64,000 nt of DNA from Sporosarcina koreensis (GTDB lineage Bacteria; Bacillota; Bacilli; Bacillales_A; Planococcaceae), in NCBI RefSeq assembly GCF_000826145.2, contig NZ_LN651337.1, forward strand, positions 1,181,774 through 1,245,773, in the 5' to 3' direction. This document shows positions 1 to 64,000 of the stretch, piece by piece (position 1 is the first letter of the stretch; each line of letters starts with the position of its first letter). The notes beneath the pieces were generated by a model, which made no database searches, had not been told where the DNA came from, and saw only the letters and a list, made by a program, of their open reading frames with translations. Both the position numbers and the translations under genes were made by a program.

Positions 1-1213
1 TGAACTTCGCCTGGTAATCGGCGGCAATATCGGATGGCACGAGGACATCCCCTTCCTGCTTCGACAGAATCTCAAGCGCATAATGCTCGAGATCCGAAAA
101 ATCGACGAGCCCCCGCTCGGTCTTGACGGCACGGTACCGCTCACCGAAATCGATCACAAGACCGATCAGTGTATGCATCATCGGCGCCATGAGCCGGATT
201 TCGTCAAGCAGGCGTGCAGGCGTCCGCTCAAAGAACGATTCCTTGACGCCGCCGACGAGCTTTTTGACGGACTCCCGCAGCGCTTTCGCGCGTTTTGCCA
301 GTTCTTCATCACAGGAATCTTTCTTGACACTGCCGGCTTTCACCCATTTCAGCTGTCCGAAATACGCATACGTTTCTTCCCAGGTACCTTCTTCGATAGT
401 TCCGAGCGCCCCGCGGATCCAAGCCAAGTCCGCCTCCGCGGTCGGCACGAGCGGCGCCGGACCGTCGGGCTGTTCCGCGATGCGCTGCATGTCGAGCGTG
501 AGCGCCTCCGCTTCCTCGAGTTTCTGGCGGATCGCCGATTTCAGCGGGCCGATGAACGACAGGCTGTCGATGTCGGCATCCTCCGCCAGCTCATATTCGA
601 GCGGAATCTGGCGCAGCCACTGCTCCGGTTTCGGATGGACCCGCGAGTAGTCGTAGAGCCGGTCAATGAGGAGTTCGAGCGACTGGTCGTTCCGGTCGGA
701 TGTAAAACTGTCCGCAAGACGGTAGATCGCTTCCGGGTTATCGGCACTGTAGGCGTCTTCGAGCACGTCTTCGATCGTATCGTCCCGGAGCAGTGCCGCT
801 TCCGTCGGGTCCGCTATCCGGAATGCCGGATCGATATCGAGCAGATAGGCATACTGCCGGACAATCGTCAGACAGAAGGAGTGCAGCGAGGAGATCTGGG
901 CTTTGTTCAGCAGACTCAGCTGCTTGCGCAGATGAGCGGATTCCGGATTGCGGGCGATCTCCTCCTCCAGCGCCGCCCCCATCCGGTGCCGCATTTCTGC
1001 AGCCGCCGCATTCGTGAACGTGACGACGAGCAGATCATCGACATTGACCGGGTTGGTTTCGTCGAGCACTTTCTCGATAAGCCGGGTGATCAATACTTTC
1101 GTCTTCCCCGAGCCGGCCGCTGCGGAGACGAGAATGTCCCGGCCGGACGCATAGATCGCCTGCCACTGGGCATCCGTGAATGTGACGTCAGCGGGTTTCG
1201 GTGGTATGTGCAT
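1..1213 (-). CDS. addA: ATP-dependent helicase/nuclease subunit A, N-terminal part (runs off the window)
   Basis: The reverse strand reads continuously from an ATG at 1213 to the window edge, giving about 404 residues of a protein usually near 1,200 long. Walker A is AAGSGKT at about residues 32-38, and UvrD-type motif Ia follows as TFTNAAAAEM. AddA is the helicase and one of the two nuclease domains of the AddAB enzyme, which processes double-strand breaks for RecA loading, the Gram-positive counterpart of RecBCD. The start overlaps the 3' end of addB by 26 bases, and an AAGGAGG ribosome site lies upstream of the ATG, so the two genes are translationally linked. The nuclease domain lies outside the window. 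Confidence 0.95.
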   Translation of the reverse strand, partial: MHIPPKPADVTFTDAQWQAIYASGRDILVSAAAGSGKTKVLITRLIEKVLDETNPVNVDDLLVVTFTNAAAAEMRHRMGAALEEEIARNPESAHLRKQLSLLNKAQISSLHSFCLTIVRQYAYLLDIDPAFRIADPTEAALLRDDTIEDVLEDAYSADNPEAIYRLADSFTSDRNDQSLELLIDRLYDYSRVHPKPEQWLRQIPLEYELAEDADIDSLSFIGPLKSAIRQKLEEAEALTLDMQRIAEQPDGPAPLVPTAEADLAWIRGALGTIEEGTWEETYAYFGQLKWVKAGSVKKDSCDEELAKRAKALRESVKKLVGGVKESFFERTPARLLDEIRLMAPMMHTLIGLVIDFGERYRAVKTERGLVDFSDLEHYALEILSKQEGDVLVPSDIAADYQAKF

Positions 1214-4200
1214 CGCCTTCCGCCTCCTTCCTCATTTTTTCGAGTGATTCCTTTGCTGACAGATTTTCGTACTGCCGGAATGCCGCCTCAGGGTCCGTCT
1301 TATCGAACTGGCAGACGCCCTGATACGGACAATACGTGCACGGCATATGCTCCTTCAGGCGGTATGGATAGACGCGGGTGTCCCCCGCGAGCATCGCGTC
1401 CCCTGCCTGGCGGTGCCGTTTCCGTACGGCGGACCGCAGCATCTGCATGTCATCAGGCGGCAGCACTTTGGAATTCGAGTAGAATGTACCGTCCTTCTTG
1501 ACCCGGGCCGGAATGATCGAGGAGGACTGTTCGATGCCGCTGTCCATCTCCTTTGCGACGGACAGGTCTTCGAGAACGTAGCCTTTCATCGTGAAGGATT
1601 TCATCATTTCCTGCTCGATCGCGTCTTCCGACAATTCCTGGATGCTGCGGATCATCGGGTTGTGCACATGGACGTACAGCATCCCGGCAGGATCCGCCTG
1701 CAGCTGGATCCATTCATCGGCATGCTCCAGCGCGACGTCGAGGTACGTCAGCATCTGCAGGGAGAGGCCATAGTAGATTTCCGTCAGGTTGAGCGCCTTG
1801 GATGATGATTTATAGTCGACGATCCGGATATACGTCTTGCCGTCGACTTTTGCGGCATCGACCCGGTCGATCCGCCCCCGGAGGTTCATCTGCCCGCCGC
1901 GCTTCAGCGGAATTGACAGCGGCGGCATCTGTTCGCCCGGTCCGAACCCGACTTCCACAGCGATCGGCTGGAACGAGGAGGCCGTCGCCTGGCTGCTGAG
2001 TGCAGCGATCGTCCTCTGGATGATATGCGTCAGCTTCCGTTTGATGTACATATGCCGGTTGGTCGTCAGCAGGATCCGATGGAAGAAGAACGGTGCGATG
2101 CTTTCGACGGCGTCATGGGCGAGACGGAATGTGTCCTGCTTCGTCAGGCCGGCCCAGTTCGCCCCTGTCCTCATCATTTCATCCGACACCCATTTCAGTG
2201 CTGCATGGAACAGATCGCCGATCGCCGGCGCTTCCAGAGTGAATTCCGTCCGCTCCCGCAGGCCGAGGCCGTACGACGCAAAATGCTGGAACGGGCAGCT
2301 GTAATACGATTCCACGCGCGACACACTGGAATTCAACGACTCGCCATAGAGGCCCGCCGTGATACCGGGTGTAAGCCGTTCCGTCTCGGTACCTGTCTTC
2401 TTCTGGCCGTGAATGCCCGCGAGGATCGAAGACCAGAGCGGATCGTCTTCATAGTAGGCGATGACAGCGCGCCACAGCGGGCTCATGATGCCATCCGTCC
2501 CGAAATTGCGCAGTTGTGCGGAAGCATACGGCAGTGTCGGGCGCGGATGGCTGATGTACGGCCAGTCATCCGATCCGTCGGGCAGATCGAGCGGGTCGGC
2601 CGCAGCCGGTTCGATCGTGAGCCCTTCGAAAATCTGGCCGAGACGCGGCACGTACAGCGACGGGATGAGCGCTTTGCCAGCTTCGTCCGCGAGCGGATAC
2701 GTAACCGTCAGCCCTTCCGCGGCCGCTGTGAATGCCCGGTATGCTTTATAGGTTTCATCCATCAGGCGTGTTTTCGCGGAAGGCGCCAGTTCGAACCCGA
2801 TTGTCCCGATCCATTCACGGTCCGCATCGGACAGAAGCCCTTCGTTATCGATCCGCTGCGGCAGGACGCCGTCGTTCACGCCGATTACGAACACTTCGTC
2901 GATATTCAGGAACGTCGCCAGGTCGACCGTCATGACCGTCACTTGGTCGAGTGACGGTGGAATGCGGGCGAATTCGAGCGTATCGAATCCTTCGTCGAGC
3001 ACACGGATCGCTTCTTTTGCAGGCATATCGGCGTCTCCGAACATGAGCACGAACTGGTCGAGCACGTTGATCCACCCGCTCCAGGCCTGTTCGTGTTCCG
3101 AAGCGCCGAGAAGCCGGCCGGCCGTTTCCTCTTCCGCCCGGAGGCCGATGATCTTGTCGTAGACCCGCAAGTCCTCCATGAAGGTGAACAGGGCTTCAGC
3201 CGCCTGGCGTCCGCCCTTGGCGCGTTTCAGCCGGCTGCCGAACGTCTCGAGCGGGCCGCGGATCAGATCGCGGACGCTGTGCAGTTCCGCCTGCATGGCA
3301 AGTTCCTCATCCGTCTGGACGTCCGTATGCAGCTCAAGGCCCCGGTATTTCTTCACACGCCACCGGTCTTCGTCGAACCAGCGGCGGCCATGGATGCCGT
3401 GGGCGAGCACATAGTTCTCCAGACGGTCTGCCCGTTCCCGCCACAGTTTCCGATCTTCGCCGTACGGAAAGAACAGATCCGTCTTGACGGCGCGGAAAAT
3501 CGCCTCGTACGACCAGTTGCCGGTCACCGCTTCGAGCACGGACCGCGTGAATTCGATGAGCGGATGGTGGAGCATCGGTTTCTTCCGGCTGATGAACACC
3601 GGGATATCATAGAGCGGAAAGATCGTTTTGATCAACTCGTCATAGACATCGGGCTGGCGGTACAGCACGGCGATGTCCTGGTACCGTTTGCCGTTCCGGG
3701 CGAGCTCACGGATCGACCGGGCGACCGCGTGGAGTTCCGCACGCCGGTCCGCTGCTTCCACGATGCGTACGTCCCCCGCGCTGGTCTGCCGGTCGGCTGG
3801 ATAGCGGTCGAACTGCGCCTCGAGGTGGCGGACGTCCGGATTCCGGAAACGCCGGGCGTCCGTCAGGCGGAGTTCCTGTTCGATTTCGACGGCCTCGCCT
3901 TTCGCGATCTCCGTGATGATCTGCTTCGTGCGCATCGGGCTGTAGAACAGCTCATGGTCTTCCGCGGTGCCTGCCGTTTCGTCCGTCGGCAGGGCGACGG
4001 TGACCCGTTTGGCGTATTTCAGCAGCTCCCGGATGATTTCGTGTTCCCGGTTCGTCAGCAATTCGAAGCCGTCTATGTAGATATCCGCCTCCCGGATATA
4101 CTCCGAGAACCGGATCTGCTCCGTCAGCATCGCCAAATGCCCTTCGCTGTCGACATAGCCCGTGCCGAGCCGCTCTTCGACTTTGCCGAGCAGCAGGGAC

Positions 4201-4688
4201 AGATCCCCCGCTTTGTCGATCAGCGAACGGGGCGCATCGGCCGCCGTCAATTCGCTGTTGAGCTGGGTCAGCACCGTATGATCGAGACAATAGCGGCTGA
4301 ATTCCTTCAGCACCCCCTCGACCTGCTCGGTGAAGCCGCGCTTGTCCGCCGCCTGCCGGAACAGCGTAAATTCGTCTTTATTCTCTTCCAGCACGCTACG
4401 GATCAGCATCCGGTAGCCGAACGCGTCCACTTCCCGGCGTGTGATGCCGCCGGTCTCCTGCAGAATGCGCCAGGCGAGCCGCTTGAACGTCAGTACCTGT
4501 GCACGCACCATCCCATGGAGACCGAACCGTGAGGAGAGACTGTGCTCCATCGAGAACGACATCTGATCGGGCACGATGAGGATGATCGGCGCGCCGAGCG
4601 GGTCTTCCCGCAGCGCTCCGGCGATCTCCTGCTCGATCGTATACGTCTTGCCTGTTCCTGAACGTCCTGTTATCATGCGCAGCGTCAT
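1188..4688 (-). CDS. addB: ATP-dependent helicase/nuclease subunit B
   Basis: A 1,166-residue protein, the usual length for AddB. GRSGTGKT at residues 8-15 is the Walker A loop. The C-terminal third has the RecB-like nuclease signature (GRIDRVD, then IVDYKSS). The iron-sulphur cysteines are split between YYSCPFQHF (near residue 800) and CTYCPYQGVC (near 1,120), as in characterised AddB. It pairs with AddA in double-strand-break repair and Chi recognition. The start at 4688 puts Walker A at the normal distance from the N-terminus. It is the first gene of the addBA operon. Upstream there is only a tandem-repeat spacer, so its promoter probably lies between about 4690 and 4800. Confidence 0.97.
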   Translation of the reverse strand: MTLRMITGRSGTGKTYTIEQEIAGALREDPLGAPIILIVPDQMSFSMEHSLSSRFGLHGMVRAQVLTFKRLAWRILQETGGITRREVDAFGYRMLIRSVLEENKDEFTLFRQAADKRGFTEQVEGVLKEFSRYCLDHTVLTQLNSELTAADAPRSLIDKAGDLSLLLGKVEERLGTGYVDSEGHLAMLTEQIRFSEYIREADIYIDGFELLTNREHEIIRELLKYAKRVTVALPTDETAGTAEDHELFYSPMRTKQIITEIAKGEAVEIEQELRLTDARRFRNPDVRHLEAQFDRYPADRQTSAGDVRIVEAADRRAELHAVARSIRELARNGKRYQDIAVLYRQPDVYDELIKTIFPLYDIPVFISRKKPMLHHPLIEFTRSVLEAVTGNWSYEAIFRAVKTDLFFPYGEDRKLWRERADRLENYVLAHGIHGRRWFDEDRWRVKKYRGLELHTDVQTDEELAMQAELHSVRDLIRGPLETFGSRLKRAKGGRQAAEALFTFMEDLRVYDKIIGLRAEEETAGRLLGASEHEQAWSGWINVLDQFVLMFGDADMPAKEAIRVLDEGFDTLEFARIPPSLDQVTVMTVDLATFLNIDEVFVIGVNDGVLPQRIDNEGLLSDADREWIGTIGFELAPSAKTRLMDETYKAYRAFTAAAEGLTVTYPLADEAGKALIPSLYVPRLGQIFEGLTIEPAAADPLDLPDGSDDWPYISHPRPTLPYASAQLRNFGTDGIMSPLWRAVIAYYEDDPLWSSILAGIHGQKKTGTETERLTPGITAGLYGESLNSSVSRVESYYSCPFQHFASYGLGLRERTEFTLEAPAIGDLFHAALKWVSDEMMRTGANWAGLTKQDTFRLAHDAVESIAPFFFHRILLTTNRHMYIKRKLTHIIQRTIAALSSQATASSFQPIAVEVGFGPGEQMPPLSIPLKRGGQMNLRGRIDRVDAAKVDGKTYIRIVDYKSSSKALNLTEIYYGLSLQMLTYLDVALEHADEWIQLQADPAGMLYVHVHNPMIRSIQELSEDAIEQEMMKSFTMKGYVLEDLSVAKEMDSGIEQSSSIIPARVKKDGTFYSNSKVLPPDDMQMLRSAVRKRHRQAGDAMLAGDTRVYPYRLKEHMPCTYCPYQGVCQFDKTDPEAAFRQYENLSAKESLEKMRKEAEGDAHTTETR

Positions 4689-4806
4689 GAGCCCGCCCCC
4701 TTGTCAGTCTGATAGTTCAATTGTAATCGTTTTGCCTGGAAGAATCAAAGCGGAGTGTGTGATTTTACGAATGAATGTTCGTATTATTTTACAGAGAGCA
4801 GGCGGG

Positions 4807-5095
4807 TATCGGACAGTTCGCGCGGGGTATCGGTCACCTCGCGCAATTTATCGGACAGATGGCCTGAACTATCGGACACTTCACTTGAGTTATCGGACAC
4901 ATCACCGAATTTATCGGCATCCGGATATAATTCAAAGGACTGGCTTGGGCTCGCTTCGCTCGTTTCCTGTCAGGCCCGCCGTGCGCTCGGTATCGGACAG
5001 TTGGCGTATCGTATCGGACACTTCGTCAAAGTTATCGGACAGTTGGCCGCAAGTATCGGACACTCCGCCGAATTTATCGGCAGCCGGACACAATC
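4807..5095. repeat. Tandem array with an exact 21-bp period (TATCGGACA units), two blocks
   Basis: TATCGG begins at 4807, 4828, 4849, 4870, 4891 and 4912, and again at 4991, 5012, 5033, 5054 and 5075. Every step inside a block is exactly 21 bp. Most units read TATCGGACA followed by 12 variable bases, often ending CCGAATT. Both blocks end with a degenerate unit (TATCGGCA.CCGGA), so the blocks look like copies of one another. The 21-bp period keeps frame, but no reading frame here has a start or ribosome site worth calling. The array fills the 460-bp gap between addB and the next gene. Confidence 0.85.
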
Positions 5096-5116
5096 CCTCT
5101 CTACATCCGGCCATAC

Positions 5117-5141
5117 AAAAACGCCCCGCCGAGGCGGAGCG
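5117..5141 (-). terminator. Rho-independent terminator of the TVP38-family gene
   Basis: On the minus strand CGCTCCGCC and GGCGGGGCG form a GC-rich stem (one G-U pair), followed by a run of T. It lies just beyond the stop codon of the gene ending at 5150. Confidence 0.8.
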
Positions 5142-5149
5142 CTGCAACT

Positions 5150-5779
5150 TCAGTCGTCTTCCCAATGCTTATGGCCGTCCCATTCGCGCGCGTGGTTTTC
5201 CACCCGCTTGTTGACCCGTTTCTCCCACCATTTGCCGGCGAGCCAGAGGATGAGGATTACTACCCCGACAATGGCCGTCCGGATCGGCTGGGTGAAGAGT
5301 GCCCGGATGTCGTAGCCGACGAAACTGATCATGAACACCATGACGAACTTCCCTGCCATGAGGATGGCGAGGTAGTAGGTCTTCTTCATGTTCGACAGCC
5401 CGGCGACGAGGTTTACGAGTGCGGACGGAGTGAACGGGAAGCAGATGAACAGGAAGAGCGGGCCGAACCCATTGCTCTCCACCCAGACGATCAGCTTTTT
5501 CACCCGCTTGTGCCGGGTGATGAAATTCAGCAGGCGGCTGCGGCCGTACTTCCGGATGATCAGGAACACCATATAGGAGCCGACGACCGTCCCGCTCCAC
5601 GACAGCAGAAAGCCCAGGATGACGTGGTAGGCGGCAATGTTTGCGAATACGAAAACGAACAGCGGCAGGAACGGCAGGAACGATTCGATGAACGGCAAAA
5701 GAAAGCCGATCGCCGGACCGAATGCCCGATACTGCTCTGTCAGTTCGATGATTTTGTCTACCGTGAACCATTCCTGCAT
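5150..5779 (-). CDS. TVP38/TMEM64 (VTT domain) membrane protein, YhjE-like
   Basis: A 209-residue integral membrane protein with about five hydrophobic segments and a basic, charged C-terminus. The middle carries the VTT/SNARE-associated features: a glycine-rich stretch around SWSGTVVGSY and FPFTPSALVNLVAG. Members are membrane proteins linked to lipid scrambling or unknown transport, and the exact role here is unknown. In B. subtilis yhjE lies close to addBA, so position supports orthology to YhjE. The start has GGGGGAA 8 bases upstream. Confidence 0.8.
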   Translation of the reverse strand: MQEWFTVDKIIELTEQYRAFGPAIGFLLPFIESFLPFLPLFVFVFANIAAYHVILGFLLSWSGTVVGSYMVFLIIRKYGRSRLLNFITRHKRVKKLIVWVESNGFGPLFLFICFPFTPSALVNLVAGLSNMKKTYYLAILMAGKFVMVFMISFVGYDIRALFTQPIRTAIVGVVILILWLAGKWWEKRVNKRVENHAREWDGHKHWEDD

Positions 5780-5899
5780 CCGTGATTCCCCCTGAGTACG
5801 TCACTATTCGGAAAACGTGCAAAGATTCCGTCTTGTCCTATGTATAGAATATAGTATAATCACTAGTATTGACCACTGAACAGAAAGCGGGGTTGCAAG

Positions 5900-6622
5900 A
5901 TGCACCAATCGGAATTCAGCAAAGGCCTGCGGGCCGGTCTCAGCATCGGCATCGGCTACTTCCCCGTTGCGCTCACATTCGGCCTGCTTGCGAAGACAGG
6001 CGGCCTCTCGCTGCTCGAAGCGACTGCGATGAGCATCTTCGTGTTCGCCGGCGCTGCCCAATACATATCGCTCAGCCTGCTCGCCCATGCCGTCGATCCA
6101 TTCATGATCGTCGTCAACACGTTCATCGTCAACATCCGCCATTTCCTGATGTCCGCGTCGCTCAATGAAAAGATGCACCCAGCACCGAAACCGGTGAAAG
6201 CTGCGGTCGCATTCGGTGTCACGGACGAAACGTTCTCGGTCATCGCGACCAGCAAAGAGGACAAAGTCACGAGCGCCCATGCATTCGGTGTCATCGCCGT
6301 CGCGTATGGCAGCTGGGTCGGCTTCACAGCTGCCGGCCACCTCATCGGGGACATCCTGCCGCCGTTCCTGCAGGCCGCCATGTCGATCGCCCTCTATGCG
6401 CTGTTCGTCGCCCTGCTCGTGCCGTCCATGAAAGGCAGCCGGAAGGTCGTCCTGCTCGCTGCAGCATCAGCGATCCTCAGCTGCATCTTCTATTACACGG
6501 AGCTGCTGCCAACCGGCTGGTCGATTCTCGTGTCCACCCTGATTGCAGCAATCGCCATAGAACTGCTCTATGTAAAAACCGGACGCTCCCCCGTGCCGCC
6601 GTTTGAAAAGGAGGGGATCTGA
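5900..6622 (+). CDS. azlC: AzlC family branched-chain amino acid exporter, large subunit
   Basis: A 240-residue protein with the AzlC pattern: FSKGLRAG at the N-terminus, GYFPVALTFGLLA, FAGAAQYISL, and NIRHFLMSASL in the middle. It has about six or seven membrane segments. AzlC with AzlD forms an exporter for branched-chain amino acids and their analogues. The last bases overlap the azlD start (TGATG), so the pair is translationally coupled. The ribosome site before 5900 is weak. Confidence 0.92.
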   Translation: MHQSEFSKGLRAGLSIGIGYFPVALTFGLLAKTGGLSLLEATAMSIFVFAGAAQYISLSLLAHAVDPFMIVVNTFIVNIRHFLMSASLNEKMHPAPKPVKAAVAFGVTDETFSVIATSKEDKVTSAHAFGVIAVAYGSWVGFTAAGHLIGDILPPFLQAAMSIALYALFVALLVPSMKGSRKVVLLAAASAILSCIFYYTELLPTGWSILVSTLIAAIAIELLYVKTGRSPVPPFEKEGI

Positions 6623-6930
6623 TGGGCGCAACATACTGGTGGATGCTGTTCGGCATGGCACTCGTCACCTACTTGCCGCGCATGATCCCGCTGACATTCC
6701 TGGATGGCAGAAAACTGCCTCCGTTCGTCACCGGCGTGCTCGGCAACATCCCGTATGCGGTGCTCGGCGCCCTCATCTTTCCGGCCATCTTCTACGTCCA
6801 GGAAGGCAACATCCTGTTCGGAGTGATCGGCGCCGTGTCGGCATTCGGCATCGCTCTTCTCGGCTTCGGCCTCATGCCTGTCGTTCTCGGCACGATCGGT
6901 ATTCTCGCCGTGTACAGCCTGTTCTTATGA
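6622..6930 (+). CDS. azlD: AzlD family branched-chain amino acid exporter, small subunit
   Basis: A 102-residue protein with three or four hydrophobic segments. The AzlD hallmark near the N-terminus is YLPRMIPLTFL, followed by a short loop and VLGNIPYAVLGAL. AAAGGAGG sits just ahead of the ATG inside the azlC end. It is the obligate partner of AzlC. A strong hairpin follows about 115 bases later. Confidence 0.92.
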   Translation: MGATYWWMLFGMALVTYLPRMIPLTFLDGRKLPPFVTGVLGNIPYAVLGALIFPAIFYVQEGNILFGVIGAVSAFGIALLGFGLMPVVLGTIGILAVYSLFL

Positions 6931-7046
6931 GGAACCCTCTCTTTATCATACCCTGAAATCTGTAAAAGCATACTGCGAGTTTCAAAGTAATCGGTGAAGA
7001 AGAAGGAGACAGGTATCGCTGTTACTTTGTACAGTGACCGGACAAC

Positions 7047-7097
7047 AAAAAACCGCACGGCTTCAAGTTTCGAATACTTGAAGCCGTGCGGTATTTT
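7047..7097. terminator. Bidirectional terminator between azlD and csbA
   Basis: ACCGCACGGCTTCAAGT pairs perfectly with its complement across a short loop. The stem has A-rich sequence on one side and a T-containing tail on the other. It separates convergent genes. Confidence 0.85.
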
Positions 7098-7119
7098 CAT
7101 AGCTGAATCTGACATCCCG

Positions 7120-7380
7120 TCATTCGTCCTGTCCGTCTTCCGTCCGCCTGTGCGAATTTGCAACCATGCGGGACGCAAACCAGAATCCCGCAGTGAGCGA
7201 CAGTGCATCCGCTGCATACAGGATCCAGTTGTGGGTGTAGCCCGCATAGACGGAAGCGGCGATCAGGGCGATCGTCAGCAGGAGGCCGACGACGTGATGG
7301 AATGTCACCCGCGTGAAGAACACGACGAGCAGTCCCGGCAGCAGCAGTGCCAGCACGAACTTGGTAGCCAGACTTTCCAT
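7120..7380 (-). CDS. csbA: CsbA family small membrane protein
   Basis: An 86-residue protein with two or three membrane segments. FFTRVTFHHVVGLLLTIALI resembles B. subtilis CsbA, a small membrane protein of the SigB general stress regulon whose biochemical role is unknown. AAGGAGGCG lies upstream of the ATG. It sits directly downstream of minJ in the same direction and probably shares its transcript. No SigB promoter was identified by eye. Confidence 0.8.
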   Translation of the reverse strand: MESLATKFVLALLLPGLLVVFFTRVTFHHVVGLLLTIALIAASVYAGYTHNWILYAADALSLTAGFWFASRMVANSHRRTEDGQDE

Positions 7381-7402
7381 CGTGCGCCGCCTCCTTCCTC
7401 AT

Positions 7403-8566
7403 TCATCTGACGAGCAGCAGGCCGAGCTGATAGTGATCATGCCTGTACAGCACCTGCTGCATGAGCCGCACTTCCCCGTTCCGGTCTGCAACCTGCAGGC
7501 GGCAGTGGGCGGCGTTCACCTGGATGGCATCATACAGTTCCTTTTCGTTGGCGACCTGCATGCCATTGACAGCACGGATCACCTCACCCGGCAGCAGGCC
7601 GAGTTTCTCGGCGGGCGATCCCGGCAGCACACCTGCCACGACTACGCCTGCCGCACTCGGAGAAGCGGCATAGCCGCCTCGCCGTTCGCCTGCAGCTGCC
7701 GTGACGGTGATGACCGTCCGGATGATGATCCCGGCAGCGAGTGCCGCCCAGGCAATGACCGGTTCATACAGACCGCCAAGCCCGATGGCCGTAACTGCAA
7801 TCCCCGTCCATATGACAGAGCGTCCGATTTTCGGAAGCAGGACATCCGGGAACTGCCTGCGCGCAATCTGGCTGAAACCGATCGCAACCGGCACAGGCAC
7901 CAAACTGAACGAATCCGAGCCCAGCGTGAACTGCGGCCAGTACGGCAGATGGGCGCTGATCATATCGCCCGGCACAATCAGCAGGACAGGCAGCAGCCAC
8001 AGGCTCTTCACCTTGAACACAGCCGCCCGCAGGCCCCGGCTCGTCTTCTCCAGCCGCGGGGACGGATACCGGACTGCTGACTTCCTGATAAGGAAACCTT
8101 CCGCGATCATCAGCACGCCTGCTGCGACTGCAGCGGTCACCGCAAGTTCATCCGCGACGCCGTCCAGGGACCAACCCCGGTACGAGACGCCCGGTCCGGT
8201 CCGCTGCCAGATGAGCAGCGTGAAGAACGCGAACCCCGCTGTATAGACAGGGGAACCCCACTGATAATAGAAACTGACTGCCATGATAAGCATGAATGCA
8301 CAGAACAGCACAATCCAGCCGGCGTCCGCTGCCAGTCCGATGCCGCTCAGCACGATGGAAACAATCAGTGCAGGGAGCCACGAATCCGCGAGCACCCGCC
8401 TGAATTCCGTCTTGCCCGGCAGTTTCCGGATATTGTAATCCCGTCGTTCCCGTTTGACACGCATGTAGCCGAGAGCCACTGCCGCCAGCAGGATGAGCCA
8501 CAGCAGCGGATTCAGGAAAAACATCCCGGCTGCCTGCAGCACGTCTTCGATCCAACTATCTGTCAC
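7403..8566 (-). CDS. minJ: Polytopic membrane PDZ protein, MinJ-like division topology factor
   Basis: A 387-residue protein with many membrane segments over residues 1-290 and a PDZ domain at about 300-370 (VLPGSPAEKLGLLPGEVIRAVNG). Length, topology and position next to ctpB match B. subtilis MinJ (YvjD, about 400 residues). MinJ bridges DivIVA to MinD at poles and septa and so restricts FtsZ ring formation. Only weak similarity is expected in the membrane part, so the name rests on architecture and synteny. The ribosome site is weak. Confidence 0.8.
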   Translation of the reverse strand: MTDSWIEDVLQAAGMFFLNPLLWLILLAAVALGYMRVKRERRDYNIRKLPGKTEFRRVLADSWLPALIVSIVLSGIGLAADAGWIVLFCAFMLIMAVSFYYQWGSPVYTAGFAFFTLLIWQRTGPGVSYRGWSLDGVADELAVTAAVAAGVLMIAEGFLIRKSAVRYPSPRLEKTSRGLRAAVFKVKSLWLLPVLLIVPGDMISAHLPYWPQFTLGSDSFSLVPVPVAIGFSQIARRQFPDVLLPKIGRSVIWTGIAVTAIGLGGLYEPVIAWAALAAGIIIRTVITVTAAAGERRGGYAASPSAAGVVVAGVLPGSPAEKLGLLPGEVIRAVNGMQVANEKELYDAIQVNAAHCRLQVADRNGEVRLMQQVLYRHDHYQLGLLLVR

Positions 8567-8674
8567 GTTCCGTCACACTCCCATCCCAGTCCGGCTGTTT
8601 TCTACTATTGTATCAAACAACCGGATGGATTGGATAGTGAGGACGGACCGTTCTTTGCAAACAGGCCGGACCGC

Positions 8675-10114
8675 TCACTTTTTCGAAGACAGCGTGTGGT
8701 GCAGATAACCGATCGCCATTGCGAGCTGCTCATCGTTCGCGCGGTCGCTTTTCACTTCTTCGGCCGCGGCTTTCAGACCTTGATAGAACGCACTGTCCAT
8801 CTCCCCGCTGACTTCAAGTTCTGCATCTTTCTGGAATTCCGCAACCGCCTTCTTGGTCGCATCGTCGAAATAGCCGTCCGTGCGGCCCGGATCGAACTTG
8901 AGCGCCTTGAGGACACGCTGAGCGTACGCGATATCATCATGGAACTGTTCTTCCCTATACACGTCCGCAAGCACCCGCAGATGTTCGGCGAACAGGCTGT
9001 TCTGCTTGACTACAAGATCCGATTCAATGCCTTCGCCGTGAATCCATCGTTCTTTCGGGGTCAGCCATTTGTGCGTCGACAATTTCACTTCGCCGCCATT
9101 CGAGAGCTCCATCGTCTCCTGGACAGTCCCTTTGCCGAAACTCGTCGTCCCGACGATGAACCCGCGGCCGAGGTCCTGCAGGGCGCCGCTCAGCACTTCA
9201 CTTGCCGAAGCACTTCCCTGATCCTGCATGAGTGCGATCGGCAGGGTCTTCAGTTTTTCATCGAACACAACGCCCTCAGGCTTCTCCGTGACAAGCGGAG
9301 TCAGCTGCCCTTTGATGTTTTCCATGTAGGCGTACACCGTATCTTCCGGCAGCATGCTGCCTGCAATCGCACCGACCGCATGGAGATATCCGCCGGGATT
9401 GCCGCGCACATCGATCAGCAGCGCTTCCGCCCCTTCTTTGACAAGCAGGTCCGTTGCCGCCTGCCATTCTTTCGCACTTTCCTCCCCGAACATCGTGAGC
9501 CCTATGTAGCCGATTTTCTTGCCGCGCTCTTCAATGATTTCAGAAGACACCGTATGGACAGGAATGACATCCCGTTCAATCGTCAGTTCGACGTGCTTTC
9601 CGGCTTCCGGCCTGTAGACGGTCAGTTCCACTGTCGTCCCTTTCTTCCCGCGGATCCGTTTGACGACTTCCTGCAGCGTCAGCCCGTCGACGCCTTCCTT
9701 ATCGATCTGCACGATTTCATCGTATGGAAGCAGACCTGCTTTGTCCGACGGCGATCCTTTCACCGGCGATACGATGACGAACTTCCCGCTGGTCCGGGTG
9801 ATCTCCGCACCGATGCCCACCCGCTCACCTGCAAGCGATTCCTTGTGGGAGGCGGCTTCCTCCTTTGTCAGATACGTCGAGTACGGATCGCCGATCACAT
9901 CCGCCATCCCACGGAGCGCCCCTTCGATCAGATCGTTCTTTTCAAGCGGATACACAGCATTGCCTGTAATGACATCATAGGCTTCGTCGATGACGCCGAA
10001 TTCATCCGAAGGCGCCGCCCGTTCCTTCTCTTTTTTCCCGCATCCGTTAAGCAGTACAAGACAAACTGCAACCGCAGCAAATAGGCCAACTAAAAAAAAC
10101 CGGCTCCTGCGCAT
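8675..10114 (-). CDS. ctpB: PDZ-containing carboxy-terminal processing protease (S41)
   Basis: About 479 residues. A signal sequence is followed by a probable lipobox (LLNGC), a PDZ domain (SPVKGSPSDKAGLLPYDEIVQID), the S41 protease core with the nucleophile in DQGSASASEVL and the lysine in SFGKGTVQE, and a C-terminal peptidoglycan-binding-like domain (RVLKALKFDPGRTDGYFD). The start at 10114 was chosen because GAGGAGGGG then has proper spacing. The ATG three codons earlier is too close to that site. B. subtilis CtpB trims SpoIVFA during SigK activation. A vegetative role is also possible here. It lies upstream of minJ, as in B. subtilis. Confidence 0.88.
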   Translation of the reverse strand: MRRSRFFLVGLFAAVAVCLVLLNGCGKKEKERAAPSDEFGVIDEAYDVITGNAVYPLEKNDLIEGALRGMADVIGDPYSTYLTKEEAASHKESLAGERVGIGAEITRTSGKFVIVSPVKGSPSDKAGLLPYDEIVQIDKEGVDGLTLQEVVKRIRGKKGTTVELTVYRPEAGKHVELTIERDVIPVHTVSSEIIEERGKKIGYIGLTMFGEESAKEWQAATDLLVKEGAEALLIDVRGNPGGYLHAVGAIAGSMLPEDTVYAYMENIKGQLTPLVTEKPEGVVFDEKLKTLPIALMQDQGSASASEVLSGALQDLGRGFIVGTTSFGKGTVQETMELSNGGEVKLSTHKWLTPKERWIHGEGIESDLVVKQNSLFAEHLRVLADVYREEQFHDDIAYAQRVLKALKFDPGRTDGYFDDATKKAVAEFQKDAELEVSGEMDSAFYQGLKAAAEEVKSDRANDEQLAMAIGYLHHTLSSKK

Positions 10115-10206
10115 CGTCACCATCCCCTCCTCTTTCCATACATATGAAAAGGACAGGGATGTTACGACACCGGAAACCGGATCCAGCATTATTCGGCTGA
10201 TGAAAT

Positions 10207-10797
10207 TCAGTCGACGTCGTCCATCAGCTGCTCCATCATCTTTTCGTCCATCGGGCCGATGATCTTGTTATCCACGGTCCCGTCGGTCTTCAGGATGTAG
10301 GTCGTCGGAATCGAGAACACCTGGTAATCGGTCATCCCGATATCCTCCGTGTCGAGCAGGATGGGGAACGTCAGACCGTAGGCGTCCGCGAATTCCTCCA
10401 CCGCTTTTTCTCCGCGGTTCTCCGCTGTCGTCAAGTTGACGGAGACCAGTTCGACGTTGTCCTCTTCCTCGAGGTCCTTATAATAGTTTTCCATATGCGG
10501 CATCTCCGCCTTGCACGGCGGACACCACGTCGCCCAGAAGTTGAGCATGACCTTCTTGCCCCGCAAATCGCTCAATTTCACTGAATCACCGTCAAGTGTC
10601 TTCAGTTCGAAATCCGGAGGCGTGTCGCCCGGTTTCAGTCCAGGCAGTTCTTCCATGCCCGGCAATGTTTCCGACTGGGCTTTGGTCGTGGCTGTGTCGA
10701 TCTTCTCGGGCTTCTGCATATTGGATTTCACCATCAGGGCAACCATCGTGCCGATGACGAGAATGGCAACCGCATACCCGACCCATTTTTTATTCAT
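10207..10797 (-). CDS. Membrane-anchored TlpA/ResA-like thiol-disulfide oxidoreductase
   Basis: A 196-residue protein with an N-terminal signal anchor (about residues 6-25), an acidic linker and a thioredoxin-like domain with active site WCPPCKAEMP. The cis-proline region follows as SIPTTYILK. Such proteins face outward and reduce disulfides, for example in apocytochrome c maturation. That fits the nearby cytochrome gene cccB but is inference. Its start overlaps the end of the upstream membrane gene by four bases (ATGA), so the two are coupled. Confidence 0.87.
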   Translation of the reverse strand: MNKKWVGYAVAILVIGTMVALMVKSNMQKPEKIDTATTKAQSETLPGMEELPGLKPGDTPPDFELKTLDGDSVKLSDLRGKKVMLNFWATWCPPCKAEMPHMENYYKDLEEEDNVELVSVNLTTAENRGEKAVEEFADAYGLTFPILLDTEDIGMTDYQVFSIPTTYILKTDGTVDNKIIGPMDEKMMEQLMDDVD

Positions 10798-11438
10798 CCA
10801 ATCCCTCCAGCAGTTCTTTGTCTTATCAAATGGTCGATCAGTACGATAAACGCGCTTACCGCGGCTGACGCGGCGAACGGGATCCCGGCGAAGCCTGCCG
10901 GCTGCAGGGCGGCGATGAACCCATGGGCGGCCGTCAGCAGCAGGGCTCCCTGGAAGACGGTCACCCGTGTGTCCCCTGCATACCGGACAGTGAGCAGGAT
11001 CAGGATACCGAACAGGAGAATCGTGACGGCCTCCGCGTACAGCGTACCCCTATTCAGCAGGGCCATCAGGATCTGATAGCCGGCCTGGGCGACAGCCGTC
11101 AGCAGCAGGAAGGCACGCCCTGCAGAGACAGGGACCGGCTTCTTCGAAAGCAGAAAGAGCAAGGCGGCAAGCACGATGCCGGCGAGGAATCCAATTGTTC
11201 CGCCGTTGAAGTACAGTATAGCAGTGGGCGACTGCCGGACGACCCCAAAATCCGTGACGATGACGGACAGCTTCCAGGTGAGCAGCACGGTGAAGATCGC
11301 ATCACCCACCATGTCTGCTGCCTGCTTCCCGAATCGGCGGCGCACCATCAGCCAGCCGGCAGCCAGCCCGAAGACCGCCGCCACCCATGAGGACGGAACG
11401 GTCACCTTCCATAGTAGATAGTATTCCGTAACTGGCAT
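10794..11438 (-). CDS. Polytopic membrane protein coupled to the TlpA-like gene
   Basis: About 214 residues and six or seven hydrophobic segments. An upstream in-frame ATG exists, but GAGGGG sits correctly before the ATG at 11438 (MPVTEYYLLW), so that start is preferred. No catalytic motif was recognised. The loose resemblance is to prolipoprotein diacylglyceryl transferase-like or CcdA-type membrane proteins. Four-base overlap with the thioredoxin-like gene suggests it serves that protein, perhaps passing electrons, but CcdA-like paired cysteines are absent, so this remains open. Confidence 0.65.
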   Translation of the reverse strand: MPVTEYYLLWKVTVPSSWVAAVFGLAAGWLMVRRRFGKQAADMVGDAIFTVLLTWKLSVIVTDFGVVRQSPTAILYFNGGTIGFLAGIVLAALLFLLSKKPVPVSAGRAFLLLTAVAQAGYQILMALLNRGTLYAEAVTILLFGILILLTVRYAGDTRVTVFQGALLLTAAHGFIAALQPAGFAGIPFAASAAVSAFIVLIDHLIRQRTAGGIG

Positions 11439-11515
11439 GGCAATCCCCTCAGTCATTGATACCTCATATGGTATCTTATTTCCTTCGTCAACACCAACGA
11501 GGGGGCTTCGGTGCA

Positions 11516-11549
11516 AAGAAAAAGGCCCGCCCGAGAGCGAACCTTTTTA
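11516..11549 (-). terminator. Terminator after the M23 hydrolase gene
   Basis: On the minus strand AAGGTTCGC pairs with GCGGGCCTT (two G-U pairs) over a six-base loop, followed by TTT. It lies about 80 bases beyond the stop at 11627. Confidence 0.65.
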
Positions 11550-11626
11550 TCATACCGACTTGCGCCGCAATGTTTAGGATGGAGCTGAGCCGGAAATACT
11601 ACTGTTATAGAGTAATGAACCGGGTA

Positions 11627-13015
11627 TCAGAACGATACATAACGGAGCGGGTTCACAGCACTTGGACCTGTCGCCGAGAAGTTTCCGACGTGGATTTCGA
11701 AGTGCAGGTGAGGCCCTGTCGAATTGCCGGTGTTTCCGGACTTTGCGATCGGTTCGCCTTTGCCGACATGCTGACCGGTGCTGACACCGATACTGGACAG
11801 GTGGGCATAGACGGACGTATAGATCTGACCGTCAATGGAGTGGGTGATCATGACGAGATTACCGAAACCGCCCATCGGTCCTGCATGGGAAACGACACCT
11901 TCAGCAGCTGCGCTGACTGTTGTTCCGACCGGTACTGAAATGTCCTGGCCGCGGTGCTGCTTCTTCGTATGGAAAATCGGGTGCACGCGCCATCCGAATG
12001 ACGACGTCAGACGGCCGTGTGCTGGTGCAGTCCATGCTCCGCTTGAAACTGGCGGTGCCGCAACCGACGGCTCATAGCTTGATGATGCATTCGAAGAACT
12101 GCTGCTGGATGAAGCTGACGAATGTGACGAGCTGGCAGCCTGTTCCGCACGCCGTTTCGCCGCGGCAGCCTCCTGCTGGCGGCGGAGTTCCGCTTCGCGT
12201 TTACGCTTCAGCTCAGCCTGGCGGGCGACTTCAGCAAGGCGCTCTTGTTCTGCAACAATCTTCTTTTCAAGGTCCGCTGACATATCATGTGCTTCGTCAG
12301 CTTCACTTTCCAAGTGGGCTTTTTCGTTCGACAGCTTTGCTTCTTCCGCTTCCAGCTGATCGACGAGCTTGTCCTTTTCGACTTTCTGGCCTTCCAGTTT
12401 CTTCTTCAAGTCAGTCAGTTTCGCTTTCCGGTCTTCCTGTTCAGCAAGCTTCTTTTCGACAAGCGCTTTTTCTTCTTCAAGCTGGTTCATGTCGTCTTCC
12501 TGCTGCTTCATGATCTTCCGGTCTGCGTCCATCAGTGTAGAGACTGCTGAGAAACGGTCGATGAAGTCTGAAAAGCTGGTCGCCCCGAGGAGCACGTCCA
12601 GGTAGCTGACGTCCCCGCCTTTCACCTGCATCGTTTTCACACGTTCGCGCAGCACTTCATCACGCTCTTTGATGCGCTGCTCAAGTGTCTTGATGGAGAT
12701 GCGCAGCTGCGCAATCTCTTTGGTTGTATCCGCGATCTTTTCTTTCACGTCGCGGATCTTCTCATTATTAGTATCGATTTCACCGTTGAGTTTCGAGATC
12801 TGGTCGAGGATCGTCTGTTTCTTTGTTTTCTTTTCGTTGATTTTATCAGACTTGTCCTTGATGCCTTTGTTCAGTTCGTTCTGTTTCTGCTGCAGCAGTT
12901 TCTGTTCGTTCTGCATATCTTTGAGTGAATCTGCTGATACTGCTGTTGCACCGACAGTGGACGATAAGAGCAGGACCCCCATGGTCGACAGCAGTAAACT
13001 TTTATTCTTTTTCAA
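11627..13015 (-). CDS. Secreted coiled-coil M23 peptidase (EnvC/PcsB-like, FtsEX-associated)
   Basis: A 462-residue secreted protein: signal peptide (cleavage near VGATAVSA), then about 240 residues of charged heptad coiled coil, a Ser-rich linker (around residues 295-315), and a LytM/M23 domain with zinc ligands in HRGQDISV and HLHFEIH. Domain order matches EnvC-type regulators and PcsB-like hydrolases that FtsEX controls through the coiled coil. It is directly downstream of ftsX in the same direction. In B. subtilis the FtsEX client CwlO has an NlpC/P60 end and is encoded elsewhere, so this linked M23 protein is a good candidate client here. Both metal motifs look intact, so it may be an active endopeptidase. 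Confidence 0.85.
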   Translation of the reverse strand: MKKNKSLLLSTMGVLLLSSTVGATAVSADSLKDMQNEQKLLQQKQNELNKGIKDKSDKINEKKTKKQTILDQISKLNGEIDTNNEKIRDVKEKIADTTKEIAQLRISIKTLEQRIKERDEVLRERVKTMQVKGGDVSYLDVLLGATSFSDFIDRFSAVSTLMDADRKIMKQQEDDMNQLEEEKALVEKKLAEQEDRKAKLTDLKKKLEGQKVEKDKLVDQLEAEEAKLSNEKAHLESEADEAHDMSADLEKKIVAEQERLAEVARQAELKRKREAELRRQQEAAAAKRRAEQAASSSHSSASSSSSSSNASSSYEPSVAAPPVSSGAWTAPAHGRLTSSFGWRVHPIFHTKKQHRGQDISVPVGTTVSAAAEGVVSHAGPMGGFGNLVMITHSIDGQIYTSVYAHLSSIGVSTGQHVGKGEPIAKSGNTGNSTGPHLHFEIHVGNFSATGPSAVNPLRYVSF

Positions 13016-13048
13016 AGTCCCAGTTCCCCTTTCAAACGATTCGGCTAG

Positions 13049-13933
13049 TCAGGCTTTCAGGAATTTGCGTACGGACATGAGGCTGCCCCATACGCCGATG
13101 AAGACGCCCATGAACAGCAGCAGTCCGTCGACCTGGATGATGAACGGCACAGGATCGAGCACCTGGAACATTTCGTTGACCAGCTTCGGCTGCCAGTAGG
13201 CGTATATTTGCTGATAGGCGATCGAGATCGCCGTGATCGGGATGATGGACCCGAGGATACCGAGCCAGACCCCTTCCAAGATGAACGGAATGCGGACGAA
13301 GCTGTTCGTCGCACCGACCAGTTTCATGATTTCGATCTCACGTCCGCGTGCGATGATTGTCAGGCGGATCGTGTTGGAGATGAGGAACATCGCCGTGAAC
13401 AGCAATGCGACAATGAGGATCAGGCCGACATTGCGGCTGACTTTGACGACATTGAACAGTTTTTCGACTTTCCCGGCTCCGTAGACCACTTCGGCAGTGT
13501 ATTCGTATGTATCGATCTCTTTGGCGATTTTTGCGGTGTTGTGCGGATCCGCAGCTTTCACGTACAATGCATCGCCGAGCGGGTTGCTTTGCTTGTAGAG
13601 AGCGAGTTCTTTCCCGTACTGCTTGATGACCTTGTCCAGTTCCTGCTCTCTCGACGCATATTCCACACTCGCCACGCCGCCGAGCGATTCCACTTTCTTC
13701 TGTAACTCTTGTATTGCCTCGTCACTTGCCGCTGCATCCGCAACCACTTTGATTTCCACGTCGTTTTCAATGTTGTCCGCCATCTTGTTCAGGTTCATCA
13801 TCATAGCGATGAAACTGCCGACAAGAAGAAGCGTGACAGCCACGGCGCTGATGGAGGCGAATGTCATCCAGCCATTCCGGCCGAGACTCTTGAAACTCTC
13901 GCGGAAGTGACGGGCAAGCGTCCTACCCTTCAT
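13049..13933 (-). CDS. ftsX: Cell-division ABC transporter permease FtsX
   Basis: About 294 residues: a cytoplasmic N-terminus, first membrane segment (FASISAVAVTLLLVGSFIAMM region), a large external loop of about 120 residues with PLGDALYVKA, and three C-terminal membrane segments. The start at 13933 (MKGRTLARHF) has AAGGAG at good spacing and overlaps the ftsE stop by 11 bases. An ATG eight codons upstream is less well placed. FtsX passes the ATPase signal of FtsE to an external peptidoglycan hydrolase regulator. Confidence 0.95.
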   Translation of the reverse strand: MKGRTLARHFRESFKSLGRNGWMTFASISAVAVTLLLVGSFIAMMMNLNKMADNIENDVEIKVVADAAASDEAIQELQKKVESLGGVASVEYASREQELDKVIKQYGKELALYKQSNPLGDALYVKAADPHNTAKIAKEIDTYEYTAEVVYGAGKVEKLFNVVKVSRNVGLILIVALLFTAMFLISNTIRLTIIARGREIEIMKLVGATNSFVRIPFILEGVWLGILGSIIPITAISIAYQQIYAYWQPKLVNEMFQVLDPVPFIIQVDGLLLFMGVFIGVWGSLMSVRKFLKA

Positions 13934-14609
13934 AACTGTATTCTCCTTCATATTCATCCCGTGTGATCATGCCGCCCTCGACGAGCAGGACACGGTGCCG
14001 GATCGAATTGACGATATCTTTGTTATGGGTTGCCATGACAATGGTAGTTCCTCTGTTGTTGATTTTCTCGAAGATGTTCATGATCCCTAACGACGTATCC
14101 GGATCCAAATTTCCTGTTGGCTCATCCGCAATGACCAGCTTCGGTTCATTGACAATGGAACGCGCGATCGAAACACGCTGCTGTTCTCCGCCGGATAGCT
14201 CGTTAGGAAACATTCTCGCTTTTTGCGACAGGCCGACAAGCGCTAAAACATCTGTCACTTTCTTACGGATTTCCGTCGGTGTCTCTTCGATGACTTCCAG
14301 GGCGAATGCCACATTTTCATAGACATTCAATTTCGGCAGGAGCTTGAAATCCTGGAAGACAACCCCGATCTGTCTGCGCAAAAAAGGGATCTGTTTGCTT
14401 TTCAACGAACCAAGGTCTGTTCCATCGATGAAAATCTGCCCGCTGGTCGGGGCTTCCTCGCGATACATCATTTTGATGAACGTCGATTTCCCTGCACCGC
14501 TCGGGCCGACTACGTAGACGAATTCACCGCGGTCGATGTCGATCGTGATGCCATTTGCGGCTACGACGCCGTTCGAGTACTTTTTGTACACGTTTTTCAT
14601 TTTGATCAT
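13923..14609 (-). CDS. ftsE: Cell-division ABC transporter ATP-binding protein FtsE
   Basis: About 228 residues: Walker A GPSGAGKST, signature LSGGEQQR, Walker B VIADEPTGNLDP and the switch histidine in VMATHN. The start at MIKMKNVYKKY matches FtsE N-termini. The 35 codons upstream are AT-rich and unlike the family. AGGTGG precedes the ATG. FtsE works with FtsX to control cell-wall hydrolysis. Confidence 0.96.
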   Translation of the reverse strand: MIKMKNVYKKYSNGVVAANGITIDIDRGEFVYVVGPSGAGKSTFIKMMYREEAPTSGQIFIDGTDLGSLKSKQIPFLRRQIGVVFQDFKLLPKLNVYENVAFALEVIEETPTEIRKKVTDVLALVGLSQKARMFPNELSGGEQQRVSIARSIVNEPKLVIADEPTGNLDPDTSLGIMNIFEKINNRGTTIVMATHNKDIVNSIRHRVLLVEGGMITRDEYEGEYSYEG

Positions 14610-14780
14610 TCTGTAACCACCTGATTCAATTACTTTTTCGCCAGCTTTTTCATTATAGCAGATATAAACCTCCATAGTATTACAGTAGTATTTCAATTCG
14701 ACAGGACTGTTCACACCTTTTCAACAATCTTGTAATCTGGCATCCTGTTTATGGGTGTCTGGCTGGGACTGCCGAACAGC

Positions 14781-14810
14781 AAAAAAGCAGAGACACCGAA
14801 GTGCCTCTGC
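14781..14810 (-). terminator. Terminator of cccB
   Basis: Minus strand: GCAGAGGCAC, a TTCG tetraloop and GTGTCTCTGC form a ten-pair stem with one G-U, followed by TTTTTT. Confidence 0.92.
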
Positions 14811-14835
14811 CGGATGATTCCTTATTCAGGATGTC

Positions 14836-15168
14836 TTATTTCTTCTCGGAAAGCCATTTTGCGACTGCATCGAGCTCTTCCCCTTTGATGAGGCCTCCAG
14901 GCATGCCGCCGGATTTACCGTTCTCGATGATATCGTGGATTTCGTCTTCAGAAAGCTCACCGCCGATGTGTGCCAGTTCCGGTCCGTTCATGCCTTCCAG
15001 GTTGCCGCCGTGGCAAGTCGCACAGTTGGCCTGGTACACCTTGTCCGGATCTACGTCGCTGCCGCCTGCTTCCTTGTCGCCGGACGCGCTGTCATCCCCG
15101 CCTCCGCATGCGCCGAGTACGAGTGCAGCACCAAAGATTGCCGCTGCGAATTTGCTTTTCGTTTTCAT
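14836..15168 (-). CDS. cccB: Lipoprotein cytochrome c-551
   Basis: A 110-residue protein with a lipoprotein signal (LGAC lipobox), a Gly/Asp/Ser-rich linker, the haem-attachment motif CATCH, and a likely axial methionine in GGMPGG. CccB is a small membrane-tethered cytochrome c that carries electrons at the outer face of the membrane. Position upstream of ftsEX matches B. subtilis. The gene is transcribed alone, ending at its own terminator. Confidence 0.95.
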   Translation of the reverse strand: MKTKSKFAAAIFGAALVLGACGGGDDSASGDKEAGGSDVDPDKVYQANCATCHGGNLEGMNGPELAHIGGELSEDEIHDIIENGKSGGMPGGLIKGEELDAVAKWLSEKK

Positions 15169-15529
15169 ACTGATTTCCTCCTTCAGATAAAATAAGTACG
15201 TGCTCCCTCAGTATACCAAAATCCGCATGTCCTTCACGCCGCCGTGTGACAAACTCATGACGTTTGGGCCTGACCTGCCGTACTCCTTCTATGTACTATT
15301 CTCTTTTCTCCGGAAATCAAACCTCTTGCCAGGAAGAATTTTATGGAGGGCTGTCCAGCTGCAGTTCTGGTGGATTTCAAGGTTTCAAACTATGCAGGAC
15401 GGGTAAACAGCCGATTAAGAGCAGCACAGCAAAGCTCGGAATATTTTCAATTTTCGCTTGCAATGCCGCGGGAAACACGGTAAGCTAACGTGTAATTGAA
15501 CAAAAACTTATTTCGCAACGTTCGAAGTA
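15169..15529. other. Intergenic stretch before the dapA leader
   Basis: About 360 bases between the start of cccB and the lysine riboswitch. It must hold the divergent promoters of both units. TTGAAC near 15497 is the best -35-like match for dapA. No coding region with a credible start was seen. Confidence 0.5.
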
Positions 15530-15705
15530 AGGATAGAGGCGCAAAAACCATCAGTACGCAGTCCGAGGAGATTGAGCTCCGGAGACGGCCGCGGAAAGGG
15601 GAATTTGCCGAAGCGGGAGGATGCTCAAACGTCCCCACGCTGGTTCTGGACTGAACAAGTGCAGGACTGTCATATAGGCGACTATATGGAGGGCTATCTG
15701 ATGCA
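15530..15705 (+). promoter_or_regulatory. Lysine riboswitch (L box)
   Basis: The conserved lysine-aptamer blocks appear in order: ATAGAGGCGC at 15533, a GGAAAGGGG block near 15592, GCCGAAGC at 15607, CTGGTTCTGGACTGAA around 15640, GGACTGTCA at 15663 and GGAGGGCTATCTGATG at the end. The spacing between blocks agrees with a five-way-junction aptamer. A terminator follows within 25 bases and dapA about 65 bases after that, so lysine should cause premature termination. Confidence 0.93.
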
Positions 15706-15727
15706 GAGGAATAGATCGTCGATTCTT

Positions 15728-15760
15728 CAGCAGCAGCGCATCCTTCGCTGCTGCTTTTTG
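15728..15760 (+). terminator. Riboswitch-controlled terminator ahead of dapA
   Basis: CAGCAGCG and CGCTGCTG form a perfect stem over a short loop, followed by CTTTTTG. It is the expression platform of the lysine riboswitch. Confidence 0.88.
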
Positions 15761-15826
15761 CGTTTCAGGAGACACTGCCTTCCACCTCTATTTTTTGGAA
15801 ACCAACCAAAAGGAGATGGAGAACAG

Positions 15827-16714
15827 ATGAATTTTGGACAGCTGATCACCGCGATGGTGACCCCATTCAATGCACAGGAAGACATCGATTTCACAGCCGC
15901 GGAGGAACTGATCGAGCACTTGATCGCAACAGGGACGGACGCCCTCGTTGTCGCCGGGACGACCGGCGAATCCCCGACATTGACCGCTTCGGAGAAAGCA
16001 GCTCTCTTCCGCCATACGGTCCGGTGTGCAGGCGGACGGATCCCTGTCATTGCAGGCACCGGCACGAACAGCACCCGGGAGTCGATCGAACTGACCCGCG
16101 CAGCTGAGGAAGCGGGCGCTGACGGCGTCATGCTCGTCGTCCCCTATTACAACAAACCTTGCCAGGAAGGGATGTATGCCCATTTCAAGGCGATTGCGGA
16201 GTCGACTTCGCTGCCTGTCATGCTGTACAACATCCCTGGCCGGAGCACCGTCAATCTGGAGATCGAAACGATCGTGAAACTTGCGGAAATCCCGAATATC
16301 ACAGCCATCAAGGAAGCGGGCGGCAGCCTGGAGACGATGGCATCGATCATCGAACAGACGCCTGCCGGTTTCGCTGTCTACAGCGGGGATGATGCGCTGA
16401 CACTGCCGGCATTGACGATCGGCGGCGCAGGCGTCGTCTCCGTCGCGGCTCACCTCATCGGACCGGAGATGAAAGCGATGATGCATACGGCTGAAAGCGG
16501 GCGTTTCGAGGAGGCCGCTTCGCTCCACCGCAGCCTCCTGCCTCTCATGAAGGAACTGTTCAAAGCACCGAACCCTTCACCCGTCAAAGCGGCTTTGAAT
16601 CTGCAGGGACTGCCCGCCGGCACGGTCCGTCTCCCGATGGTGCCGCTGACGGACAGGCAGCAGCAGTCGCTCGCAAATGTCCTCGATGACTTGAACTGCA
16701 AAGCAACCGCCTGA
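15827..16714 (+). CDS. dapA: 4-hydroxy-tetrahydrodipicolinate synthase
   Basis: A 295-residue protein of normal length. It has GTTGESPTL (pyruvate site), YYNKP, the catalytic tyrosine in LYNIPGRS and the Schiff-base lysine in ITAIKEAGGS. It condenses pyruvate with aspartate semialdehyde, the first committed step to diaminopimelate and lysine. The start at 15827 follows AAAGGAG, and the open frame upstream runs through the riboswitch and is not coding. Lysine control is visible directly upstream. No other dap gene is nearby. Confidence 0.96.
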   Translation: MNFGQLITAMVTPFNAQEDIDFTAAEELIEHLIATGTDALVVAGTTGESPTLTASEKAALFRHTVRCAGGRIPVIAGTGTNSTRESIELTRAAEEAGADGVMLVVPYYNKPCQEGMYAHFKAIAESTSLPVMLYNIPGRSTVNLEIETIVKLAEIPNITAIKEAGGSLETMASIIEQTPAGFAVYSGDDALTLPALTIGGAGVVSVAAHLIGPEMKAMMHTAESGRFEEAASLHRSLLPLMKELFKAPNPSPVKAALNLQGLPAGTVRLPMVPLTDRQQQSLANVLDDLNCKATA

Positions 16715-16720
16715 ACACGC

Positions 16721-16752
16721 AAGCCGGACCGCATCGCAGCGGTCCGGCTTTT
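16721..16752 (+). terminator. Terminator of dapA
   Basis: AAGCCGGACCGC pairs with GCGGTCCGGCTT across ATCGCA-type loop bases, followed by TT. It starts six bases beyond the stop. Confidence 0.85.
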
Positions 16753-16896
16753 CTGTTGGTGCCTGATGTACGCACACAGCCTGCCCGCCAGACGTACCGG
16801 GCAGTCAATCCATACGCCATGATTTGACGGAATCTTATGGAGTCTTTACAATTTACAGCAGTCCCATCATTTACGGACGCATAGGAGGCAACCGAT

Positions 16897-18030
16897 ATGG
16901 CACAATTGACGAAAAAGCAAGTGATGGAGACATTCGAGCATCTGCATAACAACCCTGAATTGAGCTGGGAGGAAGAGCAGACGACCGCTTATGTGAAAAA
17001 GCGGCTGGAAGACGCCGGCTGCCGCGTGACGTCGTTCGATGACTGCACAGGTGTCTTCGGTGATATCGGCAATTTCTCCGGCGATGTGCCGGTAATTGCA
17101 CTGCGCGCCGACATGGATGCATTATGGCAGGAAGTCGACGGCAGCCTGCAGGCGAACCATTCGTGCGGGCATGATGCACACATGACGATGGTGCTCGGCG
17201 TGCTGGAGCGCGTGAAAGACCGGGACGAACTGCTCAAGCACCTCGGCATCCGTTTCATCTTCCAGCCGGCGGAGGAAGTCGGGACAGGTGCGCTCAAGAT
17301 GGTGGAGAAAGGAGCGATCGAAGATGTCGATTTTTACTACGGCATCCACCTGCGCCCCTTCCAGGAGACGGATAACGGCAAAGCGGCTCCAGCCATCGTG
17401 CATGGTGCGAACGGAACGATCGAACTGGAGATCCGCGGCGATGATGCACACGGCGCCCGGCCGCACCTGAACCGGAATTCCATCGAGATCGGCACGTTCA
17501 TCGTCAATGCGCTGCATTCCATCCATGTGAACCCGAATGTCGCCCACTCCGTGAAAGTGACACGGTTCCAGGCGGGCGGACGGAGCACGAACATCATCCC
17601 GGGCAGCGCATCGCTTGCGATCGACGTCCGCGCACAGGACAACGAAGTGATGGATGAACTGATGGAACGGGTCCGCGATGTCCTGGACAGCGCGAGAAAC
17701 CTGTTCGGCAGCGAAATCACTATCACGGAAGACACCTATGTGGCCGCCGCACGTGTGCACCCCGAAGCACAGGAGACTGCACGGCAGGCGATCACCGACG
17801 TGCTCGGCGAGGAGAACACGGTTCCCCCGGTCATCACGCCCGGCGGGGATGACTTCCACTTCTATACCATCAAGCGGCCGCATCTGAAGGCGACGATGAT
17901 CGGTCTCGGCTGCGGTCTGTCCCCCGGGCTCCATCATCCCGATATGACATTCGACCATGAATCGATGATGAATGGCATCGATGTCATGGTGCGCATCCTG
18001 GAACTGCATGCAGGACAGGATGCCGGCTGA
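16897..18030 (+). CDS. M20 family amidohydrolase/peptidase (AmhX-like)
   Basis: A 377-residue metal-dependent hydrolase. Metal ligands are visible in SCGHDAHM, the glutamate pair in PAEEVGTGA, and a C-terminal histidine in GLHHPD. The dimerisation domain lies in the middle (GDDAHGARPH). Family members hydrolyse N-acyl or peptide bonds (IAA-amino acid, hippurate or N-acetyl-diaminopimelate types). The overall form is closest to Bacillus AmhX amidohydrolase. It follows dapA but each has its own terminator, so a lysine-pathway role is not implied. Confidence 0.83.
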   Translation: MAQLTKKQVMETFEHLHNNPELSWEEEQTTAYVKKRLEDAGCRVTSFDDCTGVFGDIGNFSGDVPVIALRADMDALWQEVDGSLQANHSCGHDAHMTMVLGVLERVKDRDELLKHLGIRFIFQPAEEVGTGALKMVEKGAIEDVDFYYGIHLRPFQETDNGKAAPAIVHGANGTIELEIRGDDAHGARPHLNRNSIEIGTFIVNALHSIHVNPNVAHSVKVTRFQAGGRSTNIIPGSASLAIDVRAQDNEVMDELMERVRDVLDSARNLFGSEITITEDTYVAAARVHPEAQETARQAITDVLGEENTVPPVITPGGDDFHFYTIKRPHLKATMIGLGCGLSPGLHHPDMTFDHESMMNGIDVMVRILELHAGQDAG

Positions 18031-18048
18031 ACAGTCTTTCAGGCCAAC

Positions 18049-18099
18049 AAAAACCGCACGGCACCGGAACCTCTGCTCCGGATGCCGTGCGGTTTTTTG
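18049..18099. terminator. Bidirectional terminator between the M20 gene and a convergent hypothetical gene
   Basis: AACCGCACGGCA(T/C)CCGGA pairs with TCCGGATGCCGTGCGGTT. A-tracts and T-tracts flank the stem on both sides. Confidence 0.9.
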
Positions 18100-18453
18100 T
18101 TATACGTCAAACGGGCGGCGCCCTGCCTCCCGGTCTTCTGCAGCGCGGAAGAACGCCTGCGCGTCACGCATATCGTTCGTGGCGAGCAGTACGTCATCCC
18201 CGCCGCTTTCCGCAGGACTGATGACGAAGAACGGCTGTGCCGGATCCACGGAAGGGAATTGCGAGCAGATGCCGTCGATTTCGTCGCGATCCGCTTCCTC
18301 ACTGTGTATCCAGTCGGCGGACAGGACATTGCCGGCCGTGTCCATCAGTTCATCCGTCCACCTCATGAACGTGTCTTCGCCGGCAGTGCCGGAAGCGAAG
18401 ATGCTGACATCGAACAGCTCGCGTTCCGCCTTCTTCTTTTTCCGGAAAAACAT
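18100..18453 (-). CDS. Conserved hypothetical acidic protein
   Basis: About 117 residues, starting MFFRKKKKAE and otherwise acidic (DWIHSEEADRDEIDG). No signal or membrane segment. The ATG at 18453 is favoured because GGGGGG lies six bases upstream. The earlier ATG overlaps that site. FFVISPAESGGDDVLLATNDM suggests a small alpha/beta fold, but no family was recognised. It lies directly downstream of prfB beyond a terminator. Confidence 0.6.
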   Translation of the reverse strand: MFFRKKKKAERELFDVSIFASGTAGEDTFMRWTDELMDTAGNVLSADWIHSEEADRDEIDGICSQFPSVDPAQPFFVISPAESGGDDVLLATNDMRDAQAFFRAAEDREAGRRPFDV

Positions 18454-18480
18454 CCCCATCCCCCCTGTGCCTATGTATTG

Positions 18481-18517
18481 AAAAACCGTTCAGCAGCACG
18501 ATATGCGGCTGAACGGT
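18481..18517 (-). terminator. Terminator of prfB
   Basis: On the minus strand ACCGTTCAGC pairs with GCTGAACGGT, followed by TTTTT. It lies 14 bases after the prfB stop. Confidence 0.88.
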
Positions 18518-18530
18518 CTTCCGGTGCTTC

Positions 18531-19635
18531 TTATGAAATACGCGAACGCAAGTAGGCGTTGATGAACGGATCGATCTCCCCATCCATGACGGCTCCTGTG
18601 TTCCCGGTCTCTTCGTTCGTCCGGTGGTCTTTTACCATGGAATACGGGTGGAAGACGTAGGAACGGATCTGGCTTCCCCAGCCGATCTCTTTCTGGTCCC
18701 CCCGGATTTCAAGCAGCCGTGCTTCCTCTTCCTCGAGCCGGATCTGGTAGATTTTCGCCTTCAGCAAGTTGAGTGCACGCTCCCGGTTTTTGATCTGCGA
18801 ACGTTCGGTCTGGCACGTGACAATCGCACCTGTCGGGATGTGTGTCATCCGGACAGCGGAGTCCGTCGTATTGACGTGCTGACCGCCCGCGCCGCTTGAG
18901 CGGTACGTATCGATCTTGACGTCTTCCATCTTCAGATCGATGTCGACTTCACCGGTGAATTCCGGCATGACTTCGACGGAGGAGAATGACGTATGACGGC
19001 GGCCTGATGAGTCGAACGGCGAAATCCGGACGAGCCGGTGGACGCCTTTCTCCGCTTTCAGATAGCCGTAGGCGTTGTGCCCTTTGATGGACAGCGTCAC
19101 GGATTTCACGCCGGCCTCATCACCCGCCTGATAGTCGAGCGTCTCGACTTTGTAGCCGTGCTGTTCCGCCCATCGTGTGTACATGCGCAGCAGCATCGAG
19201 GCCCAGTCCTGGGACTCGGTGCCGCCTGCGCCGGAATGGATTTCAAGGACCGCGTTGCTGCTGTCGTATTCATCGCTCAGCAGCATCTGCAGATCGAATT
19301 CCTCCATCCGTTTCAGGAACGCTTTCAGCTCGTCGCCGAGTTCTTCCTGCAATTCCGCATCGGGTTCTTCCTTCAGCAGCTCGAGTGTCATCTCGAGATT
19401 CTCCTGCTCGTCGTTCATCTCATGGAATTCGCCGACCGTGTCCTTCAGTGCGTTCGATTCCGAGATGACTTTCTGCGCCGCATCCTGGTCATTCCAGAAT
19501 TCCGGATCAAGCATCATTTCTTCGAGTTCCTGCATTCGTGCCTCTTTGTTCTCTAAGTCAAAGAGACCCCCTGAAACCCGCTAATTTCTTAGCTGTTTTG
19601 TCGAGCTCGTTGCGTACTTCGGATAATTCCATCAT
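18531..19635 (-). CDS. prfB: Peptide chain release factor 2, with programmed +1 frameshift
   Basis: The zero frame starts at 19635 (or 19632) behind GGAGG and reads [12 protein letters not shown]... for 25 codons to an in-frame TGA at 19560-19558. The stop is preceded by an internal AGGGGG and CTT, the canonical shift site (CTT TGA C). Skipping one T joins the downstream frame, which runs to 18531, about 367 residues in total. The RF2 recognition tripeptide SPF and the catalytic GGQ (GAGGQHVN) are both present. RF2 reads UGA and UAA. Low RF2 raises frameshifting, giving autoregulation. It follows secA closely, as in B. subtilis. Confidence 0.97.
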
Positions 19636-19670
19636 AATTTGTTCCTCCAAAAATTCAAGTTCACGGCGTG

Positions 19671-22178
19671 TTACTCTTTGCCGTGGCAGTTCTTATATTT
19701 CTTGCCGCTGCCGCATGGGCACGGATCGTTCCGGCCGATGTTGACCCGGCGGCGGACCGGTTTCTTCACTTGCTTTTCGCCGTCTTCCTTCGGATTGACC
19801 GCCTGGCCTTTTGCGACTTCCTCGCGCTCCAGGTTGTTGCGGATTTCCGCTTTCATGACGTATTTCGCCGCATCCTGTTCGATGGATGCGACCATCTCTT
19901 CGAACATGCTGAACCCTTCGGACTGATATTCGCGGAGCGGGTCGTTCTGGCCGTATGCACGCAGGTGGATTCCGTGACGCAGCTGATCCATCGCATCGAT
20001 ATGGTCCATCCACTTCGTGTCGATCGCGCGGAGAAGGACGACCTTCTCGAACTCACGCATCTTCTCTGCGGACATTTCCTCTTCTTTTTCATCATACCGG
20101 GCATGCACTGCCTGTTTGATGAACTCCGTCAATTCCTCGGCGGATTTCCCTTTAAGATCGGATTCCTCCAGGCGGTCTTCCGGAAGCAGGTTCGCACCCA
20201 AGTAATCGACGAGTGCCTTGAGGCTCCAGTTATCCTGGTTCTCCTCCGCCGTGTGCACGGCAACAGCATTTTCGATGACACGGTCGATCATCGCCTCCAG
20301 GACCGGACGGACGTTCTCAGATTCAAGTACATCATTCCGTTCCTTGTAGATGATTTCCCGCTGCTGGCGAAGCACGTCATCATACTGCAGGAGACGTTTC
20401 CGCGAGTCGAAGTTATTCCCCTCGACCCGTTTCTGTGCGGATTCGACGGAGCGTGACACCATCTTCGACTGGATCGGCGTTTCGTCGTCCATGCCGAGTT
20501 TGGTCATCATGCCTTTCATCTGCTCGGAACCGAAGCGGCGCATCAATTCGTCCTCGAGTGACAGATAGAACTGTGTGACACCGGCGTCTCCCTGACGGCC
20601 GGAACGTCCGCGCAGCTGGTTATCGATCCGGCGTGACTCATGGCGCTCGGTGCCGACGACAGCGAGACCGCCGAGTTCCGCCACACCCTCGCCGAGCTTG
20701 ATGTCGGTACCGCGGCCTGCCATGTTGGTCGCGATCGTGACCGCACCCGGCTGGCCGGCCTGCTCGATGATTTCCGCTTCACGCCCGTGGTTCTTTGCGT
20801 TGAGGACATTATGCGGCACGCCGTATTTCTTCAGGAAATTCGAAATGATTTCGGACGTCTCGATCGCAACCGTCCCGACCAGCACCGGCTGGCCTTCCTG
20901 GTGACGCTCTTTGATATCATCCGCGACCGCTTTGTACTTCCCTTCCATCGATGCGTAGATCAGATCGGCACGGTCATCCCGCGCAATCGGACGGTTCGTC
21001 GGGATGGCCACGACGTTCATGTTGTAGATATTGCGGAATTCCTCTTCCTCCGTCTTCGCCGTACCGGTCATGCCCGCGAGCTTGTCGTACATCCGGAAGT
21101 AGTTCTGGAATGTGATCGTCGCGAGTGTCATCGATTCGTTCTGGACTTCGAGGCCTTCCTTCGCTTCGATCGCCTGGTGAAGTCCATCACTGTAACGGCG
21201 GCCTTTCATGAGACGGCCGGTGAACGAGTCGACGATGATGACTTCGCCTTCCTGCACGACATAGTCTACGTCGATATGCATGCTGACATGCGCTTTCAGC
21301 GACTGATTGATCGTATGGTTGAGTGTGACGTGCTGCAGATCGAACAGGTTGTCAATGCCGAACGCTTTCTCCGCCTTCTCAATTCCCGATTCGGTCAGCG
21401 TAACCCCTTTGGTCGTTTCCTCGAACGTGTAATCGTCCTCTTTTTTCAGCGTCGCGACGAACTGGTTCGCAAGCCGGTACAGTTCAGCCGACTTCGCAGC
21501 CTGTCCCGAGATGATGAGCGGTGTCCGCGCTTCGTCGATCAGGATGGAGTCGACTTCGTCAATGACGGCATAATGGAGCGGCCGCTGGACCTTGTGCTCG
21601 CTGTACAGCACCATGTTGTCCCGCAGATAGTCGAAGCCGAGTTCGTTGTTCGTCGTATACGTGACGTCCGCTGCGTAGGCTTCCCGTTTCTCGTCCTTGC
21701 CGAGGCTGTTCATGTTCAGGCCGACCGTGAGGCCGAGGAACTCGTACAGCTGCCCCATTTCCTGAGCATCCCGGGAGGCGAGGTATTCGTTGACCGTGAC
21801 GACGTGCACGCCTTTGCCGTCGAGGGCATTCAAATACACGGCGAGTGTCGACGTCAGCGTCTTCCCTTCCCCGGTTTTCATCTCCGCGATGTTGCCTTCG
21901 TGAAGGGCGGCTGCCCCGATGATCTGAACGCGGAACGGATACAGGCCGAGCACACGGCGCGCCGCTTCGCGGACGACCGCGAACGCTTCCGGCTGGATGT
22001 CGTCCAGCGTCTCCCCGTTCGCGACACGCTGCTGGAATTCCGCCGTTTTGGCTGTCAGCTCTTCATCGGAGAGCTTTTCCATATCGCCGGCGAGCGCTTC
22101 GGTCTGATCTGCAATTTTTTCAAGCCGTTTCAAATCACGTTTATTCGGATCAAACATTTTATTCAATACGCTTAGCAT
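19671..22178 (-). CDS. secA: Preprotein translocase ATPase SecA
   Basis: 835 residues, normal for Gram-positive SecA1. Walker A is in EMKTGEGKT, Walker B in VIDEVDSIL, the helicase motif is [10 protein letters not shown], and the C-terminal zinc-binding SEC-C tail is [14 protein letters not shown]. It drives export of unfolded preproteins through SecYEG. A short gap of about 35 bases separates it from prfB in the same direction. The region upstream is a repeat array, so its promoter must lie within about 22180-22290. Confidence 0.98.
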
Positions 22179-22291
22179 AATTTGGTCACATCCTCATAAA
22201 GTTCACCCTTCATTTTAACATTGTGAAACAGAGGGCGCAAATGCCATGCAAGGAACTTTCCGACTTTTGGGAAGGGTGTGCGGTTCGGCGG

Positions 22292-22648
22292 AGGAATGGA
22301 GCGGTAGGCGGGCGGAATGGAGCGGTTCGCCTGTGGTATTGATCGGTCAGCGGTGCGAATGGAGTGGTTCGCCGGGGGATTGATCGCTTCGGCAGCGTAA
22401 TGGAGCGGTTCGGCCGTGGTATTGATCGGTCGGCGGTATTTAGCGGCTCACCGATGGAATTGATCGCTTTGCCTGTGGTTTTGATCGCTTTGCCTGTGGT
22501 TTTGATCGCTTCGCTGGTGGAATGGAGCGGTTCGGCAGTGGTATTGATCGGTTCGCCGTTGTTATTGATCGCTTCGCCTGTGGTATTGAGCGGTTCGCCG
22601 GCGTTATTGATCACTTCGCCTGTGGAATTGATAGGTTCGCCAGCAGGC
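22292..22648. repeat. Second 21-bp-period tandem array (TTGATCGCTTCGCCTGTGGTA-type units)
   Basis: About 17 degenerate units with a 21-bp step. In the cleanest part TTGA(T/G) starts at 22565, 22586, 22607 and 22628. Units share (A/T)TTGATCG(C/G)TTCGCC plus about six variable bases, and some read GGAGCGGTTCGCC instead. It fills the gap between the hpf terminator and secA. The 21-bp period gives an open frame on both strands, but no start or ribosome site supports translation. Confidence 0.85.
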
Positions 22649-22652
22649 ATAC

Positions 22653-22682
22653 GAAAACCACCCGGCGCATGGCCGGGCGGTT
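22653..22682 (-). terminator. Terminator of hpf
   Basis: Minus strand: ACCGCCCGGC and GCCGGGTGGT form a GC-rich stem, followed by TTTTC. It is about 15 bases past the stop. Confidence 0.85.
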
Positions 22683-22697
22683 GGGGTTTATCAGTTA

Positions 22698-23258
22698 TCA
22701 AGTTGCTTCGATCAGGCCGTATTTGCCGTCACGGCGCTTGTAGACGATGTTCGTCGCGTCGGATTCCCCATCCGTGAAGATGAAGAAATCGTGTCCGAGC
22801 ATGTTCATCTGGAGGATGGCCTCTTCCTGGTCCATCGGCTTCAAGTCAAGCTGCTTCGTACGCACGACATTGAATTCGTTCTCATCTTCGGCATCCTGCT
22901 CCTTCGATTCGTTCTCGACGGACTGCTGCATGAATGCCGCAACGCCTTCCCGCTCCCGGAACTTGCGGTTGACGCGTGTTTTATATTTACGGATCTGCCG
23001 CTCGAGCTTGTCGACGATCAGATCGACTGCTGCATACAGATCGTTATGCCGTTCTTCTGCACGGAGTGTCAAATTTTTCATAGGAATTGTGATTTCCACT
23101 TTTGTCTGCTTGTCGTTATAAACTTTCAGGTTCACGTGGGCAGTGGCGTTCGCCCCTTCAGTGAAATAGCGCTCGAGCTTGTTCACTTTTTTCTCGACAT
23201 ACTCCCGGATTGCCGGAGTCACCTCGACGTTTTCGCCACGAATGTTGAAGTCTAACAT
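22698..23258 (-). CDS. hpf: Long-form ribosome hibernation promoting factor
   Basis: 186 residues. The N-terminal S30EA/HPF domain begins MLDFNIRGENVEVTPAIREYVEKK. The C-terminal dimerisation domain includes LKPMDQEEAILQMNMLGHDFFIF. The two-domain form joins 70S ribosomes into inactive 100S dimers in stationary phase or stress. B. subtilis YvyD occupies the same place beside secA. AAAGGAGG precedes the ATG. Confidence 0.96.
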   Translation of the reverse strand: MLDFNIRGENVEVTPAIREYVEKKVNKLERYFTEGANATAHVNLKVYNDKQTKVEITIPMKNLTLRAEERHNDLYAAVDLIVDKLERQIRKYKTRVNRKFREREGVAAFMQQSVENESKEQDAEDENEFNVVRTKQLDLKPMDQEEAILQMNMLGHDFFIFTDGESDATNIVYKRRDGKYGLIEAT

Positions 23259-23381
23259 ATTAAACTCCTCCTTTGATTTGACCCTGCCTTATACTTCGGC
23301 ATACCTTCCGCAAAACCCTTCTTTTCAACTGGAAAATAAAAAAGAATTTTGGCGGTTTGTGCGGCCCGGCAACTTCGGCCG

Positions 23382-23747
23382 TCACATCCGTTCCGATTGC
23401 CGCCGCAGCTTCAGGTCGCTCACGATCCGGGCGGCGGTCAATTCGTCTTCATCGAAATCGATGCCGTATACCCAGTCTTCGCCGGTCACTTCCTTCCAGA
23501 CGATGACGCCGTCCGTCAAAATCGGCTCCTGAAAAACATTGAACCGCAGGCGGATCGCCACTTCTTCCCGATTCACCGGGATGTCGAACAATGTCCGCAT
23601 CCTGGTGCCGCCGGGACTGATGTCGAGCAGGATCGCGTCGCCCGTGCCGGTGCCGGTTTGGCTGCCTTTTTTAAGATACAGGCTGAACTCCGCAGGTACC
23701 GGTTCTGAAAATGGGAACCTGAACGCTTCATCGCGTTTGTAATGCAT
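23382..23747 (-). CDS. PilZ domain protein (putative c-di-GMP binder)
   Basis: About 121 residues starting MHYKRDEAFRF. The start is chosen at 23747, where GGAG precedes it. The PilZ signature is present in part: basic residues near the N-terminus (KRDEAFR), then LLDISPGGTRM, matching D/N-x-S-x-x-G. YGIDFDE and a C-terminal helix follow. PilZ proteins bind cyclic di-GMP and often act on flagellar motors. The location between hpf and the flagellar cap operon fits that, but the first motif is not the ideal RxxxR. Confidence 0.72.
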   Translation of the reverse strand: MHYKRDEAFRFPFSEPVPAEFSLYLKKGSQTGTGTGDAILLDISPGGTRMRTLFDIPVNREEVAIRLRFNVFQEPILTDGVIVWKEVTGEDWVYGIDFDEDELTAARIVSDLKLRRQSERM

Positions 23748-23969
23748 ACTAACCACGCTCCATCCGCTTTGCTGGTGACTCCAGTATACCAAAATCCTGC
23801 CAGCACGGCTCCCAAAATTCCAACTTCCCCGGCGATAGTTCTGTCCTTATCTATTGCCGGTTGCCCCCGTTCCGAAACATGGAGCGCAGCCGACGCTTAT
23901 CGTATGCAGGCAGACGGCACGCCATACGAAGGAAACGCCCGCCCGGCAGATGCCGGACAGGCGCTTGGA

Positions 23970-25442
23970 TCAGTCCCGAAGACGGACGGCCTCGTTATAG
24001 GTTTCCTGGAGATACGTATCGATCTCGCCCTGCTCGCCCGTCAGATTCGTCAATGTCGCATCCAGTTCTTCGACGGCCGCTGAATTCTCTTCGATCACGG
24101 AAGCGAACTCCAGCGTCCGTTCACGCACGACCCCTGTGTCCTCTGTGATCTCCGCCAAGGAACGGCTGAATTTTTCCATCTCACTCTGCAGACCGTCCAT
24201 CGCCATGTGGAGACCGGTGAACGTCGTGTTGGAGTGATTGGCGCTGACTGTCTGTTCTGCAATCTGCTGCTTGCCGGCCGCCAGTTTGGACACGGCCAGT
24301 TCGTTGTACGAATTGACTTCGGTCAGGTTGCGGTCGATCTTCGCCAACGTCTCATCCGTGAGTCCGGCCAGTTTCCGGATTTCATCGGCTACGACGGCAA
24401 AGCCTTTGCCCTGTTCACCGGCACGCGCCGCCTCGATGGAAGCGTTCAGGGCCAGCAGGTTGGTCTGGTCTGTGATCTCCTTGATGGAAGAGGCGAAGGC
24501 ATTCGTCTCGGAGATTTTCTCGGTCAGTGTCTCGAATGTACGGTTGACCTCTTCGAAGAATACGGCGAATTCCTCGATCCCTTTCGTCAGTGCAGAGATC
24601 CTTGTACTGCCCTCTGCAGCACTGGTGCCGGCACCTGACACGGCCTGCGCCAGCTGTGCCAGCCCTTCCGAGACCGCTGACACCGAGTTGAAATTCCGTT
24701 CGGACCGCTCGGCGATATCCCCGATATAATCCGCCTGCTGCTGCCCTGCCGCACTCACTTCATTGACAGCTGTGAGCATTTCCTTCTGGGCAGCGAGTGA
24801 TGTCTTCGAAGAGGAACTGAGCGTATCCAGGTTCCGGGTGATGGTTTCGACTGCCGCCTGCAGATGCGCAGCCCGCTCTTCTTCCTGCCGGTGGTTCGCT
24901 TCACTCTCTGCTGTCGCCTGTTCGATCCGTTTCGAGACCGATGCGTTCTGCCGGACGACGAGCAGCAGCACCATGCCGCTCAGGAAATGCAGGAGGATCA
25001 GGTTGGACCCGCTTGACTCCACGACGGCAGGTTCCGTGAACAACGTGTTGTTCATCAATAGCGCAATCAGACTCAGGACATACGCCACTCCCATGATCAC
25101 CAGCCGGCCATGGATCCCGCCGAGGACAAGCAGGAAGAACACGATGCCGAGCGAACCGAGATTCGCACCGGAAAATAGGATGACGCCCGCCGCCACAGCG
25201 AACGTCGCTGCGAGTAGCACATATGGCAGACTGACGGAAAGGATCCGGTTCTTCGTGATCCGGAAAGCGGTGTAATAAAGACAGGCCGCCGCTAGCGGGA
25301 TCGCGACGGACAGGATGATGTTCAGGTTGGTCTTCAGGAACAGCTGGGCAATGAGCCCCAGGCCGCCGGCAGCGAGGAATCCGAAGAACAGGATATTGTT
25401 TTTGCTCTGCCAGTCTTGGTACTTCATTTGTTCGATTGTCAT
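23970..25442 (-). CDS. Methyl-accepting chemotaxis protein with a polytopic membrane sensor region
   Basis: About 490 residues starting [11 protein letters not shown] at 25442 behind AGAGGA. Residues 15-180 form about six membrane segments with almost no extracytoplasmic domain. There is no obvious HAMP. The C-terminal half is a classic signalling domain with the hairpin tip [23 protein letters not shown]. Such receptors probably sense membrane or cytoplasmic states rather than an external ligand. It lies head-to-tail with fliT but beyond a terminator. Confidence 0.9.
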
Positions 25443-25532
25443 TAGGCCACTTCCTCTAAAGTTATGTAGGGCAATGCTGAATCCAATGGACATAAAACTT
25501 TCAGCACCGGCAAATGTACCTAGTAAATATAC

Positions 25533-25564
25533 AAAAAAATCCGGCGAACGTTTCCGATCGCCGG
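25533..25564 (-). terminator. Terminator of the flaG-fliD-fliS-fliT operon
   Basis: On the minus strand CCGGCGATCGGAAACGTTCGCCGG forms a perfect outer stem followed by ATTTTTTT. It lies just after the fliT stop. Confidence 0.92.
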
Positions 25565-25571
25565 CAGCCGT

Positions 25572-25925
25572 TCATTGTTTTGTATCATAGAAGGTGCCAT
25601 CCCGCGCGACTTTGCTGTACGGGTTCACATAGCTGCGCACCCCGTCCTTCTTCGTCTGGGAGGCGGACAGGTCTTTGCGGATCAGCGACATGCACTGTTC
25701 CAGTTTCGCCGCAACGGCAGGCTCTGCAGCCAGGACGTCCCGGCCGAAGACTTCTTCTTCCGCTGAGAACGGCGGCTGGATATCCGGCAGGAGACGGTCC
25801 CGGAGGTCAAGGATCGTCTCGATTTCCGCAATGACTTCATCCCGCTGTTCCGACTCTGCCGGCAGGGAGAGCGCCAGAAGCCGATCCGCCGCAGCCTTCC
25901 ACTCGGTCAGCGCCGGCCGGATCAT
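25572..25925 (-). CDS. fliT: FliT-like flagellar export chaperone
   Basis: About 117 residues, mostly helical and charged (IRPALTEWKAAADRLLAL...). The start ATG at 25925 overlaps the fliS stop (ATGA). Sequence is poorly conserved across FliT, so the name rests on size, helical nature and place after fliD-fliS. FliT is the chaperone of the filament cap FliD. The last 30 residues (YVNPYSKVARDGTFYDTK) are an unusual basic-aromatic tail. Confidence 0.78.
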   Translation of the reverse strand: MIRPALTEWKAAADRLLALSLPAESEQRDEVIAEIETILDLRDRLLPDIQPPFSAEEEVFGRDVLAAEPAVAAKLEQCMSLIRKDLSASQTKKDGVRSYVNPYSKVARDGTFYDTKQ

Positions 25926-26326
25926 ATCTCGCTCACGTTGCCGTATTGCTTCTGACGGTTCAGCTGGATCACTTGCTTCCACGTATCGCGGAATTCCGTG
26001 ATGATCTCCGATGCTTCCTCGAACAGTGCAATATCGTTCTTGATGTTGCCGTCGATCAGCCGGCTGTTCGCGAACTCATACAGCACGAGCATCTCTTTGC
26101 CTGCCGGAAAGGCCTTTACGTCCAGGGTGATCATCAGTTCCGAAATGATGGCCTGCGCCTTCTGGACCGCCGTGTTCTTCTCTTCGATAGTGCCGGAGAC
26201 GACGGCCTGCTTCGCCTGCTGGATGAACTTCAGGCAGCCGTTGTACAGCATAAGTGTCAGCTCGCCGGGCGATGAAGTGGTGACGGTGTTGTTCTGGTAC
26301 GTTGCGTATGGATTATGCATGACCAT
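25922..26326 (-). CDS. fliS: Flagellin export chaperone FliS
   Basis: 134 residues of normal length, starting MVMHNPYATYQNNTV, with SSPGELTLMLYNGCLKFI and the C-terminal helix region FRDTWKQVI typical of FliS. It binds the C-terminal disordered D0 region of flagellin to prevent premature polymerisation. AAAGGAG precedes the start. The C-terminus of flagellin is the very part affected by the introns in this window. Confidence 0.95.
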   Translation of the reverse strand: MVMHNPYATYQNNTVTTSSPGELTLMLYNGCLKFIQQAKQAVVSGTIEEKNTAVQKAQAIISELMITLDVKAFPAGKEMLVLYEFANSRLIDGNIKNDIALFEEASEIITEFRDTWKQVIQLNRQKQYGNVSEI

Positions 26327-26360
26327 TTGAAAGACTCTCCTTTTGTGTTGCGTGGTTCAC

Positions 26361-27824
26361 TTATGCACCGCCGCCAAGCGCGTTCATCAGGTTGGCGGAC
26401 TGCATATTGGCACGCTGAATCGCGTTTTCCATGGCGGTGAACTGTTTCCAGTAGCGGGTTTCGACCATCTGGAGCTTGTCCTGGAACCGGTCGATCTGTT
26501 TGTTCATGTCATCGAGGGTACGGCCGAGAGTGAACGCTTTGTTCGTGTCGCCGACCTTCCCGGCTTTCTTCTGGATGACTTTCTGGACGTTGTCGACTTC
26601 GTCCCGCAGCAAGCGGGCAAGTCCTGTCTTGGAAGATGTCCCTGTACTCTCTTTATCGTCCTGGCCGAACAATTTTTGAATGTCTTCAGGGCTTTTCGAG
26701 ATTGCTTCTTTCAGTTTCTTTTCATCGATGACGAGTTTCCCGTGATCGAGATAGTTGTTGGATGTCTTAATGCCGATTTCACTGAGACTCAGCTTGTCGG
26801 TAGGCTCTGGTCCTACTTGAACCGACTTGTTTAAGACGGAACGCATCGATGACAGCAGGTTGGACAGTTCCGGGTTATTGCGCAGTGTTCCGCTTTTTGC
26901 CTTCTCTTCCCACAGTTCAATCTCTTTTTCTTTCATATCGGCTTTTTGTTCGGTGGATAAAGGCTGGTAGTTCCGATATTTTGGTTCACGGATTTTTTTG
27001 TTCAGATCCTCGATCATTTTGTTATAGTCATCGACGAAGCCTTTGATGTTGTCAAAGACCTTGTCGGTGTCTGTTGTTGCGTTGAAGGTGATGTCTTTTT
27101 GGCTTGCGGCTTTTAGAGTGATTTCCATGCCGTCGAGTTCGAAGGTGTTGGAAGACCGGTTTATTTTCATTCCGTTATAGAGAACTTCGGAATCTACTCC
27201 AGCTTTAGAAGTTGCGCCTTTTTCAACTGTCAGATTTAACGACTCGGCTAAAGAACCAGAAAGTGCTATCTCACCAAGACCGCTTTCTTTAGAAGACATT
27301 CCAATTTTCTTAGAACCTGGATCGTAAAAAGCTCTTACGCCTGTCTTTTCTGTTATGCTCTTCACAATTTCGTTAATATCAGCGCCTTCAGAAAAAGTAA
27401 GCTCTACCGTTTTAAGCTTTTCATCAGTCGAAACAGGAAAAGTTACATTTAATGAAGCGCCCCCATTTGGCACTTTATAATCATCTGCAATTTCAGCGCT
27501 TTGTAAAGTTGCACTTGTTGCCAAGCGCTCTACTTTAATAGTTCCCGAAAAATTCTCCGTATTTCCCTTCGCCCGAATCGAGACATCATCCGGCGCGGAG
27601 ACGGTTACATTCTTCGCATTGAAGTTTTTTGAGAGGATCATGTTGTCGAACAATTTCGTGCTGAAGTCCTTCAGGTCACGGTTTGCGGAACGGTAGTCGT
27701 TCAGCTGCCATTCGAAGTACTGTTTCTTCTGCGTGATCTTGTCGAGCGGGATCCGCTCCGCTTTCATGAGGTCTTTGATGATCGACTCGGTGTCGATGCC
27801 GCTGGCGAGTCCGCCGATTCTCAT
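26361..27824 (-). CDS. fliD: Flagellar hook-associated protein 2 (filament cap) FliD
   Basis: 487 residues. The N-terminus MRIGGLASGIDTESIIKDLMKAERIPLDK and the C-terminus with QIDRFQDKLQMVETRYWKQF are the conserved cap D0/D1 regions. The middle (about 27050-27560) is the variable exposed domain and is clearly more AT-rich than the ends. That is common for surface-exposed flagellar domains that exchange by recombination. FliD sits at the filament tip and helps flagellin fold in place. Confidence 0.95.
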   Translation of the reverse strand: MRIGGLASGIDTESIIKDLMKAERIPLDKITQKKQYFEWQLNDYRSANRDLKDFSTKLFDNMILSKNFNAKNVTVSAPDDVSIRAKGNTENFSGTIKVERLATSATLQSAEIADDYKVPNGGASLNVTFPVSTDEKLKTVELTFSEGADINEIVKSITEKTGVRAFYDPGSKKIGMSSKESGLGEIALSGSLAESLNLTVEKGATSKAGVDSEVLYNGMKINRSSNTFELDGMEITLKAASQKDITFNATTDTDKVFDNIKGFVDDYNKMIEDLNKKIREPKYRNYQPLSTEQKADMKEKEIELWEEKAKSGTLRNNPELSNLLSSMRSVLNKSVQVGPEPTDKLSLSEIGIKTSNNYLDHGKLVIDEKKLKEAISKSPEDIQKLFGQDDKESTGTSSKTGLARLLRDEVDNVQKVIQKKAGKVGDTNKAFTLGRTLDDMNKQIDRFQDKLQMVETRYWKQFTAMENAIQRANMQSANLMNALGGGA

Positions 27825-27838
27825 AGTGCGTCACTCCT

Positions 27839-28201
27839 TCAGATTTTTCGGTCGATGAGCAGGCCGAGGAATTTCTTCATTTCCGCGTGCATGTCCATCA
27901 GTTTCTTGGATGGGATTTCACGTATCACTTCGTCGGTTTTGGAGTCGACGATCGTCACATAGTATTCGTGGAGCTCGTCGTGCATCTTGAAACGGAGCTG
28001 TGTGTCCACGCTTTCCAGGAATTTGTTCATGTTGCCTGTCAGGTCTTTCGCTTCTTTCGCTGTCAGCTCGCGATGTTCGTTCGGCTGTTCCTGCGTCTGG
28101 CTCCCCATGCCTTCCGTCCGTGCGACTTTCCCCGCCGGACTGAATTCCGCAGTGCCGGCTGTCGGTTTGCCGTCCGGACTGCCCCCTAGTTGACTGACCA
28201 T
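27839..28201 (-). CDS. flaG: FlaG family flagellar protein
   Basis: 120 residues. The C-terminal half [32 protein letters not shown] is the FlaG signature (B. subtilis YvyC). FlaG affects filament length. It is the first gene of the operon with fliD, fliS and fliT. AGGGGG precedes the ATG. A SigD promoter is visible about 40 bases upstream. Confidence 0.93.
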
Positions 28202-28239
28202 CGTTTCCGTCCCCCTCAGTGTCCCATGTATTACCTATT

Positions 28240-28266
28240 ATATCGGCCTGCCGGAAAGGTTGTTAA
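28240..28266 (-). promoter_or_regulatory. SigD promoter of flaG-fliD-fliS-fliT
   Basis: Minus strand TTAA, exactly 15 bases, then GCCGATAT. The -10 element is a perfect match to the B. subtilis SigD consensus (TAAA-N15-GCCGATAT). Confidence 0.85.
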
Positions 28267-28287
28267 CCGCTTTTTCACATTTCCCGC

Positions 28288-28314
28288 TCAACATCCCGGG
28301 CCGCCTGCCGAAAT
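28288..28314 (+). promoter_or_regulatory. Probable SigD promoter of the chemoreceptor at 28355
   Basis: TCAA, 15 bases, then GCCGAAAT. One mismatch in the -10 and two in the -35 against consensus. It is divergent from, and close to, the flaG promoter. Confidence 0.65.
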
Positions 28315-28354
28315 AAGCGGAGTAAACAATATATATTCAGAAAGGAACTACCAC

Positions 28355-30337
28355 ATGACCCGCTCCCTTAAAACTAAAATCATTGCACTGACGCTGATCC
28401 TCTTTGCCGTCGGTCTCCTGATCATGGCTTTCATGATCAACGACCGCGCGAAAAAGCTTACGCTCGAGAGTGTCGTCGATTCCAGCGAAACTCTCGCGGA
28501 TCAGACATCGTCCACCGTATTCAATTTTATTGATCAATATACGAAAGGTATCAAGGCAACCGCTAATACAGAAACATTCCTTCGGTTCACCGGTCCGGAT
28601 GGCAAAGACGTGACGGAAGCCGAGCTCCAGGCAGCGCTCAAAACTGCTGCCGGCGTTTATGATGATGCGGTGTCCATCTATTACTCGCTACCTTCGAAAT
28701 ATTCTCTTTCGTATCCAGAAGCGGACTGGTCGGATTTCGATCCAACGACCCGCGACTGGTATGCAGATGCTGTAGCGGAACCCGGCACAGTGCAGTGGTC
28801 GGCCCCTTATCAGGATGATACAACCGGAAACTACATGATCACCGGTTCCATCGCCACTGAATCGGGCGGCCGTGTGAATGGCGTGCTCGGCTTCGACCTG
28901 GAGCTCGGCGCACTCAGCGACCTGCTGACAGAGCTCGACATTCCATACGGCGGCTATCCGGTCATGTATGACGCGGAAGGCAACGCGATCGTCCACCCGA
29001 CGTTCGCCGGTAAAAACCAGATGGATGAAAGCCATGTTGCCGATATGTACAAAGCTGACAGCGGTGATATCGAATTCACGGACGAAAAAGGACGTAACAA
29101 AGTCCGGGCCTATTCCACGGTTCCCGGATTCGGCTGGAAAGTCGGTACGGTCTATGAAAAGAGCCATCTCACCGGCATGGCCGATGAACTGAGGGGCGCT
29201 GTCCTCGTCATCGCGCTCATTGTTCTCGTGATCGTGGCGATTGCGCTGTATATCTTCATCACCCGCCTGCTGAAACCGATCGGCCGTCTTCGTTCGCTGA
29301 TGGATCAGGTGTCCGCAGGCGATCTGACCGTCCAGTCGGATATCCAATCGAAGGACGAAATCGGCCAGCTGAGCGACAACTTCAATGACATGATCGGTAA
29401 TATGCACGGCATCATTTCCGTCGTCAATCAATCCGCGGATAATGTGCGGACGAACTCCGAGAGCTTGAGCGCCGTGGCGGAAGAGACGAACGCCTCGAGC
29501 TCCGAAGTCGCCCATGCGGTCAATGAGATCGCGGAAGGTGCCGCCCGCTCCGCGGAGGATGCCGAGAGGGTGTCCGAACGGTCCGACGAACTCGGCCGGC
29601 AGATCAACGGCATCACGGAACGTGCGGTGTCGATGACGGAAATCGCCGAGCGCACCGGTATCATGAATGCGAACGGCCGGACGCAGATGGCGAACCTGTC
29701 CCAGACATTCCAGTCGTCAGGCGTCAATCTCCAGTCGATGAACGACGCGATCACCATCCTTTCGGAAAAAGTGAAAGCGATCGGCGGCGTCATGGATACG
29801 ATCATCGATATCTCCTCACAGACGAACCTGCTTGCACTGAACGCGAGCATCGAAGCGGCGCGTGCCGGCGAACACGGCAAAGGGTTCGCCGTCGTCGCGG
29901 AGGAAGTCCGAAAACTTGCAGAACAGTCCGCGAGCGCGACGGAGGACGTCCGCCACACCGTCCAGCAGCTGCAGGACGAATCACGCCTCGTGACCGAGCA
30001 GATGAATGAGACGATTTCCACATTCCGCGACCAGGGGCTCGTCGTCCAGGAGACGGAATCGACGTTCGCCGAGCTGTCTGCACTGATGGATGACATGCAG
30101 TCGTCGATCGATGCGATCTCGGCGGATATCCAGACGGTGTCCAGCCATAAGGATGACGTTGCCGAAACGATCCAGACGATGGCCGCGACGTCCGAGGAGA
30201 CTGCCGCCGCGTGCGAGGAAGTGAGCGCGTCGACGGAAGAACAGCTCCGCGCCATCCAGTCCGTCACCGATTCAGCTGAGACGCTCACGAAGCTGAGCGA
30301 GGAACTGAGTCACGCGATTGACCGCTTCACCGTATAA
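28355..30337 (+). CDS. Methyl-accepting chemotaxis protein with dCache-type sensor
   Basis: About 660 residues starting [11 protein letters not shown] (28355) behind AAAGGAA. First membrane segment at residues 7-27, an extracellular Cache domain with the signature [11 protein letters not shown] and WSAPYQDD, second membrane segment near 285-305, HAMP ([21 protein letters not shown]), then the signalling domain with [21 protein letters not shown]. Cache receptors commonly bind amino acids or carboxylates. The ligand is unknown here. Very similar to the next gene downstream, so the two are likely duplicates. Confidence 0.94.
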
Positions 30338-30346
30338 TGAACAACT

Positions 30347-30373
30347 GGCCCCCGCTGTGTGCGGGAGCCTTTT
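30347..30373 (+). terminator. Terminator after the first Cache chemoreceptor
   Basis: GGCCCCCGC and GCGGGAGCC form a stem with one mismatch, followed by TTTT. Confidence 0.75.
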
Positions 30374-30416
30374 CCTGTTCGTTGTCTCAGAAATCCGTCT
30401 TCCGGTGAATTGTCGC

Positions 30417-30443
30417 TAAACATCACGCAATTCAAGCCGACAT
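30417..30443 (+). promoter_or_regulatory. SigD promoter of the chemoreceptor at 30483
   Basis: TAAA, exactly 15 bases, then GCCGACAT. Perfect -35 and one mismatch in the -10. Confidence 0.82.
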
Positions 30444-30482
30444 TAGATAGGTATACATAACTATCTAACATGGAGGATGCAC

Positions 30483-32525
30483 ATGGCAAAATCACTAAAG
30501 ACAAAGATCATCGCGGCAGCCGTTGTCTTGTTCATGCTCGGCATGCTGCTGATGGCGTACATGCTGAATGGCCAGGTGAAGAAGCGGTCGATCGAGAATG
30601 TCACCGATGCAGGAGGACCGCTTTCGGACCAGATGGCCGTCTCGTCCGAGAATTTCCTCGACCAGTATGAAATGGGACTGAAACTGCTGTCGAATGCGAA
30701 GACGGTCAAGGAATATACGGATGGCAAAGAAGGCGTCAGTGATGACGAGGTGAAAGTCAAACTGCAGGAGTTCATGGATGCGTATCCGAATGCTTCTTCC
30801 GTCTATTACGCACTTCCTTCCAAGAAGGTGCTCATTTCGCCGCATGTCGATCTGACCGGCTTCGACCCGACCGGACGCGACTGGTACCAGCGGGCACTGG
30901 ATGGTCCGGGTAAGGTGTACTGGTCCGCTCCCTACGTCGATGAAGCGACAGGAAACCCGGTCATCACGGCGTCCCGCGCTGTCATGAACGGTATCGACGT
31001 TGTCGGTGTGACGGGCGTCGATATCCAGCTCAGCTACTTGAAGGATTCCCTCAATGAGACGAGCATTCCTAATGACGGCTTTCCATTCATGATCGACAAC
31101 AACGGCGTCGCAATCTCCTATCCGGAGAAAGACGGCGAAACGATGCGGGACGAGAAATTTGTCGATCACATGTTCATGTACAACGAAGGCGATACGGTAT
31201 TCAAGGACAGTAAAGGAAATAAATCGATTGCCGTCTTCTCGACGATGGAACGGTTCGGCTGGAAGGTCGGCACCGTCTATCAGGAGAAGAACCTGCTCGG
31301 CATGGCGAAGGAACTGCGATTCTCGATCATCGTCATTTCGCTGATCACTCTCGCTGTTGTCGGCACGGCGCTGTACTTCATCATCGCCAAGCTCTTGAAA
31401 CCGATCGGCCGCCTGCGCGGCAGTATGGATGCGGTGGCGGCAGGAGATCTTACCGTCCGTTCCGATATCCATACGAAGGATGAAATCGGACAGCTGAGCG
31501 ACAACTTCAATGAGATGATCGCCAGCATGAACAGCATCATCTCTGTCGTCAGCCAGTCCGCTGATAACGTACGGTCCAATTCCGAATCGCTGAGTGCGGT
31601 GGCGGAAGAGACGAACGCGTCGAGCTCCGGAGTGGCGCATGCGGTCAATGAAATCGCGGAAGGTGCCTCGAAATCGGCACAGGATGCGGAGACGGTCACC
31701 GAGCGCTCCGACGAACTCGGCCGGCAGATCAACGGCATCACCGAACGTGCTGTGTCGATGACGGATATCGCCGAGCGCACCGGTGCCATGAATGAAAGCG
31801 GCCAGGCGCAGATGGCGAACCTGCAGGAGACGTTCCAGTCATCCGCCGGCAACTTGCAGTCGATGAACGAAGCGATTTCAGGACTCGGCCAGAAGGTCAA
31901 GGAGATCGGCGGCGTCATGGAAACGATCACCGACATCTCCTCCCAGACGAACCTGCTCGCGCTGAACGCAAGCATCGAAGCGGCGCGTGCCGGCGAGCAC
32001 GGCAAAGGGTTTGCTGTCGTTGCGGAGGAAGTCCGGAAACTCGCGGAGCAGTCCGCGCGTGCGACGGAAGACGTCCAGACGACCGTCCGCCAGCTGCAGG
32101 ACGAATCGCGCACCGTAACCGAACAGATGGAAGAGACGATTGCGACGTTCCGCGAGCAAGGATTGGTCGTGAGCGAAACCGAGACGACGTTCGGCGAACT
32201 GTCCGCCCTCATGACGGAAATGCAGTCGTCGATCGACGCCATTTCCGATGAAATCCAGCACGTCGGCCGTCATAAGGACGACGTGGCGGAAACGATCCAG
32301 CTCATGGCGGCGACGTCCCAAGAAACCGCGGCAGCGTGCGAGGAAGTGAGCGCTTCGACGGAAGAACAGCTCCGCGCCATCCAGTCGGTCACCGAAGCGG
32401 CCGAAACGCTGACGGAGCTGAGCGAACAGCTGAGCCAGGCGATCGACCGCTTCAAGGTGTCGGATGAGGAATCCCCTCTTGCTGAGGAGAGTGCAGACGA
32501 AGAGGATGTTGACGAGACAATCTGA
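30483..32525 (+). CDS. Methyl-accepting chemotaxis protein with dCache-type sensor (paralogue)
   Basis: About 680 residues. ATG at 30483 is preferred because GGAGG is directly abutting the ATG two codons earlier. Layout: membrane segment, Cache domain ([24 protein letters not shown]), second membrane segment, HAMP, signalling domain nearly identical to the preceding receptor. Unlike that paralogue it ends in an acidic 20-residue tail (DEESPLAEE...), which may affect adaptation-enzyme docking. The sensor domains differ far more than the signalling halves, so the ligands probably differ. Confidence 0.94.
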
Positions 32526-32554
32526 CGGCATCCTGTACGGTGAAGGAAACAGAC

Positions 32555-32594
32555 AAAAAGGAACGGCCCCGATATTAGGGGACCGTTCCTTTTT
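32555..32594. terminator. Bidirectional terminator between convergent genes
   Basis: AAAAAGGAACGG(C)CCCC and GGGG(A)CCGTTCCTTTTT pair across GATATTA, with A and T tracts on the two sides. Confidence 0.93.
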
Positions 32595-32603
32595 ACTTGG
32601 TCT

Positions 32604-33308
32604 TCATTTGGATGTACATGCTTCGATGAACCCTTCGAACAGCCGCAGTGCGGCGGGGTCATCCCGGTTCGACAGCGCTTCCGGGTGCCACTGGACGCTC
32701 ATGACATAGCGGTGTTCCGTGCTTTCGAGCGCTTCGATGATGCCGTCCTTCGCAGTCGCTGTCACGATCAGCGGCTCGGGGACGTCATGGACCGCCTGAT
32801 GATGAAGGGAGTTCACGCGCAGTTCAGATCCTTGCGCGTACTCCGCCAGCCGGCTGCCCTCCTTCACGTCCACCGTATGCGTCGGATAATTCCGGTCCGC
32901 CTGCTGCTTATGCTGCAATAGCGGCCCGTCAAGATCCGAATAAATGTGCTGATGAATCGTTCCGCCGAGCGCGACGTTCAGCACTTGCTGGCCGCGGCAT
33001 ATGCCGAGCACAGGCATGTCCTTCCCGATCGCGCAGCGTGCCAGCGCGAGCTCCATATCGTCCCGTTCCGGCGCCGTCTTGCCGAGGTTCGCCTCCGGCT
33101 CCTCGCCGTAGACGAGCGGGCCGACGTCCTCCCCGCCTGTCAGCAGCAGCCCGTCGATCCGGCTGCAGATGGCGTCGATATCCTCGAGACCCGCCGGCAG
33201 CACGACCGGCAGTCCCCCCGCTTTCAGGATCGCCCGGCTGTAATCCGCCTTGACCCACGTTTCCCCGTTTTCGTCGATGTCTGATGTAATTCCGATGATC
33301 GGTTTCAT
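32604..33308 (-). CDS. Class I glutamine amidotransferase, gamma-glutamyl-GABA hydrolase-like (peptidase C26)
   Basis: 234 residues. Catalytic cysteine in LGICRGQQ, histidine and glutamate in QWHPE, and an N-terminal MKPIIGIT strand. This is the PuuD type, which cleaves gamma-glutamyl groups from GABA or similar amides in polyamine breakdown. LLLTGGEDVGP is also typical. No putrescine-pathway genes are nearby, so the substrate is uncertain. GGGAG precedes the ATG. Confidence 0.88.
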   Translation of the reverse strand: MKPIIGITSDIDENGETWVKADYSRAILKAGGLPVVLPAGLEDIDAICSRIDGLLLTGGEDVGPLVYGEEPEANLGKTAPERDDMELALARCAIGKDMPVLGICRGQQVLNVALGGTIHQHIYSDLDGPLLQHKQQADRNYPTHTVDVKEGSRLAEYAQGSELRVNSLHHQAVHDVPEPLIVTATAKDGIIEALESTEHRYVMSVQWHPEALSNRDDPAALRLFEGFIEACTSK

Positions 33309-33343
33309 GATGTCAGCACTCCCTTATGTAAAAAGATCCATGA

Positions 33344-33373
33344 GAAAACCGGCCGGGGTGAAGGCCGGTTTTC
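33344..33373. terminator. Strong hairpin between the amidotransferase and the LytTR remnant
   Basis: GAAAACCGGCC and GGCCGGTTTTC pair perfectly over GGGGTGAA-like loop bases. It abuts the truncated LytTR gene, so transcription into that remnant from the left would be poor. Confidence 0.75.
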
Positions 33374-33377
33374 AGAG

Positions 33378-33659
33378 GTGGTGTTCTATTCCCGGTCTGC
33401 AGCATTCTTAATCATCCAGGAGGAAAAATCAGCGGCGGAAGATGTCTACGAGAGCGGCCGGAAGCTGTATGAGCGCAAGGAACAGCTCGCGCATACGGCG
33501 TTCCTGCGCATCAGCAAGAACCAGATCGTCAACACCGCCAAGATCACGAGCGTACGGGCGCTCCTGAACGGCCGGTTCGAAGCGAAGCTTGCGAACGGCG
33601 AGAAGACGATCGTCAACCGGCATTACGCCAAAGCGTTCCGCAATCACTTTCTAGGATAG
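33378..33659 (+). pseudogene. LytTR-type regulator, N-terminally truncated
   Basis: 93 codons from a GTG. They encode most of a LytTR DNA-binding domain (FLRISKNQIVNTAKITSVRALLNGRFEAKL, then HYAKAFRNHF). Stand-alone LytTR regulators of this kind are usually near 145 residues, with about 50 more at the front. The reading starts mid-domain at VFYSR, right after a terminator hairpin. The start has GAGGTG close by but poor spacing. Partner DUF3021 and ABC genes follow, the normal operon for this family. It is probably a 5'-deleted relic. A short functional form cannot be excluded. Confidence 0.7.
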
Positions 33660-33669
33660 GAGGATTCAT

Positions 33670-34095
33670 ATGAAACGGACTTTGATCTATATCGGGGCCG
33701 CGTGCGCCGCGTTCACGTTCAGTTCCCTGCTCTACTACGTGTTCCGTCTGCTCGGCCTGTTCCCGCCGCTCACCGAATCGATGAGCATCACGCTGTTCCT
33801 CGTCCCAACCATCATCATATGCCTCATCTGGCTGACGCACCAGCTGCCGGTGGAGCAGCCGGCCGCTGTCTTCGTCTTGGAGATCCTCTGTGTCGTCGCC
33901 GTCCTGACCGCAGGCGGCCTGTTCTTCAATATGTTCCCTTTCAACATCTGGATCTGGTCGTCTGTCGTCCTGTCCGGCCTGCTCGCCTATCTGTCGGTCT
34001 TCGTACTCATCTACCTGACCACGAAGGCGGATGAACGGCGGATCAACGACATCCTGATGCAGAGGCGGACCGCTCGGATTACGCTGTCATCCTGA
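33670..34095 (+). CDS. DUF3021 family membrane protein
   Basis: 141 residues with four membrane segments and the DUF3021 layout. Such proteins always sit beside LytTR regulators and are thought to act as membrane partners or anti-activators. The last dozen residues (after about DILMQ) run into sequence that, in another frame, is the middle of an ABC ATPase. The C-terminus therefore appears to have been altered by a deletion junction near 34050-34062. GGAGG precedes the ATG. Confidence 0.75.
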   Translation: MKRTLIYIGAACAAFTFSSLLYYVFRLLGLFPPLTESMSITLFLVPTIIICLIWLTHQLPVEQPAAVFVLEILCVVAVLTAGGLFFNMFPFNIWIWSSVVLSGLLAYLSVFVLIYLTTKADERRINDILMQRRTARITLSS

Positions 34096-34409
34096 ACAGC
34101 GGGCGCATCATCGCAAGCGGCACGCCTGAAACGCTCCGCACCGCCCACTCCGCGGACCGGCTGTTTTTGAGAACGGCCGATTCCGAAGCGCTGCGGGCGG
34201 CGCTCTCGCGGGATCAGCTTCCCTACAGCGAGCACCTCGGCCGGTTCGAAATCGAGCTGGACTCGACCTTGCACGCTATCCCGCTCACCGCAAAATACGA
34301 GCCGCTGCTGACGTCGTTCGAAGTGAGGAAATCGAGCCTCGAGGACGTGTTCCTGCGGGTGCAGGAACGGAAGGAGGAGGATCTGCATGCTGACACTTGC
34401 GAAGCGTAA
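34053..34409 (+). pseudogene. ABC transporter ATP-binding subunit, 3' remnant only
   Basis: An open frame without its own start reads EADRSDYAVILNSGRIIASGTPE and continues about 110 residues to a stop at 34409. That opening is the segment after the H-loop of drug-export ABC ATPases. Walker A, the signature motif and Walker B are all missing. The remnant begins inside the end of the DUF3021 gene. A deletion of roughly the first 190 codons of the ATPase is the simplest reading. An unrelated internal ATG at 34167 is not convincing. Confidence 0.8.
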
Positions 34410-35244
34410 CATGCTGCTCTACTTCCGCGACCGGTCCGCCGTCTTCTTCTCCCTGCTGTCCGTCGCGATCCTGATCGCCGTCTATGTCTTCTTCCTCGGC
34501 GACCTGATTGCGGACGGCATACCGGAGTTCCCGGGCAGGAAAGGTCTCCTGCTGACGTGGGTCGTCGCCGGAATCCTGGCGGTCGCCAGCATCACGACGA
34601 CACTTGCCGCATTCGGCACATACGTCGAAGACCGGCAGCGACGGACACTCGACGATTTCCTCGTCACGCCGATGAAACGGTCAGAGCTCACCGGAGGGTA
34701 CCTGCTCAGCTCCCTCGCCATCGGACTGATCATGACCTTTACAGCACTCGTCGCTGCGGATTTCATGCTGCTCGCCGCGGGACAGCCGCTGCTGACTGCC
34801 GTCCAGCTTCTCCAGGCGGCCGGCATCATCGCGCTGTCCGTCCTGTCCGCCGGCTCCCTGTTCCTGCTGCTCGTCCGGTTCTTCCGGACTTCGAACGCGT
34901 TCGCGGCCGCAAGCACCCTCATCGGGACGACGATCGGGTTCCTCGCCGGCATCTACATCCCGATCGGCAGCCTGCCGGGGTATCTCCAGTCGGTCATCCA
35001 GCTCGTCCCCGTCTCCCACGCCGCCCTCCTGTTCCGGCAGGTGCTGATGGCGCCTTATCTGACGGATGCATTTGCAGGCGCACCTGCCGCCAAGTCCGAA
35101 CAGTTCCATGAAGCGTTGGGCATCACGTTCCATCTGGGAGACACGGCACTAAATCCGCTTTTCAGCGTGCTGTATCTGATCGGGTCAGCGGCTCTGTTCT
35201 TCCTGGTTGCAGTCCTCGTCCCGAAACGTCTGAAACGTTCCTGA
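34387..35244 (+). CDS. ABC-2 type transporter permease (orphaned)
   Basis: 285 residues with six membrane segments and the ABC-2 signature IYIPIGSLPGYLQSVIQLVPVSHAALLFRQ in the last third. AAGGAGGAGG precedes the ATG inside the end of the ATPase remnant. The partner ATPase is truncated, so the transporter is probably inactive unless another ATPase serves it. The frame itself is intact. Confidence 0.85.
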   Translation: MLTLAKRNMLLYFRDRSAVFFSLLSVAILIAVYVFFLGDLIADGIPEFPGRKGLLLTWVVAGILAVASITTTLAAFGTYVEDRQRRTLDDFLVTPMKRSELTGGYLLSSLAIGLIMTFTALVAADFMLLAAGQPLLTAVQLLQAAGIIALSVLSAGSLFLLLVRFFRTSNAFAAASTLIGTTIGFLAGIYIPIGSLPGYLQSVIQLVPVSHAALLFRQVLMAPYLTDAFAGAPAAKSEQFHEALGITFHLGDTALNPLFSVLYLIGSAALFFLVAVLVPKRLKRS

Positions 35245-35277
35245 CTCCGCAGCCGGATCCGCCGGCTGCGGAGTCAG
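35241..35277. terminator. Perfect hairpin after the ABC-2 permease
   Basis: CTGACTCCGCAGCCGG and CCGGCTGCGGAGTCAG pair perfectly over a four-base loop. No T-run follows, so termination is less certain. Confidence 0.55.
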
Positions 35278-35437
35278 GTACAGCCGCTGTCCACCCCATC
35301 CTTTTTCAGTACCTTTTAGGCCCTAAGCCCTCTCGCCCTGCAATGGATAGAAAGCCGGAACTTTTCTGCATTCCGGAACCCTTCCCGCCGATAGCCGTAT
35401 CACAAGCAACCTACTCGGAGAGGAGAGATCTGACACC

Positions 35438-36322
35438 ATGAAAAAGATCGGACTTCTGCTGCTGACGGTATGCATGTTAGCCGCTTGCAGCACGGCGAAA
35501 AAGACGGAACCGGCAGCGGACAAGAAGGAAACGGATGAGGCGTCCAAGGAACAAGCCGTCCCTGTGACTGCAGAGACGGAAGAAGGAGAAGAGGAAGGCA
35601 GCGGGGCGGCGGACGAGGATGGGACCGACTTCGATCTGGCGAGAGCCCGGACCGTTGAGATCCCGTCGGTTGTCGATGAAGACGGCAAACTGGGTGCAGC
35701 GATGACGGAGGAAGAATTCGAGCAGATCGCGAAGACGCAGCGCACCATCCGTTTCGCTCTCGACGACCACCCGATCCGCCGTATCTCGAGTGACGACAAC
35801 AATATCACCGACATCACCAACTTCGGGGATGCGCTGATCGACACGGAAAACAGTACAGCCTACCAGCTGCCGGACGAGGAGATTCCCGCCGCTTACCAAC
35901 TGTTCCTGCAGAACCGAGCCGATGAATTCGCGGGGAAGCCGGACTCCGAATACCGGACATGGGAGGAAGCGACCAACCTGGAACGGAGCGTCATCCAGCT
36001 CGTGCTGCTGATCGCCCCGCCCCTCAACGACCTCGGGACAGTGATTGAATACGGGAAGCTCGGGCATCCCGTCACCGCCGTCTTCCAGGAGGAGTTCACA
36101 AAAGTCGGTTCTCCGATGACACTGTTCCCCGGCCCGCAGACCAGTACCGACATCGAACTCTACGACCTCATGATGCAGATGCAGGGCATGTGGGGCGAGC
36201 TGGGTGCTTTCGAGGATCCAGGTGCACACCCTGAGGAATTTGACGCATTGTATGGGAAAGTGCGCGCGGAGACGAACAATCTCGTCGTGCGGGTGAATTA
36301 CACGCTGACGGAGAATTATTAG
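35438..36322 (+). CDS. Hypothetical lipoprotein
   Basis: 294 residues. Lipoprotein signal with lipobox LAAC, then a Lys/Glu-rich linker to about residue 65, then a mainly acidic globular domain (FALDDHPIRRISSDDNNITDITNF). No family was recognised. GGAGAGG precedes the ATG. It is flanked by hairpins on both sides, so it is probably monocistronic. Confidence 0.7.
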   Translation: MKKIGLLLLTVCMLAACSTAKKTEPAADKKETDEASKEQAVPVTAETEEGEEEGSGAADEDGTDFDLARARTVEIPSVVDEDGKLGAAMTEEEFEQIAKTQRTIRFALDDHPIRRISSDDNNITDITNFGDALIDTENSTAYQLPDEEIPAAYQLFLQNRADEFAGKPDSEYRTWEEATNLERSVIQLVLLIAPPLNDLGTVIEYGKLGHPVTAVFQEEFTKVGSPMTLFPGPQTSTDIELYDLMMQMQGMWGELGAFEDPGAHPEEFDALYGKVRAETNNLVVRVNYTLTENY

Positions 36323-36331
36323 GAAGACATG

Positions 36332-36369
36332 TGAAAGCGGCTGTCCCGTCGAGCGGGCAGCCGCTTTTC
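36332..36369. terminator. Bidirectional terminator between lipoprotein and acetyltransferase genes
   Basis: GAAAGCGGCTGTCCCG and CGGGCAGCCGCTTTTC pair across a TCGAG-like loop, with T-rich tails on both strands. Confidence 0.88.
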
Positions 36370-36373
36370 ATTT

Positions 36374-36820
36374 CTATGTTTTCCGGTAGATCCATTCCCC
36401 GTCTGCATCATATTCATGGATGAACTCGAATCCGAACGATTCATACAGACGCCGGGCGCCCAAATTTTCCTCGAACACACTCAAGTAGATCGGCTGCCTG
36501 CCGTATTCCTGTTCCAGACGCTCTAACAGCAGTCTTGTGAATGAACGACCGAGACCCTCCCCTTGATACTGTGCATCGATCAGCAGACGGTCCATCCAGA
36601 CGTTGCGCCCGCCGGCACTGTCCCGCAGTGCTCCGTACATCGCAAATCCGACGAGCACTTCGTCCGCATACAGACCAACCGGCCGGAACTCGGGATAATC
36701 GGCGGCATCCTGCAGGCAGGCGGCTGGTGTCTCGATGAAGCCCTGCTGGCCCGGGTGGACGGTCAACCCGAGGACATCTTCCCGATTGGTCGCATCAACT
36801 GGTTGGATAGTCAGTTCCAT
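36374..36820 (-). CDS. GNAT family N-acetyltransferase (BltD/polyamine-type)
   Basis: 148 residues from ATG at 36820, preceded by AAGAGGG. GNAT features: VGFAMYGAL strand, WMDRLLIDAQYQGEGLGRSF (acetyl-CoA loop) and NLGARRLYESFGF. The layout resembles Bacillus BltD spermine/spermidine acetyltransferases. The substrate is not certain. An overlapping longer frame upstream belongs to the complement of the next gene and is not coding. Confidence 0.87.
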   Translation of the reverse strand: MELTIQPVDATNREDVLGLTVHPGQQGFIETPAACLQDAADYPEFRPVGLYADEVLVGFAMYGALRDSAGGRNVWMDRLLIDAQYQGEGLGRSFTRLLLERLEQEYGRQPIYLSVFEENLGARRLYESFGFEFIHEYDADGEWIYRKT

Positions 36821-36869
36821 GGTTATCTGCCCTCTTTCCGATTTACTAGTTGCGAATTGTGAATGACAA

Positions 36870-37745
36870 TCAAATCTCCAGCACCATTCCCTCTTCCGCC
36901 ACCCGGAACCCATTCGTTTCCACGAACTTCCGCGCCTCGCTGTCCGGATCGAGCACCGGGTTGCTGTGGTTGAAATGCGTGAAATAGATGTCCGTCTCCC
37001 CGGCGATCGCCTGCAGCCGACGGATCGTCTCCGTGATGAACGGATGCGGAATGTCACGCAGGTCCCGGTCGCTCCGCCCGCTGTCCGCGAGATCGCCGGC
37101 ACTGAAGAACGTCGCATCCAGCAGGCAGATGTCCGCCTCGCGGCAGGCATCGAGCACATCCACTGTCCACTCGTCCCAGCTGTCGATGTCCGGAATGTAC
37201 AGCACCGACTTGTTCGGCCCTTCGATCCGGAACCCGAACGTCTCCGAGTATTCGTTACGGTGCGGCACATCGAACGGCGTCACCGTAACCCCGTCCGCCA
37301 GCTGCCCCGGCTTTCCGTCCGTGATCTCCTGAACTGTAATATTGCCAAGATCCGTCAGCTGCCGCCATGGTACGTTTGTCTCGAGCATCTCCTTCATCTT
37401 CCGCCCGGCGAAGACCGGGACACCGGCCGTGCTCATCGCCTCTTTGCCGAGATACATCAGGCCGGGATAATGGCCGATGTGCGCATGTGTCTGCCAGATG
37501 CTGTCCATGACCTGCCCTTCCAAGCCGAACGTCCGCTGCAGCATGACGAGCTGCTCCTTGAAGTCGGGCGACGCGTCGATCAAATGCCACTGCCGTTCCT
37601 CCGGCAGGACGACTGCAAGCGACGCCGCCCGCCGTTTCCACGCCGGATTTTCAATCGCACGGGTGCAGTTTCCGCAATAACAATTCGGCTGCGGCACACC
37701 CGCGTCCTGCGCCGTGCCGAGCACTTGCAGCCTCACTTCGCCCAA
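36870..37745 (-). CDS. PqqB-like metallo-beta-lactamase-fold hydrolase
   Basis: 291 residues. An N-terminal zinc knuckle NCYCGNC and the metal motif THAHIGHYPG (a variant of HxHxDH, with G for D) match the PqqB family, as does LGTAQDAGVPQPNC. No other pqq genes are present, and Gram-positive homologues without PQQ synthesis are common, so function is unknown. The start overlaps the end of nhaC by 13 bases, so both are expressed from the T-box-controlled promoter. Confidence 0.83.
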   Translation of the reverse strand: MGEVRLQVLGTAQDAGVPQPNCYCGNCTRAIENPAWKRRAASLAVVLPEERQWHLIDASPDFKEQLVMLQRTFGLEGQVMDSIWQTHAHIGHYPGLMYLGKEAMSTAGVPVFAGRKMKEMLETNVPWRQLTDLGNITVQEITDGKPGQLADGVTVTPFDVPHRNEYSETFGFRIEGPNKSVLYIPDIDSWDEWTVDVLDACREADICLLDATFFSAGDLADSGRSDRDLRDIPHPFITETIRRLQAIAGETDIYFTHFNHSNPVLDPDSEARKFVETNGFRVAEEGMVLEI

Positions 37746-39169
37746 GCCGGCACCTCCTCTTTTTTATCTGCTTCCATAACAGCCGGTTCGGCGCTGTACG
37801 TCTTTTTCTTGATCGTGAACCCGGTGAAGCCGAAGATCAGGTTGATGATTGGTACGAGAAACACGAAGAACGCATACGGGATGAACTGCCCCGGGCTGAT
37901 GCCGAACATGCCCGCCGCAAACACTGCGGGCACACTCCACGGCACGAGGTTGATGCCGACCGTGCCGGCCGATTCCACGCAGCGCGACAAGTTGACGGTA
38001 TCGATGCCCATCTCCTTATATTTCGGCACAAACGTCCGGGACGGCAGCACAATCGCCAGGAACTGTGCTCCGCTCGCAAACGCCACGACAAATGTCGATA
38101 GGATGGTCGCCGCGATCAGGCTGCCCGCGGACTCGACACGCGCCATCATCTTGCGCGTCAGCACACCGAACGATCCCGACTCCTCGAGGATGCCGCCGAG
38201 TGCCGTCGCAATGACGAGCAGCGCGACCGTATTCAGCATCGACGTCATCCCGCCGCGATTCAGCAGCGAATCGACCGCCGGCACACCGGTTTCCGCCGTG
38301 AATCCGCTCGTCATCGCCTGGATGACAGCGCCGACCGGCATGCCCTGGACGGCCACAGCGATCACCGCACCGAGCAGGCCGACGCCGGCGAGCGCGGGGA
38401 TGGCAGGCACTTTCTTGATCATCAGGACCACGGTCAGTACCGGCAGCAGCAACAGCAGCGGATGGATTGTGAACTGCTCCGTCAGCCCGGTCTGGATGGC
38501 ACCGATCGATGCCGCATCCGCCGTTCCGGCACCGGCGAACATCCGGCCGACGACCGCATACAGGACGATCGACAATCCGAACGCCGGCAGCGTATCCCAA
38601 AGCATGTGACGGATGTGCGTAAACAGATCGGTCTCCGCCATCGCCGGTGCGATATTCGTCGTATCGGACAGCGGCGACAGCTTATCCCCGAAGAATGCTC
38701 CGGAGATGACCGCACCGCCGACAAGCCCCGCCGGGAACCCGAGCCCCTCCCCGATCGCCATGAACGCAAGGCCCACCGTCGCAATCGCGGTAAACGAACT
38801 GCCGAGGGTGATGGACACGATTCCGGTCACGAGTGCCACGATTGGTACAAAAACCGACGGATGGATGAGCGACAGGCCGTAATGGATGATCGTCGGGATG
38901 ACCCCGCTCGCCATCCACGACCCAACAATCAGCCCGATCAGCAGGAGAATGAACACCGCCGGCAGCGCCCGGCCGACACCCCGCACCATCATCTCCTGCA
39001 CATCCGCCCACCTAAAACCGGCCACCGCTGCCACGACAGCGGCCGCGAGCACCCCGATCACCAGCGGCAGAAGCATTCCCGCGTCCCATACGAACACCGA
39101 CATTGATGCCGCTGCGACCAACACAAGTATCGGCAGCGCCGCAAGCCACCCGGACATTTCCTTCTCCAT
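37733..39169 (-). CDS. nhaC: NhaC family Na+/H+ antiporter or amino acid exchanger
   Basis: About 478 residues, ATG at 39169 behind GGGAG. Around twelve membrane segments. NhaC features: GVIPTIIHYGL, SSFTAIATVGLAFMAIGEGLG, GDKLSPLSDTTNIAPA. A T-box leader lies directly upstream. T-boxes sense uncharged tRNA, so this copy is more likely an amino acid transporter (tyrosine by the apparent specifier) than a simple sodium antiporter. Similar Tyr T-box control of nhaC-type genes has been predicted in other Bacillales. Confidence 0.9.
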   Translation of the reverse strand: MEKEMSGWLAALPILVLVAAASMSVFVWDAGMLLPLVIGVLAAAVVAAVAGFRWADVQEMMVRGVGRALPAVFILLLIGLIVGSWMASGVIPTIIHYGLSLIHPSVFVPIVALVTGIVSITLGSSFTAIATVGLAFMAIGEGLGFPAGLVGGAVISGAFFGDKLSPLSDTTNIAPAMAETDLFTHIRHMLWDTLPAFGLSIVLYAVVGRMFAGAGTADAASIGAIQTGLTEQFTIHPLLLLLPVLTVVLMIKKVPAIPALAGVGLLGAVIAVAVQGMPVGAVIQAMTSGFTAETGVPAVDSLLNRGGMTSMLNTVALLVIATALGGILEESGSFGVLTRKMMARVESAGSLIAATILSTFVVAFASGAQFLAIVLPSRTFVPKYKEMGIDTVNLSRCVESAGTVGINLVPWSVPAVFAAGMFGISPGQFIPYAFFVFLVPIINLIFGFTGFTIKKKTYSAEPAVMEADKKEEVPAWAK

Positions 39170-39201
39170 TCTCCCATCTCCCCTGCTGTAATATAAAACG
39201 C

Positions 39202-39424
39202 AAAAAAAGCCCCCATCCCTCTCGAAAGAAAGGGACGGAAGCTCCGCGGTACCACCCAACTTAGCAGGACTCCCCCTGCTCACTCAACCCGGATAACGGC
39301 CGGCCGCCGGACACATGTCTGCTCCCTGCCTGTAATTCACCCATGCTTCCCGCTTGGTTCGCACCACCCACCAAGTCTCTGATTCCAAGGATTGCACCGC
39401 TACTCCGGACAGTTCGTCACATTT
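39202..39424 (-). promoter_or_regulatory. T-box leader (apparent specifier UAC, tyrosine)
   Basis: Minus strand, in order: an AGTA bulge motif (GGAGTAGCGG near 39380), the specifier region GTGAATTACAGGC near 39330, the T-box core GTTGGGTGGTACCGCG at about 39244-39260, and a terminator whose 3' side GATGGGGGC is followed by TTTTTTT at 39202-39208. UAC followed by A at the specifier position reads as tyrosine. The core sequence is unmistakable. The specifier is a by-eye call. Confidence 0.88.
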
Positions 39425-39430
39425 TACACA

Positions 39431-39459
39431 ATGATAGAGGGAGGAGTGGGAATTGTCAA
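39431..39459 (-). promoter_or_regulatory. Sigma-A promoter of the T-box-nhaC transcript
   Basis: Minus strand TTGACA, 17 bases, TATCAT. The expected start point is about 7 bases before the T-box leader. Confidence 0.85.
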
Positions 39460-39491
39460 TCAGTATATTGGATATTGCGTGTACAATTCTC

Positions 39492-39647
39492 TTACACACG
39501 GCACTGTCCATTCTTCTCCTTCATCAAGAAACCGGAAACAGCGCAAGACTGCTCCGGAAAGATCCCCGGCTTCGCATACCAAACGGCCTCACCGGTTTCC
39601 GGGCTGCCTGAATTCACGGTGTGCTCAGGCCATACAAAAGAACTCAT
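39492..39647 (-). CDS. Possible 51-residue small protein downstream of tetR
   Basis: An open frame starting MSSFVWPEHTV directly behind AGGAGAGGG, which also forms the end of the upstream tetR-like gene. The peptide is unlike any family recognised. The tight spacing after tetR suggests coupled translation, but no supporting conservation can be seen from one sequence. Confidence 0.3.
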   Translation of the reverse strand: MSSFVWPEHTVNSGSPETGEAVWYAKPGIFPEQSCAVSGFLMKEKNGQCRV

Positions 39648-39654
39648 CCCTCTC

Positions 39655-40245
39655 CTAGTGCAATACGCAAATCGATTCAATATGATAACGAAGCGTCCGT
39701 CTGATCCTGTCGGCGTCGAGACGGTCCGGCTCCAGCAGCGCATGAATCGCAATCCCATCTATCAAGCCGTACAGCCGTTCACTCTCCAGCTCCATATCGA
39801 TAGTTTCCGGTAAAAGTCCAGTCGCCTCCAAATACGCCAATGCTTTCCGGACACCTGCCAGCACGCCGTCATCCGGTATCGGCAGGTCGTCTTTCCGGTG
39901 GTTCACATAGACGGTGAAAGCAAACCATACTTCCATTTCCGCACGCGTCTCCGGGCTATGCGGTACGATTTCATATAATACGGCCAGCACCATTTCTTTA
40001 GGCGGCAGCTCCTGTGCCGCAACTTTTTCAATCCGGGCTGTCGCCCTCTCCTGCACAAGCGTCATCGCATAGACAAGCAGATCATCCTGGGTCTTGAAAT
40101 AATGGCGGAGCGCCCCGAGTGAGAGCCCCGCTTCTTCCGCAATGTTCCGCACTGTCGCCCCTTCCATCCCTTTATCCAGAATGACCCGCCACATCGCCTC
40201 TGCAATCAACTGCTTCCGTGCTTCATGATTCACTAATTTCGGCAT
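39655..40245 (-). CDS. TetR family transcriptional regulator
   Basis: 196 residues. N-terminal helix-turn-helix in VRNIAEEAGLSLGALRHYFKTQDDLL. The C-terminal ligand domain is divergent. It is transcribed away from the membrane protein gene at 40362, with inverted repeats in the shared 110-bp gap, so it very likely represses that gene and itself. Confidence 0.92.
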   Translation of the reverse strand: MPKLVNHEARKQLIAEAMWRVILDKGMEGATVRNIAEEAGLSLGALRHYFKTQDDLLVYAMTLVQERATARIEKVAAQELPPKEMVLAVLYEIVPHSPETRAEMEVWFAFTVYVNHRKDDLPIPDDGVLAGVRKALAYLEATGLLPETIDMELESERLYGLIDGIAIHALLEPDRLDADRIRRTLRYHIESICVLH

Positions 40246-40282
40246 ATACCTAGTGTAGAATACATCCTGTTTTTTAACAACA

Positions 40283-40337
40283 CACTTGTATTATGAAAGA
40301 ACAAGTGATACGATTCTCTTAATAAATACAACTGTAT
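40283..40337. promoter_or_regulatory. Candidate TetR operators between divergent genes
   Basis: Two inverted repeats: CACTTGT (40283-40289) with ACAAGTG (40301-40307), and ATACA (40326-40330) with TGTAT (40333-40337). They lie between the regulator start at 40245 and the membrane gene at 40362. Confidence 0.5.
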
Positions 40338-40361
40338 CATATAAACAAAGGAGGGATGGTA

Positions 40362-40913
40362 ATGAATTTGATCGCCTGGATGATCGTTGCCTGTGAAATC
40401 GGCTTCTGGGTTGCCATTCTTGCCGGGATGACCGCACGGTATGTATTCAACAAGAAACGGCTCGGCCTCTTTTTCCTGGCACTCACGCCGGTCATCGACG
40501 CTGCCCTGCTGATTGTCACCGCTTCCGATCTGATCAATGGTGCAGTCGCCACGCAGGCACATGCCATCGCGGCGATTTACCTCGGCGTATCGGTTGCATT
40601 CGGCAAAAGCATGATCCACTGGGCAGATGAACGGTTTCTGTATTATGTTAAACGACAAGGATCGAAACCGCAGAAGAAAACAGGCTACGCCCATGCACGC
40701 CATTCGATGAAAGGCTCCCTGCAGCATGTCCTCGCCTACTTGATCGGCGGTAGTTTCCTTGCTGGACTAATTTACTATATCGGTGATAACGCGAGAACAG
40801 AAGCCCTTCAACAAATGCTGAAATTATGGACCCTCATCCTGGGAATCGATCTCCTGATTTCCGCCTCCTATTTCATCTGGCCGAAGCCGGAAAAAGCGAA
40901 GAAGACGGAGTAA
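40362..40913 (+). CDS. Membrane protein of unknown function under divergent TetR control
   Basis: About 183 residues with four or five membrane segments (N-terminal pair, VIDAALLIVTA, then two near the C-terminus). The ATG at 40362 has AGGAGG at proper spacing. It broadly resembles small YmcC-type membrane proteins of Bacilli. No motif gives a mechanism. Pairing with a TetR regulator suggests a role against a small molecule. Confidence 0.7.
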   Translation: MNLIAWMIVACEIGFWVAILAGMTARYVFNKKRLGLFFLALTPVIDAALLIVTASDLINGAVATQAHAIAAIYLGVSVAFGKSMIHWADERFLYYVKRQGSKPQKKTGYAHARHSMKGSLQHVLAYLIGGSFLAGLIYYIGDNARTEALQQMLKLWTLILGIDLLISASYFIWPKPEKAKKTE

Positions 40914-40963
40914 AGAACCCCATGTTCTTATACAGCCCCTGCCCATGCAAGACCTTATCATCA

Positions 40964-40997
40964 AAAATCGGAAGCGGTCCGTACACCGCTTCCGATT
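40964..40997. terminator. Bidirectional terminator between the membrane protein and rsgA-like genes
   Basis: AAATCGGAAGCGGT and ACCGCTTCCGATTT form a perfect 14-pair stem over a six-base loop. Confidence 0.92.
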
Positions 40998-41001
40998 TCC
41001 A

Positions 41002-42072
41002 TCATGCTTTCCGTCCCGATTTCGTCTGTGCCTTCCACTTCTTCCGCTCCGCCGCCTGCGCCTGCACGTTTGTCTTCCGTTCCAAAAAGGCGATTTCCCG
41101 CTGCAGTTTCAAATAGCTCGCAAAACGGTCTTCCTCAAGCGCCCCATCCGCAAGTGCCTCCTGGATGGCGCAGCCTGGCTCGGCATGGTGCCGGCAGTCG
41201 TTGAACTTGCACGATGCAGACAGCGCGTCGATGTCGGCAAAGCTGCCGTCCATGCTCTCCTGATCGTTCCATAGCTGGAATTCCCGCATCCCCGGGGTAT
41301 CGATCAGCACGCCGCCAGCCGGCAGCGCGATCAGTTCGCGGTGTGTTGTCGTATGGCGGCCCTTTGCGTCATCTTCCCGTATCGTCTGGACGGTCATTGT
41401 TGTACCGCCACAGATAGCATTGACGAGCGACGACTTGCCGACACCTGACGAACCGAGCAATGCTGCGGTTTTACCGTCTTGCAGCAGCGAGACAATTTCA
41501 TCAATCCCTTCTCCCGTCTTGCTGCTGACTGTGAGGATGTCTGTGCCAAACGCAATCGACTGCACTTGATCCACATACAACTCAGGTGTGTCGCATAAAT
41601 CCGATTTTGTTAATACAATCACCGGCACCGCGCCGGAATCATACGCTGCGACCAAATACCGTTCGAGCCGCCGGATGTTGAAATCATCGTTCAACGACGT
41701 CACTAAAAATACAATATCGACATTCACCGCAATCAGTTGCTCCGTCACTGTTGTTCCGGCTGTTTTCCGTGAGAAAACGGACGTCCGCGGCAGAATGGCA
41801 TGAATGATCCCCCGCTCTTCTCCTGGCATCCGTTCGACAGTCACCCAATCGCCGACCGCCGGGTAATCCTGGCGGTCGTATGCGCGATGGAGCAGCGCCC
41901 CCGAACAGACGGACAGCCATTCGCCTTCTTCCGTCACGACCCGATACATATGTTTATGTTCCAATGTGACACGCCCAGCCACCATGGAATCGGTCAACGT
42001 TCCATCGTGCTGCAGTTCGAGCCATTGCTCCTGTTGGTGGTCATTCCATCCGTACTTCATCATTTTCTCCAA
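41002..42072 (-). CDS. RsgA-type circularly permuted GTPase, second-copy form
   Basis: 356 residues. OB-like N-terminal region, G4 motif LTKSD preceding G1 GSSGVGKSSL (the circular permutation of RsgA/YloQ), G2/G3 region with DTPGMREFQLW, and a C-terminal zinc site CKFNDCRHHAEPGC. TTG at 42072 lies seven bases after AGGAGG and is the likely start. An ATG three codons on is possible. RsgA matures the 30S subunit. The usual Firmicute RsgA is about 295 residues and sits near prpC/prkC, so this longer, separately regulated gene looks like a paralogue. Its leader carries an attenuator. Confidence 0.87.
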   Translation of the reverse strand: MEKMMKYGWNDHQQEQWLELQHDGTLTDSMVAGRVTLEHKHMYRVVTEEGEWLSVCSGALLHRAYDRQDYPAVGDWVTVERMPGEERGIIHAILPRTSVFSRKTAGTTVTEQLIAVNVDIVFLVTSLNDDFNIRRLERYLVAAYDSGAVPVIVLTKSDLCDTPELYVDQVQSIAFGTDILTVSSKTGEGIDEIVSLLQDGKTAALLGSSGVGKSSLVNAICGGTTMTVQTIREDDAKGRHTTTHRELIALPAGGVLIDTPGMREFQLWNDQESMDGSFADIDALSASCKFNDCRHHAEPGCAIQEALADGALEEDRFASYLKLQREIAFLERKTNVQAQAAERKKWKAQTKSGRKA

Positions 42073-42097
42073 ATAAATTCCTCCTAGTTATGTGCAT

Positions 42098-42258
42098 ACA
42101 AAAAAGCATGGGACCCCGGATCGGACACCATGCTTTCACGCATACACCAGAAGGAAACTGTCCTGATTTACCTCAGGGCAGGTGAAAGTATGGGTCCGAT
42201 CCAATTTGCAATTGCCAGTTCGAAGTTTGCCATAGTGATCACCTGCCCTCTCTGAAAG
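42098..42258 (-). promoter_or_regulatory. Leader-peptide transcription attenuator of the rsgA-like gene
   Basis: RNA (minus strand) contains a 21-residue leader ORF, then a terminator: AAGCATGG ... CCATGCTT followed by TTTTT (42098-42136). The segment at 42182-42202, inside the leader ORF, is nearly fully complementary to 42119-42140, which holds the first arm of the terminator, giving an alternative antiterminator stem of about 20 pairs. In addition AGGGCAGGTGA at the leader's ribosome site is complementary to TCACCTGCCCT at the end of the leader ORF. These mutually exclusive structures are what ribosome-mediated attenuation needs. Confidence 0.82.
42168..42233 (-). CDS. Putative 21-residue regulatory leader peptide
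   Basis: ATG at 42233 to TAA at 42168, reading MANFELAIAN then WIGPILSPALR. AGGTG lies seven bases before the ATG. The antiterminator arm covers roughly codons 11-17. A ribosome stalled early in the ORF would leave that arm free to pair and allow read-through into the GTPase gene. The peptide is too short for a conservation judgement from one sequence. Confidence 0.65.
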   Translation of the reverse strand: MANFELAIANWIGPILSPALR

Positions 42259-42266
42259 TTATCTAC

Positions 42267-42295
42267 ATCATACGGAACTATCACTAGTAAGTCAA
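42267..42295 (-). promoter_or_regulatory. Sigma-A promoter of the attenuator-rsgA transcript
   Basis: Minus strand TTGACT, 17 bases, TATGAT. The expected start is near 42258-42260, leaving about 25 bases before the leader ATG. Confidence 0.85.
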
Positions 42296-42404
42296 TGAGA
42301 TATTTTTTAATTCTATCGATTCTATTAATTCTTGATGCATCTGTCTGACATACCGGTTATCATAGAGGAAACCTGAAAGACACCCATTGAAATGAGGGAT
42401 CCTT

Positions 42405-43229
42405 TTGACCCAATACACCATCAACCAGCAGACACGTGACTTCCTGGATGAACATCACTTATACGAAGACGACGACATCCAGCAGACCCAGCTCCAGCAT
42501 CGGCTTGCGCTTGTCGACGCGTTCGCTTTGCCAAAAGGCGGCCGGATCCTCGAGATCGGCTGCGGCCAGGGGGACACGACGATGGCGATCGCCCATGCAA
42601 TCGGTGCGGGCGGATCGGTCACCGCCCTCGATCCGGCCAGCCGCGAATACGGTGCCCCGGACACGTTAGGCCAGGCCACTGATCGGATTCTGCAGTCCTC
42701 CCTCGGCGAACGCATCACGTTCCATCTCGAGACCGACTTTCTGGACTATGACGTGACCGACCTGTTCGACGTCGCGGTGCTGTCCCATTGCTCGTGGTAT
42801 TTCAAGAGTGCCGAAGAACTGCTTACCTTGCTGAAAAAAGTCCGGCGCGCCGCCAAGCGGATCTGTTTCGCTGAATGGGATCTGGCATTCACCGACCTCG
42901 CACAACGGAGCCACTTTTGTGCGGTATCCATACTCGCCCTGTATTCACAGGTCATCGAAAACGACAGCAACGTCCAAACCCTGTTCCATAAGACAGAAAT
43001 CCGGCGCCTCCTGGAACAGGCCGGCTTTGAAACGGACGCCCCGGCAACCATCGATGCCTCCTACCTGCCCGACGGCGGCTGGGAGCGCGGATATGCCAAC
43101 AGCATACGAACGGAATTGGAAGAAGCAGCACCAGCCATGGGTTCCCTGCTCACCAGCTATTACGAATTGTTGAATGAACCGGATGGCGCCATCCCCTCGC
43201 TGAACAGTTTCGTATTGTCGGGGGCTTGA
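42405..43229 (+). CDS. Class I SAM-dependent methyltransferase
   Basis: 274 residues. SAM-binding motif I ILEIGCGQGDTT, followed by VTALDPAS (motif II acid) and FDVAVLSHCSWYF (motif IV region). TTG at 42405 follows GAGGG with good spacing. The target molecule is unknown. It is transcribed away from the RsgA-like gene, and no export or biosynthesis partner overlaps it. Confidence 0.85.
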   Translation: MTQYTINQQTRDFLDEHHLYEDDDIQQTQLQHRLALVDAFALPKGGRILEIGCGQGDTTMAIAHAIGAGGSVTALDPASREYGAPDTLGQATDRILQSSLGERITFHLETDFLDYDVTDLFDVAVLSHCSWYFKSAEELLTLLKKVRRAAKRICFAEWDLAFTDLAQRSHFCAVSILALYSQVIENDSNVQTLFHKTEIRRLLEQAGFETDAPATIDASYLPDGGWERGYANSIRTELEEAAPAMGSLLTSYYELLNEPDGAIPSLNSFVLSGA

Positions 43230-43272
43230 GGGACGGCCATCTTGAAAGTTATCTGTAAGTTCAAGAAAACTG

Positions 43273-43355
43273 TAGACCCATCTGGTCGACTGTGATATTC
43301 TATAGTCGACCAGTCAGGTCTATTCTTTTTCACCAAAATCGACCACTTCGGTCTA
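43273..43355 (+). promoter_or_regulatory. Three palindromic operators at exact 33-bp spacing
   Basis: TAGACC-N5-GGTCGA at 43273-43289, TCGACC-N5-GGTCTA at 43306-43322, TCGACC-N5-GGTCTA at 43339-43355. All are 17-bp dyads with start points 33 bp apart, about three helical turns. They lie directly upstream of the tetR gene at 43370, which probably binds them. Confidence 0.82.
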
Positions 43356-43369
43356 CGAAGGAGTTCATG

Positions 43370-43993
43370 ATGACTACTAAATTCACGACACTCGACGAAG
43401 CCAAACAGAAACGGATCACCGACGCCGCAATGCGGGAGTTTGCAGAGCACTCATACGACCAGGCATCGACAAACCGGATCGTCCAGGAAGCAGGCATCGG
43501 CAAGGGGATGCTGTTCCACTACTTCGGCTCGAAGGAAGCTCTGTATGCCTATTTGGCGGAGCGGGCGATCACTGTTCTCGAGGAGCTGTACACGCAGTAC
43601 ATTGACATGGATGAACCGGATTTCATCGAACGGATGAAAGGCTCGGCGCAGCTGAAGATGGAGGTGTACCAGCGCTATCCTGACCTGTTCAACTTCATCG
43701 CCCAGGCGGTGCTCGAAAAGGAGTCGAAGCTGCCGAAGCCGCTTGCGGACCGGCTCGATCATATGCAGCAGGACGGCATGCGGCGGCTGTTCAGCGGTCT
43801 CGATATGACGCTGTTCCGCGATGATGTGCAGGCGGAAGATGTCCTGAAGCTGATCAGCTGGTCGATCGACGGCTACAGCAAAGAGCTGCACGCAAAGCTA
43901 AATGGCGCGACATTCACAGAGATCGACCAGGAGCCGCATTGGCAGCAGTTCTATGAGTTCCTCGACGTCTTGAAGCGGGTCTATTACAAATAA
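43370..43993 (+). CDS. TetR family regulator of the adjacent ABC exporter
   Basis: 207 residues from the second of two adjacent ATGs, six bases after AAGGAG. The HTH region is TNRIVQEAGIGKGMLFHYFGSKEALY. It is followed 14 bases later by the ABC ATPase gene and preceded by three identical-type dyads, so it likely represses the whole operon until a ligand binds. Confidence 0.93.
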   Translation: MTTKFTTLDEAKQKRITDAAMREFAEHSYDQASTNRIVQEAGIGKGMLFHYFGSKEALYAYLAERAITVLEELYTQYIDMDEPDFIERMKGSAQLKMEVYQRYPDLFNFIAQAVLEKESKLPKPLADRLDHMQQDGMRRLFSGLDMTLFRDDVQAEDVLKLISWSIDGYSKELHAKLNGATFTEIDQEPHWQQFYEFLDVLKRVYYK

Positions 43994-44007
43994 GGGGGCG
44001 GATCGGT

Positions 44008-44901
44008 ATGGCGGTGTTGGAAGTGGAAGGACTGACGAAGATGTTCGGGAAATTCAAAGCGCTCGATGACGTGACTTTACGCGTGGAACCCGGCGAAGTG
44101 TTCGGCTTCATCGGGCCAAATGGAGCCGGGAAATCGACGACGATCCGGGTGCTGCTCGGGCTGCTGAAGCGGGATGGCGGGACAGCAAAGATATTCGGAA
44201 AGGACGTCTGGACGGACGCCGTCGACATTCACAAGCGGATTGCGTATGTGCCCGGCGACGTCGTGCTCTGGCCCAACCTGACAGGCGGCGAGGTGATCGA
44301 TGTGTTCGCTGGCCTGCATGGGCATACGGACACAAAACGGCGGAACGAACTGATCGAGCGGTACGACCTCGATCCGTCGAAGAAGTGCCGCACATTTTCG
44401 AAAGGCAACCGCCAGAAAGTCGCGCTGATTGCCGCCTTCGCCTCAAACGCCGACCTGTTTATCCTGGATGAACCGACGTCCGGGCTCGACCCGCTCATGG
44501 AGCGTGTCTTCCAGCAATGCGTCGCCGAGGTGAAAGAGGCCGGCAAGAGCGTCCTGTTGTCGAGCCACATCCTGTCTGAAGTCGAGCGGCTGTGCGACCG
44601 GGTCGGCATCATTCGGCAAGGGACGATTGTCGAAACCGGCACGCTTGCGGAACTGCGCCACCTGACCCGCACCAACCTGACAGTGGCACTTGCCTCCCCT
44701 GCCCCCAGACTTGCAGAGCTGGACGGCATTCATAATTTGATCAATGAAAACGGCACCCTGACGTTCCAGGCGGACAGCGACAGACTCGGTGACATCATGG
44801 CGGTTCTCGCGCCATACGGCATCGAGCGGCTCGAAAGCGCGCCGCCGACGCTCGAAGATCTGTTCATGCAGCATTACAATAACCAGGAGGAATCGCAATG
44901 A
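44008..44901 (+). CDS. ABC exporter ATP-binding protein
   Basis: 297 residues. Walker A GPNGAGKST, a variant signature FSKGNRQKV, Walker B LFILDEPTSGLDP, and H-loop in LSSHILSEV. The signature (SKGN) is the drug-exporter type. The last bases overlap the permease start by four (ATGA). It powers the permease encoded next. Confidence 0.95.
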   Translation: MAVLEVEGLTKMFGKFKALDDVTLRVEPGEVFGFIGPNGAGKSTTIRVLLGLLKRDGGTAKIFGKDVWTDAVDIHKRIAYVPGDVVLWPNLTGGEVIDVFAGLHGHTDTKRRNELIERYDLDPSKKCRTFSKGNRQKVALIAAFASNADLFILDEPTSGLDPLMERVFQQCVAEVKEAGKSVLLSSHILSEVERLCDRVGIIRQGTIVETGTLAELRHLTRTNLTVALASPAPRLAELDGIHNLINENGTLTFQADSDRLGDIMAVLAPYGIERLESAPPTLEDLFMQHYNNQEESQ

Positions 44902-46493
44902 GCTCACAAGCAACCGGCAGCATGCGGCTCTTCCGCTTCATCGTAAGGCGCGACTGGCTGCGGCTCGTCATCTGGATTGCAGCCATCACCGCCATCACCG
45001 TCGCAGTCCCGCCCGCCTTCCAGGATCTCTACCCGACACAGGCAGCCCGCGACGCGATGGCCGAAACGATGAAAAACCCGGCGATGACCGCGATGGTCGG
45101 CCCCGGCAATCTCGATCACTACACACTCGGCGCCATGACGACCCACCAGATGCTATTGCTGACAGCGGTCGCCGTCGCGATCATGAACATCCTGCTCGCC
45201 GTCCGGTTCACGCGGGCGGAAGAGGAAGCCGGCATCTCGGAAATGCTCCTCGCCCTCCCCGTTGGCCGCCGAGCACCGCTTCTGGCGGCGGCAGGCGTGT
45301 TGGCGGCAGTCAATTTTGCACTGGCCGCCGCTGTGTCGACCGGCCTCGCGAGCCTCGGTATGGATAGCCTGACCGTCATCGGGTCGATGCTGTACGGACT
45401 GACTCTCGGCGGAGCCGGCTTGTTATTCGCATCTGTCGCCCTGATCGCCGCTCAACTGTCCGAAAGCGCACGGGGCGCGACAGGTCTCGCGATGATTACA
45501 CTGGTCCTCGCCTTCCTTATACGCGCAGCCGGTGATGCCGCCGAGTCGAGGGTCTCCTGGCTGTCGCCGCTCGGCTGGGTCACTGCCGTCCAGCCGTTCG
45601 CCGGCAATCACCCATGGCCGCTCGCACTACTAGCCATTGGAGGAATTCTGTTATTCGGGATAGCCTGGGCACTGCAAGGCAGACGCGACCTCGGCGCCGG
45701 TCTCCTGCACGCCAGACAAGGACGCACCCATGCCTCCAAATTCCTGCAGACACCGCTCGGACTCGTCCTGCGCCTGCAGCGTACCGCGATGATCACCTGG
45801 GGCATTGGCATGCTCGTCCTTGGCCTCGCCTATGGATCGGTCCTCGGTGACCTGGAGAGCTTTTTTGATGGCAATGAGCTGCTGCAAAACATGCTCACCG
45901 TTGGCAGCACCCGGCCCATTGCCGAACAGTTCCTGCCGATGCTCATGCTCGTCATGGCCCTGATCGCCACCATCCCGGCGATTTTATCCATGCAGCGGCT
46001 GCTCGGCGAAGAAAAGAACGGTCGCATCGACAGCATTCTCGGTCGGCCTGTGTCACGGGTGCGGCTTATCGGGACCTATCTGACCGTCGCTGGGATCAAC
46101 GGTATCGTGATGAACTCCTTAGCTGCCGCCGGCCTATGGCTCGCCAGCCACAGCGCCATGGCCACCCGGCTCCCCTTGTCTATGATCATGGGTGCGAGCG
46201 CCGTTCAAATCCCGGCGATCCTTGTGTTGATCGCGTTGTGCACCCTGCTCATCGGCGCATTGCCGAAAGCCAGCCCGCTGATCTGGATCGTCCTCGTCTA
46301 TTCGTTTGTCGTCCTGTATTTGGGGAGCTTGTTCCAGTTGCCAGCGTGGATGGCTGGCATCTCGCCGTTCGGCTCCGTGCCGGCATGGCCAGTGGAGGAG
46401 ATGGATTGGGTGGCCGTTGTGGAGTTGGTGGTGGTTGGAGTGATTGTTGGAGTTGGTGGAGTGTTTGGGTATCGGGAGAGGAATATTGGCTGA
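44898..46493 (+). CDS. ABC exporter permease, 12-segment ABC-2-like type
   Basis: 531 residues with about twelve membrane segments in two similar halves, an N-terminal MRLFRFIVRRDWLRL helix and FTRAEEEAGISEMLLALPVGR after the second segment. This type occurs with TetR regulators and a single ATPase in Bacilli and Actinobacteria and is linked to export of antibiotics or lipids. AGGAGG precedes the start. Substrate unknown. Confidence 0.88.
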   Translation: MSSQATGSMRLFRFIVRRDWLRLVIWIAAITAITVAVPPAFQDLYPTQAARDAMAETMKNPAMTAMVGPGNLDHYTLGAMTTHQMLLLTAVAVAIMNILLAVRFTRAEEEAGISEMLLALPVGRRAPLLAAAGVLAAVNFALAAAVSTGLASLGMDSLTVIGSMLYGLTLGGAGLLFASVALIAAQLSESARGATGLAMITLVLAFLIRAAGDAAESRVSWLSPLGWVTAVQPFAGNHPWPLALLAIGGILLFGIAWALQGRRDLGAGLLHARQGRTHASKFLQTPLGLVLRLQRTAMITWGIGMLVLGLAYGSVLGDLESFFDGNELLQNMLTVGSTRPIAEQFLPMLMLVMALIATIPAILSMQRLLGEEKNGRIDSILGRPVSRVRLIGTYLTVAGINGIVMNSLAAAGLWLASHSAMATRLPLSMIMGASAVQIPAILVLIALCTLLIGALPKASPLIWIVLVYSFVVLYLGSLFQLPAWMAGISPFGSVPAWPVEEMDWVAVVELVVVGVIVGVGGVFGYRERNIG

Positions 46494-46608
46494 CGAGTTA
46501 ACTAATGCATACTTCAGACCATTTTTGCTTCTCTGTACGCTGAATGAGTTACGATGCAACTGTCATCTAGTCTCGTTTTATGACTTCCCAAAAATAAAAT
46601 GCCCGCCA

Positions 46609-46842
46609 TCACAAATCGGCGTAGTCTATTTTCAACTTCTGAATAGCTGCAAGCTGCTCTTGGATCTCTTCATTCAGCTTTGCAGCTTCTTTCTCGTCCA
46701 AGTCATTTGCCGCAGCATATTGGGCAATGTCTTTCATCCGATACAACCGCTCTTCGATTTGCGCCAGCACCGCATCCTGCTGCTTCACTTTTTCTAATTC
46801 TTTTACGATATTTTGCAGTTCGGGATGAGCACTTCTATCCAT
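46609..46842 (-). CDS. Small coiled-coil protein
   Basis: About 77 residues starting MDRSAHPELQNIVKELEKV. Charged heptads run nearly the whole length with no membrane segment. ATG at 46842 has AAAGG about 11 bases upstream. Unrecognised family. It lies at the edge of the AT-rich island. Confidence 0.55.
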   Translation of the reverse strand: MDRSAHPELQNIVKELEKVKQQDAVLAQIEERLYRMKDIAQYAAANDLDEKEAAKLNEEIQEQLAAIQKLKIDYADL

Positions 46843-47040
46843 TGGAATCACAACCTTTCTCTTACTTACGATATTACCTATGTTGATTTATGCGGCTCAC
46901 AGGTCACCGAACGATTAATAACGTATAACTCAAGATGCCTGCGTCATAGTCGTCTAGACACTAGCTGAATTGTACAGCGGTCAGGTACCTGCTTCTTAAA
47001 TTTCCCACTTGATATATAATAGAGAAAAAGGGTGATGGAG

Positions 47041-47766
47041 ATGTTGAAAACAGTCATGCCAGATATCCGTCAGCGATCTTATCGTTGTCCGCGGTGTGGA
47101 GTATTGTGTCCGCAAGATCATTTTAAAATTGGTTGGAACTCCCTACCAGATAGTGAAATTTACTTTAAAAAACAAAAGCACAAGATGAATCCCGGCAATC
47201 GAGTTTTAATAGGAGGTAACCACTTTATCAAGGAGCCAGCTCCTTTACCTTGGGATTTATTCGTAAGTGTATGTACAGAATGTGAAAAATACACAATATG
47301 GGAAAACGAAAAAGTTATATTCCCACCTACCTCAGAAATGCCTGAACCCGAAGAGTACATGCCGGAAGACGTTAAGCGGATATACGAAGAAGCCGCACAA
47401 GTGTTTCAGTATTCTCCACGTGCTTCAGCAGCATTGTTGCGTCTTGCAATTGAAACTTTATTGATCCAGCATCTCGGCTTAAAGAAAGACAGTATCAATA
47501 ATATGATTGGAGATTTGGTAACCAGAGGAACACTTTCACATGTACAACAAGCACTGGATGCTTTGCGCTTCTACGGAAACAAAGGCATTCATTTCGGCGA
47601 AATTGATTTAAATGATGATCAGGAGAAAGTTCAATTCCTATTTATCTTGATCAATATGTTGGTGAAAGAGTTAATAAGTAAACCAATAGAAATTAACAGC
47701 ATATATGAGGCATTGCCTGAATCATTCAGACAAAGTGTCGAAAACAGAGATGCTGTTAAAAAATAA
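47041..47766 (+). CDS. Zinc-ribbon/DUF4145 domain protein
   Basis: About 241 residues. N-terminal zinc ribbon with CPRCGVLC and VCTEC, then a DUF4145 helical domain (YSPRASAALLRLAIETLLIQHLGL, then ALRFYGNKGIHFG). DUF4145 is found alone and in restriction-modification and other defence proteins. Start chosen at 47041 with AAAGGG eight bases upstream. ATG at 47035 or GTG at 47032 are alternatives. Base composition is more AT-rich than the surrounding chromosome. Confidence 0.8.
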   Translation: MLKTVMPDIRQRSYRCPRCGVLCPQDHFKIGWNSLPDSEIYFKKQKHKMNPGNRVLIGGNHFIKEPAPLPWDLFVSVCTECEKYTIWENEKVIFPPTSEMPEPEEYMPEDVKRIYEEAAQVFQYSPRASAALLRLAIETLLIQHLGLKKDSINNMIGDLVTRGTLSHVQQALDALRFYGNKGIHFGEIDLNDDQEKVQFLFILINMLVKELISKPIEINSIYEALPESFRQSVENRDAVKK

Positions 47767-47786
47767 GCCTGAGAGGGCTTATTTTT
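47761..47786 (+). terminator. Terminator of the DUF4145 gene
   Basis: AAATAAGCCT and AGGGCTTATTT pair over GAG, followed by TT. Confidence 0.85.
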
Positions 47787-47877
47787 CATGGATACATTAT
47801 AAAAACAGGCGGTAGAATAGCAAAGTTGAAGGAAATGGAAAAAATGCAGGACACACAGTCTTCAAACTAAATGATAC

Positions 47878-48578
47878 AAAGCCGTACACATCCAGCCATT
47901 ACCTATATACTCCTATTATGGTACGCCGGCGGCATCAAGCGGCTGCCTGTTACATAAATTACCGATCACCTCATAGAAGAAGTACTCGCCTGGTGGTATC
48001 AGGATGACGGGCATTTGAATATCCAAAACTGTTTGATGCGTAAGATTATCTTATCCACTGACAGCTTTACTACCGAAGAGAATGAATGGCTCGTTCAGTT
48101 GCTCTATGACAAATTTCTTTTGAGGTTCTCGATAGACGCGCAGAACAGACTGCTTTTGAACGACCAATCGCAAATTATGCATTTTCTAAACCTAGTCGCC
48201 CCTCACCTGCAGCCTTGCATGAACAGAAAAGCCGTGAAGCTTCCGCCACTGAAAATGATTGCCACCAGGACAACCGTCTACTTACCTTAGTGTTTACAAC
48301 TGTCACAGCCATCCAGGCAGATCAGTGAGCAGTTGCACAAGCTGCCACTTTTGAGTTCTAACATGAAGAGTCCAATAGAAATTAATGAACTCATTTGGCG
48401 ACTGCTCACCCTCAAAGCTCTTAAACAACCGACCATAAGATATCAACTTACAATCTCGCCCGTACATCCGCTCCTCCTGGCATCCATACAGCAAGTAACC
48501 GGCGCGACTATCGGCGAATTGATTGCTCTATGTTTTGAATCTTCCGTTGCCGAAAATGTTCTGGCAAACCTTTTGTGA
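47878..48578 (+). pseudogene. LAGLIDADG-type homing endonuclease, decayed
   Basis: One frame reads TYILLLWYAGGIKRLPVT, an in-frame TAA at about 47956, then ITDHLIEEVLAWWYQDDGHLN, STDSFTTEENEWLVQLL and FLNLVAPHLQPCMNRK, ending with a stop at 48290. AWWYQDDG with the spacing to STDSF is the form of the LAGLIDADG DNA endonucleases of Bacilli. A further piece (48333-48578, including HKLPLLSSNMKSPIEINEL and LASIQQVTGATIGELIALC) may be the displaced C-terminal end. The internal stop and split frame mark it as inactive. Confidence 0.68.
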
Positions 48579-48710
48579 TCCAAGAGCGTCATATATCAAC
48601 ACTGTCAAAAAACAATTGTTGTCAGACATCCTAGCAGGGGTCTTTTTTGATTGAGACGCTAGATTGGCGAGGATCAAAGCGAATATTGCTCATAGACTCA
48701 GGGTGCACAA

Positions 48711-48770
48711 GAATATAGAGATAAAATGGCCGCCCGGTATTCTGGATAGTGTCCAATTTGTTTGTCACGC
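48711..48770. repeat. Direct repeat, copy 1
   Basis: About 60 bases beginning ATATAGAGATAAAATGG and ending TTTGTCAC. A similar sequence, same orientation, is at 49426-49484. The pair flanks the CRISPR relic. Confidence 0.7.
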
Positions 48771-48893
48771 AAACCAGAACACGATTGTTCCTTTATGCTA
48801 AACAAACTTAAAAGTTCAAACAAACATGATTGTTTCACACACAGGCACCCTTCACTAACGAATATCGACGGCATCCGTCCAAACGTCTTTGCC

Positions 48894-48926
48894 ATTTCAA
48901 TCCACGCTCCCCATAGAGGGAGCGAC
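48894..48926 (-). CRISPR. Solitary type I-C-like CRISPR repeat
   Basis: A 33-base segment that on the minus strand starts GTCGCTCCC and ends GTGGATTGAAAT. The inner arms CGCTCCC and GGGAGCG are perfectly complementary. This ending and the GTCGC start are the hallmark of type I-C repeats. No second copy lies within a spacer length, and no cas gene is visible in the window. Confidence 0.75.
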
Positions 48927-49425
48927 CGCAATATATTGAGTTTCACCATGTCTTCAATACACCATATCGAAAACAAATGAAAGACCGCTTCATCTTTCCC
49001 ACCATCCTACCAAATCAGCATGCTCCATAGCTATAAAAATGCGCAAACCTCCCAGGAAATTCATGGACACTTCAGGTTGGCACAACAGATTATGCAGCCG
49101 AGCTCCAGAGTTATGCCAGATCAGTTGTTTACTAACATCCACTGTCGGCCGCTCACTCCCTGCATAATCACGCATTCCTGCAATCTTACCTCTCTTGCTA
49201 TTGACGGCGCACAAGTAACCCCTCAACAACTCTGTGCGGCCAGTTATTTCTTAAAGCGATTGAGTAGTTTGAATGGTTTACAAGTTATTCAACAGACAGG
49301 TCAGTGTACTTTTATGTTGGAGTTCTGTGACACACAGGTCACCGAACAATTAAGCCAAATTTGTCTGTCACACAGGTCATCACACACTTAAGCGACCATT
49401 TCAAAAGGAATGATGATAGAAAAAA
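48927..49425. other. Island sequence without a supportable gene
   Basis: An open frame from 49020 to 49391 exists but has no credible ribosome site or family. CACAGGTCACCGAACAATTAA at about 49333 matches 46898-46917 with one change, and a related piece follows near 49370. The sequence looks like layered insertion debris. Confidence 0.45.
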
Positions 49426-49484
49426 ATATAGAGATAAAATGGTCGCCCAGTAGTCTGAATAGTGTCCGAGTTGTTTGTCACAGG
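49426..49484. repeat. Direct repeat, copy 2
   Basis: Second, imperfect copy of the 48711-48770 sequence in the same orientation. The core ATAGAGATAAAATGG, GCCC and AGTGTCC are shared. Confidence 0.7.
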
Positions 49485-49559
49485 CACGCTAAGTCCGAAA
49501 GAATACAGGTCCCCTGTAGTGTTTCAAGTGTGTAAATTCATGCGTGTCTAAAACCCAAC

Positions 49560-50225
49560 TTACCCAGCTAACTTTTCAAACCATTTTTCTACTAAAGATC
49601 TAATTAATACTTCAGCCTCTTCTAACTTCATTGGATTTACAGGAGGCACTTCCTTTTCAGACTTTGGGGTCCCGTGCCTTGATAAATCACCACTAGCATT
49701 TGGATGATTTGCGGTTCTTGTGAAATTCGTTCTTTTAGTGCTTGATAACCAGCCTTCATCAACTATTCGTTGGTCACGATCTACTATTTCAAATACTCTA
49801 TATAAATTCACCCATGAAACGAAATTAGGGTCATTAACTAGGCGGAGAACCTTTCTTACCTTATTATTTTCATTTGCTAACTCATAGTTCCTTTTGGTCT
49901 TAATATCCATATCCAGATTAAATGGCACCCTCACAGTAAGCTCTGCTAATAAATCGTCATTAGTATAGGTTTTAAAATTTTCTTTTTCCTCTATTGTCAT
50001 TAGTGAATAGGCAATATTAGATCCTACTTCTATCGCTAACGCGTTGATTACCTCCCCAACATTCCTAATTCCTGCCCTTTCTGCTTTAAGAATACTATCG
50101 GCGCAAACTGAGGTTTCAGCGATTAATTTCTCTGACTGATAATAAAGCGACACACAGTTAAATATAATAGAATCATTAAAACTAACTATAGGATCAACAT
50201 TGCAAAGGATATTAAATTTTTTCAT
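49560..50225 (-). CDS. Hypothetical protein in the AT-rich island
   Basis: About 221 residues, start at 50225 (MKKFNILCNVDPIVSF) behind GGAG. An N-terminal alpha/beta-looking part, then an acidic-to-basic middle, a low-complexity linker (TKRTNFTRTANHPNASGD), and a C-terminal helix LEEAEVLIRSLVEKWFEK. No family recognised. AT-rich codon use unlike the flanking chromosome suggests transfer. It is transcribed in the same direction as the AbiGi-like gene upstream and could be its partner. Confidence 0.6.
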   Translation of the reverse strand: MKKFNILCNVDPIVSFNDSIIFNCVSLYYQSEKLIAETSVCADSILKAERAGIRNVGEVINALAIEVGSNIAYSLMTIEEKENFKTYTNDDLLAELTVRVPFNLDMDIKTKRNYELANENNKVRKVLRLVNDPNFVSWVNLYRVFEIVDRDQRIVDEGWLSSTKRTNFTRTANHPNASGDLSRHGTPKSEKEVPPVNPMKLEEAEVLIRSLVEKWFEKLAG

Positions 50226-50527
50226 AATCAGCTCTCCGTGTTTTTTGAATTTTTTTTTGAGATTCAGCTCGCCATACATTCAATGCGAAATATCACCTTA
50301 TCTAAAAAAAGCTTTTCCGAATAGAAGAATGAATAGCTTATACAGTTGCTTTGCATCAGATATCATCTACACATCACCATAGATGGACAGAACAGAAGGT
50401 TGCTGTATGTTTATTTTTTCACCAAGTCAACAAGTTTACTGAATAATTATATACTTTTACGGTGCACAGATTTTTGTTGTCCACAGACACTCTATGCCAA
50501 AATAATCATAATATAATAAAAACGATA
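50226..50527. other. AT-rich spacer between two island genes
   Basis: About 300 bases. No coding region, RNA or repeat was recognised. It presumably holds the promoter of the gene starting at 50225. Confidence 0.5.
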
Positions 50528-51181
50528 CTAATACATCAAATATTCTAAACATATTATTCCTGATAATTCTCTTAATATTTCTGGAGATATCTTTGAAATG
50601 AATTCTCTGTATTGTTCACTGTTTCTTAGCAATATGGTTACGTCTGAATAACGAAAAGTAAGATCCCCCAATATACGCCATTCTCTTTCGTGGGTCCAAT
50701 CTATTATGCTATTTCCGGAATACGCTTGAGTCATATCAAAATTTACAATTCTCCAAGCTTCAGATGTCGGTAAAAACTCTTTAGCTATATTTGTTTTCTC
50801 ATAAATTACTGGTCGGGCTCCAGTGTTAGGTATTGGGGCATCAAAGGTATCAACTAACTGTGCTAAATTAACTTTAGAAAAAGCCAGCCCGCAAGGATAA
50901 TATCTTAACTTAGTGGTTTGTCCTTTTTCATATTCCTCAATATGATTTATAGCATTTTGCGCGACTGAATATAAAGGTATATCCTGAAAACATACTACCT
51001 TATTTCCGCCTACTATATATCCTTTTGAGCTTCCAATCAGTAGTCGATCATTTAATATCTTCACCAATATGTCAGTCGGATTTCCATATAATTCACTTCC
51101 TTTAGTCAAATGTGTAAGCATGCCGGTTACATCGCTACGTTGTTTAATATTTTGTTTATATTGATTAATTGAGTAAGCCAT
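50528..51181 (-). CDS. AbiGi/DUF2971-like putative phage-resistance protein
   Basis: 217 residues. The pattern MLTHLTKG near the N-terminus, CFQDIPLYSV, GLAFSKVNL, GARPVIYEK and the strongly conserved-type WTHEREWRI near the C-terminus resembles AbiGi and related DUF2971 proteins tied to abortive phage infection. AT-rich like its neighbour. No AbiGii-type nucleotidyltransferase partner was recognised, which leaves the role open. Confidence 0.6.
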   Translation of the reverse strand: MAYSINQYKQNIKQRSDVTGMLTHLTKGSELYGNPTDILVKILNDRLLIGSSKGYIVGGNKVVCFQDIPLYSVAQNAINHIEEYEKGQTTKLRYYPCGLAFSKVNLAQLVDTFDAPIPNTGARPVIYEKTNIAKEFLPTSEAWRIVNFDMTQAYSGNSIIDWTHEREWRILGDLTFRYSDVTILLRNSEQYREFISKISPEILRELSGIICLEYLMY

Positions 51182-51279
51182 TTATCTTCACCTCTTAATT
51201 ATACTGCCTATAAACAGCAACAATACAATATTAGAAAATTAATTAAAAAAATAAAAAATTCCAATAACTTATGTATTCT

Positions 51280-51312
51280 AAAACGCGATCCAGCAATCTG
51301 GATCGCGTTTTG
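51280..51312 (-). terminator. Terminator at the true 3' end of the hag locus
   Basis: AAAACGCGATCCAG and CTGGATCGCGTTTT form a near-perfect stem. On the minus strand it follows the canonical flagellin C-terminus (stop at 51323) by about a dozen bases, so it belongs to hag. Confidence 0.9.
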
Positions 51313-51322
51313 TTTAACCTTA

Positions 51323-51367
51323 TTAGCGCAACAATTGAAGAACGCCCTGCGGTTGCTGGTTTGCTTG
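51323..51367 (-). other. hag: Terminal hag exon: canonical flagellin C-terminus
   Basis: On the minus strand CAAGCAAACC... encodes [14 protein letters not shown] and a stop. This is the standard Bacilli flagellin ending. It has no start or ribosome site and lies immediately after the second intron core. Spliced to GCT at 51745 (the alanine of AQAMLA) it would restore [20 protein letters not shown]. The preceding base is G, as group I 3' splice sites require. Confidence 0.8.
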
Positions 51368-51744
51368 CGACTTGTCCCGTCATTTCTAAACGAGGTCAGA
51401 CTATATCTTCATCCTGCGGTCCTTCGGCAGGAGCTGGGCACTTCGAATGTTGCGACTTGCAACACCCTACGGATTTCATCGTCATAGCGTATACACACCG
51501 TAGACGGTATATCCTAGTCGTTGAACGTTCCCCACGGTTTCCCGACAGGGGCTTCGCTGCTGATTGTCCAATCTCTTCGTTTTTCAGGCCGTCGCGATTA
51601 CTGTTTCCAGTTGCGCTGTGGCAGAAGAGCTCTCAGGAGGTTCCAGCAATTCACCCAGTGATGCTCTTATCCGTTACCAGATAAGACGCCCGTACAACAT
51701 TATCGAAGAAGTTGGAGAACTCCTTGCGAACTCTGTTGTGCTTG
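51368..51744 (-). ncRNA. Group I intron A in the 3' end of hag
   Basis: The conserved core elements occur in order on the minus strand: GAATTGCTGGAA (P) at about 51641-51652, CAATCAGCAGCGAAGC (Q) at 51551-51566, GTTCAACGACTAG (R) at 51514-51526, and GAAGATATAGTC (S) at 51399-51410. Order and spacing match intron B almost base for base. The proposed 5' boundary (after 51745) gives about 377 nt, close to intron B. The 5' part of this interval also codes for a full alternative flagellin C-terminus with stop at 51700. The internal guide sequence was not identified by eye, so the 5' boundary is inferred. Confidence 0.72.
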
Positions 51745-53638
51745 AGCCAACATAGCTTGTGCTGCTTGAGTCAGGATGTTGTTCTTTGTGAACGACATCA
51801 TTTCTTTCGCCATCGTGCGAACATCCACTTTCATGGATGACCAGACTATATCTTCACCCTCCACTTTGGGTAGGGGTCGGGCACTTCGGAGCGGCAGGGT
51901 ACTCAGTCCTGCAGATCCTACGGGTTTCATCATCATGGGCCGGAGCCGGTAGATGGTATACCCTAGTCGTTGAACCGTCTCCACTCTTTCGAGACAGGAG
52001 CTTGGCTGCTGATTGCCCAATCTGTTCTTTTTTCAGGCCGTCACGCCTACCGTTTCCGGTTACGTTGTGGCAAGAACAGCTCTCAGGGGTTTCCAGCAAT
52101 TCACCCGATCGTACTCACTGACCGTTACCAGTCAGGACGACTGTGTTTGTCTCGTCTGCTTACGCAGCCGATAAAACATAATCCACGTCGCGGATCCGTG
52201 ATTCCGCAGCTGTGAGGTTTTCGGAAGACGTTCCGAGGTTGTTGATTGTGTGCTCTAGGCGGTTTTGGACAGCACCGAGTTTAGAGCGTTCTGCTGATAC
52301 TGTGTCAATTGCTGATTGGATAGTAGTGATAGCAGTATTTGCAGTATTTTTATTAGAAATATCTACTCCAGCTGCTGTTTTAGCATCAGCAACTTTGGCA
52401 TTACCAGAGAAAGATGCGGACGTCGCTGCTGTAGGTGTCATGTCAATAGTAATCGTATCATCGCCACCAGTGATACCGCTGGCAGGACCTGAAAGATTCA
52501 CAGAAATTCCTTTATAATCACCTGAAGCTACAGTAAACTTAGTGTCATCAGCTTTAACATTTATACTTTGAATAGTACCTGAAGCACCTGTCATAGTAAC
52601 TTTAGCTGAAACCTCAGCATTTGCATCTTCACCATTTACAGCATCTAAAGTAGTAAAGCCTAGAAGAGTTGCTCCAGTACCAACATCAGAACCAGTTAAA
52701 TCAACCTCTGAGGCTTCTCCTGTTGTTTGAATATCTGTAAGAGTTAATTTATCCCCGTTAATACCCACGTTATACTTACCTGCTCCAAGTGCTGTATCAA
52801 TGTCAGCTTGTAATGCTGTTTGGACGTCTGCCTTATTCGTGGCAGCGTCATAAGTAGCCCCGAGAGCCTTAACACTTGTTAAAGCGACATCTTGTCCATC
52901 AATAACTATCTTAGTGGCAGTATCAAAACCTACAGAAGCTCCTAAGTCATTATCCCCAGTTTTTACTGCATTAGTTGCTGCAGTTGCAGCTGATCCAGCT
53001 GTATAGCTTAATGTAATTACTTCTCCATCTTTCACCTGCGGGCCAAAAGTAGATGAGACACCTGCACTAGAAACATCTCCCGCTCCTGTTGCAGTACCTA
53101 CATTAACATCTCTTGATACCCCAAGTGATTTTGCATCCATGGCACCAATAGACAAGTTGATGTTTTGTCCCTGGTTAGCACCAATATGGAATGTCGCACT
53201 ACTAATATTTTCATCAGATACTGAACCATTTAACAATGATTTATTGTTAAATTCAGTGTCATTGGCAATACGAGTAATTTCTTGTGCTAGTTGATCGACT
53301 TCTTTTTGCAATTCAGCACGATCGGTATCGGTATTTGTGTCATTTGAAGATTGTACAGCTAATTCACGCATACGTTGTAGAATGTCGTGAGTTTCATTCA
53401 ATGCACCTTCAGCTGTCTGGATCAAAGAAATTCCATCTTGAGCATTCTTTTGAGCCATATCCAAACCACGAATCTGCCCGCGCATTTTTTCGGAGATTGC
53501 CAAACCAGCAGCGTCATCTCCAGCTTTGTTGATTTTCAAGCCAGAAGACAATTTCTCGAGGTTTTTGGAAGCGTTCGTGTTGTTTGCGCCGAGCTGGCGG
53601 TGTGTATTCATTGCTGCGATGTTGTGATTGATAATCAT
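51700..53638 (-). CDS. hag: Flagellin, interrupted by a group I intron
   Basis: Exon 1 is 53638-52181 (486 codons), exon 2 is 51813-51700 (37 codons and stop), 523 residues if joined. Start [17 protein letters not shown] has AAGGAGG upstream. The N-terminal D0/D1 region is canonical, the middle (about 52350-53150) is the AT-rich variable surface domain, and exon 1 ends with [10 protein letters not shown]. Exon 2 begins [21 protein letters not shown] and ends [14 protein letters not shown]. Without splicing the protein ends YVLSAA, losing the C-terminal helix needed for polymerisation and FliS binding. Precise splicing therefore looks essential. Preceded by a SigD promoter and a CsrA-type hairpin. 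Confidence 0.9.
51814..52180 (-). ncRNA. Group I intron B inside hag
   Basis: 367 nt between GAT (last codon of RIRDVD, ending in T as group I 5' exons do) and ATG (MAKEMM, preceded by G). P element GAATTGCTGGAAACC (about 52091-52105), Q element CAATCAGCAGCCAAGC (52000-52015), R element GTTCAACGACTAG (51963-51975), S element GAAGATATAGTC (51844-51855). Q, R and S are textbook group I core motifs. CTGACTGGTAACGGTCAG forms a P2-like hairpin. No endonuclease ORF is inside. Joining exactly at this junction restores the canonical flagellin helix. Confidence 0.9.
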
Positions 53639-53661
53639 TGTTGTTTCCTCCTTGAGTTGTG

Positions 53662-53682
53662 AGGGTTCACGTCCTTGTGACC
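53662..53682 (-). promoter_or_regulatory. CsrA-type GGA hairpin in the hag leader
   Basis: Minus strand GGGTCAC-AAGGAC-GTG(A)ACCC: an unpaired AAGGA in the loop of a stem with one bulge, upstream of the AAGGAGG ribosome site, which supplies a second GGA. This is the two-site layout used by CsrA to block hag translation in B. subtilis. csrA and fliW are adjacent. Confidence 0.75.
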
Positions 53683-53747
53683 CGTTTGTTTTTTGTTTGC
53701 ATGATCGGGATGCCGGCCGAACCATCCTTCTCTTGCTTACAGTATTA

Positions 53748-53774
53748 GTATCGGAGGGGGTCCATTATTGTTTA
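53748..53774 (-). promoter_or_regulatory. SigD promoter of hag
   Basis: Minus strand TAAA, exactly 15 bases, TCCGATAC. Perfect -35 and two mismatches in the -10 (consensus GCCGATAT). It leaves a leader of about 100 bases containing the GGA hairpin. Confidence 0.8.
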
Positions 53775-53893
53775 GTGTTTTTCGAGAAAGATTTTGGATA
53801 TTTTTCTCTTTGTGGAGAGAGGGATAAATGCGGTTGCGGATTCGTGTACTTGGCACGTCTACTTTTCGACGGCGGGGGACAGTCTGCTGCTCC

Positions 53894-54226
53894 ATTCGCG
53901 TTCTTCCGCGAATTGGGCGGCAGCCTGGCATCCTTTGAATGGGAGAGCTGTCACACAGCGGGGTAGCCCCGCATATATAGTCCGGTGGTTTTGGCACGAA
54001 TGGGTTCTACTGTATGGTGCGCGTGGGTAGCAGCCCCACTCTACCCGGGTGGCTGTGCACGTCACAATTCGCGGAGGGACGCGAATGGATGTCGTGCAGC
54101 AGGCACCCTGGGGGGACGCTGGCGTGAGAATGTTGATAGTAGATGAAACTTTCACTCAACCCGGGTATCTGTGCATGTCCCAATTCGCGGTAGGACGCGA
54201 ATGGATGTCACGCACAGGTACCCTGG
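53894..54226. repeat. Three hairpin repeats sharing ATTCGCG-N6-CGCGAAT
   Basis: Core palindromes at 53894-53913, 54067-54086 and within 54153-54226. The last two are part of longer direct repeats (54037-54112 and 54153-54226) that each fold as one long imperfect hairpin: GGGTG/CACCC and GGGTA/TACCC at the base, CTG-TGCACG/CGTGCA-CAG type arms higher up, then the ATTCGCG core. Base changes in the arms tend to be matched on the other side. No coding sequence is present between hag and csrA. Confidence 0.8.
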
Positions 54227-54269
54227 AGCGAGCAGGAGTCATGCAAAGAAACTGATGATTGGAGGAAAA

Positions 54270-54298
54270 GAAAAAAGAGCCAGACGGGCTCTTTTTTT
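54270..54298 (-). terminator. Terminator of the csrA operon
   Basis: AAAAAAGAGCC and GGCTCTTTTTTT pair over AGAC. It overlaps the last bases of csrA and may act in both directions. Confidence 0.85.
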
Positions 54299-54515
54299 AG
54301 TTTTTTTTCAGTTGGTTGAAGAGGCTTAGGTCGATTTCGATGGCTTCGGTGTTGCTTTCGGAGATGGATTGTACCAGTTCGCCGCGCAGGATTTCGACGG
54401 ATTTGGGGGCTTCGATGCCGATGCGGACGGTGTCGCCTTTGATTTCGATGATTTTGAGTTCGATGTTGTCGCCGATTTTGATGGATTCGTTCGGTTTGCG
54501 GGAGAGGACGAGCAT
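54297..54515 (-). CDS. csrA: Carbon storage regulator / translational regulator CsrA
   Basis: 72 residues, starting MLVLSRKPNESI with the RNA-binding R44-region (RIGIEAPKSVEILRGEL). CsrA binds GGA hairpins. Its main known target in Bacilli is the hag leader, and this window contains such a hairpin. The start lies three bases after the fliW stop, and AAAGGGGG lies within fliW. Confidence 0.97.
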   Translation of the reverse strand: MLVLSRKPNESIKIGDNIELKIIEIKGDTVRIGIEAPKSVEILRGELVQSISESNTEAIEIDLSLFNQLKKN

Positions 54516-54516
54516 G

Positions 54517-54960
54517 TCAGCGGGCCCCCTTTTGTGCCGGCGAACCGATTGGTGTGCGCAGGCTGTAGCTGGTGTCGTTCAGGATCATCTGCTTGGCGGT
54601 GTGATTCTGGATGTTGAAGATGAGCGGCGCCTGCAGGTTGATGGTCGATGATTCGAACGGAGCTTTCATGGACATGACGGACAGGATCATGAGGTCTTCT
54701 TGGGTGTCGATGCCGAGCAGTTCGAGTGTCGGGTCGTCGATGGCGAATGAGTAGTCGCTGACGACGGTGTATGGGTTCGCGACGATGAGTGCGACGCCCG
54801 GTGTGTTCACAGACTGCATGACTTGGAAGCTGTCGTTGCCGTCGATCGGCAGGAGGACGAATGCAGTTTCGTCTTCGAGGCCGGGCAGTCCTTTCGGGAA
54901 TGTCCATTGCGTGAGTGTGTCCAGGTCGAGTTCGCCGTGGAATTTGGTCTGGATGGTCAT
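54517..54960 (-). CDS. fliW: Flagellar assembly factor FliW
   Basis: 147 residues of normal length, with FPKGLPGLEDETAFVLLP and a central SVNTPGVALIVANPYTVV. FliW binds either CsrA (blocking it) or flagellin. When flagellin is depleted by secretion FliW frees hag translation. Co-transcribed with csrA. GAAGGAGA precedes the ATG. Confidence 0.96.
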   Translation of the reverse strand: MTIQTKFHGELDLDTLTQWTFPKGLPGLEDETAFVLLPIDGNDSFQVMQSVNTPGVALIVANPYTVVSDYSFAIDDPTLELLGIDTQEDLMILSVMSMKAPFESSTINLQAPLIFNIQNHTAKQMILNDTSYSLRTPIGSPAQKGAR

Positions 54961-54985
54961 GCGGGTGTCTCCTTCGGTGTACGAA

Positions 54986-55540
54986 TTATCCTTTCCAGTC
55001 GATCTGGATGGATGGGTACTGTTCCATGGTGCCGGTCACTTTGCCGGGTGTGTACGTGTGGATCGGTTTGTTGACTTGGGTGTTGATGATCGGTTTCTGT
55101 GGTGTTGCGTTGATGGTCGTTGTGCCTGGTGTGATGCTCATCTGGATTTTGGAACGATCGCCGACGAAGCGGATGCCGAGCGGTGCGGGCGGCGGGCTGC
55201 CGTTCTGCTTGGCGATGGCGGGGATGGCGCCTCCACCATTCTCGATCTCCATCATCTGGCGTCCTTCTTCCGCCCGGCGGCCCGTGCCGTCAAGGCCTCC
55301 CTGCCGTCCTTGCTGCGCCCATTCCTGGGTGCGGCGGAATACGCTTTTCATGTCGACGTTCGCCCGAACTTCTGTCGTGTCGACGGATAGTTGCGGTCGG
55401 GTTGTGGAGATCTCCAAGGTCGCCGCAGGCTGCTGGATGTCGAGTGTCGCTTTCGGCTGTTCGATCTGCTGGATCGGTTTATCGACCTGCAAGCCGAGCC
55501 GGCCGGGTGTTGTCTGGATCTGCAGTTTCGGGATGTCCAA
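54986..55540 (-). CDS. DUF6470 family protein (YviE-like)
   Basis: 184 residues, likely TTG start at 55540 behind AAGGTG. Repeated short strands (PKLQIQTTPGRLGLQVDKP, then similar pairs) and a Gly/Pro-rich middle. This matches YviE, which lies between flgL and fliW in B. subtilis. Function unknown. A terminator separates it from flgL, so it may belong to the fliW-csrA unit. Confidence 0.85.
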   Translation of the reverse strand: MDIPKLQIQTTPGRLGLQVDKPIQQIEQPKATLDIQQPAATLEISTTRPQLSVDTTEVRANVDMKSVFRRTQEWAQQGRQGGLDGTGRRAEEGRQMMEIENGGGAIPAIAKQNGSPPPAPLGIRFVGDRSKIQMSITPGTTTINATPQKPIINTQVNKPIHTYTPGKVTGTMEQYPSIQIDWKG

Positions 55541-55566
55541 GGGAACACCTTCTTTCGGTGGCTATG

Positions 55567-55596
55567 AAAAATGCCAGGCACAAGAGTACCTGGCAC
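55567..55596 (-). terminator. Terminator after flgL
   Basis: Minus strand TGCCAGG and CCTGGCA, with inner pairing, followed by TTTTTC. The TGCCAGGCAC-type sequence is a common intergenic repeat in Bacillales. Confidence 0.78.
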
Positions 55597-55610
55597 GCTC
55601 GTGCGGTTGG

Positions 55611-56504
55611 TTATCGGAGGAAGTCGACCAGCGACGGTTGGATGATACGCGCGCCTGCCGCGAGGGCAGCCCGGCTGACCGACTCCTGGGTGATGAGTTC
55701 GGTGATGACTTTCTCGATGTCCACATCTTCGTTCTGCGACATCTGCTTCTTCGCGATGCCGACTTGCGATTCGAGACGGTTATTCATGAGCTCGGCGCGG
55801 TTCTGGCGCGCACCAAGGTCGGCACGTTCTTCGAGGACCGAATCCATCATCTTATCGATATCACCGATCGAGTTTTCAAAGGTGGCGGTACTGCCCTTGA
55901 AACCATCAAACATGGCGTCGATCTTTTTGAACATGGCAGCGGCTTTTTTTGAATTGACATTCAACTGGACGCCGTCAAATACATCAATATTTATATCTGA
56001 TTCAAAAGCCGTTGGCTCTCCAACAAAACCAGTATCTGTGCTCAATGTCGGGAAGCCATCTTTAGTAACTAGTGCTGTTCCCGTTTTTGTGCCACTGAAG
56101 ATATATTTGTCGCCAACTTTTGTGTTGGCAATATCTCGAATTTGTTGCTGTAGCTGATCTAACTCAACCTTGATTTTTTCCCTATCACCATCTGTCATGG
56201 AACCAGAATTCGATATGTTTGTCGCAAGTTCTTTCGCCCGGTGCAGCGCTTCTCCGACTTTGTCGAGGGCGTCATCGGAGCTGTCGAGCCAGTTGTTCAC
56301 TTCGCCGAGGTTCCGTTGGTACTGTTCAACTTTGTCGACCTGTGTCCGGTACGCAAGTCCGCGCATGGCGACGACCGGATCGTCGGATGGGCGGGAGACT
56401 TTCTTCTGGCTCGTGAGCTGTTCATTCAGCTTGCCCATCTTATTGTAGTTGGTCGTCAAGTTGCGGAGCATGTTATTGGAAAGCATGGATTGGGTTACAC
56501 GCAT
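55611..56504 (-). CDS. flgL: Hook-filament junction protein FlgL
   Basis: 297 residues. The N-terminus MRVTQSMLSNNMLRNL and the C-terminus with ITELITQESVSRAALAAGARII are typical. Variable middle region is AT-rich (about 55980-56200). Second hook-associated protein, between FlgK and filament. GAGGAGG precedes the ATG. Confidence 0.95.
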   Translation of the reverse strand: MRVTQSMLSNNMLRNLTTNYNKMGKLNEQLTSQKKVSRPSDDPVVAMRGLAYRTQVDKVEQYQRNLGEVNNWLDSSDDALDKVGEALHRAKELATNISNSGSMTDGDREKIKVELDQLQQQIRDIANTKVGDKYIFSGTKTGTALVTKDGFPTLSTDTGFVGEPTAFESDINIDVFDGVQLNVNSKKAAAMFKKIDAMFDGFKGSTATFENSIGDIDKMMDSVLEERADLGARQNRAELMNNRLESQVGIAKKQMSQNEDVDIEKVITELITQESVSRAALAAGARIIQPSLVDFLR

Positions 56505-56519
56505 TGCTAGTCCTCCTCA

Positions 56520-58055
56520 TTATCTGCCGACGACGCCCATGCCGTTGATGATCTTGTCGAGCGTTTCGTCGACGACGGTGATCATCCGGGCGGACGCGTT
56601 GTACGCCTGTTGGAACTTGATCATGTCGGTCATTTCTTCGTCGAGTGATACGGAGCTGATCGAGGCACGGCGGTTCTCGACAGATTTCAACAGTGTTTCC
56701 GAGTTGAACTGCATTTTGGCTGCCTGTTCGCCGTCGACGCCGAGCTGACCGATGATTCCTTGGAAGTAGGTTTGAATGGTGGCGCCGTCCAGGTCTACGT
56801 CTTTGCTGAATTGGATATTGCCAAGTTTTTTGGCGTTGTCGCCATTCCCTTCTTCATCAGCACGGCTGGAAGCTGCAATCAGCGAGGAATCTTGAATGAT
56901 CGCATCACTCACTTTCATGTTGCCTGCCTTAATACCAGAAGGGACTTCTTTGAAGAATGCTGTGTTGGTTGTATTAGTATTATCGCCAATTCCGAAGCCT
57001 TCTTTATGGACTTTATTGAAAGCTTTCACAAATTCCGCAGCCATGCGGTCAATTTTTCCGATCATCTCCGGCAGCAGGCCTTTCGTTCCCTCACCACTTT
57101 GATAGCCAAACGTGTTGACTAAAGATTTGATAATGCCTGTGTCTTTCATATCGCTTGGTGTTAATTCGTAATTTATAGCTTGCCCGTTCGTATCTATAGC
57201 AGGAAATGAGATGGATTTAAATGTCTGTTGATCACCTGTTCCATTAAAATTCACAGTCATGTCGGCAGCATTAGCGCCTTCAACAATCAATAGTTCTTTA
57301 TCTTTATTGGACTTCAAAATAATTGTAACTGAGCCTTCCGCCACTTTCGAAGCATTTCCGCCAGACGGTACGTTTTTCACTTCAATCGGAAGGTAAGTAG
57401 CCAATTGATCGATCAGTACATCACGAGCGTCGTAGAGATCGTTTGGCACGTAACCATTCGGCTCGATACTGGAAATTTGCTGATTCAGACCGGCAATTTG
57501 CTTCAGGATCGAATTGATATCCTTCTCGGCAATATCGAATTCCTGCTTTGTACCTTCTTTCAACTTGTTCAAAGAGCTACTCATTTCATTGAATGAGTCT
57601 GCCACCGCAATCCCGCGCTCGACGACCACTTTCCGGGTCCCTCCGTTCTCCGGATGCGTCGCAAGATCCTGCAGGCTGCCCCAGAACTGGCTGAGGGATT
57701 TCTGCAGTCCGTATTCGGAGGGTTCGTTCATGATGTCCTCGATCTGTCCGATTGATTTGGAGCGGGCGTCCCAGTAGCCGAGTCTGTTCGTTTCGCCGCG
57801 GTACTGCTGATCGACGAACGAGTCACGGATGCGCTGGATGGAACCGGCTTCGACCCCGGTGCCGAGGAAGCCGGGCATCGTGCCGGCGTTCAGGCCGACG
57901 CCCGGGAAGCCGGCCGTGGCCCGCATGTTGACGCGCTGACGCGTGTAGCCGAGTGTGTTCGCGTTGTCGATGTTATGCCCTGTCGTATAAAGAGCGGACT
58001 GCTGGGTCTGCAGGCCGCGTTTGCTTGTTTCGAGTCCCATGAATGTGGACCGCAT
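56520..58055 (-). CDS. flgK: Hook-associated protein 1 FlgK
   Basis: 511 residues, N-terminus FMGLETSKRGLQTQQSALYTTGHNI and C-terminus YNASARMITVVDETLDKIINGMG. Both helices of the D0 domain are intact. The region between (57100-57560) is AT-rich, as in flgL, fliD and hag. AGGGGGA precedes the ATG. Part of the flgM-flgN-flgK-flgL operon. Confidence 0.95.
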   Translation of the reverse strand: MRSTFMGLETSKRGLQTQQSALYTTGHNIDNANTLGYTRQRVNMRATAGFPGVGLNAGTMPGFLGTGVEAGSIQRIRDSFVDQQYRGETNRLGYWDARSKSIGQIEDIMNEPSEYGLQKSLSQFWGSLQDLATHPENGGTRKVVVERGIAVADSFNEMSSSLNKLKEGTKQEFDIAEKDINSILKQIAGLNQQISSIEPNGYVPNDLYDARDVLIDQLATYLPIEVKNVPSGGNASKVAEGSVTIILKSNKDKELLIVEGANAADMTVNFNGTGDQQTFKSISFPAIDTNGQAINYELTPSDMKDTGIIKSLVNTFGYQSGEGTKGLLPEMIGKIDRMAAEFVKAFNKVHKEGFGIGDNTNTTNTAFFKEVPSGIKAGNMKVSDAIIQDSSLIAASSRADEEGNGDNAKKLGNIQFSKDVDLDGATIQTYFQGIIGQLGVDGEQAAKMQFNSETLLKSVENRRASISSVSLDEEMTDMIKFQQAYNASARMITVVDETLDKIINGMGVVGR

Positions 58056-58068
58056 GTGGATGTCCCCC

Positions 58069-58566
58069 TCAGGCGTGCGAGTCGAACGACGTCAGGTCGG
58101 ATGATTTCGCGTTGCCTTGGATTTCTTTTTTTGTGTAGTTGACGGAGTCCGTTCGGGGACGGACCGCGTCCAGCGAAAGATTCACGAATTGAAGCGATTG
58201 GTACGTGAGCTTCTGGTTCAGGTCGTTCTGCCATTTCAATTCATGAATCGCTTGCAGGAGACGGTCCTTCGCCTCCTTGAGCCGTGTGTGATCGGGCTCT
58301 TGTGTGAGTTCGAGTACGTCGCTGATGGACGGTTTGAGCGGTACGGGACGTCCTTGTTCCGTGAAGAAGCGGATGACCGCCTGCTCGCGCGCGTTGTCGG
58401 TCTGCAGTATGGCAGCGAGGTGCGCCTGCTCGTCTTTCAGCAGCTGGTCGAGCGCGCTGATGTCGTTCTGTTTGATGCGGTTCGTCTTGTCGTTAGCGAT
58501 GCGCAGCAGGCTCCTATGCAGTTTTTCGAGCTGGTCCATGTTGGTGAGGATCGCTTCCAGTGTCAT
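58069..58566 (-). CDS. flgN: FlgN family export chaperone for FlgK/FlgL
   Basis: 165 residues, helical, with the YvyG/FlgN layout (MTLEAILTNMDQLEKLHRSLL and a long charged coil). It escorts FlgK and FlgL to the export apparatus. Identity is supported by position between flgM and flgK. Confidence 0.9.
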   Translation of the reverse strand: MTLEAILTNMDQLEKLHRSLLRIANDKTNRIKQNDISALDQLLKDEQAHLAAILQTDNAREQAVIRFFTEQGRPVPLKPSISDVLELTQEPDHTRLKEAKDRLLQAIHELKWQNDLNQKLTYQSLQFVNLSLDAVRPRTDSVNYTKKEIQGNAKSSDLTSFDSHA

Positions 58567-58602
58567 GGGGTTCCCTGCTTTCTTTGGTGTGATGACTGCG
58601 CG

Positions 58603-58872
58603 TTACGCTTTCGGGTGGAAGTAGCCGATCAGATCCGAAGCGAGCTGTTCCGCGTCGACTTTGTAGGTGCCGGCCTGGATCTGCGCTTTGAGTGCACTGA
58701 CTTTGTCGCTGCGCTGGGCTGCGATCGGGCTCGGTTCGGACAGTTTTTTTGCTTCTTTTGAAATCTGGAGGCTGTCTGATGGTACTGCTTCCTGCATTTT
58801 CACTTGCTCGGCTTTGGTCTGGTTGGCCCGGTACGGGTTGACCTGCTGCACGTGGTGGTTGTTGATTTTCAT
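58603..58872 (-). CDS. flgM: Anti-sigma-D factor FlgM
   Basis: 89 residues, MKINNHHVQQVNPYRANQ at the front and a C-terminal SigD-binding part VSALKAQIQAGTYKVDAEQLASDLIG. FlgM holds SigD inactive until the hook-basal body is complete. AAAGGGG precedes the ATG. A weak SigD-like sequence (TCCGAAAT at 58914-58921) lies upstream but its -35 spacing is off by one or two. Confidence 0.94.
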   Translation of the reverse strand: MKINNHHVQQVNPYRANQTKAEQVKMQEAVPSDSLQISKEAKKLSEPSPIAAQRSDKVSALKAQIQAGTYKVDAEQLASDLIGYFHPKA

Positions 58873-59067
58873 TGGTTCTCGCCCCTTTCCTGTAATAATG
58901 GCTGTTACTTACTATTTCGGACGGATTGCCGGGTTTTAAAGGGTCTTTCGTACGAAATGTGTTCACAAGGTTACCTAATTCGTGATACCTATCACTTTGT
59001 TAGCGCTTTACAACTTGTCATAATTTCTTTCTTGAAAAAAACCAGAGTGTTGCGTATGCACGTTGAT

Positions 59068-59378
59068 CTGCGTTTCGGGCGGACGCTTTCCGCGGGCATG
59101 GCTTCAGCCTCCTCACTTCGCTACGCTTCGTTGCGGGGTCTTCAGCTCATTCTTTTCCCGCAGGAGTCGCCGCCCTGCACTCCGATCAACTCAGTGATGT
59201 TCATTGAACTTTATTTTGCCGCCTTGGCTTATTAACTGACTGTCTTCAATGAAGTGAGCAGGCCGGAGCAGAAGGCGTCGACTCCTGGGGGATCAGCGCA
59301 GTCCGAAGACCCCGCAGGAGCGCAGCGACGAGGAGGCTGAGGACAAGCCCCCCGGAAAGCGTACGCCTGGAGCGCAGG
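59068..59378. repeat. Long imperfect inverted repeat between flgM and yvyF
   Basis: Left arm 59068-59184 and right arm 59264-59378 are imperfect reverse complements: left contains GGACGCTTTCCG, CAGCCTCCTC, GCGGGGTCTTC and CAGGAGTCG in order, and the right arm contains their complements in reverse order. The 80-base centre is unrelated. Elements with 'GGCGGACGCTTTCCG' are scattered in many Bacillaceae genomes. No ORF inside is credible. Confidence 0.82.
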
Positions 59379-59411
59379 CCGGCGGGCTTTGTTTATCCCC
59401 TCTCCCCATTA

Positions 59412-59460
59412 TAAAAAGACTGCCTCGGAAAGTCAGGTGCGGACTCTTTGGCAGTCTTTG
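59412..59460 (-). terminator. Terminator of the comF-yvyF unit
   Basis: Minus strand AAAGACTGCC ... GGCAGTCTTTTT, with an inner hairpin. It ends at the yvyF stop. Confidence 0.82.
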
Positions 59461-59462
59461 GG

Positions 59463-59879
59463 TCAGCGCGGTTTGCGGCTGGAGAGGTAGGTGGCCTGGT
59501 CGTTCTGTTTGATCGCTTCGCGGAATTCGGTGGCCGCTTCGAACGTCTTCAGGTCCTGTTTGAGGTCGGCGGTGCATGTGTCGCACAGCTTGCCTTTCGT
59601 CGTCAGCGCGCCGCAGTTGTCGCATGGGTAGCCGAGGTTCGGGAACATGGCGGGCTGGAGCCGGCCTTTTCGCACCCATTTGTGCAGCATCGACTCCGTC
59701 GCGTCGGTCATTTCGACGATGCGCTCGATCGTCGCGGCGCGGTTTTCGCGCTTGCGCAGGAAGCGGTACACCTCTTCGTAGATCTTCTCCTCGTTCATGC
59801 CACAGCGGTGGCATACTTCCCGTACGCCGGTGTAGTTGAAGAACTCGCCGCATGACGGGCAGTTTCGCAGTTCTGCCAT
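59463..59879 (-). CDS. yvyF: YvyF family flagellar operon protein
   Basis: 138 residues with two zinc-ribbon pairs (CPSCGEFF with CHRCG, and CDNCGALT with CDTC) around a helical MerR-like segment (IERIVEMTDATESMLHKWVRKGRL). This is the YvyF family, always found near flgM or comF. Exact role unknown. AGGAGG precedes the ATG. Confidence 0.9.
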   Translation of the reverse strand: MAELRNCPSCGEFFNYTGVREVCHRCGMNEEKIYEEVYRFLRKRENRAATIERIVEMTDATESMLHKWVRKGRLQPAMFPNLGYPCDNCGALTTKGKLCDTCTADLKQDLKTFEAATEFREAIKQNDQATYLSSRKPR

Positions 59880-59920
59880 ATCGTTTCCTCCTAGTTCAGT
59901 TCAAGTCAGTTTTCATACGT

Positions 59921-60535
59921 TCATTTCTGTACGGACCGGATGAGCGTGACGGCTTCGACGCGCACAGCGCCTGCGTCCTTCAGCAGTTGCGCGGCCTGGC
60001 GCAGTGTCGTGCCCGTCGTGTAGATGTCGTCGACGAGCCGGTACGTCACCGGCTCGATGACCGCTCCCGGCTTCAGGCGGAACAGCGGCTCCATCGCCAG
60101 CCGTTCGCGCCGGTTCTTCTCGCCCATGACGGCGAGCGTGCGTTTCTCGAGCAGCTGCCGGAACGGACGCTTCGAACGGTCGAGCAGCGTGTCGACGTGG
60201 GCGAATGTGCGCTCCACGGCGCGCTCGGGATGCATCGGAATCGGTACGATGATGTCTTCGCCGCTGAGTGCTTTGTTCAAATCCTCCGCAAAGATGTCCG
60301 CGAGTGCAACGTCCTGCAGGAACTTGTACTGGTGCAGCCAGTCGCGCATTGGTTCATCATACGCGTACAGCGAATGGACGCGGTCGAGCACGGTGCCTTC
60401 TTCTATTATGTCGGCGCGGACGAAGCGATTTGAACAGCCGTCACAAAGTGTCTTCTTCTTTTCGAGATTGAGCAGCGTCTGCCAGGACAGGACGGTGCCG
60501 ATCGGCTTCATGCACAGCAGGCATACGGTCGTCAT
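59921..60535 (-). CDS. comFC: Competence protein ComFC
   Basis: 204 residues. N-terminal zinc cysteines (CLLCMKP, CDGC) and the phosphoribosyl-transferase loop RLVDDIYTTGTTLRQ. Start at 60535 overlaps the comFA stop (ATGA). ComFC supports uptake or handling of transforming DNA. A longer upstream frame is antisense-type noise within comFA. comFB is missing between the two genes. Confidence 0.93.
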   Translation of the reverse strand: MTTVCLLCMKPIGTVLSWQTLLNLEKKKTLCDGCSNRFVRADIIEEGTVLDRVHSLYAYDEPMRDWLHQYKFLQDVALADIFAEDLNKALSGEDIIVPIPMHPERAVERTFAHVDTLLDRSKRPFRQLLEKRTLAVMGEKNRRERLAMEPLFRLKPGAVIEPVTYRLVDDIYTTGTTLRQAAQLLKDAGAVRVEAVTLIRSVQK

Positions 60536-61908
60536 CGGGTCCCTCCTCTGTTGAGCCGGTCGATCTCGCGTTTCGCGGCGTCCATCGCGTAGCTGATGCC
60601 GTCGTGGAACAGGACGAAGTCGCCGGCTGGGAAGTCGACGTTTCTGCCGACACGGCCGCCGATCTGGACGAGTGCGCCCCGGTCGAAGATGCCCTGTTCG
60701 GCGCCGACGACGGCGACTTGGACATTTTTGATCGTGATACCGCGCTCGAGGATCGTTGTCGTCAGCAGTCCCGGGATTTTCCCTGCCCGCAGGTCTTTGA
60801 CGTGCTCTTTCCGGTCGGGATGAGCTGAATGGACGGCACGGATCCGGTCGTCGAGTGCTCGGATGAGAGGTTCGGCTGTCGTCATGAGATCGATTTCGTG
60901 GAAGAAAATGAGGAACGGTTCTTCGCGGTCGAGACGGTCTTTGATCCACTCCTGAAGCGGTTTCGGGATACGGCCTTTCTTCAATTGCTTGGCATAGTTC
61001 CAGAGCGGAGCGTTGCGCGGCGCGGGCAGCGGGTGGCCGTGGTAGCGCCGGTGGATTGTCGAAACTGCGCAGGTCTTGCGGACTTGCGCGAGCAGCCTGT
61101 CGGACGGTGTCGCAGTTACGAAATGGATCGGTGCACCATGTTTCGCCGCTTTTCGCACGGCGTGCTGCAGGGTTGCTTCCGCGGTGTACGGGAAGGCGTC
61201 GGCTTCATCGACAAAGATCACGTCGAATGCTTTATCGAACCGGTATAGCTGGTGAGTGGTCGCAAGGATCAGCTGGGCGTCGAAGCGTTTGACGTCCGCG
61301 CCGCCATAGAGCGCTTCGACGACGGTGTCAGGAAACGCAGCTTTCAGACGAGGTTCAAGTTCCAGAATAACGTCGACGCGTGGCGCTGCGAGGCAGACGC
61401 GATGCCCTTTCGACAGCGCCCGGTGGATCGGTTCGAACAGGATCTCCGTCTTCCCCGAGCCGCACACGGCGTGGATCAGGTGCGGCCGCTTCAGTTCCGT
61501 GCTTTCGTGCAGTTCGTCGGACGCTTTCTGCTGGTGCGGTGTCAAGGTACCCGCCCAGGCGAGTGCGTGCTCCGTCGGATAGTCCGATGGCGGCCCGCTC
61601 CAGCGGATGAGTTCCGTACAGCACGACACGCGCCCCATCTGCAGGCAGTTGCGGCAGTAGGCGCACGGGCCGCCGCAGGCGAGGCAGCTGAATTGCGTGA
61701 AGAGATTCGGGTTTTCATTCTCACAGCGATTGCATTTGCACTCCTGTTGGCCGATACGGTTTTTTGACATTGCGACGCCGTCCTGGACGGAGATGAAGCC
61801 CTGTTCGATATGACTATCGATCTGTTCACGCAAAAAAGGGGTGTGCAGACGCAGCCAGACGCGGCCGTCGAGGAAGTCCCTGACGGCCGGATCGAATGCT
61901 TTGTTCAT
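60532..61908 (-). CDS. comFA: Competence DNA-uptake helicase ComFA
   Basis: 458 residues from ATG at 61908, behind AAGGGG. A four-cysteine zinc region (CKCNRC ... CLACGGPCAYC) precedes the helicase core: Walker A VCGSGKTE, Walker B FVDEADAF, and VTATPSD (motif III). The C-terminal helicase lobe has GRVGRNVD. ComFA is the cytoplasmic motor proposed to pull single-stranded DNA through ComEC. It heads the operon. Confidence 0.95.
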   Translation of the reverse strand: MNKAFDPAVRDFLDGRVWLRLHTPFLREQIDSHIEQGFISVQDGVAMSKNRIGQQECKCNRCENENPNLFTQFSCLACGGPCAYCRNCLQMGRVSCCTELIRWSGPPSDYPTEHALAWAGTLTPHQQKASDELHESTELKRPHLIHAVCGSGKTEILFEPIHRALSKGHRVCLAAPRVDVILELEPRLKAAFPDTVVEALYGGADVKRFDAQLILATTHQLYRFDKAFDVIFVDEADAFPYTAEATLQHAVRKAAKHGAPIHFVTATPSDRLLAQVRKTCAVSTIHRRYHGHPLPAPRNAPLWNYAKQLKKGRIPKPLQEWIKDRLDREEPFLIFFHEIDLMTTAEPLIRALDDRIRAVHSAHPDRKEHVKDLRAGKIPGLLTTTILERGITIKNVQVAVVGAEQGIFDRGALVQIGGRVGRNVDFPAGDFVLFHDGISYAMDAAKREIDRLNRGGTR

Positions 61909-61939
61909 CCGCAACACCCCTTGTCTGTTCAGTTGTCAA

Positions 61940-62794
61940 TTATGAATCGGCCCGGCGTTTCACCCAGCCGAGCCCCATCGCGCCTTCGCCGAGATGCGTG
62001 CCGATGACGGGACCGAAGTAGCTGATGTTGAACTGCACGTCTGGATAGAGCGCGCTCAGTTCTGCGAGCCATTTGTCGGCTTCCTCCGGGCAGTTGCCGT
62101 GGATGATCGCCGCCTCGAGCGGCATTTTCGCCGCGTCTTCGCCGAGCAGATCCGCAATCCGTTTCATCGCTTTCTTGCGCGTCCGGATCTTTTCGAACGG
62201 CACGATGACTTTGTCGACGAAGTGCAGGATCGGCTTCACCTGCAGCAGGCCGCCGATCAACGCCTGTGCACCGGAAAGCCTTCCGCCGCGCTGCAGGTGC
62301 GACAGGTCGTCCACCATGAAGTACGCGCGCATCGTCTTCTTCATTTCATCCAATTCCGCCATGATGGCGTCTAGCGGCTCCCCTTCTTTCGCCATCTCGG
62401 CGGCACGGATCGCATAGAACCCCTGCATGTAGCACGAGATCTCCGAGTCGAAGGCACGGACGTCGACGTCTGTCGCGAGTTCGCCCGCCTGGACGGCGCC
62501 TGTGAATGTGCCGCTGATGCCGCTCGACAGGTGGATCGAAATGATCGCGTCCGCGCCCTTGTCATGCAGCTCCTTGAATTTCGCTGCGAACTGGCCGACG
62601 GACGGCTGCGACGTCTTCGGCAGTTCCCCGCCGCCCCGCACCTTGTCGTAGAATTCATTTGTCGTAATATCGATCTCTTCATCGTAATCTTGTCCGTCTA
62701 TGGTGACCGCGAGCGGAACGACATGGATATCGAGCCGTTCGCGCAAGTCTTTCGGTAAGTAGGCTGTGCTGTCTGTCACGACTGCAATTTTCAT
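61940..62794 (-). CDS. degV: DegV family fatty-acid-binding protein
   Basis: About 284 residues from ATG at 62794 (MKIAVVTDSTAYL), behind AGGAG. DegV features: TSQPSVGQF, SSGISGTFTGA and LSHLQRGGRLSGAQALIG. DegV proteins bind fatty acids for the FakA kinase. In B. subtilis DegV lies near comF as here. Confidence 0.93.
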   Translation of the reverse strand: MKIAVVTDSTAYLPKDLRERLDIHVVPLAVTIDGQDYDEEIDITTNEFYDKVRGGGELPKTSQPSVGQFAAKFKELHDKGADAIISIHLSSGISGTFTGAVQAGELATDVDVRAFDSEISCYMQGFYAIRAAEMAKEGEPLDAIMAELDEMKKTMRAYFMVDDLSHLQRGGRLSGAQALIGGLLQVKPILHFVDKVIVPFEKIRTRKKAMKRIADLLGEDAAKMPLEAAIIHGNCPEEADKWLAELSALYPDVQFNISYFGPVIGTHLGEGAMGLGWVKRRADS

Positions 62795-62872
62795 GTTCAT
62801 CAACTCCTGCACCTATTCTACCGAATTGCCGCAGAATAAGGAAACGCTATCTTGCGGAAAGTGAAAAAGAAT

Positions 62873-64000
62873 TCATTCCATCCGCCGCGCCCATCGGTTC
62901 GCCTGCTGGGAGTACACGCACAGCTCGTCCATCGGGATGTCGACTTGTGCGCTCAAGGCTTCCATGGTATCCATGTCGAGCCGTTCGACAGCTTCTGCAA
63001 GCTTGAGGAACGGCGCAAGCTCCGTGTCGCCGCCGGTCAGTGTATCCGTGACCTGTTCGGCGAGTGGAATCTCCTTAGTGATTTCGTCCCATCCTTTGTG
63101 GAGGATGACGTCGAGCAGGGAGAACATGCCCGTCAGGAAATATTCGTCGGAGTTTTTGTAGCCGGCGCGGCGTGCGAGCAGTTCGCACAGTTTCGCGCGG
63201 ACGAGGGAGTAATCGACGAGCGCCTTCGTCCGGCCCATGCCCTCCCCTTCGCCCATCTGGTGGAACGTGATGATGTACAGCCATTTCTTCGTCTCCTGCA
63301 GGCCGATGAGCACGATCGCCTGGTGGATCGACGTGATCTTGCGCGGCACGCCGAATGCGTAGGTGTTAATGTAGCGCAGCAGCTTGTACGTGAGCGACAG
63401 GTCGTGCGTGATGAGCGCCGCGATGTCGCGGATGCTTGGGAGTGCCGCGTTTAGCTGTTCCATGACGAGCATGTTGCTTTCCTCGATCACCGGTACTTCT
63501 ATTCCCTTCACAACTTCCGGCGTGGCGAAGAAGTAGCCCTGGAACAGTGTGTACCCTGCCTTCTTCGCCTCTTCGAACTCCACTTCGGTCTCGATCTTCT
63601 CTGCGAGCAGCCGGACGTTCGGGTACATGCGGATGAAGTTCTGGATGCGCTGGCGTTCTTCCGGGCCGGACTGCATGAAATCGACTTTGATGTAGTCGAC
63701 GAGCGGATACAGCCCTTTTTCGACTTCGTACTGTTTCGACAGGATGAAGTCATCGAGCGCGATCCGGAAGCCGTTCGCTTTCAGCTTCCGCAGCCGCGTC
63801 ATCAGGGCCGGCGTGATTTCGACCGTTTCGAGCACTTCGATGATGACTCGTTTCGGGTCAAGCCGGTCGATGATGTCATGTGCGAGCAGTTCGCCGGTGA
63901 AGTTGATGAAGGACGGGTGGCTGCCGGCGACCCGGTCGACACCGATGCACAGGAACGTATTGAGGAGCACACCGATCGTCGCCTTGTCCGGGTCGACGTC
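62873..64000 (-). CDS. EAL-HDOD (YuxH-like) protein, N-terminus outside the window
   Basis: About 375 visible residues. The EAL-like domain is degenerate: IIEVLE in place of the catalytic EAL, with LDDF and YIKVDFM retained. An HDOD domain follows (LPSIRDIAALITHDLSLTYKLLRYIN). The frame is open to the window edge, reading DVDPDKATIGVLLN before the first internal methionine, so the true start is beyond 64000. This family links to cyclic-di-GMP or signalling control but probably lacks phosphodiesterase activity. Confidence 0.88.
   Translation of the reverse strand, partial: DVDPDKATIGVLLNTFLCIGVDRVAGSHPSFINFTGELLAHDIIDRLDPKRVIIEVLETVEITPALMTRLRKLKANGFRIALDDFILSKQYEVEKGLYPLVDYIKVDFMQSGPEERQRIQNFIRMYPNVRLLAEKIETEVEFEEAKKAGYTLFQGYFFATPEVVKGIEVPVIEESNMLVMEQLNAALPSIRDIAALITHDLSLTYKLLRYINTYAFGVPRKITSIHQAIVLIGLQETKKWLYIITFHQMGEGEGMGRTKALVDYSLVRAKLCELLARRAGYKNSDEYFLTGMFSLLDVILHKGWDEITKEIPLAEQVTDTLTGGDTELAPFLKLAEAVERLDMDTMEALSAQVDIPMDELCVYSQQANRWARRME

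What the first reader, a model, noticed from the sequence alone, without database searches (positions are those of the whole stretch)
51814..52180. Self-splicing group I intron splits the flagellin gene at the D0 helix
The four classic group I core motifs (P, Q, R, S) occur in the correct order inside hag. The exon junction restores ...RIRDVD-MAKEMM..., the universal Bacilli flagellin sequence. The exon ends in T and the intron ends in G. Without splicing, the ORF stops after six foreign residues, so no filament would form. Flagellin group I introns are known from Geobacillus, but this is essential-gene placement in a distinct lineage and it occurs with a second copy.
Basis: partly seen in the sequence, partly recalled or inferred. 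Interest (0 to 1): 0.88.

Follow-up and report, generated by a model that had tools for sequence, protein, structure and literature searches.

The report
Flagellin introns that tag unspliced protein
The flagellin gene holds two self-splicing introns whose first codons seem to decide what happens if splicing fails: one adds what looks like a protein-destruction tag, the other supplies a complete spare end for the protein.

Summary
The group I intron in hag is real and lies exactly where reported (52180-51814, minus strand; Rfam RF00028, 93.5 bits). A second one follows (51744-51368). Both sites are occupied in many Bacillota flagellins, and flagellin group I introns are published, so the intron itself is ordinary. 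The surprise is the codons each intron adds before its in-frame stop.

Intron 1 adds YVLSAA-stop. At this site 89 of 92 distinct junctions end Ala-Ala (commonest YALAA), like tmRNA/SsrA degradation tags. Intron 2 holds, in a long P1 loop, an in-frame copy of the flagellin C-terminus ([18 protein letters not shown]); the true last exon ([14 protein letters not shown]) follows the ribozyme. At this site 114 of 128 junctions encode a complete tail, 13 a short tag ending in Ala, 1 a decayed tail. The internal tail is under purifying selection (dN/dS about 0.09).

Best reading: unspliced messages are translated, and the first intron codons make the product degradable or complete, so stable truncated flagellin is avoided. 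Splicing, degradation and tail function are inferred, not tested. The Ala-Ala codons overlap an RNA hairpin, so an RNA-only cause is not excluded. My searches of a partial open library found no report of this.

The parts
52181..53638 (-). hag exon 1, 486 codons, ends RIRDVD
   Evidence: Pfam Flagellin_N, and Flagellin_C matched only over profile 2-50 of 86; ends checked
51814..52180 (-). group I intron 1, 367 nt, phase 0
   Evidence: RF00028 93.5 bits; 5' site by P1 pairing; junction as in intron-free alleles
52160..52180 (-). intron-1 codons read if unspliced: Y-V-L-S-A-A-stop
   Evidence: 89 of 92 distinct junctions at this site end AA
52136..52141 (-). GTCGTC holding the guide of intron 1 (GUC pairs with exon GAU)
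51745..51813 (-). hag exon 2, MAKEMM...AMLA, 23 codons
51368..51744 (-). group I intron 2, 377 nt, phase 0
   Evidence: RF00028 76.3 bits from 51718; 5' end moved to 51744 by exon/guide pairing and by intron-free alleles
51700..51744 (-). internal copy of the flagellin tail in the P1 loop of intron 2: [18 protein letters not shown]
   Evidence: 114 of 128 distinct junctions at this site encode a 15-codon tail ending; purifying selection
51686..51691 (-). GGGCGT holding the guide of intron 2 (GGC pairs with exon GCU)
51320..51367 (-). hag exon 3, [14 protein letters not shown] and two stops
   Evidence: selection on this tail
54297..54960 (-). context: csrA (54297-54515) and fliW (54517-54960) upstream of hag
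   Evidence: Pfam CsrA and FliW

Best explanation
Two group I ribozymes interrupt hag. Ribosomes that reach an unspliced intron stop at an in-frame stop inside the P1 loop, ahead of the catalytic core. What has been added by then sets the fate of the protein. Intron 1 adds YVLSAA, a C-terminal Ala-Ala tag of the SsrA kind, so a flagellin lacking its C-terminal helix is degraded (probably by ClpXP) before it can disturb export or the filament. Intron 2 sits 14 codons before the end and carries its own copy of those 14 codons, so a message that retains it still gives full-length flagellin (...[18 protein letters not shown]); spliced, it gives ...[18 protein letters not shown]. Shown by sequence: the ribozymes, the boundaries, the in-frame conservation of both payloads, purifying selection on both tails. 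Inferred: splicing in this strain, translation of unspliced RNA, proteolysis, function of the alternative tail.
For: Covariance matches. P1 pairing and covariation place the 5' sites. Site 1: 89 of 92 distinct junctions end AA, with 5 or 6 added residues; with the 13 site-2 tags, 100 of 105 end AA in frame against 1 of 105 and 0 of 105 in the other two frames. Site 2: 114 complete tails, 13 short tags ending in Ala, 1 decayed tail, of 128. Internal tail dN/dS 0.093 against 1.03 for the same DNA read one base on. Last residue of the internal tail matches that of the 3' exon in 109 of 113 genes, including Gly and Gln variants. tmRNA tags read by ARAGORN end AA in 14 of 14 and 17 of 17. clpX is present. 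nrd introns end AA in 0 of 15.
Against: No RNA or protein data. The Ala-Ala codons lie in or at the tip of the P1 hairpin: each of 78 distinct folds pairs at least one of their four first/second positions. The tag of this genus' own tmRNA ends LAFAA, not LSAA, and residue -3 is Glu in 17 of 92, which may weaken a degron. Junctions are related by descent and were found by similarity to one core, so they are not independent. Three of 92 site-1 and two of 13 site-2 tags lack AA.
Confidence: 0.66

Rival explanations
1. RNA structure only: GCN-GCN-UAA is the tip of the P1 hairpin with the stop in its loop, kept for folding and for parking the terminating ribosome outside the core. Ala-Ala is a by-product.
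For: All 78 distinct site-1 folds pair some of the Ala-codon positions. The third base of the first Ala codon is mostly U or C (74 of 78), as pairing would require. In-frame stops at intron starts are known and explained by ribosome exclusion (PMC3073962, PMC3984707, passages and section).
Against: Paired codon 2 departs from GC in 29 of 93 rows, the Ala codons in 2 and 1 of 93. Unpaired key positions carry the needed letter in 47 of 48. One-codon length changes keep the frame (78 with 5, 14 with 6 residues). Site-2 tags reach the same ending in other RNA contexts, with the last Ala codon partly in the loop. The tail class lacks the motif altogether.
Confidence: 0.17
2. Regulated isoforms: the point of intron 2 is to make two functional flagellins with different C-termini, chosen by splicing (for instance by temperature), rather than to rescue splicing failures.
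For: Both tails are conserved as protein, and differ consistently: internal commonly QSNQMPQ, 3' exon QANQQPQ. Temperature-dependent splicing is reported for thermophilic Bacillus hag introns (Hayakawa and Ishizuka 2012, as told in PMC4853749).
Against: No expression data. The tails share 84% of residues and the same last residue in 109 of 113 genes, which suits a substitute better than a new form.
Confidence: 0.12
3. Copying: internal tails persist because gene conversion or recombination keeps rewriting them from the 3' exon, without selection on the internal copy.
For: Ribozyme cores of the two sites seem to exchange within lineages (weakly resolved tree). Last residues match within genes.
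Against: Within 113 genes the two tails share only 69% of nucleotides with pS 0.77, so there is no recent copying; dN/dS is low only in the coding frame.
Confidence: 0.05

Closest known systems
Group I introns in flagellin genes of Geobacillus and thermophilic Bacillus (Hayakawa and Ishizuka 2009, 2012; not held; seen only as cited in PMC3984707 and PMC4853749)
   Same: Group I intron in a flagellin gene; in-frame stop expected; temperature-dependent splicing reported there
   Different: I could not see whether they describe the added residues or a second intron. The passages that cite them mention neither a degron nor a tail copy.
tmRNA/SsrA tagging (recalled; tags read here)
   Same: A short C-terminal tag ending Ala-Ala marks an unfinished protein
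   Different: Here the tag would be encoded in the intron and added by ordinary termination, without tmRNA or a stalled ribosome
Fungal mitochondrial mobile ORFs with duplicated C-termini in atp6, atp9, cox2, nad3 (PMC3630166, passages)
   Same: An inserted element brings a C-terminal coding segment that replaces the interrupted end
   Different: There endonuclease ORFs do it and in atp6 and cox2 the native end is not expressed; here a ribozyme carries the copy and both ends are under selection
Exon skipping between three similar group I introns in phage Twort orf182 (PMC3073962, passage)
   Same: Group I introns that could give more than one protein from one gene
   Different: There exons are skipped; here the alternative comes from retention plus an encoded tail

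Membership tests
Group I self-splicing intron | Matches the curated covariance model above its cut-off | tested here: met
   Both introns, 93.5 and 76.3 bits against 50
Group I self-splicing intron | 5' exon ends in U paired with G of an internal guide; intron ends in G | tested here: met
   Site 1: 91 of 95 rows (4 without the exact guide string). Site 2, 119 rows: GCU with GGGCG 100, GCU with GGGTC 12, UCU with GGGAC 2; the remaining 5 (2 GGGAT, 1 GGGAC, 2 none, all with GCU) do not fit or were not resolved. Window ends
Group I self-splicing intron | Self-splicing with guanosine in vitro | not testable with these tools
   No experiment
Mobile group I intron with homing endonuclease | Encodes a homing endonuclease | tested here: not met
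   Introns of 367 and 377 nt; no intron ORF longer than 106 aa among the listed ORFs of 60 aa or more, and that one (51700-52020) runs on into exon 2. Judged by length; these frames were not searched against family libraries
C-terminal degron of the SsrA kind | Protein ends Ala-Ala | tested here: met
   Intron-1 read-through YVLSAA; 89 of 92 at this site
C-terminal degron of the SsrA kind | Causes proteolysis by ClpXP or another protease | not testable with these tools
   clpX present; no assay
Alternative flagellin C-terminus | In-frame coding under purifying selection | tested here: met
   dN/dS 0.093 over 111 distinct sequences; other frames 1.03 and 4.9
Alternative flagellin C-terminus | Found in the protein or filament | not testable with these tools
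   No protein data

The most novel reading that the evidence does not exclude
Flagellin group I introns of Bacillota carry fate codons: a protein-level analogue of nonsense-mediated decay in which the intron marks the product of a splicing failure for destruction or, where little of the protein is missing, supplies the missing end. Both payloads have been kept while ribozyme cores and insertion sites changed.
Probability: 0.58. Interest if true: 0.88.

Novelty: new variant of a known kind. Interest (0 to 1): 0.76.

Why it matters
How self-splicing introns survive in strongly expressed protein genes of cells that translate while they transcribe is an old problem. A built-in degron or spare tail would make splicing failure harmless and could explain why these introns persist in a protein whose truncated form might poison the filament. 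It gives cheap, decisive tests in B. subtilis. It also warns annotation: frame-based gene callers will report short or alternative flagellins and miss the true last exon.

Tried and rejected
Essential-gene placement in a distinct lineage as the point of interest: rejected, since the sites are widely occupied. Rfam's start of intron 2 (51718) as its splice site: rejected on exon/guide pairing and intron-free alleles. A rule for group I introns in general: not supported. Of 15 nrd introns picked by exon peptide none ends AA; two more nrd-like junctions, left out of that pick, end NCVA (L075a) and SRVN (L055). Phage-type introns are mixed: of 17 read, 2 end AA and 8 end in Ala; for these I placed no splice sites, and Rfam at gathering matched only 6 of the 10 such loci I gave it, not L358, L360, L363 or L365 (L366-L372 were not given). 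A P10 pairing could not be made convincing by eye and is not claimed. P1 of site 1 has a constant mismatch: intron base 2 is A opposite C in 85 of 91, and base 7 pairs in only 72 of 91. Counts before removing repeats were 95 and 134. Dropped to reach 92 and 128: three site-2 rows that are not flagellin (L124, L179, L273) and repeats of one junction. Selection, covariation and residue figures use the earlier rows: 116 tails, 111 distinct. 68 of 402 candidate cores had no flagellin motif nearby and were left out. Two tree rows (L138_5313, L178_7670) are mis-picked core starts with very long branches.

Full report
WHAT IS THERE. On the minus strand hag starts at 53638. Exon 1 (53638-52181) ends RIRDVD. 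Intron 1 is 52180-51814 (367 nt). Exon 2 is 51813-51745 (MAKEMM...AMLA). Intron 2 is 51744-51368 (377 nt). Exon 3 is 51367-51320 ([14 protein letters not shown] and two stops). Rfam gives group I introns at 52190-51822 (93.5 bits) and 51718-51378 (76.3 bits); the held genome (93% complete) shows no further match at E 0.001. fliW and csrA lie upstream. I infer the genus Sporosarcina: contigs of same-genus handles have the lengths of named Sporosarcina records, for instance 1451442 bases for S. aquimarina MER 20.

HOW COMMON. RF00028 matches 34 of 61 genomes in the relatives set, 37 of which are of this genus, its own included. DNA like the core of intron 2 is in 66 of 398 genomes drawn from the class and 18 of 398 from the phylum; not all of these lie in flagellin genes.

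SPLICE SITES. At site 1 the exon end GAU pairs with a guide GUC, U.G at the cut, in 91 of 95 rows; the guide string was not found in 4. P1 runs on into the first intron codons: intron bases 4, 5 and 6 pair in 89, 90 and 88 of 91 rows through several pair types, while base 2 is a constant A opposite C (85 of 91). At site 2 the exon ends GCU against GGGCG in 100 of 119 rows and GGGTC in 12; the two rows with UCU have GGGAC; 5 rows do not fit or were not resolved. This puts the cut after the Ala or Ser codon, 26 nt upstream of the Rfam start. Exon 3 then gives the order seen in intron-free alleles: nine of 24 same-genus loci (L299, L301, L304, L307, L310, L313, L315, L316, L320) run RDVDMAKEMM to [10 protein letters not shown] without interruption (L304 has three more residues).

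PAYLOAD OF INTRON 1. A retained intron 1 extends flagellin by YVLSAA and stops. I collected flagellin junctions from all loci held, which came; 402 candidate cores, 68 of them without a flagellin motif. After removing repeats there are 92 distinct site-1 junctions. 89 end Ala-Ala: YALAA 44, YAEAA 11, YVLSAA 5, YTEAA 5, others fewer; the exceptions are YALAS, YALTA and YALVA. The extension has 5 residues in 78 and 6 in 14. Taken with the 13 site-2 tags, 100 of 105 end AA in frame, against 1 of 105 and 0 of 105 in the other two frames. tmRNA tags end AA in 14 of 14 loci given (12 of this genus, all GKTNNNLAFAA) and in 17 of 17 that ARAGORN could read, where 8 more loci gave none. That ClpX reads a C-terminal AA and that E. 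coli SsrA ends YALAA are recalled.

RNA OR PROTEIN. The Ala codons sit at the tip of P1. Each of 78 distinct folds pairs at least one of their four first or second positions, so folding contributes. Against RNA alone: codon 2, also paired, departs from GC in 29 of 93 rows and residue -3 from Leu in 40 of 93, but the two Ala codons depart in 2 and 1 of 93. Unpaired key positions hold the needed letter in 47 of 48, paired ones in 262 of 264. Site 2 reaches the same ending in other RNA contexts.

PAYLOAD OF INTRON 2. Of 128 distinct site-2 junctions, 114 encode a complete flagellin tail, each 15 codons long counted from the codon after Met-Leu. 13 encode a short tag: EVLAA (2), EGIAA (2), EGLAA, EEIAA, ERMAA, DEMAA, EAPAA, EVRWAA, AQFEQIAA, AQFEQVA, AQLLVA. 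One tail (L140, Oceanobacillus arenosus) has decayed. Three of the tags (L024, L148, L235) are in Bacilli at the standard site. The other ten, from a Desulfovirgula MAG and genomes outside the class, seem to sit in an intron four bases upstream (AUGCU paired with GGCGU; my reading). Over 111 distinct internal tails pN/pS is 0.24 (dN/dS 0.093); read one base on, 1.02 (1.03, 60 distinct stop-free rows), two bases on, 3.8 (4.9, 88 rows). Over 82 distinct 3' exon tails it is 0.12 (0.048). Synonymous sites are near saturation, so the ratios are rough. Within 113 genes the two tails share 69% of nucleotides and 84% of residues, pS 0.77. Their last residues go together: RR 98, QQ 6, GG 5, KR 3, QR 1. 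Both ends have thus been kept as protein for a long time, and the copy is not recent. 39 loci hold a site-1 tag and a site-2 tail, 2 hold tags at both sites (loci overlap, so these are loci, not genomes).

CONTROLS. Introns in nrd genes of the same genus end AA in 0 of 15 picked; two more, L075a (NCVA) and L055 (SRVN), also do not. Of 17 phage-type junctions (14 phage records, 1 plasmid, 2 prophage-like in Sporosarcina), 2 end AA and 8 end in Ala; 6 of the 7 in or beside tape-measure genes end in Ala, the plasmid one (L361) does not. No splice sites were placed for these and several lack an Rfam match, so this is a lead. A tree of 220 cores on 146 columns is weak (21 of 211 inner branches starred); it suggests that cores move between sites, as 15 Sporosarcina site-2 cores fall among site-1 cores.

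MECHANISM. Flagellin without its last helix keeps the N-terminal export signal and most of the core (recalled); a stable truncated form could block export or the filament. A tag at site 1 would remove it. At site 2, so near the end, encoding the missing end is cheap and saves the protein. clpX is present. Splicing, translation of retained RNA, proteolysis and tail function remain to be shown.

WHAT IS KNOWN. Reviews say that most group I introns have an in-frame stop just inside the intron to keep ribosomes out (PMC3073962, passages; PMC3984707, section 11). Flagellin introns and temperature-dependent splicing are due to Hayakawa and Ishizuka, whom I could not read (told in PMC4853749, passages). 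Ten library searches listed nothing whose title or shown abstract deals with intron-encoded degrons or tail copies in bacterial genes; most listed papers were not opened, and the library lacks most subscription journals. The nearest parallel for the tail that I saw is in fungal mitochondria (PMC3630166, passages).

VERDICT. The conserved codons before the stops are the new part.

Noticed in passing
L064, L033, L358, L362, L363, L368, L361: Group I introns or intron-like junctions in or beside phage tape-measure genes: exon 1 frames end KLAA, WPVA, LALA, EMAA, SIA, CPA in 6 of 7, and TIL in the seventh (L361). A possible second gene family with Ala-ending tags; splice sites not placed.
   Followed up: partly
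window 51368-52180; tree: Ribozyme cores of the two hag introns seem to swap between sites within lineages while the P1 payload stays; the two window introns align at 75% identity.
   Followed up: partly
L140 (Oceanobacillus arenosus): A site-2 intron whose internal tail has two stop codons, behind a flagellin frame that looks broken upstream: a decayed case.
   Followed up: no
L037 (G028:C42:130100-136800): Two flagellin genes side by side, the first-read with intron 1 only and the next with both introns; their intron-1 junction regions are identical.
   Followed up: no
window 15526-15704 (+): Lysine riboswitch, 119.4 bits, ahead of a dihydrodipicolinate synthase-like frame (my reading).
   Followed up: no
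window 50528-51181 (-): A 217-aa frame just downstream of hag with no Pfam match.
   Followed up: no
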